The notes beneath the pieces are model-generated. The model searched no databases, was not told the DNA's origin, and saw only the letters and a list, made by a program, of their open reading frames with translations. Both the position numbers and the translations under genes were made by a program. A stretch of 21,078 bases of DNA from a virus: IMG/VR virus record IMGVR_UViG_3300008996_000055, positions 1 to 21,078 of that record. The stretch is one strand, 5' to 3'. Position 1 is the first letter of the stretch. The number at the start of each line of letters is the position of its first letter. Shown here in pieces: positions 1-21,078 of the stretch.

Positions 1-2118
1 CGTCATATAACCAGTTTCACTAAAGTTAATCTGGATGTTCCTGAGCTGGAGGCGACCTGTGGTATCTGATTTGGTACCCTGTCCCGCAGTCACCTTCACA
101 GTGATTGGGCTTAGGGTGTATCGGAATGTGTACTTCCTACCTACAATCAGGTCTGAGTCAGAGTAATCTCCTAGGAGACGGGCACCTGCTGCCGTGTATT
201 CTAGGGCAAGGCGGATACCAGCTTTCTTAGGTTGACCTGTAGCCACCACAGCTTCCCACGCATCACTTTGAATAGAACCTGGGAGGCTAGCCAAGGGGAG
301 ATTGGTGTAGGTACCATCATAGCTGAGGTCACCTGCGGGGACTGTAATCTTGCGATCAAGGTGTACGGTGTATGGCTCATTGGTGCCAATGTAACCCGTG
401 TTGACCGAGAGAGACTCCAGGTAAACCCCATCGGATCTCTGGATGACCATGTACATATCTGAGAGAATAAAGTCCACGTTCAGGATTGTATCACCTGAGG
501 GGAATGTCCAGCGAGACCAAGAGCTTTGTAGCTTCTCGTTATTCTGCCAATAGAACTTGTACACGTAGATGTCCTGTGGGCTATCTGTAGATAGCACTGC
601 CAGAATATCCTCGTTCAAACCTGCGGCAATCTTAAAGCAACCACCAGGGATATAACTGGGCACATGGGCTGTGACATCCGCAGCATCGTTCGTACCAGTA
701 GACTGGTCAATGCTGTAGTATTCCCGAATACCTGTGTAGTTACCACGATCCACAGCAAAGTAGATGTTGTTACCAAAGCCCACAGGTTCTGCCCGAATGT
801 TGGTTTCAAACTCGGTAGACTGCTTGATCGAGATCGTTGTGGGTGTCAGGAGGTCACCTGAGTCCACCACGAACTGTGTTTGGGCAGAGAACAGCAGCAA
901 CTGCTTGTTAAAGGGGATCGCATGGATCAGCTTAGAGACCTTCGTGTGGCTGACCTGAACGTCAATCACATCGGAGTCCAGAAGCTCGGTCACCGTGTTG
1001 CGATAGAAGTTGAAGAACTTACCAGCCTCAGAGAAGATCACGGATTCATCCGAGAGAAACCCTAAGCGGTTCCTGTAGAAGAACACATCGCCAATCTTCT
1101 GGTTAACGAAGGATGGATCAGGGTTGGTATCTACGGTGCCATAGGCACGATCTACCCACGACACTACGTTAAAGGTAAATGTACCATCAGCATTACGTAC
1201 TAGCTGGTGGGGCATCGTTGACCCAGTAAAGCCCAGCAGTTCGTTCGGCTTGAGAGTTTCCTTCCACGCTCCAGTACCAGAAGAGTCAAACTCCACCCAG
1301 AAGTCATCAAAGCCGTTGTTCTTATCCCCGATAATTTCTACGGCAAACCCGTTGACACCAGCGTTAGCAGGGAGATCGGAGAACTTCTGGATCTGATCCT
1401 TCAGGGCAGTCATGGCTCCGTTGTTAAAGCCATCCTCAGCCCGTACAGTAAAGTCAGAGCCTGATCGGTAGATGTGGATAACTGAGCCATAACGGGCAAA
1501 GCTAAAACCACCACCCCATGAGGTCAGTCCATTATAAAGTTGGGTAGCAATATAGTCTGTTGAAATGTTTGCTGTGTGAGAGGCATTAGAGCCATCAGGT
1601 GTGGTGTAGGTAGCACGGGTAGTACCATCAATAATGACGGAATAGGTCTTGCCATAGTTACCCGCCTTGACGCTTATAAGAGCCTCATAGGGACGTGCAG
1701 GAGCACGATCTGTGCGAGGGGTTACCGTCACACCCTTGTTCACGATAAATGTGTAGTCCGCTACCGTCACTGCTCGGAATGAGGAGTTTGGTTCAGCAGC
1801 GGTTAAATAGGATTTACCTGACGGAAACGAGACAGTCTTCTCATTCCCTGCCAAGTCAAATACTTTGAGGTCACCATCAGTAATAATGACCACATAACGC
1901 TCGACAGCATCACGGTTAATTGTGTGTAGGAAGGCGTTTGAGACGCTCCCTGAGAGCATCTTCTTGATGTGTTTGGTAGGTGGACGTTTCCTCAAGCCCT
2001 GCGAAGTGGTGCTTAAGCCGTTCTCTTGCAGTTCGGCTTGGGAAGCTAGCCTTAACGTAAAGGGTTGCTGAGAAACCCCGTTCACCATATTCGGGATGGA
2101 TGAAGAAATCAGTGCCAT
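1..2118 (-). CDS. Tail tubular protein B (T7 gp12-like), 3' end cut off by window
   Basis: The frame is open from the ATG at 2118 to the window edge, giving 706 codons with no stop. T7 gp12 is about 794 residues, so roughly the last tenth is missing here. The N-terminus (MALISSSIPNMVNGVSQQP, then QAELQENGLSTTSQGL and RKRPPTK) is the typical opening of this family, where the phage nozzle protein lists the 'NGVSQQP' signature. Later segments such as RNRLGFLSDESVIFSEAGKF and LLLFSAQTQFVVDSGDLLTP are also characteristic. The protein forms the hexameric nozzle below the gp11 ring of the short tail. The start lies two bases after the gp11 stop, preceded by an AATAGG ribosome site inside the end of gp11, so the two are probably translationally coupled. 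Identification rests on family recognition and gene order. Confidence 0.93.
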   Translation of the reverse strand, partial: MALISSSIPNMVNGVSQQPFTLRLASQAELQENGLSTTSQGLRKRPPTKHIKKMLSGSVSNAFLHTINRDAVERYVVIITDGDLKVFDLAGNEKTVSFPSGKSYLTAAEPNSSFRAVTVADYTFIVNKGVTVTPRTDRAPARPYEALISVKAGNYGKTYSVIIDGTTRATYTTPDGSNASHTANISTDYIATQLYNGLTSWGGGFSFARYGSVIHIYRSGSDFTVRAEDGFNNGAMTALKDQIQKFSDLPANAGVNGFAVEIIGDKNNGFDDFWVEFDSSGTGAWKETLKPNELLGFTGSTMPHQLVRNADGTFTFNVVSWVDRAYGTVDTNPDPSFVNQKIGDVFFYRNRLGFLSDESVIFSEAGKFFNFYRNTVTELLDSDVIDVQVSHTKVSKLIHAIPFNKQLLLFSAQTQFVVDSGDLLTPTTISIKQSTEFETNIRAEPVGFGNNIYFAVDRGNYTGIREYYSIDQSTGTNDAADVTAHVPSYIPGGCFKIAAGLNEDILAVLSTDSPQDIYVYKFYWQNNEKLQSSWSRWTFPSGDTILNVDFILSDMYMVIQRSDGVYLESLSVNTGYIGTNEPYTVHLDRKITVPAGDLSYDGTYTNLPLASLPGSIQSDAWEAVVATGQPKKAGIRLALEYTAAGARLLGDYSDSDLIVGRKYTFRYTLSPITVKVTAGQGTKSDTTGRLQLRNIQINFSETGYMT

Positions 2119-2120
2119 AA

Positions 2121-2714
2121 TCAATACCTATTGAGGGTTCGATAAACTGTGCTATTGCCAGTCAAGATGTTATAGTCACCTGTGATACCTTCAGCTCTCT
2201 TAAGGGCGATAAACGCATCCTTCTCATCGACAGCAGTGAACTCGTACAACGCATCAGAACCTACAGTTCGTGCTTGGAAGACCCGTGCGGCACGTACAGT
2301 GATGTAGTGACGGGCAGTCTCTGGGAGTTCCTCAAAGGGCAATAGGACAACCATGTCCACTTTTAGGGACTTAATAAATTCGTATGTGTGTTTCTTGCGG
2401 TCATACAACCGTGTGCCTCGTTGGGTCACATCCACATCAAAATCTTCCGAGACGGTATCCACACGGAGACAGTTACTCGGTAGGGTAATTTCATTTGTAA
2501 ACGCAGCGGGAGATAAAGATAATTCTTTATCCGTATTGAAGTGCCATCCACGGCTTTGAACCGCGCGGCTAACTTCAGAGAGCACAGCTCTTGCCGTTAC
2601 AGCATCTGCCACCGCCGCCCCTGAAGCTAGGGATGAGATAGGTGCCTCACCAATCACTGAGAGAATGGTGTTTACGGCTTCGAGTTCCGTTGTTGGGGTC
2701 AGTACAGTAGCCAT
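2121..2714 (-). CDS. Tail tubular protein A (T7 gp11-like adaptor)
   Basis: This 197-residue protein matches the usual size of T7 gp11 (196 aa), the dodecameric adaptor ring joining portal to nozzle. The N-terminal TTELEAVNTILSVIGEAPI and the segment VSRAVQSRGWHFNTDKELSL are hallmarks of the family. The middle has the typical LPSNCLRVDT strand and the C-terminal half the AARVFQARTVGS helix. It lies directly after the intrinsic terminator that follows the capsid gene, so its expression depends on read-through of that terminator. The start codon at 2714 has only a weak upstream ribosome site (GGA, 6-7 bases away). The gene ends with TGA two bases before the gp12 start. Confidence 0.95.
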   Translation of the reverse strand: MATVLTPTTELEAVNTILSVIGEAPISSLASGAAVADAVTARAVLSEVSRAVQSRGWHFNTDKELSLSPAAFTNEITLPSNCLRVDTVSEDFDVDVTQRGTRLYDRKKHTYEFIKSLKVDMVVLLPFEELPETARHYITVRAARVFQARTVGSDALYEFTAVDEKDAFIALKRAEGITGDYNILTGNSTVYRTLNRY

Positions 2715-2723
2715 TGCTAATCC

Positions 2724-2764
2724 ATAAAAAATAGGGGAACCCCTGATTACTCAGAGATTCCCCT
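2724..2764 (-). terminator. Intrinsic terminator after the capsid gene (T-phi position)
   Basis: On the minus strand the RNA reads AGGGGAAUCUCUGA, GUAA, UCAGGGGUUCCCCU. This forms a 14-bp stem (positions 2764-2751 paired with 2746-2733) with two U-G wobbles and a GNRA-type tetraloop. It is followed at once by AUUUUUUA (2731-2724). It sits 20 bases after the capsid stop codon and just before gp11. T7 places its main late terminator T-phi between genes 10 and 11 as well, so position and structure agree. Confidence 0.93.
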
Positions 2765-2783
2765 TAGGTTTACTTAGGTGTGG

Positions 2784-3731
2784 TTAGACCGCGCCTGTGC
2801 CCAATTCAATAGCGCACTCAGGACGCAGGATACCGTGACCCATAGCGTACTTAGCGACCATCAAGGTACCTTGGCGGCGAATGTCGTACTCAGCTTCCAA
2901 GCCCAGATCCAACAACTTAACAGTACCAATAGCTTCTTTCTGCATACACACAGCCACGGTGGTCTGAGCGTCAACAGCATAGCGGGTAGAAGTACCAGCC
3001 AAAGTGCCAGTTGTAATGTTGGTTGAAGGGATGTGGTTAGAAGCAACGATTGTCAAACCAGCAACACGCAACACTTTACCGTCAGCGTACACACCAGCAC
3101 CACCCCAGTCTTTGTTCAAGACTTTAGTGTTCTGTGCCAAGGCGTAGTACTGAGCAGGACGCACGAAAGCGTAACGCTCGTCTTCAGGCACATCCTTCTC
3201 GTCAAACGTTTGAGCGGCTTCAAACAAAGCAGCAATCAAAGTGTCAGAGTTTGATGCCATGGTTGCATCAGTGATACGTGAACCGCCGTTGCCACCAGTA
3301 ACGGTAGCAGAAGCACGAGCTGCCAGGATAGCGTTCTGGAACAGGTGCTTGTCAGCAGTGTTAGCCAAAGCCTCGCCCAACTTACGGCTGTAGTTTGCAC
3401 GTACATCGTAGTGGTTCTTAGCTTCGTCAATGTTAGAGATGAAAGTGTGGGCAATCAACAGGTCGTCAATCGTGATCACACGCTCTGCGTGGTTCATAGA
3501 GGTACCGAGGATCTCGTTACCAGGAGTATGGTACTCAGCAGAGAAGTTGCCAGTTACAGGGAACTGAGCAGACTTACCAGCGGCAATGGTGCGAACCATG
3601 TGCTTGTCCATCATAACGTTCTTCTCTGAGAACGCTGAGAGAACTTCACCAGCAAATACTTTTAGAAAGAGCGCGTCTTTATCGGCACCGCCGTTGACAG
3701 CACCCAAACGTGAGGGGGTAGCGTTAGACAT
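2784..3731 (-). CDS. Major capsid protein (T7 gp10-like, HK97 fold)
   Basis: The 315-residue product begins MSNATPSRLGAVNGGADKDALFLKVFAGEVLSAF and continues with a run typical of T7 gp10 homologues: GNFSAEYHTPGNEILG, then ITIDDLLIAHTFISNIDEAKNHYDVR and YSRKLGEALANTADKHL. The C-terminus has EAEYDIRRQGTLMVAKYAMGHG. T7 gp10A is 345 aa, so this is slightly short. I chose the ATG at 3731 because it follows AAGGA by nine bases. An in-frame GTG at 3791 would add 20 residues unlike the family. A terminator follows the gene, and a 197-base leader with a UUCG hairpin and a short leader frame precedes it. No gp10B-like frameshift extension could be recognised before the terminator. Confidence 0.96.
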   Translation of the reverse strand: MSNATPSRLGAVNGGADKDALFLKVFAGEVLSAFSEKNVMMDKHMVRTIAAGKSAQFPVTGNFSAEYHTPGNEILGTSMNHAERVITIDDLLIAHTFISNIDEAKNHYDVRANYSRKLGEALANTADKHLFQNAILAARASATVTGGNGGSRITDATMASNSDTLIAALFEAAQTFDEKDVPEDERYAFVRPAQYYALAQNTKVLNKDWGGAGVYADGKVLRVAGLTIVASNHIPSTNITTGTLAGTSTRYAVDAQTTVAVCMQKEAIGTVKLLDLGLEAEYDIRRQGTLMVAKYAMGHGILRPECAIELGTGAV

Positions 3732-3775
3732 AATAAATTTTCCTTGTGAATGAGATAAGAAAGTCGCAATGGCTT

Positions 3776-3799
3776 TCAGCCCCACACACACAGGTACAC
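3776..3799 (-). other. Possible 7-codon leader frame upstream of capsid
   Basis: A full GAGGAGG ribosome site lies at 3814-3808 on the minus strand. Eight bases later comes GTG TAC CTG TGT GTG TGG GGC TGA, which would encode MYLCVWG. The capsid ATG is 45 bases further on and has its own AAGGA. The strongest ribosome site of this region therefore serves a tiny frame or serves no gene. It may be a leader peptide, a ribosome-loading site that keeps the mRNA open or protected, or chance. Confidence 0.3.
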
Positions 3800-3901
3800 A
3801 GGATTTTCCTCCTCAGAGGGTCAAGGTCGTGTGGTAGTTCTTAAGCAAGCGTCACCGCAAAGACTTGCAGTGTGACATAAACTTTCGAGCACAAGGGAAT
3901 A

Positions 3902-3921
3902 GCCCACCCCGAAGGGTGAGC
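3902..3921 (-). promoter_or_regulatory. Stable UUCG-tetraloop hairpin between scaffold and capsid genes
   Basis: The minus-strand RNA reads GCUCACCC UUCG GGGUGGGC, an 8-bp stem with one U-G pair closed by a UUCG tetraloop. It starts 8 bases after the scaffold stop codon. The following bases (UAUUCCC) are not a U tract, so it is unlikely to be a simple intrinsic terminator. A role as 3'-end protector of the upstream mRNA or as a processing/attenuation element before the highly expressed capsid gene is an inference. Confidence 0.75.
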
Positions 3922-3928
3922 CATCACA

Positions 3929-4705
3929 TCAAAGGATATTAGATCGTGAGAGTTTAGATTGAACCTTAGCGCGGAACGCAGGGTCAGTCTTATACTCAAC
4001 TGAAGACATATCTTTAGTTAACTGGGCAACGGAGTCGTAGACTTCTCCTGAGGTTGCACCTGTAGTCCTGCCAGACATCAATTGGGGTTCTGTGGGACGT
4101 GCGCTTTGGAAACGCTGGTACATCCCTGATACCGCCAATTTAGCTTGGTTAGGATTATTGGAGTCAATAGCGGCATTGTAGGCTTCAATCTCTGCTGGAG
4201 ACATATTGGACTTAGCCCATTCAATCATCTCAGCAAAGCCTTGGTCACCACCTGCAACAGCTTTCACCTCGGACTCGAAAAGCGAAGCTCTCGCCTTCTG
4301 ACCTTCAATATATTGGTCAACGATGTCCCGTGGGTAACCAGCCTTTTCGAGCTTCTCATAGCTATCCGTAGACAGCTCACCTTGGGCGGTGAACTCTTGG
4401 GAGAACTCATAGAGATCTAAACCTTTGTTCTGAAGTTCTTCTTGAACTTGTTCCTCAGGTGTCTCGGCGGTTGGTTGTTCGGTGTTCTGTTGTGGTTTAC
4501 CTAGCTTTGACTCTAGTTCAGAATACGCTTTTGCAAGATCTTCTGGACTCTTAAACTTCTCTGGCAACCAGCCAGGACGTTCCTCATTAACAGGTAGCTC
4601 TTCAGTGGGAGCTTCATTAGCTTTATCCACTTTGGCAAGCATCTCTGCTACATGATTAGGATCTTCTTCCTCGACTGTTGCGGGGATATTGACTGTATCT
4701 ACCAT
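3929..4705 (-). CDS. Capsid assembly scaffolding protein (T7 gp9-like)
   Basis: The 258-residue protein is acidic and helical, with the N-terminal segment RPGWLPEKFKSPEDLAKAY followed by SELESKLGK, a signature of T7 gp9-type scaffolds. The middle has LYEFSQEFTAQGELSTDSYEKLEKAGYPRDIVDQYI, also typical. The C-terminus (DPAFRAKVQSKLSRSNIL) is a basic helix; in scaffolds this end usually binds the coat protein. It would direct procapsid assembly and then leave. It lies between portal and capsid exactly as in T7. Its ATG overlaps the stop of the preceding 58-residue gene (TAATG), so the two are coupled. Confidence 0.93.
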   Translation of the reverse strand: MVDTVNIPATVEEEDPNHVAEMLAKVDKANEAPTEELPVNEERPGWLPEKFKSPEDLAKAYSELESKLGKPQQNTEQPTAETPEEQVQEELQNKGLDLYEFSQEFTAQGELSTDSYEKLEKAGYPRDIVDQYIEGQKARASLFESEVKAVAGGDQGFAEMIEWAKSNMSPAEIEAYNAAIDSNNPNQAKLAVSGMYQRFQSARPTEPQLMSGRTTGATSGEVYDSVAQLTKDMSSVEYKTDPAFRAKVQSKLSRSNIL

Positions 4706-4881
4706 TAGTAATGTTCAACTGTGAAACCATTGGCAGACTTCTCTGTACGCAGAGGAGCACCCGCTTTTGGTTGTTTAGGTTTCTCTGACTTTTCCTGAAC
4801 GGGAAAAGAAGGGGCTACCTCTGGGGTAGCCTCTTCAGCATTTACCGTAGGGGAAACTTCAGGTTTTTTAGCCCTGACCAT
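4705..4881 (-). CDS. Small 58-aa protein between portal and scaffold, function unknown
   Basis: A 58-residue frame begins with ATG at 4881, overlapping the last 14 bases of the portal gene, and ends with TAA sharing one base with the scaffold ATG (TAATG). A GGAATGGAAAATGG stretch precedes the start. The product begins MVRAKKPEVSPTVNAEE, is rich in Lys, Pro, Glu and Ala, and ends ANGFTVEHY. It looks unstructured, with no membrane segment. The tight packing on both sides supports real translation. It may be a minor virion or assembly protein or a coupling device for the scaffold gene; I do not recognise a family. Confidence 0.7.
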   Translation of the reverse strand: MVRAKKPEVSPTVNAEEATPEVAPSFPVQEKSEKPKQPKAGAPLRTEKSANGFTVEHY

Positions 4882-6418
4882 TTTCCATTCCTTTTTCCAT
4901 CATACGCCCTGCTGCCTGAATAGTAGGCGCAGTAGCTTGAGATGCCATTTGTTGCATCATGGCTTGTTGTTGTGCCTGTTCCATCTCAGCGGCAATCTCC
5001 TCTTGAGACTTAACGAGACCCTTCATGTCGATACCTAAGGCGGCACCAGTACGGGTAAGGGCATCAGATTTGTTAATCTCGGGAGGTAGCTGGGCGATAC
5101 CAGCAGCGGCTTGGAAGAATAGCTGTAGCTTGTTGAGATCGTTACCACGTCCCAGTGCTTCCAACCCTGTCACAATAACAGGCTGAACCGTGTTCTCGGG
5201 AAGAGTTGGGAGACGCTTCTGGCGTTCCATTTGGAACATCAAGCGTTTCACTAGGGGTAACTGGAACTCTTGGCTAAGGATTGAGTAGATGCCACCTAAG
5301 GCGGACTCTAGCTCGTTAGCCATGTAGCGGATTTCTTCTGCCGTAACTCGCTCACCACTGCGTTGCACAGCGGAGTTCAAGAGGAAGGCAAACGCCAGGC
5401 GTTCATTGATTTGGTTTGATGTCTCCAGAGCAACCCTGAAATCATTATATTTCTGGAGTTGCAGTGCAGATACATCAGACACCACACCTTCACGGAAAGC
5501 ACCGTTCTCTGCCTCAGCTAACTCTGCCATATCGGTAACCCCGTTAGGGTTAACCAAGAACAGAACTTTAGCGGCGGCTGCGGAACCCTCCACGATGGAC
5601 TGGGTAAGACCTTCAAGAGACTTCAGATCACCTAGGTATTCTTCTACATACCCACGCCCGTAGTCCTCACCATCAATCTTGGTGAAGCGTACAGGAATCC
5701 ATGGTGTTTTATCTAGGGGGTATGATCCCTCTGATCCAGGCACTCGGATGCCCTTGATCTCTTGATATACCTGCCATTTCTTACCCTCACGGTAAACGTG
5801 TGTGTACAGGTCAACGTCCTTACTCTTGGACATATCCTCAGGATCTGATCCCAGAGCAAGCTCACGGAGGTTACCCTCCAGGGTCTCCACGGCGATAGAC
5901 TCTTTTGTAATAATATCCAACACATTACCCATAGGGTCACGGCGGACAACAAAACGGTCTAATCGGAATACACGTACCCCACCCTCTTTGGGCAGATACA
6001 TGAGCACGTTACCTGTAACAAGCAGGTGTTTGATTGCCTCAAAACCACCAACACGGATGGCAGAGGATTCAATTTCATTCATTACTGACCGCTCAATGCG
6101 GTTCAGACCTTCCTCAACCTTAGAGCGCATACCCTCCTGTTGCGTCATTTGTTCTAACGCAAAGTCATCTACACTCAATCGGAAGAAGGGAGAGTTGGGC
6201 GGGAGAAGGGCTAACAACAGCTTTGATGCTAGGTTGTTGACCCCTCGTGCACCCACACCTTGCCAAGGGGTTGGCAGGGAGGATGCGGCAGAGTGCCCAT
6301 CTTTGGTCATAAGGGAGGGGATGGTCAATTCCGCACAGTCCCGTGCCCGATCCAAGAATGGTCTACGGGAAGTCTCTAGCTGACCATATAGGCTAGCGCA
6401 CGTCTTATTGGTGTCCAT
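4868..6418 (-). CDS. Portal (head-tail connector) protein, T7 gp8-like
   Basis: The 516-residue product matches the T7 gp8 size (536 aa). The N-terminus has RRPFLDRARDCAELTIPSL, then LPTPWQGVGARGVNNLASKL and LALLPPNSPFFRL. The centre carries YVEEYLGDLKSLEGLTQSIV and SAAAAKVLFLVNP, followed by SGERVTAEEIRYMANELESA and LGGIYSILSQEFQLPLV. All are hallmarks of podovirus head-to-tail connectors. The C-terminal tail is rich in Gln and Met (EMEQAQQQAMMQQMASQ). Twelve subunits form the DNA entry channel, nucleate procapsid assembly and dock terminase and gp11. The ATG has an excellent AAGGAG ribosome site that contains the stop codon of the upstream gene. Confidence 0.96.
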   Translation of the reverse strand: MDTNKTCASLYGQLETSRRPFLDRARDCAELTIPSLMTKDGHSAASSLPTPWQGVGARGVNNLASKLLLALLPPNSPFFRLSVDDFALEQMTQQEGMRSKVEEGLNRIERSVMNEIESSAIRVGGFEAIKHLLVTGNVLMYLPKEGGVRVFRLDRFVVRRDPMGNVLDIITKESIAVETLEGNLRELALGSDPEDMSKSKDVDLYTHVYREGKKWQVYQEIKGIRVPGSEGSYPLDKTPWIPVRFTKIDGEDYGRGYVEEYLGDLKSLEGLTQSIVEGSAAAAKVLFLVNPNGVTDMAELAEAENGAFREGVVSDVSALQLQKYNDFRVALETSNQINERLAFAFLLNSAVQRSGERVTAEEIRYMANELESALGGIYSILSQEFQLPLVKRLMFQMERQKRLPTLPENTVQPVIVTGLEALGRGNDLNKLQLFFQAAAGIAQLPPEINKSDALTRTGAALGIDMKGLVKSQEEIAAEMEQAQQQAMMQQMASQATAPTIQAAGRMMEKGMENGQG

Positions 6419-6427
6419 CCCTACTCC

Positions 6428-6646
6428 TTAACCTTGAGGAAGATTTACACCAGCACCTTCAGATGCGGTGGACGCGCCAGCAAGGTTAATCTTCAGATCG
6501 TTCCTACCAGCATACTGTCCCTTCTTACCCTTCTTGTTCGTGACATCTTCATTAGATTTAATCTTCAATGTAGGTGCGTCAGGAGCAGGGGTTGGGGGTG
6601 CAGGAGCTGGTGCTGGGGGCGGCTTTGAACCTCCAAAAATACACAT
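6428..6646 (-). CDS. Pro/Ala-rich small virion protein, T7 gp7.3-like
   Basis: I start this at the ATG at 6646, seven bases after a GGAG site and one base after the preceding stop, giving 72 residues. It opens with MCIFGGSKPPPAPAPAPPT, a Pro/Ala-rich flexible segment. It ends with a basic, glycine-rich part (KKGKKGQYAGRNDLKINLAG, then GVNLPQG). T7 gp7.3, a tail/ejection-associated protein encoded just before the portal gene, has a comparable size and a similar basic 'GRKK..L.V....GGGINI' end. Equivalence to gp7.3 is inferred from position and C-terminal pattern. The N-terminal cysteine is not in a lipobox. A longer reading from an upstream start at 6682 would overlap the neighbour and lacks support. 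Confidence 0.75.
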   Translation of the reverse strand: MCIFGGSKPPPAPAPAPPTPAPDAPTLKIKSNEDVTNKKGKKGQYAGRNDLKINLAGASTASEGAGVNLPQG

Positions 6647-6647
6647 A

Positions 6648-6836
6648 TTATTTCTCCAAGATGTTTCGGTTCTGCATTTCAAACGTGGTTCGCAGAAAGC
6701 GGATAACGGAGACCTGCCCCTGTTTGAACCGAATTGTGTCGAGGGTTTCAGTAGGCTCAGGCATTTTATCTGCGAACCGTTCTTCTAACCCTTCAAGTAA
6801 TTCCTTTGATATATGGGGAAACTTAGATTTACTCAT
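6648..6836 (-). CDS. Small conserved-looking 62-aa protein, first gene of the late block
   Basis: The ATG at 6836 gives 62 residues starting MSKSKFPHISKELLEGLEER and containing TLDTIRFKQGQVSVIRFLRT. It is helical, charged and soluble, with no signal or membrane segment. A TTG at 6848 is in frame but lies inside the promoter core, so it would be at or before the mRNA start; the ATG with GGAG seven bases upstream is the better choice. It is the first gene after the third phage promoter and abuts the gp7.3-like gene. T7 has small genes 6.5 and 6.7 in this place, and gp6.7 is a virion protein; equivalence is only positional. Confidence 0.75.
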   Translation of the reverse strand: MSKSKFPHISKELLEGLEERFADKMPEPTETLDTIRFKQGQVSVIRFLRTTFEMQNRNILEK

Positions 6837-6840
6837 TAGG

Positions 6841-6862
6841 TTCTCCAATTGAGCAACTTTTT
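6841..6862 (-). promoter_or_regulatory. Phage RNA polymerase promoter copy 3 (late/virion genes)
   Basis: The minus strand reads AAAAAGTTGCTCAATTGGA followed by GAA. It differs from the other two copies at one base in the 19-base core (T for A in GCACAA) and at one base in the last three. It overlaps the PhoH stop codon at its upstream end and lies directly before the virion gene block. By analogy with T7 promoters, transcription should start at the GG near 6845-6844. Confidence 0.8.
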
Positions 6863-7541
6863 ACAAACCCTCGCGGTCAAAGGCTTTCACCCACATGGCA
6901 CAAATATCAGAGCGAACAATGTCATCCACGGTAAACTCAACGTGGGGGACAGGCAGTCTCTGCTTGTGAATCATGTCAATGATTGTCTTTAATCCCGAGG
7001 TTGACCTCAGGTCTGATTGCTTAATATCCCCATTCAATAACACCTGTGAGTTCTCCCCAATGCGGGTCAAGAACATCTTCATCTCTGCGGGAGATGTGTT
7101 CTGAGCCTCATCGAGGATCACAAAGGAGTTATTAAAGGTTCGACCACGCATGACCTCGAAAGGCACGATGTCGATATTCTTCTTTCGAGAGGCGATACCG
7201 TACACCTCTTCACCAAGTTCCGCCTGTAGCACATCGGTAAAGGGGATGACCCAAGGAGCCATCTTCTCTTCCATAGTGCCTGGGAAAAACCCAAGAGATC
7301 TCCCTGCCGCCACGTTTGGGCGGGTCAGGATAATCTTGTCGATCTTCCCAGCAGCGTAAAGTTTAGCCGCATACACCGAGGCAATGTAGGTCTTGCCTGT
7401 CCCTGCACACCCAGTCACAATTACTTGTGGGCTGGTCTTTAGGGCTTTGATGTAGGCGGCTTGTTTATCATTCTTAGGGGACAAAGGGGGTAGCCCCCCA
7501 GTGTCCTTAGCTCGATACTTGGATGTTCTTTTTGATGTCAT
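6861..7541 (-). CDS. phoH: PhoH-like ATPase
   Basis: This 226-residue protein has the PhoH P-loop ATPase core. Walker A is GCAGTGKT (about residues 44-51), followed by the family segment ILTRPNVAAGRSLGFFPGTM. Walker B is FVILDEAQNTSPAEMKMFLTR (acidic pair about 144-145). A further conserved NGDIKQSDL segment follows. PhoH homologues are common in aquatic phages; the host protein is phosphate-starvation induced, and the phage role is not settled (RNA metabolism has been proposed). The ATG at 7541 shares its first base with the RNR stop (TAATG), so I prefer it over the upstream in-frame start that would lie inside RNR. The third phage promoter overlaps its end. Confidence 0.93.
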   Translation of the reverse strand: MTSKRTSKYRAKDTGGLPPLSPKNDKQAAYIKALKTSPQVIVTGCAGTGKTYIASVYAAKLYAAGKIDKIILTRPNVAAGRSLGFFPGTMEEKMAPWVIPFTDVLQAELGEEVYGIASRKKNIDIVPFEVMRGRTFNNSFVILDEAQNTSPAEMKMFLTRIGENSQVLLNGDIKQSDLRSTSGLKTIIDMIHKQRLPVPHVEFTVDDIVRSDICAMWVKAFDREGL

Positions 7542-9529
7542 TAGCGAATTGGACAAGCCCCTGTTGCACACTCTTCCCCTTGGATCTCATCAAAGCTATT
7601 CGCTCGGTCAATCTCCAAAGGCTGGATGTTAGCGGAGTATTCATCAAATACTTCCTTGGTCACCACTTCCTGAGGGAGGTAGAGGTAGCCCAAGTCTTTA
7701 GCGGTCAGTGTAGGATCAGCTCGGAATAGGAAGCTCACACCCACATACACGTCCCAGTTATCCAACAGCCAATCAACAATCTGATCTACCTCATCTACTG
7801 AGTAGCTGATGGTGGCTGATACGTTTTGTTGGCACCAGTTGTTCATGAGCATCTTGTAACGCTCAAGCTGACTAATGGCTGACTCTTGGTTCACCTCAAG
7901 GATTGTGCCGTTCTTCTCTACCTTATCGAAAGGAACGTCATCCCAACTTACGGGGAACGTAATCAGGACTGACTCAGAGTCGGTAGGGTTATCAAACACA
8001 CGGTAACCTGCGGATCGACATAGGGGAACCAGAGGGTCATGCTTGGAGAAGTTTACGTTGTTAAACACATACTTCCCTAGAGGCTTGTGGACACCCTCAG
8101 TCGTATCCATAATTTTGGACAGGGTACCGCTTGGCTTGATAGTGGTTACGTTTTTTGGGCGTGGGGTCTCCAGCTCATCTGCCATAGAGTATGCACCAGC
8201 CGTAGCCACACGCTGTAGTTCAGCGTAGTCATAGCTCCCCAAGTCAGGGCGGCGAACAATACCTGTCAAACCTACACCACACAAACGAAGGAACTCGTTG
8301 TTGAGGTGCCATGCTTCCTGAAGGATTTCATCCCGCAGATCCACACAGGTCTGTCGGTAGTTAGCCCGTGCTGCCAAGGTTACTGCTCGGCGTAAACCTG
8401 AGGAGTCACCTTTGAACTTACCTACGTCAACCTCAGTAAGGTTACAGAAGCTCTTGTTGCCCAACAGGATCTCAGCACAGGGGTTGCAACCCTTGAACCA
8501 GGGGGCACGTTTAACTGCGGTCTGAGCGTTAATAAAGCCAGGCTCAGAGCCACCAGCCTCAACCATCATGTCAAAGATTTCTTTGAGTTGACTATAGCTG
8601 GGCTTTGCTTTGAACAGGAGCGAGTTGTTTGACTGTGCCCGTTGTACGTTGTTTACCCACCAGTCTTTCTTGGCTACGGCAAACTCTTCCCACTCATCTT
8701 CACCATAGTTAAAGAGAGCAATTTCAGCACTGCGGCGAGAAGACAGCACAGTACCCAACCAGTTGACAACATCAAGAATATCAATACGTGTAAGCAAACT
8801 ACCAGCACGTTTATTGAGAATCTCCACGATAGCTGTATAGGCTTTAGCAATAGCTGCATCGCCTGATGAAATCCAACCATAACCTTTTAGTCGTTCACCC
8901 GCTGGGCGGATCTGTGAGAAGTCCAGCACCAACCGTTCAGCACGGTAGGGGTGGGCAATGATTTTACCAATGGACTTTGCCCATGCTTCTGCTGAGTCAC
9001 CTACGGCAATTGTCCAAGTACGGGTATCTGGGTCAAAGGTTTCAACGTTTTTCTCGTTGCCACCTTTAGCTGTACGCTCAGAGCGGATTACTCGGACTTC
9101 TTTGAGAGGTACTTGGAAGCCCGTAAGTTGCCCCACGATAGGGCGGAAGCCCACACCGCATCCTTGAAGGAGCAGCCATAGGCAGTCAACCACGTCTTGA
9201 ACTGTTTCAACGTGGGTAAAAGAACAGTTAAATTGAGATGCTTCACGTTTCTTTGCTACATCAGTACCGCCTAGCCACAGTGAGCGACCAGACATCAGGA
9301 CTTTACGCTCCATCATATACTGACGGAGTTCTTCGATTTCTAACGCTTCCTGAACTGACAGTGGGCTACCTTTAGCTCGTTCCCAGAGCCACGTCTGGTG
9401 TTGGAGTACACGGTCTACAGTCTGTGACCATGATTCAAATTCGGTACCATCGGCATTGAGTGGGCGGTTATATGTGCGGCGAGTAATTAGCTGGGCACGG
9501 AGGGAGGGGGTTTTATCGGTTGTCGCCAT
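7541..9529 (-). CDS. Class II (B12-dependent) ribonucleoside triphosphate reductase
   Basis: The 662-residue product fits monomeric adenosylcobalamin-dependent reductases of the Lactobacillus leichmannii RTPR type. It has the first redox cysteine in FNCSF (about C102), and the thiyl-radical loop GCNPCAEILLGNKSFCNLTEV with C351, E353 and C362 at the same spacing as C408/E410/C419 in RTPR. It also has the segment IRPAGERLKGYG and a C-terminal CATGACPIR tail with the shuttle cysteines (CxxxxC, cf. CEGGACPIK). It reduces ribonucleotides to deoxyribonucleotides for phage replication and needs cobalamin from the host. The reading frame overlaps the end of the MazG-like gene by 17 bases. The AAGGA site is unusually close (two bases) to the ATG. 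No small subunit or activase gene is needed or present. Confidence 0.95.
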   Translation of the reverse strand: MATTDKTPSLRAQLITRRTYNRPLNADGTEFESWSQTVDRVLQHQTWLWERAKGSPLSVQEALEIEELRQYMMERKVLMSGRSLWLGGTDVAKKREASQFNCSFTHVETVQDVVDCLWLLLQGCGVGFRPIVGQLTGFQVPLKEVRVIRSERTAKGGNEKNVETFDPDTRTWTIAVGDSAEAWAKSIGKIIAHPYRAERLVLDFSQIRPAGERLKGYGWISSGDAAIAKAYTAIVEILNKRAGSLLTRIDILDVVNWLGTVLSSRRSAEIALFNYGEDEWEEFAVAKKDWWVNNVQRAQSNNSLLFKAKPSYSQLKEIFDMMVEAGGSEPGFINAQTAVKRAPWFKGCNPCAEILLGNKSFCNLTEVDVGKFKGDSSGLRRAVTLAARANYRQTCVDLRDEILQEAWHLNNEFLRLCGVGLTGIVRRPDLGSYDYAELQRVATAGAYSMADELETPRPKNVTTIKPSGTLSKIMDTTEGVHKPLGKYVFNNVNFSKHDPLVPLCRSAGYRVFDNPTDSESVLITFPVSWDDVPFDKVEKNGTILEVNQESAISQLERYKMLMNNWCQQNVSATISYSVDEVDQIVDWLLDNWDVYVGVSFLFRADPTLTAKDLGYLYLPQEVVTKEVFDEYSANIQPLEIDRANSFDEIQGEECATGACPIR

Positions 9530-9827
9530 TTCCTTGAATTTTATTCCTTGCCTTACGGCTTGTTAGTTTCTGTAAATTTAATTCTGCAATTTCATTTAAG
9601 TCTGTGTGCCAATCATCAGCCACAGCAGCGAGGCACCAGAGAATGTCACCCAGCTCTTTCTTGACATTCGCAATGTGGTCTAGGAAATCCCCACCATCAC
9701 GGCGGAGCTTTGCCTCAGCGGACAGAAGCTCACCGACTTCCCCAGCCAAGTTATACAAGGCATAGATCTCATCGGCGGACTTCAGGCGGAAGCTCATGGC
9801 TTCCTTCTGGTAATCAGTAAAGTTCAT
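9513..9827 (-). CDS. MazG-like nucleotide pyrophosphohydrolase
   Basis: Starting at the ATG at 9827 the product is 104 residues: MNFTDYQKEAMSFRLKSADE and so on. The all-alpha NTP-PPase signature is present as AGEVGELLSAEAK (EVGE metal-binding pair) and KKELGDILWCLAA (ELGD pair). Family members hydrolyse (d)NTPs or related nucleotides; in phages they are thought to clean the nucleotide pool or influence alarmones. The start overlaps the last 14 bases of the DUF3310 gene, and the end overlaps RNR. An upstream start at 9920 would add residues unlike the family and lie inside DUF3310. The C-terminus is short and basic (KARNKIQGNGDNR). Confidence 0.9.
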   Translation of the reverse strand: MNFTDYQKEAMSFRLKSADEIYALYNLAGEVGELLSAEAKLRRDGGDFLDHIANVKKELGDILWCLAAVADDWHTDLNEIAELNLQKLTSRKARNKIQGNGDNR

Positions 9828-10095
9828 CGTAGTGAGCCTTGAGGTATTCGAGGTAATGGATACATTTCTCCAGATCTTCCTTACGGTTCTTGTAACGGTG
9901 TCGAAGGAGATACTTGACACAGTTACCTTCCCAGAAGTTCAGCTCCCATGCCTTTACGATGTCCCAAGGCTGAATGGCTTTTAAGTAATGACCCCCGCCT
10001 ACCTGACGGTTGGTGGCAGAGAGACGGGCAAACTCCTCATCTTCCTCAGGGGTAGTCTCGTTGTTGCCAAAAAACTGTTTCAATTCGGAGTCCAA
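9814..10095 (-). CDS. DUF3310 protein (C-terminal part of T7 gp1.7-like)
   Basis: The 93-residue product contains the DUF3310 signature NRQVGGGHYLKAIQPWDIVK, then FWEGNCVKYLLRHRYKNR and KEDLEKCIHYLEYLK. In T7 this domain is part of gp1.7, reported as a nucleotide kinase involved in dideoxythymidine sensitivity. Here it stands with a short acidic N-terminus only. There is no internal Met, so the start is most likely the TTG at 10095, seven bases after AGAGG and overlapping the end of the exonuclease gene by 16 bases. Its place among exonuclease, MazG and RNR fits a role in nucleotide metabolism, but this short version may be only part of the T7 activity. Confidence 0.9.
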   Translation of the reverse strand: MDSELKQFFGNNETTPEEDEEFARLSATNRQVGGGHYLKAIQPWDIVKAWELNFWEGNCVKYLLRHRYKNRKEDLEKCIHYLEYLKAHYDELY

Positions 10096-10853
10096 AGTTT
10101 TACCTCTTTAGTTGTCTCGTTGTATTCCCCATAGCGGAGGATGCGGCTGACTTGTGCCTGAACCAAGGCTTCCTCTTCACAGAGTCCTGCCTTCTGGTAG
10201 GCTTTCACTACGTGGCTCCAGTAGATCTCTCGGAGTTGCTGAGGGTTCGCCCACGGGGTTCCCTCATCTAGAGCTGCTTGGATAATCTTCTGAGCAGTCT
10301 TCTCGCCGATACCTGGGCAACCCGCATAGCCATCCGTGGGATCGCCTGTGAGGGTCTGCATCATGTGGTACTTGTCAGCTTGGTGCTCGTTGACCTCAAA
10401 GGTCTCACCCGTTCCCATGTGGTAGTGTGACCCTGGGATAGTCTTGAGATCCTTGTCGATGGTACACACAATGTATGTATCCTCGCTGGGTGTGGTGGCT
10501 TGGATGCCAATCACATCGTCCCCCTCAAGGGTCTCCACTACTTTAGACTCGTAGCTCTCCATAGCATACTCACGGAGGAACTTGAGTAACAGGGGCTTAC
10601 GGGTACCTAAGCGGTTGGACTTATACGTAGGTAGTACAGTCTTGCGCCAATTTTTGGAATCTGAGAACACCAACACAAAGTTGTCAGCCTCGACATCATC
10701 CACGATGGTAGTCACAGCATGGTCAAAGTGTTGGGTAGCTTCATCCTCAAAGCTGTGTAGTGTCCAGATACCATCCCCCCAGTCGGTGGGGGTCTCGCTT
10801 ACAGCCGCAGCTTGGTAGGCGAGGATGTCAGCGTCTATGAGAGCAACGCGCAT
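10080..10853 (-). CDS. 5'-3' exonuclease, FEN-like (T7 gp6-like)
   Basis: From the ATG at 10853 (AAAGGAG seven bases upstream) the product is 257 residues. It shows the FEN/5'-nuclease metal sites: ALIDADILAYQAA (D7, D9), LEGDDVIGIQATT (E110, D112, D113) and TIDKDLKTIPG (D133, D135). The helix-three-turn region is GDPTDGYAGCPGIGEKTAQK (D171, D174), followed by KII. T7 gp6 (300 aa) degrades host DNA, removes RNA primers and acts in concatemer processing. The start overlaps the ThyX end by 19 bases, so translation is probably coupled. The predicted frame can be read further upstream to 10886, but that region lacks family similarity. Confidence 0.94.
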   Translation of the reverse strand: MRVALIDADILAYQAAAVSETPTDWGDGIWTLHSFEDEATQHFDHAVTTIVDDVEADNFVLVFSDSKNWRKTVLPTYKSNRLGTRKPLLLKFLREYAMESYESKVVETLEGDDVIGIQATTPSEDTYIVCTIDKDLKTIPGSHYHMGTGETFEVNEHQADKYHMMQTLTGDPTDGYAGCPGIGEKTAQKIIQAALDEGTPWANPQQLREIYWSHVVKAYQKAGLCEEEALVQAQVSRILRYGEYNETTKEVKLWTPN

Positions 10854-11506
10854 AACTTCTCCTTTTTGGGAACTAGATATTCCCAAGAGTGTGGGAAGAG
10901 GGACTTCATGTTCCGATCAATAGCCTTGGCTACATCTCGGGTCTCTTGCTGGGTATGATCATCCAAGCGTAAGACGCACATTCTAGCCCAAGCATAGAGG
11001 GTTCCCGTCCAGATCCATTCGGTCATGGTGTTCTGTGGGAGAACCATACGGGCTTGCTCGGGGCAGACTCCTGATGCCAGAAGATCCTCATACGTTTTAA
11101 GGGCAATTGCGTTAGTGGAGCGAATAACACCGTGATGTACGGCTACCTCACCACTACTACCTTGCTTGATGTTCCCCTCAGGTTTTCCCCGCCAAACAGT
11201 CGGGAAGAAAAACTCTGGGGTGTGGTCAACATAACGCCGACTGACTTCGTTCCACGCAAAGCCAACGGTGTGTTTGACCAGTTGACGTGCAACAAAGATA
11301 GGAGCCTTGACTCGGAAGGTGGCTGAGACGTGAGCAAAGGGAGACCAGTGGTTATGTTCAGCCAGGTACTTAATCAGTTTCTTATCAGAGAGGTACTGAA
11401 ACTCTTCGTGTTCCTTATCAAAACTTACTCGTGCGGCGTTAACAACGGACAGGTCACTGCCCATGTGGTCTCGATACTCTACATCAATCTCAGCTATTTT
11501 AATCAT
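10835..11506 (-). CDS. thyX: Flavin-dependent thymidylate synthase ThyX
   Basis: This 223-residue protein is a typical ThyX length. It contains HNHWSPFAHVSATFRVKAPI with the FAD-contacting histidines, then ARQLVKHTVGFAWNEVSRRY, which is the ThyX signature region, and PEQARMVLPQNTMTEW with the conserved Arg-x-x-Leu-Pro. The canonical RHR-x7/8-S motif reads KHT-x8-S here (K78, H79, T80, S89), a variant I associate with phage ThyX such as that of SIO1. The enzyme makes dTMP from dUMP using FAD, NADPH and methylenetetrahydrofolate. With RNR it would supply thymidine nucleotides. It starts 8 bases inside the end of the HExxH gene; the best ribosome-site match (AAGGA) is rather far upstream. Confidence 0.94.
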   Translation of the reverse strand: MIKIAEIDVEYRDHMGSDLSVVNAARVSFDKEHEEFQYLSDKKLIKYLAEHNHWSPFAHVSATFRVKAPIFVARQLVKHTVGFAWNEVSRRYVDHTPEFFFPTVWRGKPEGNIKQGSSGEVAVHHGVIRSTNAIALKTYEDLLASGVCPEQARMVLPQNTMTEWIWTGTLYAWARMCVLRLDDHTQQETRDVAKAIDRNMKSLFPHSWEYLVPKKEKLCALLS

Positions 11507-11900
11507 ATGAGGGGTCTATTTCCTTAAGGCTTACATGGGACATCGCAGCGAGGTACTGCGCTACTTGGGGGTTCTCTACGAGGACGGAGGAGAAGCCTGT
11601 AGCAAGTCGGTGGACAATCTGTTCTTCATCAACATTGCCCATCATGATCCGCATATAGAACATGATCAGATGCAGGATCTCATGGACTAACGTGTCCAGC
11701 TCTTCTACTGGTGTGAGGTTTTCTAGGACTCGGATGCGTTGGGCTTTGGCATCGAAGTCACCGTAGTAGTCGGTACCCCATGGGCTTTCCCCCAAGAATT
11801 GAACTTCAATGTTTCTCCCCAGAAAGATGAGAGACTCAGGGCGTAGTAAACGATAATCAAACTCTACTTCCTCCGTACTAGGGGATTTCTTTTTGCTCAT
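11499..11900 (-). CDS. HExxH putative zinc-metalloprotease-like protein
   Basis: The 133-residue protein carries HEILH (H73, E74, H77) inside a hydrophobic helix, LDTLVHEILHLIMFYMRI, the gluzincin-type zinc-binding pattern. A possible third ligand lies in DEEQIVHRLATGF (about 91-103), as in small ImmA/SprT-like proteins. The N-terminal half is basic then strand-rich (IEVQFLGESPWGTDYYGDFD). No signal peptide is visible, so a cytoplasmic role is likely. Similar HExxH proteins occur in other T7-like phages near replication genes, with no established function. It starts with an ATGA overlap on the upstream gene and overlaps ThyX by 8 bases. The substrate is unknown; the fold call rests on one motif. 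Confidence 0.75.
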   Translation of the reverse strand: MSKKKSPSTEEVEFDYRLLRPESLIFLGRNIEVQFLGESPWGTDYYGDFDAKAQRIRVLENLTPVEELDTLVHEILHLIMFYMRIMMGNVDEEQIVHRLATGFSSVLVENPQVAQYLAAMSHVSLKEIDPSYD

Positions 11901-12109
11901 AAAAGTCCTTCATCACGAAGAAGGGCTAAACCCTCTTCAGTTATTCTCCACACCCTGCCGAATTGCTGAGGTGCGGTCTTGGTTGTAATCAAACCCAGGC
12001 TACACAGGGCAGCTACTTCTTGATCAAACTCCCGTGCTATGTCGGACTGGAGACTAATCCCCTGCCGATAAACCCTGTGGAGTAAATGGTTGATTGCTTT
12101 GCGTTGCAT
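11897..12109 (-). CDS. Small winged-helix-like protein, 70 aa
   Basis: The 70-residue product reads like a small winged helix-turn-helix: helices in INHLLHRVYRQGISLQSDIA and FDQEVAALCSLGLI, then a wing-like TTKTAPQQFGRVWRITEEGL. It probably binds DNA or RNA, but no family was recognised with certainty. Its ATG shares one base with the DNA polymerase stop (TAATG), and its TGA overlaps the next ATG (ATGA), so it lies in a fully coupled gene chain. A regulator or a replication accessory protein are both possible. Confidence 0.7.
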   Translation of the reverse strand: MQRKAINHLLHRVYRQGISLQSDIAREFDQEVAALCSLGLITTKTAPQQFGRVWRITEEGLALLRDEGLL

Positions 12110-13893
12110 TAGTGTGTGTCAGCCCAAGTAGTTCCGATCTTGTATTCTCCTGCTAAGGGGCATCGGAAATTAAAATGTTCACCAGCTTGCCGTACACAGT
12201 CCGTAGCTAGCTCGGCAACTTGCTGGGCAATCTCAGGAGTTCTACAGGCGATCTGTACTTCATCATGTGACCAAGCACAGAAGCAGTAGTCCCCATCCCA
12301 CCCATGTTTAAATTTACTTTGGAGTTGCTCTTCCAGCAGTACGAGCCATTGTTTACACACTACAGCTCCAGCTCCTTGGAGCAGGGAGTTTAGTGAAGCG
12401 TGTGCACTTCTAATGTAAATGTCTCGCCCATCAAGCCCAGCGATATTGCCTTTTGTTGCAGCTTGTTTAACACTATCGACAAGTCGTCCGAGGGCTGGCA
12501 GCGAACGAAGAAACTTAGACTTGAGTCGCTTACCGTCACCTGCATCTCCACCAACAATAGATCCAATTTTTGCATCACCTGCCCCATATAAAAATGCGTA
12601 GATGAAGGTCTTGGCTTGGTTGCGTGTCTCAAGCCCCGCTGCCTTTTGGTTCTCTGTGTGGATGTCACCACTCAACAGGATGTCAGCGTACTTACCTCCG
12701 TCCCACTCAGCCATGAAATGGGCTAGGCATCGAAGCTCTAGTCCAGAGGCATCTGCCCCCACCAACGTCCATCCGTTAGGAACTGTAAAAAGTCCTCGGC
12801 AGTCGTGACCATAAGGAGATCCAGAGGATGGCACCTGTGATATGTTGGGATAAGAGTGGGTTGCCCTGCCAGTGACAGCACCGTTAGTGTTAATAGATCC
12901 ATGAATCTTCCCCTGTTTCTCACACTTCATCCACGCCTGGTCACCCTCAGCTAACTGAGAGATCCGCTTCTGAACCATGAGGTATTCAGAGAGGGCAGCA
13001 CAGGGTTCGTATGAGAGTTTACTTAAGACAACTTCATCAATCTTAGGCTTGCCCCCCTCAGTTAATTCCTGAGGTTTCCACCCATATAACTTCTGAAGTC
13101 GATCCGCTATGTGATCCCTGCTAGAGGGATTGAACATGACTGTCTTGTATCTCGGGACAGGTACACCCTTGATGTAACCTTTGGTTTTGTTGTCACGGGC
13201 TGGGATGAAGTCAGGTAAGCGTACCTGCCATTCCCCAAAAGTAGCTATCAGATCAGCTTCTATCTCAGACCTGCGGCTCACGAGCTTGGCGTATAACTTA
13301 GCGGCACTCACGGTATCAAAGTGAAAACCATTACGTTCCTGCTTTGCCATGAGCCATGCCAACTTATGCTCCAGCTCCAAGCATTGGGCTGAGTAGTTCT
13401 TTTTTAGTATCCGTGAATAGAGATCGGCTGTGACCTGTACGTCCTGCACACAGTAGTCCAGCATCTCTTGGGTAAACTTTTCCCACCCACCATCATAGTC
13501 ACCTTTGTAGTTCTTCATGCGGTATCCCCAAGCGGCTAGCGAATGGGAACCGAAGAGCTTACCAGGGAGTATACCCTTTTGGATTCTTAAAGAGTCTGTC
13601 TCACGGATTGCTGCCCAGATAACTCGGGTAGCTACCAGTGTATCGAAGACCTTTGCATGATCGAAGGAGACTTTGTAGAGCTTCTCAATGACTGGGATGT
13701 CGTACTTGATTATGTTATGTCCAACCACCAAAGATCCAGACAGTAGGTGATCTATGCCTTCTTCTAGCTCATAGGGGAAACCACTGCGGTACGTGAATAC
13801 TTCATCAGTATCTGTATCTTTAATTACTAAGCAGTGAATTTTGGAAACGGTATCGAGCAAACCATCCGTCTCTAAGTCAAATATAAGTGCCAC
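12109..13893 (-). CDS. Family A DNA polymerase with 3'-5' exonuclease (T7 gp5-like)
   Basis: I start this at the GTG at 13893, five bases after AAGGAG, giving 594 residues that begin directly with the exonuclease strand (ALIFDLETDG). A TTG 21 bases upstream is open but has no ribosome site. Exo I is D6/E8, exo II VGHNIIKYDIP, exo III YCVQDVQVTADLY. Polymerase motif A is GADASGLELR (D381), motif B RNQAKTFIYAFLYGAG (R424, K428, Y432, Y436), motif C SHDEVQ (H543, D544, E545). Close matches to T7 gp5 include FNPSSRDHI, GAVTGRATHSYPN and HGWDGDYCFCAWSHDE. It is 110 residues shorter than T7 gp5, with a much reduced segment where T7 binds thioredoxin. It replicates the phage genome with the helicase and SSB. 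Confidence 0.96.
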   Translation of the reverse strand: MALIFDLETDGLLDTVSKIHCLVIKDTDTDEVFTYRSGFPYELEEGIDHLLSGSLVVGHNIIKYDIPVIEKLYKVSFDHAKVFDTLVATRVIWAAIRETDSLRIQKGILPGKLFGSHSLAAWGYRMKNYKGDYDGGWEKFTQEMLDYCVQDVQVTADLYSRILKKNYSAQCLELEHKLAWLMAKQERNGFHFDTVSAAKLYAKLVSRRSEIEADLIATFGEWQVRLPDFIPARDNKTKGYIKGVPVPRYKTVMFNPSSRDHIADRLQKLYGWKPQELTEGGKPKIDEVVLSKLSYEPCAALSEYLMVQKRISQLAEGDQAWMKCEKQGKIHGSINTNGAVTGRATHSYPNISQVPSSGSPYGHDCRGLFTVPNGWTLVGADASGLELRCLAHFMAEWDGGKYADILLSGDIHTENQKAAGLETRNQAKTFIYAFLYGAGDAKIGSIVGGDAGDGKRLKSKFLRSLPALGRLVDSVKQAATKGNIAGLDGRDIYIRSAHASLNSLLQGAGAVVCKQWLVLLEEQLQSKFKHGWDGDYCFCAWSHDEVQIACRTPEIAQQVAELATDCVRQAGEHFNFRCPLAGEYKIGTTWADTH

Positions 13894-14012
13894 GCTGTCT
13901 CCTTCGACTAGCAAAAAATAAGGGGGGTGACCGTCTTTCCGATCTGTCAGTCATAGGACAACAGGGTAATGGCGTACCCTCTTGCAACTATAACGCCTCC
14001 TAAGGTAGAGGG
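13894..14012. other. Non-coding leader between HTH gene and DNA polymerase
   Basis: This 119-base gap is the largest between the replication genes. On the plus strand it holds TAGGACAACAGGGTAAT (13954-13970), close to the I-SceI site, and AACTATAACG-CCT-CCTAAGGTAG (13986-14008), close to the I-CeuI site in 23S rRNA. Several overlapping inverted repeats are present: AGGGTA/TACCCT (13963-13980), GGCGT/ACGCC (13971-13997) and ACCCTCT/AGAGGGT (13976-14013). On the minus (transcribed) strand AGGAGG is followed after nine bases by TTG, opening a 37-codon-range frame that overlaps the polymerase start; I do not regard it as a gene. The polymerase ribosome site is at its low-coordinate end. Confidence 0.6.
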
Positions 14013-14216
14013 TTATTTCTTCAACACGTAACGAGCGTATCGCTGCCCAGTTGTCGGGTGTCTTTTGTGTTGGGTCTCAATGGTGTACCCTGCATCACGT
14101 AGCTCTTGGATACGCTTTGACAGACACTGGATGGAGTAATCCAGCAAGGCTTCACGTTGAGAAATGCTTTTGGTTTTCTTGAAGTGACGCAAAAGGATTT
14201 GGTTTTGAGAAATCAT
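14013..14216 (-). CDS. Small helix-turn-helix protein (HTH_39-like)
   Basis: The 67-residue product has the pattern of short phage HTH proteins of the HTH_39 type. It reads ILLRHFKKTKSISQREALLD, then YSIQCLSKRIQELRDAGYTI and a basic C-terminal hairpin ending GQRYARYVLKK. The first part gives the helix-turn-helix (SISQREALLDYSIQCLSKRI), the end a wing. It probably binds nucleic acid; targets are unknown. The ATG is two bases after AAGGAAG. It is placed between primase-helicase and DNA polymerase, where the following gap contains inverted repeats that could be its target (inference). Confidence 0.78.
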   Translation of the reverse strand: MISQNQILLRHFKKTKSISQREALLDYSIQCLSKRIQELRDAGYTIETQHKRHPTTGQRYARYVLKK

Positions 14217-14231
14217 ATCTTCCTTACTCAG

Positions 14232-15833
14232 TTAGAACTCATCAACGTTGACCGCCCCAAACCCCTCTACGAAGGGAGCGAGGCGACCAGTCTCTCGGTC
14301 ATAGGATAACCGACCTGCTTCCCCAGTCTCACCACTGAAGCGGTTCTTTAGAACTCTCAGAGTTGTGACATTGGGGTTCTCACCCTGTTGATCTCGCTCC
14401 AAGCCAATCACCATATCGGAGAGTTGGGCAATGGCATGAGATCCACGGAGTTGGTTGAGGGCAGTACGTGCCCCCTGTTCGTGTCCTCGGTCACCTTCAG
14501 GTCTGCGTAGGTGAGACACGAGGAACATCCCCACGCCTGTCTCTTCAACAAGGGTGCGTAGGGATGTCATGGCATTATCTATGAGACGGCGTTCATCACC
14601 GTCCCCCAAGCCCGAAACAACAATAGAAAGATGATCCAGAATAATCCAAGAACAGCCACAAGAACGAGCCAGGAATCTAATACGGGAAAGTAAGTTATCA
14701 ATACCGCTACTGCCCCAATGATCGTAAAGGAAACAACGACCATTACCAACAGTAGCATCGTAACTAGCGCGGAGATCAGCTTCACTGACTCCCTCCTTAT
14801 TTAAGTGTAGTGGTTTGTTGAGGTGGATTCCCATCAACCCCAAAGCGGTGCGCCGAGGGTTCTCTTCAAGCATGATCATGCCAACAGTCTCTCCCTTCAA
14901 CAGGAGGTGGTGGGCGATCTCTCGCACAACTGCTGACTTACCTATGCCAGAACCTGCGGTAAGCGTAACCAGCTCACCCCTACGAGAACCACGAGTTACC
15001 TCGTTAAGTTCATCCCAAGGGTAGGGTATCGCTTGGATAGTCTCAGTCTTGGAGACTTCCTCCCACAAGTCAGCCCCAGACAAGATGCCATCAGGACGGT
15101 ACGCTTTAGCGTTCCATATTGCCTGAATGATTTCATCTGCCTTACCGTTGACCAGACACTCGTTAGCGTCCTTCATCGGTAGTGATGCAATCTTAGCTTT
15201 GCCTGGGCTGAACAACTCGGCGCACTCGCTTGCCGCCGCTTGACCTGGTTCATCCATGTCGAACATCAAGATTATCTCATCGAATAATTCGTAGTAATCG
15301 AAGTTCAACTTCATGTGCTTCTTAGCACCTTGAGCACCGTTAGGTACGGAGACCACAGCCCACTTGTTACCTTGGGATTGACTCACGCTCATCGCATCAA
15401 TCTCACCCTCAGTAACTACCAGCTTCTTCCCTTTGCCCCACAAGGGAGCACCAAAGGGGAGAGCCTTGGTAATGTCACCCAGTACCTTGAAGCTCTTGTC
15501 AGAGCCTCGGATCTTCTGGGCAACCATTGTCCCCGCCTTGTCATAGTAGGGGGCAATCTGTACTTTCTTTCCTGCTAGTTCACCGACTTGGTATCCAAAT
15601 TTACGGCAGGTATCTTCCCGAATTTTTCGTTTAGATAAATCCATGAACTCACCAGTGATGAGATCACCTGCACGTTTCTTTGGGCTAGGGGCTGGTGTAG
15701 TGCCATCCCCCTTAACATGAGCTTGGCAACTGAAACAGAACTGGTGCCCATCAGAATACAAAGAGTTGGCATCTGACGAACCGCAGTTGTCACAAGGTAT
15801 GTGTCTTAAGAAATTGCTTTCGTCCTGTTCCAT
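14232..15833 (-). CDS. Primase-helicase (T7 gp4-like)
   Basis: From the ATG at 15833 the protein has 533 residues (T7 gp4: 566). The N-terminal zinc finger is CDNCGSS...CFSC (C14, C17, C33, C36). The TOPRIM primase core includes KLVVTEGEIDAMSV (E142) and IILMFDMDEPGQAA (D192, D194), and the segment LPMKDANECLVNG. The helicase domain has Walker A GSGIGKS (294-300), MIMLEENPRR and a Walker B-like WIILDHLSIV, then FLVSHLRRPEGDRGHEQGAR. It unwinds DNA as a hexamer and makes primers. The first 44 bases overlap the methyltransferase gene. A Met at residue 64 with GGTGAG five bases upstream (15644) could start a helicase-only form like T7 gp4B. An upstream TTG (15851) is in frame but lacks a ribosome site. 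Confidence 0.96.
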   Translation of the reverse strand: MEQDESNFLRHIPCDNCGSSDANSLYSDGHQFCFSCQAHVKGDGTTPAPSPKKRAGDLITGEFMDLSKRKIREDTCRKFGYQVGELAGKKVQIAPYYDKAGTMVAQKIRGSDKSFKVLGDITKALPFGAPLWGKGKKLVVTEGEIDAMSVSQSQGNKWAVVSVPNGAQGAKKHMKLNFDYYELFDEIILMFDMDEPGQAAASECAELFSPGKAKIASLPMKDANECLVNGKADEIIQAIWNAKAYRPDGILSGADLWEEVSKTETIQAIPYPWDELNEVTRGSRRGELVTLTAGSGIGKSAVVREIAHHLLLKGETVGMIMLEENPRRTALGLMGIHLNKPLHLNKEGVSEADLRASYDATVGNGRCFLYDHWGSSGIDNLLSRIRFLARSCGCSWIILDHLSIVVSGLGDGDERRLIDNAMTSLRTLVEETGVGMFLVSHLRRPEGDRGHEQGARTALNQLRGSHAIAQLSDMVIGLERDQQGENPNVTTLRVLKNRFSGETGEAGRLSYDRETGRLAPFVEGFGAVNVDEF

Positions 15834-16680
15834 GTAATATCGCTTTTCCAATTAGTTCGGGTATTTGAGGTACTACGGCGTTTCCGAGTTGCTTAAGTCT
15901 GTCCACTCGGTTGGGAACCCCATGAGCCACTCGACCCAAGTTGGGTTCAGTTGCCCAGAAGTTTTCGATTGGTTGTCCGTCCACTGTACTGCAACGTCCA
16001 AGGTATCCCAGCTCGGCTTTCCATTCCTTACCCTGCCGCCAAGATAACCCCCCTTGTGATCCCGTGTGGTCGGTGTCGGCCACCGCCTGTGAGGTGTAGG
16101 ACTCAAGGAGTCCGTTACTGCTGCACCTAGATTCCACCCATGTTTCCCCGATAGATGGCTCGGGGCTATCCCATGCCCTCCCGTCATCGCTGTGGGGGTA
16201 GGAAATAATCCAGATCCTGTCCCTTTGGTGAGGGGCACCAACGCTGGAAGCGGGTAAACAATGCCATTCCGCATCATACCCGATCTCAAAGAGCGACCTG
16301 AGCACTTGATCCAGTCCTCTAGAGCGAAGGGCTGAGACGTTTTCAATGATGACAAACTTCGGGCTGGTTTCTTTGATGAGTCTGTGAAACTCCCACCAGA
16401 GTCCTGATCTCCCACCTTCGAGACCCTCCCCTTTTCCTGCGAGGCTAATGTCTTGACAGGGGAAGCCCCCACAAATAACGTCAATTGTTCCAAGGTCACT
16501 TCCTTTAAGTGTAGAGACATCGGGGTATATAGGCACATGAGACCAGTGTTTCTTCAGGACTCGCTGTGCCTTCTCATCTACCTCGCAAAATGCAACCGTC
16601 TCAAACCCTTGCGTACTCTCCAGCCCTAAGCTGAAGCCTCCTATACCTGAAAATAAATCCAGAACTTTAAGTGGTTGCAT
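15790..16680 (-). CDS. C5-cytosine DNA methyltransferase (Dcm-type)
   Basis: The 296-residue protein has the ordered C5-MTase motifs: I VLDLFSGIGGFSLGL (7-20), II-like FCEVDEKAQ, IV CGGFPCQDIS with catalytic C75, VI IIENVSAL (E113-N114-V115), VIII HQRDRIWIIS, and X RLKQLGNAVVPQIPELIGKA. The target-recognition region between VIII and X is short and the target cannot be read from the sequence. No restriction endonuclease is nearby, so it is an orphan enzyme that could protect phage DNA from host restriction. It has a good AGGAG site four bases before the ATG and is placed between amidase and primase-helicase, a position without a T7 counterpart. Its 3' end overlaps the helicase gene by 44 bases, and a long second frame lies inside it. 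Confidence 0.95.
   Translation of the reverse strand: MQPLKVLDLFSGIGGFSLGLESTQGFETVAFCEVDEKAQRVLKKHWSHVPIYPDVSTLKGSDLGTIDVICGGFPCQDISLAGKGEGLEGGRSGLWWEFHRLIKETSPKFVIIENVSALRSRGLDQVLRSLFEIGYDAEWHCLPASSVGAPHQRDRIWIISYPHSDDGRAWDSPEPSIGETWVESRCSSNGLLESYTSQAVADTDHTGSQGGLSWRQGKEWKAELGYLGRCSTVDGQPIENFWATEPNLGRVAHGVPNRVDRLKQLGNAVVPQIPELIGKAILHGTGRKQFLKTHTL
15873..16538 (-). CDS. Candidate overlapping gene inside the methyltransferase (221-aa second frame)
   Basis: A frame shifted by one base from the methyltransferase is open for 221 codons. Its product is not random-looking: LTLFVGASPVKTLASQ, then SLRSGMMRNGIVYPLPALVP, GLFPTPTAMTGG, RWPTPTTRDHKGGYLGG, and SGQLNPTWVEWLMGFPTEWT near the end. I recognise these W-P-T-P-T, RSGMMRNG and LNPxWVEWLMGFP patterns as recurring in many annotated phage and bacterial proteins, often next to or instead of C5-methyltransferases. 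Here they arise from the same DNA as motifs IV to X of the enzyme. The ATG at 16538 has no clear ribosome site. It could be a real dual-coding gene, or only the mirror of a conserved enzyme that databases often annotate in the wrong frame. Confidence 0.35.
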   Translation of the reverse strand: MCLYTPMSLHLKEVTLEQLTLFVGASPVKTLASQEKGRVSKVGDQDSGGSFTDSSKKPARSLSSLKTSQPFALEDWIKCSGRSLRSGMMRNGIVYPLPALVPLTKGTGSGLFPTPTAMTGGHGIAPSHLSGKHGWNLGAAVTDSLSPTPHRRWPTPTTRDHKGGYLGGRVRNGKPSWDTLDVAVQWTDNQSKTSGQLNPTWVEWLMGFPTEWTDLSNSETP

Positions 16681-16690
16681 ATGTCTCCTG

Positions 16691-17134
16691 TTAGTTGTCG
16701 ATCCCCTCAGCTTTGAGCCATGCGGCTACATCAAAGCTCGGGCAATCCTTATGAACATCAGGGAAGTCCCGATGACCTTGGATTTTAGCTTCAGGGTAAA
16801 AGCCCTTGAGTGTCTTCAAGACATCCTTAAGGGACTCGAATTGTTCAGGGGTAAAGTTGTTGGCAGCTTTGTTGTCAGAGGAGTTGACCCCACCAACCAT
16901 GCAGATACCAACCGACTGGCTGTTGTAACCTTGGACATGAGCACCCGCCACGTCATGGGGGCGACCCTCTTCCACGGCACCGTCTCGGCGGATCACGTAG
17001 TGATAGCCAATACCAAACCAACCTTTGGCTCGATGCCAACGGTCAATATCCTCTTTGCCTAAGTTCATTTTTTCTGAGGTGGCTGAACAATGCACCGCAA
17101 TAAACTCAGTTTTATCTCGTTTTTTATAATTCAT
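16691..17134 (-). CDS. N-acetylmuramoyl-L-alanine amidase (T7 lysozyme, gp3.5-like)
   Basis: From the ATG at 17134 the product has 147 residues (T7 lysozyme 151). The Zn ligands are H15 (AVHCSAT), H121 (GHRDF) and C131 (DCPSFD); catalytic Tyr44 (GYHYVI) and Lys129 are also in place. Other matches to T7 gp3.5 include IDRWHRAKGWFGIGYHYVIR and VQGYNSQSVGICMVGG. It cleaves the amide bond between muramic acid and L-Ala in peptidoglycan. In T7 it also binds and inhibits the phage RNA polymerase, so a transcription-tuning role here is plausible but not shown. The ATG overlaps the endonuclease stop (ATGA), which decides the start over in-frame upstream options. Confidence 0.96.
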   Translation of the reverse strand: MNYKKRDKTEFIAVHCSATSEKMNLGKEDIDRWHRAKGWFGIGYHYVIRRDGAVEEGRPHDVAGAHVQGYNSQSVGICMVGGVNSSDNKAANNFTPEQFESLKDVLKTLKGFYPEAKIQGHRDFPDVHKDCPSFDVAAWLKAEGIDN

Positions 17135-17583
17135 TTTGGAGGCTCCGTGAGCCACGCATCGGGTATCTCTTTGTCGGCATAGAGAAAGCCGTTCTTCACA
17201 CACCAGTCGGCGTATGTCGTGTTGCTTCTCTTAGCAATCTTCCCTTTGCTGTTAGAAAATACGAACCGAATATCCAGGTTCGGATGCTGTTTCTTTACAA
17301 GCAGGTGTTTCTGCCTATCTGCGGTAAGAAACCTTCCCTTCGATTCAATGATAATGCCGTTCTCTAAAACGAAGTCTGGTGTGTACTTCGCTGTTCGCTC
17401 TGGCTTGATGTAAGGGATGACAAGCTCCTCGAAAGTAAACTTGACACCCTTACCCTGTAGCTCCTGAGCCAACTTCTCCTCCAGCCCAGAGCGGAACCCG
17501 TAAACAAGTCCCACCTCTGTTGCTGAACGAGACTTAGAAATCCGCAGTTTCGTCCTCTTCGCTGGTTTCTTCGTTGAAGTCAT
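17131..17583 (-). CDS. Endonuclease I, Holliday-junction resolvase (T7 gp3-like)
   Basis: I use the ATG at 17583, inside the end of the SSB gene, giving 150 residues (T7 gp3: 149). The core reads GFRSGLEEKLAQELQGKGVK, then YTPDFVLENGIIIESKGRF and KKQHPNLDIRFVFSNSKGKI, closely following T7 gp3. Catalytic residues equivalent to T7 E20, D55, E65 and K67 are E35, D70, E80 and K82. The T7 E35 position appears to be T50, with E52/E53 nearby. The N-terminal 20 residues are very basic (KKPAKRTKLRISKSRS). The enzyme resolves branched DNA and helps degrade host DNA. It overlaps SSB by 50 bases and the amidase by the ATGA junction. The ribosome site is weak, suggesting coupling to SSB. Confidence 0.95.
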   Translation of the reverse strand: MTSTKKPAKRTKLRISKSRSATEVGLVYGFRSGLEEKLAQELQGKGVKFTFEELVIPYIKPERTAKYTPDFVLENGIIIESKGRFLTADRQKHLLVKKQHPNLDIRFVFSNSKGKIAKRSNTTYADWCVKNGFLYADKEIPDAWLTEPPK

Positions 17584-18148
17584 CGTCTGCTTTTTCTTTT
17601 GATACGTACCCTTCCTCTTCACCGAAGCCGAATGAACCAGCTCCGCCGCCTGAGAACTCAACCAAGTCGATGACTTGCACGGCTCGTACACGCAGGGATA
17701 AACCTGCACCTGCAATAGCTGTGTAGTAGGGGAGAACTTCGTAAGAGACTTTGACCTTAGAGCCACCTGCGATATTCACAGAGGAGTCCAGAGGCTTACC
17801 CTTGGAGTCAAACAAAGCGGGACGCTGTTCAAAGCTATCACCACTCTTCATGGTGACCTTTGCCTTGAGCTTGAAGCGGAAGGTGGTGTTACCCGTCTCT
17901 TCATCGGCTTCGTACCCAGCAGTACCCTCTTTAATTTTTTTGCCAGGATTTTCTTTCTTAGCTTTTGCAATAGACTGAGCCAACTGTTCATCCAAAAAGG
18001 AGATGACACTGGTTGCCTCTTCAGTTGGAACTTGAAGAGACAACTTGTATTCACCGTCAGGATTAAACTTTGTGTCGGGCTTAGTTAGGTACGGATACTG
18101 GGCAATACCAGCAGGGGTCACGTACCGTGGGGTTTTAGATTTTTTCAT
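17534..18148 (-). CDS. Single-stranded DNA-binding protein (T7 gp2.5-like)
   Basis: The 204-residue protein fits T7-like SSBs (gp2.5, 232 aa). The N-terminus TPRYVTPAGIAQYPYLTKPD and EYKLSLQVPTEEA are typical, as is the central segment VNIAGGSKVKVSYEVLPYYT that leads into GLSLRVRAVQVIDL, matching the OB-fold core. The C-terminal tail is acidic and ends in Phe (DDDFNEETSEEDETADF), the tail that in T7 contacts polymerase and helicase and competes with ssDNA. The ATG has AAGGA seven bases upstream. The tail's codons overlap the start of endonuclease I in another frame. Confidence 0.93.
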   Translation of the reverse strand: MKKSKTPRYVTPAGIAQYPYLTKPDTKFNPDGEYKLSLQVPTEEATSVISFLDEQLAQSIAKAKKENPGKKIKEGTAGYEADEETGNTTFRFKLKAKVTMKSGDSFEQRPALFDSKGKPLDSSVNIAGGSKVKVSYEVLPYYTAIAGAGLSLRVRAVQVIDLVEFSGGGAGSFGFGEEEGYVSKEKADDDFNEETSEEDETADF

Positions 18149-18155
18149 GGTGTCC

Positions 18156-18266
18156 TTATTTCAAATAACCATCATATGCTTCTCGCATTTCCCGAATAAT
18201 ACGGTTGCGTTCAGCCACAGTTTTGGCAGTGCGGAAAGTGCCATCAGGGAGTCGGATCAGGAACAT
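18156..18266 (-). CDS. 36-aa protein, first gene after the middle promoter
   Basis: A short frame begins with ATG at 18266, six bases after AGAGG, and ends with TAA at 18156, eight bases before the SSB start; its stop overlaps the SSB ribosome site region. The product is MFLIRLPDGTFRTAKTVAER followed by NRIIREMREAYDGYLK, a small strand-turn-strand then helix, net positive. It is the first reading frame behind the second phage promoter. T7 encodes gp2, the host RNA polymerase inhibitor, in the neighbouring early-middle region; there is no recognisable sequence similarity, so a host-takeover role is only a positional guess. Confidence 0.6.
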   Translation of the reverse strand: MFLIRLPDGTFRTAKTVAERNRIIREMREAYDGYLK

Positions 18267-18286
18267 AGGTTGCCTCTCATGTGGAT

Positions 18287-18308
18287 TTATCCAATTGTGC
18301 AACTTTTT
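18287..18308 (-). promoter_or_regulatory. Phage RNA polymerase promoter copy 2 (replication genes)
   Basis: The minus strand reads AAAAAGTTGCACAATTGGA followed by TAA, identical over 22 bases to copy 1 at 20926-20947. It sits between the RNA polymerase gene and the 36-aa/SSB block. Initiation is expected at the GG near 18291-18290, which would leave a leader of about 25 bases before the first ATG. Confidence 0.85.
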
Positions 18309-18314
18309 GAAATG

Positions 18315-18328
18315 TTCCAGATCTGGAA
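18315..18328. repeat. Perfect 14-bp palindrome just upstream of promoter copy 2
   Basis: TTCCAGATCTGGAA is a perfect palindrome lying 6 bases upstream of the promoter core and 4 bases after the RNA polymerase stop codon. It may be an operator for a dimeric protein or a small mRNA 3'-end structure. It is too loop-poor for a terminator and has no U tract before the promoter. Confidence 0.6.
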
Positions 18329-18332
18329 GGAT

Positions 18333-20858
18333 TTAGGCAAAGCAATAGCGTGAATCTACTACCTTAGAGACATCCAAGGTGCCGTGCTCTGGTATCTCAG
18401 GCATGGCTTCTCGTTGTTTCTCTGAGAGCTGCCCCTCGATCTCCTCACGGAAAGTCCCGAGGACATCTATGGTGTCATAGATCTCCACAAAGGATTCGCG
18501 GATGATGTAAAACAATTTCTCTACATCTCCTGCGGTTGTCCCAAAGCTGTCATGGATCATCGAGAAGTTCTCAACACCTTCCTGACTAGCACGGGCAACA
18601 CACAACATGAGGTGAGCGGCATCACAGCTATGTACAAAGTTGGGGGCAATGCCCTGGCTCTGCTTACGGCGATCCAGCTTATCCTTATCCTGCTTCATGG
18701 TGAGGTAAACCAGCTTCCCGTTGATAGCTGTCTTGATCCTACGATCATTGACATCAGCGTATGCTTGCATCACAGGGAAACCAATGGGAGTAGTCCAGCG
18801 CACAGGGAGTTGCTCTGCGGCTGCTAGGGATGCTACCCCTTGTAACCACTTCATTGCCTCCGCTGCCTTAACCAAGGTCAGGTTCACAGCCTCCCAGATC
18901 TTCTTAGCCATGTAGCTAGCCGCCATGTACCCATCACGGGAGAAGGGGAAGGTGCCACCCAAACGTTGTGCCTCAAGACGGGCGGGGGTGATCAGGTCTT
19001 CCATGAGCTGTTCACGAAACCCAAACTCCTTAGACCCATACGGCAGGGTCATGACGCTACGCTTGGTTGTCTTGCGGGTAATCCCGAACTTCAGCCACTG
19101 TTGAGCTAGGGTCTTGGTTCCCTCCTTGACGTAGGGTGTGCCCTGATCGCTGTGAAGCAGGGTGTCCTCAGTGCCCTCTTGGGAGTCCTTGGTGACCATC
19201 TCGATCACCCTGTCGGCTACTCGCTGGTACACATCTTGGGGGACTGGGTTGGGAACAAGGTTAACTGCTGATCCTCCTCGCTCATCTCGGAGCATGGCTG
19301 AGAAGTGTTGCAACCCAGAGCATGAACCGTCCAAAGCCACGGGCAACTTTGATATGAACGATTCACCATGCTCAACGTAACCTGCCCACTCAAAACAGAA
19401 AGCAAGAAACTGCCATGGTTTATCAATGCTAAGACCATTGATCTCTGTGCACCATCCTCGGTTGTCGTAGGGGTTGTTAGCAATGGAAACAATTTCATCT
19501 TCATTCTCCAAGATCCACTCAACACGTTCTTCAAAACTAACCTTGTCATTACCTGCCAGGTTAGAGCCATGGATTGCCAACCACTTCCAGCCCTCAGAAC
19601 CCAAGGGCTTACCATTGGCAAACCTGAGGAGTGCCTTCTGAGGATCTGATCCCTGAGGGTTCAGGTGTGGTACAGCATAGATTCTCCCACGGAAGTCCAA
19701 TTGATACGGGAAGAAGATCCTGCGGAACTTCTCGTACCTTGAGGCTATGTTCAGGGAGATGTTAAAGCCGATCCGCTTACCAGCCAGAGACAGGTTCTGG
19801 ATGTGGATCTTGGCTGCTTGGATACGGTAGTCCTTACGTGCCTCCTCATTGGTCTCAATGTCGGCTGGAGTTGGGGGCATCTCAATACCCTCACGGTTGG
19901 GAAGACCTGCAATGGTAGAGCCATTATCCCAGAGTTCCTTCATAACCGCTAAGACTTGGCTGTTGATCTGCCATGGTGTTCTCTGGAGGCTGTTGATAGC
20001 TGAGTACACAATAGGCATATCCACCTGTTGCAGTTCTTGGAGGTACGCCTGGTTCTTGGTCTTGACCAACTTCAGGGGTTTGATGTTGGAGGAGATGTAC
20101 CCACCATCGTAGGGGTCAGTCCAATCCTTAGGCTTGACCACCATAGGCTCGTAGACAGGACGGAGCATGGAAGCTACATCATTCCGCTTTTCGATCCACT
20201 CGACAGTCTCAGGAGTAGGACGGACGTATTTGATAGACTGGTTCTTGTCTGCCTTCTGGTGGGCAACCTCGACAATCCCTAGGGTGTCTATGAGCAGGTC
20301 TAGTAGCTTGATCCCCACATGGAGGCGGTCAACCCGTGACCACTTATCCCAGTGATCAATCTTCTCAGCCTGACGTACAGCATAGTAATGCTTATAGTGT
20401 TGGGCTGAACGCTTCTTAGCACCCAAAACAAGTTTCTCGTATTGCTTACGTTCACTTGCTCGGATCTTTGCAAAGCGTAGCTCATCCTCGACTGCGGTAC
20501 CAATACCCACAGCAACAAACTGGAGGGTTCGTGCTGAGGAGATACCACTCAAGACATTCTTGAGGGTCAAGAAGGATAGTACATTGGTATCAATATCCTT
20601 GAGCTTGTAATAGGCTGATGCCCTGCGTGTAACGTTGCCTGATCCTGCTTCCTCAATCCACGCTGCGATAGCCTTAGAGAGAATCTCTAGGCGGTGCGAT
20701 AGTATGGTCTGTCCGTATGCCGTACCTTCTTCACGGCTTGCTCTCTTGGCGTAGTCAATGCTTCTGAAGTATTTCTCTGCACCCCTACGGGTCATATCCT
20801 CTTCAAGTTGGATTTGGAGTGACATTAAGTCTTCCTGAGGTTCAACCATATCTTTCAT
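18333..20858 (-). CDS. T7-type single-subunit RNA polymerase
   Basis: The 841-residue protein (T7: 883) has all core residues. The palm Asp is in ALDGSCSGLQHF (D510). The fingers segment GITRKTTKRSVMTLPYGSKE gives R595, K599 and Y607 (T7 R627, K631, Y639). The second catalytic Asp is in MIHDSFGT (D770), and the C-terminus ends DSRYCFA, like the T7 FAFA foot. The DFRGRIYAVPHLNPQGSD segment is also typical. The specificity loop (about 697-725) keeps the R746 equivalent (R707), but the T7 N748, R756 and Q758 positions read K709, V717 and L719, so a non-T7 promoter is expected. The ATG has AAGGA seven bases upstream. It lies between promoter copies 1 and 2, and would be first made from a host-type promoter. 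Confidence 0.97.
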   Translation of the reverse strand: MKDMVEPQEDLMSLQIQLEEDMTRRGAEKYFRSIDYAKRASREEGTAYGQTILSHRLEILSKAIAAWIEEAGSGNVTRRASAYYKLKDIDTNVLSFLTLKNVLSGISSARTLQFVAVGIGTAVEDELRFAKIRASERKQYEKLVLGAKKRSAQHYKHYYAVRQAEKIDHWDKWSRVDRLHVGIKLLDLLIDTLGIVEVAHQKADKNQSIKYVRPTPETVEWIEKRNDVASMLRPVYEPMVVKPKDWTDPYDGGYISSNIKPLKLVKTKNQAYLQELQQVDMPIVYSAINSLQRTPWQINSQVLAVMKELWDNGSTIAGLPNREGIEMPPTPADIETNEEARKDYRIQAAKIHIQNLSLAGKRIGFNISLNIASRYEKFRRIFFPYQLDFRGRIYAVPHLNPQGSDPQKALLRFANGKPLGSEGWKWLAIHGSNLAGNDKVSFEERVEWILENEDEIVSIANNPYDNRGWCTEINGLSIDKPWQFLAFCFEWAGYVEHGESFISKLPVALDGSCSGLQHFSAMLRDERGGSAVNLVPNPVPQDVYQRVADRVIEMVTKDSQEGTEDTLLHSDQGTPYVKEGTKTLAQQWLKFGITRKTTKRSVMTLPYGSKEFGFREQLMEDLITPARLEAQRLGGTFPFSRDGYMAASYMAKKIWEAVNLTLVKAAEAMKWLQGVASLAAAEQLPVRWTTPIGFPVMQAYADVNDRRIKTAINGKLVYLTMKQDKDKLDRRKQSQGIAPNFVHSCDAAHLMLCVARASQEGVENFSMIHDSFGTTAGDVEKLFYIIRESFVEIYDTIDVLGTFREEIEGQLSEKQREAMPEIPEHGTLDVSKVVDSRYCFA

Positions 20859-20888
20859 TTAGTAGTCCTTAGAGAGTGTACTTGTAAT

Positions 20889-20918
20889 AATACCTAGAGA
20901 AAGATCTCTCTAGATATT
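20889..20918 (-). promoter_or_regulatory. 12-bp hairpin in the RNA polymerase 5' leader
   Basis: The minus-strand RNA AAUAUCUAGAGA GAUCUU UCUCUAGGUAUU folds into a 12-bp stem (one U-G pair) with a 6-base loop. It lies between promoter copy 1 and the polymerase start codon. It has no following U tract. T7 has RNase III processing hairpins at the start of gene 1, so an RNA-processing or stability role is a reasonable guess. Confidence 0.7.
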
Positions 20919-20925
20919 CTTTAGA

Positions 20926-20947
20926 TTATCCAATTGTGCAACTTTTT
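20926..20947 (-). promoter_or_regulatory. Phage RNA polymerase promoter copy 1 (before the polymerase gene)
   Basis: The minus strand reads AAAAAGTTGCACAATTGGA followed by TAA, identical to copy 2. Expected start is the GG near 20930-20929, giving a leader of about 70 bases before the RNA polymerase ATG. It would let the polymerase stimulate its own gene. Confidence 0.83.
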
Positions 20948-20966
20948 AGGTCATTGATTCCTCCTC
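20946..20966 (-). other. Strong ribosome site with a two-codon minigene (ATG ACC TAA)
   Basis: On the minus strand GAGGAGG (20966-20960) is followed by five bases and ATG ACC TAA (20954-20946). The stop codon overlaps the first bases of promoter copy 1. The ribosome site is one of the best in the window, yet the frame encodes only Met-Thr. Lambda bar minigenes have the same build (ATG ATA TAA). A function is not shown. Confidence 0.4.
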
Positions 20967-20970
20967 GATG

Positions 20971-21000
20971 TGTCACAGAATCTGTCACAAAATTTGACAG
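20971..21000. promoter_or_regulatory. Operator-like palindrome and direct repeats
   Basis: CTGTCA and TGACAG form a perfect inverted repeat with a 7-base spacer (20982-21000). TGTCACA also occurs twice, 12 bases apart, at 20971-20977 and 20983-20989. The element lies just downstream of the candidate host promoter -10, the usual place of a repressor site. Confidence 0.5.
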
Positions 21001-21006
21001 TAAATA

Positions 21007-21035
21007 CTTATACCACAGAAACAGTTAAAAATCTA
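21007..21035 (-). promoter_or_regulatory. Candidate host sigma-70 promoter (extended -10) for the early region
   Basis: On the minus strand TGGTATAAG (21015-21007) is an extended -10 element, TGn followed by TATAAG (5 of 6 matches to TATAAT). The -35 region 17 bases upstream (TAGATT, 21035-21030) is poor. A start near 21000 would serve the RNA polymerase gene. The surrounding region is A+T rich, so chance matches are likely. Confidence 0.4.
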
Positions 21036-21078
21036 GAACTATCTTGTTAAAAAAAGAGTTTTATACCCTGAGATATAA

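Follow-up and report, generated by a model that had tools for sequence, protein, structure and literature searches.

Two overlapping reading frames in a phage cytosine methyltransferase gene, very likely encoding the two parts of one enzyme

The methyltransferase locus and the start of its second frame

The window, i.e. the whole stretch of 21,078 bases that was analysed, is a virus record with T7-like genes in the order RNA polymerase, ssDNA-binding protein, endonuclease and amidase, followed by methyltransferase, primase/helicase and DNA polymerase. The same T7-like phage carries genes for thymidylate synthase (10835-11506) and ribonucleotide reductase (7541-9529), as indicated by PHROG matches. 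The methyltransferase open reading frame, referred to as alpha, lies on the minus strand (15790..16680) and encodes 296 aa. Its PF00145 profile match and its motifs I-VIII and X identify it as a C5-cytosine methyltransferase, probably the large subunit of such an enzyme. Hallmarks of the superfamily are all present on this strand: motif I (DLFSGIGG, 16636..16659), motif IV with the catalytic PCQ (16453..16461), motif VI (ENV, 16336..16344), motif VIII (QRDRI, 16213..16227) and motif X (LGNAVVP, 15868..15888). Alpha matches TIGR00675 above cut-off; its alignment to PF00145 covers profile positions 1-168 of 324 only, the counterpart of residues 12-193 in M.HhaI. Conservation is found at codons 5-160 and 242-281, and no column in between is conserved at 80% or more.

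A second minus-strand open reading frame, beta, runs in the +1 frame of alpha and counts 221 aa when read from its first ATG (15873..16538); it is supported by a match to phrog_1008 (E 2.5e-24) and by stop and wobble statistics. An earlier sequence-only reading had pointed out this open frame of 221 codons together with four protein-like segments, all of which are indeed present: RSGMMRNGIVY (beta residues 85-95), LFPTPTA (111-117), WPTPTTRD (153-160) and LNPTWVEWLMGFP (197-209). The overlap with motifs IV, VI, VIII and X that it described is full for the first three, but extends only to the first residues of motif X, the beta stop being at alpha codon 268. LFPTPTA (16188..16208) and WPTPTTRD (16059..16082), both on the minus strand, form the first and second PTP blocks of a predicted TRD. 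LNPTWVEWLMGFP (15912..15950, minus strand) corresponds to motif IX; alpha wobble identity is 0.95-1.00 here, and in single-chain relatives the motif directly precedes motif X. The stretch that is unconserved in alpha and appears to code for the TRD in beta comprises alpha codons 166-241 (15958..16185, minus strand), as judged from column conservation and from divergence by codon position.

Translation of beta probably starts at TTG 16493 rather than at ATG 16538, judging from the sequence around both codons. The ATG, the first in beta, has no ribosome-binding site (Shine-Dalgarno energy -1.0), whereas the TTG, a weakly canonical start in the window, has an energy of -5.6 and is preceded at a distance of 5 nt by a putative internal Shine-Dalgarno sequence, AAAGGAAG (16499..16506, minus strand), located in alpha codons K59-G60-S61. 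Homologous loci carry AAAGGAG at the position of AAAGGAAG, and the start codons available to beta in these loci are concentrated at alpha codons 63-64; a best Shine-Dalgarno site of -4 kcal or better is found in 92 of 110 loci, as compared to 27 of 94 in the +2-frame control. The onset of constraint described below coincides with this region, and initiation is therefore likely to be internal, near 16493, which would give a beta of about 206 aa (15873..16493, minus strand).

Selection on the second frame

Viral loci were picked by the alpha protein alone, yielding 80 at 44-99% identity, of which 79 non-redundant ones were used for stop counts; expected numbers were derived from synonymous codon shuffles within each gene. 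In all 80 loci the +1 frame stays open for 133-360 codons, as against 26-155 for the +2 frame. Between codons 70 and 262, 77 of the 79 loci have no stop in the +1 frame (2.2 expected), and the total is 4 stops against 357 expected, as opposed to 780 against 759 in the +2 frame. Outside beta, in codons 1-44, +1 stops are abundant (219 observed, 158 expected). The few stops counted within codons 70-262 are situated at the edges of that block (edge effects): in the core of the 79 loci, 12,787 codons contain none in the +1 frame (299 expected) and 650 in the +2 frame (654 expected), and in the core of 114 loci (codons 95-256) none is found in 18,915 codons where 447 are expected. The depletion recurs in two very different alpha groups, the SEN5 type (0 against 210 expected) and the type of mycobacteriophage SG4 (1 against 56 expected). 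Canonical C5-methyltransferases, which served as control, have 654 +1 stops against 917 expected; the shuffle null thus overestimates stops a little, which leaves the contrast beyond doubt.

The wobble positions reveal the same boundaries. Among 101 alphas less than 85% identical, identity at fourfold-degenerate sites is essentially at its null before beta (0.292 in codons 1-46, null 0.278), rises to 0.429 in codons 70-115, 0.568 in codons 116-165 and 0.864 in codons 242-262, where motif IX is encoded and many single sites reach 0.95-1.00, and returns to 0.307 after the beta stop (codons 270-285, null 0.279). In finer steps, codons 47-54 are still free and constraint sets in at alpha codons 55-69; selection on the second frame hence does not begin at the ATG from which it had originally been read.

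Divergence between 27 independent close pairs, resolved by alpha codon position, shows which of the two proteins is constrained where. Before beta, positions 1/2/3 diverge by 0.124/0.078/0.410, within the overlap the third-position value is down to 0.20-0.28, and after beta the pattern is 0.235/0.176/0.482. In codons 166-241 the order is inverted (0.448/0.298/0.281): the freest position is alpha position 1, which is beta position 3, so that beta is constrained there and alpha follows. In codons 242-262, which encode motif IX, the values are 0.178/0.088/0.074. The second frame is a real coding sequence, far beyond chance and no annotation artefact. Stops do not appear freely in it and variation does not follow the enzyme frame alone, as stop counts, wobble identity and close-pair divergence decisively show.

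Division of the enzyme between the frames and alternative explanations

In C5-methyltransferases, the TRD and motif IX sit between motifs VIII and X (PMC5944983; PMC3404938). Alpha does not have the single-chain layout of the PF00145/M.HhaI type with motifs I-X and TRD on one chain. Of 78 window-type loci, 70 have motif IX-like sequence in the +1 frame and none has it in frame 0, whereas 42 of 57 canonical loci have it in frame 0 and none in the +1 frame. Beta is conserved at R-S-G-M-M-R-N-G, in at least two PTP blocks and, most strongly, at G-x-LNPxWVEWLMGFPxGWTDL. Selection acts on both frames, and the motifs that they encode complement one another within a single enzyme; because the TRD and motif IX are absent from alpha and encoded in beta, the two products appear to be parts of the same enzyme, with beta very probably being the missing DNA-recognition part of alpha. 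Searches with the beta sequence gave no match in Pfam, NCBIfam or PDB, and AlphaFold, given beta alone with 82 homologues, produced no usable model (pLDDT 54.8); phrog_1008, which beta does match, is labelled DNA methyltransferase. Alignments mixing alpha and beta fragments misplaced fragments and were left out.

Relatives from a genome scan with closer alpha alignment and from a further viral scan carry the same elements in other arrangements. In four actinobacterial loci (L417, L421, L422, L424) and three phages (L451-L453), the stretch between motifs VIII and X carries both the PTP blocks and motif IX in the enzyme frame, frame 0, motif IX reading, for example, VFPEWMMGYPxGWVTD. Mixed forms exist as well: motif IX lies in frame 0 of L175, L418, L437, L438, L461 and L464, of which L175, L418, L461 and L464 still have PTP blocks in the +1 frame. 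The +1-frame TRD of L418 is 63% identical to the frame-0 TRD of L417 and 60% identical to that of L421 over 63 aa. The beta profile aligns to the set of four actinobacterial sequences with a hhalign probability of 94.8 (E 4.9e-8; the template is shallow, Neff 1.6) and, when the alignment is extended, colinearly through motif IX. The AlphaFold model of single-chain L422 (pTM 0.71) has motifs IX and X at pLDDT >90 and the TRD at low confidence, and it superimposes with residues 2-378 on M.HhaI (Z 23.4, rmsd 3.4, 245 residues aligned). TRD and motif IX elements have evidently switched frames more than once by way of small indels. L421-like single-chain relatives also retain a short +1 open reading frame with the beta N-terminal motif.

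We consider it very likely, from motif content and comparison with relatives, that the locus gives rise to a two-subunit C5-cytosine DNA methyltransferase of the M.EcoHK31I kind from one DNA stretch read in two frames. The enzyme could be formed in the following manner: alpha (296 aa) would supply the cofactor-binding and catalytic motifs I-VIII as well as motif X. Beta (about 206-221 aa), presumably initiated at the internal ribosome-binding site inside alpha, would contribute what alpha is missing from the small domain, namely the TRD and motif IX. Both may then assemble into the equivalent of a monomeric C5-methyltransferase; motif complementarity and precedent point to this assembly and to methylation, and likewise to a protective role in which the enzyme presumably marks phage DNA against restriction.

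Three other explanations have to be weighed against this two-subunit enzyme. Beta might be a mere shadow, its openness and conservation reflecting alpha and the codon usage of alpha, and the sequence-only reading had accordingly offered an annotation error mirroring a conserved enzyme as one of two outcomes. The overlap of the beta frame with strongly conserved alpha motifs and the absence of a Pfam or NCBIfam family for beta would fit such an artefact, but its probability is negligible: 447 expected stops are missing while the +2 frame is at expectation, wobble sites are fixed solely between beta start and stop, canonical methyltransferases keep many +1 stops (654 of 917 expected), and divergence in alpha codons 166-241 peaks at the beta wobble position. 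Stops, wobble and divergence refute the annotation error. A programmed +1 frameshift, by which a minority of ribosomes would shift after motif VIII and produce an alpha-TRD-IX fusion, with no independent beta, would account for the location of TRD and motif IX after motif VIII, the fusion resembling a monomer without motif X. The lack of motif X in this product is at the same time an argument against it, and together with the constraint on beta, which begins ~100 codons upstream of the end of motif VIII and thus of any useful shift site, makes frameshifting improbable; the clustering of start codons at alpha codons 63-64 and Shine-Dalgarno sites above control also speak for separate initiation.

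Beta could also have a function of its own, e.g. in counter-defence, overprinted in the methyltransferase, with the resemblance to TRD and motif IX being secondary. The N-terminal half of beta (residues 16-110, window 16209-16493), which overlaps alpha motifs IV-VIII, shows conservation of its own at SPAKTS, SGMMRNG and YPLPPL, and a role in TRD and motif IX alone leaves this conservation, including S-G-M-M-R-N-G, unexplained; isolated beta also has no confident fold. A separate function is nevertheless highly improbable, as alpha has neither motif IX nor a conserved TRD, single-chain relatives have the same elements in frame 0, and beta was in every surveyed case located inside an alpha gene. 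The check for a second frame without the enzyme frame found none: all 78 loci picked by beta have it in the +1 frame of a methyltransferase. The other outcome foreseen from the sequence, a widespread uncharacterised overlapping gene, thus holds as far as coding is concerned, although beta is probably not a separate unknown gene but the TRD and motif IX of the same enzyme. In a wider and rather doubtful scenario, dual-frame encoding would be ancestral and dominant in a large mobile-element branch of C5-methyltransferases and among the most widespread deep same-strand overlaps in prokaryotes, the TRD/IX frame would have moved between chains by small indels several times, and the N-terminal half of beta would have an additional function.

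Known two-polypeptide enzymes, distribution and annotation

M.EcoHK31I consists of subunits of 309 and 176 aa, the gene for the large one also encoding the small one in a different frame, and has the target YGGCCR; M.EaeI is a further two-polypeptide C5-methyltransferase. The sizes found here, 296 and about 206-221 aa, are close to those of M.EcoHK31I, and the large gene likewise contains the small polypeptide in a second frame. Since TRDs differ greatly from locus to locus, a target specificity shared with M.EcoHK31I (YGGCCR) would not be expected. In this natural two-polypeptide enzyme, the large subunit contains motifs I-VIII and X and the small subunit motif IX (PMC3404938), as do alpha, where none of 78 loci has a frame-0 motif IX, and beta, respectively. 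The predicted TRD of M.EcoHK31I has been assigned to its large subunit (PMC3404938), in contrast to the TRD in beta at the loci described here; M.EcoHK31I is compared by description. It is moreover part of a bacterial restriction-modification system, unlike the phage locus. M.AquI (CYCGRG) shares the natural split of catalytic and recognition parts (PMC3404938), but it is split in the variable region and has motifs IX and X on its small subunit, whereas motif X stays on alpha here. M.HhaI and the single-chain relatives have the same motifs and fold, but all parts in one frame and on one chain. Beta-frame proteins are already clustered in four PHROG families (phrog_1008, 31772, 26627 and 27243), two of which are labelled 'DNA methyltransferase'; none of the four mentions that the frames overlap or what beta does, and phrog_1008 is matched by 82 of 82 beta members. 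No pertinent report of a gene overlapping a phage cytosine methyltransferase turned up in a search of the open-licence literature, and earlier notice elsewhere is possible. The two-frame principle is already known from M.EcoHK31I, whereas the breadth and the placement of the TRD in beta appear under-recognised; these two points and the single-chain and mixed relatives have not previously been stated in the open-licence papers searched.

Dual coding is found in P2-like and other enterobacterial phages, epsilon15, mycobacteriophages and a Microcystis phage, and on plasmids of Leptospira, Synechocystis, Nostoc, Paenibacillus, Acinetobacter and the archaeon Methanomethylovorans. Bacterial genomes from many phyla have it as well, and SEN5-type beta has matches in 227 phage records. 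Hundreds of phages, plasmids and bacteria hence share an arrangement for which one bacterial enzyme had been studied. In this old family, for which sampling is deep, two proteins co-evolve on shared bases, and natural single-chain relatives reveal the content of each frame. Placing the recognition domain in the second frame opens both the swapping of specificities and the TRD assignment in M.EcoHK31I to direct tests.

Public annotation of these loci is inconsistent: most records have alpha only, JC01 and Kc259 have beta only, and Leyra (gp61/62) and K1H (gp32/33) have both frames annotated as nested DNA methyltransferases. The loci with beta-only or both-frame annotation are L162 (886-1860), L163 (1261-1752), L468 (339-1376 and 523-1227) and L469 (429-1253 and 517-1209). 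Since records usually name one frame, half an enzyme is missing, hypothetical or filed as a second methyltransferase in hundreds of phages, and the annotated alpha, when expressed alone, would probably be an inactive protein. In mycobacteriophage Llama (L168, 1441-2200) and in L349, both frames are disrupted at once by a one-base indel close to alpha codon 123; the remnants are annotated as two DNA methylases (gp74 and gp75), and this natural double loss occurs in several related phages. On the Paenibacillus plasmid (L173, 1441-2931), the motif IX segment occurs twice in the +1 frame, as GQLNPTWVECLMGFP and as GQLNPAWVECLMGFP, which suggests a local duplication.
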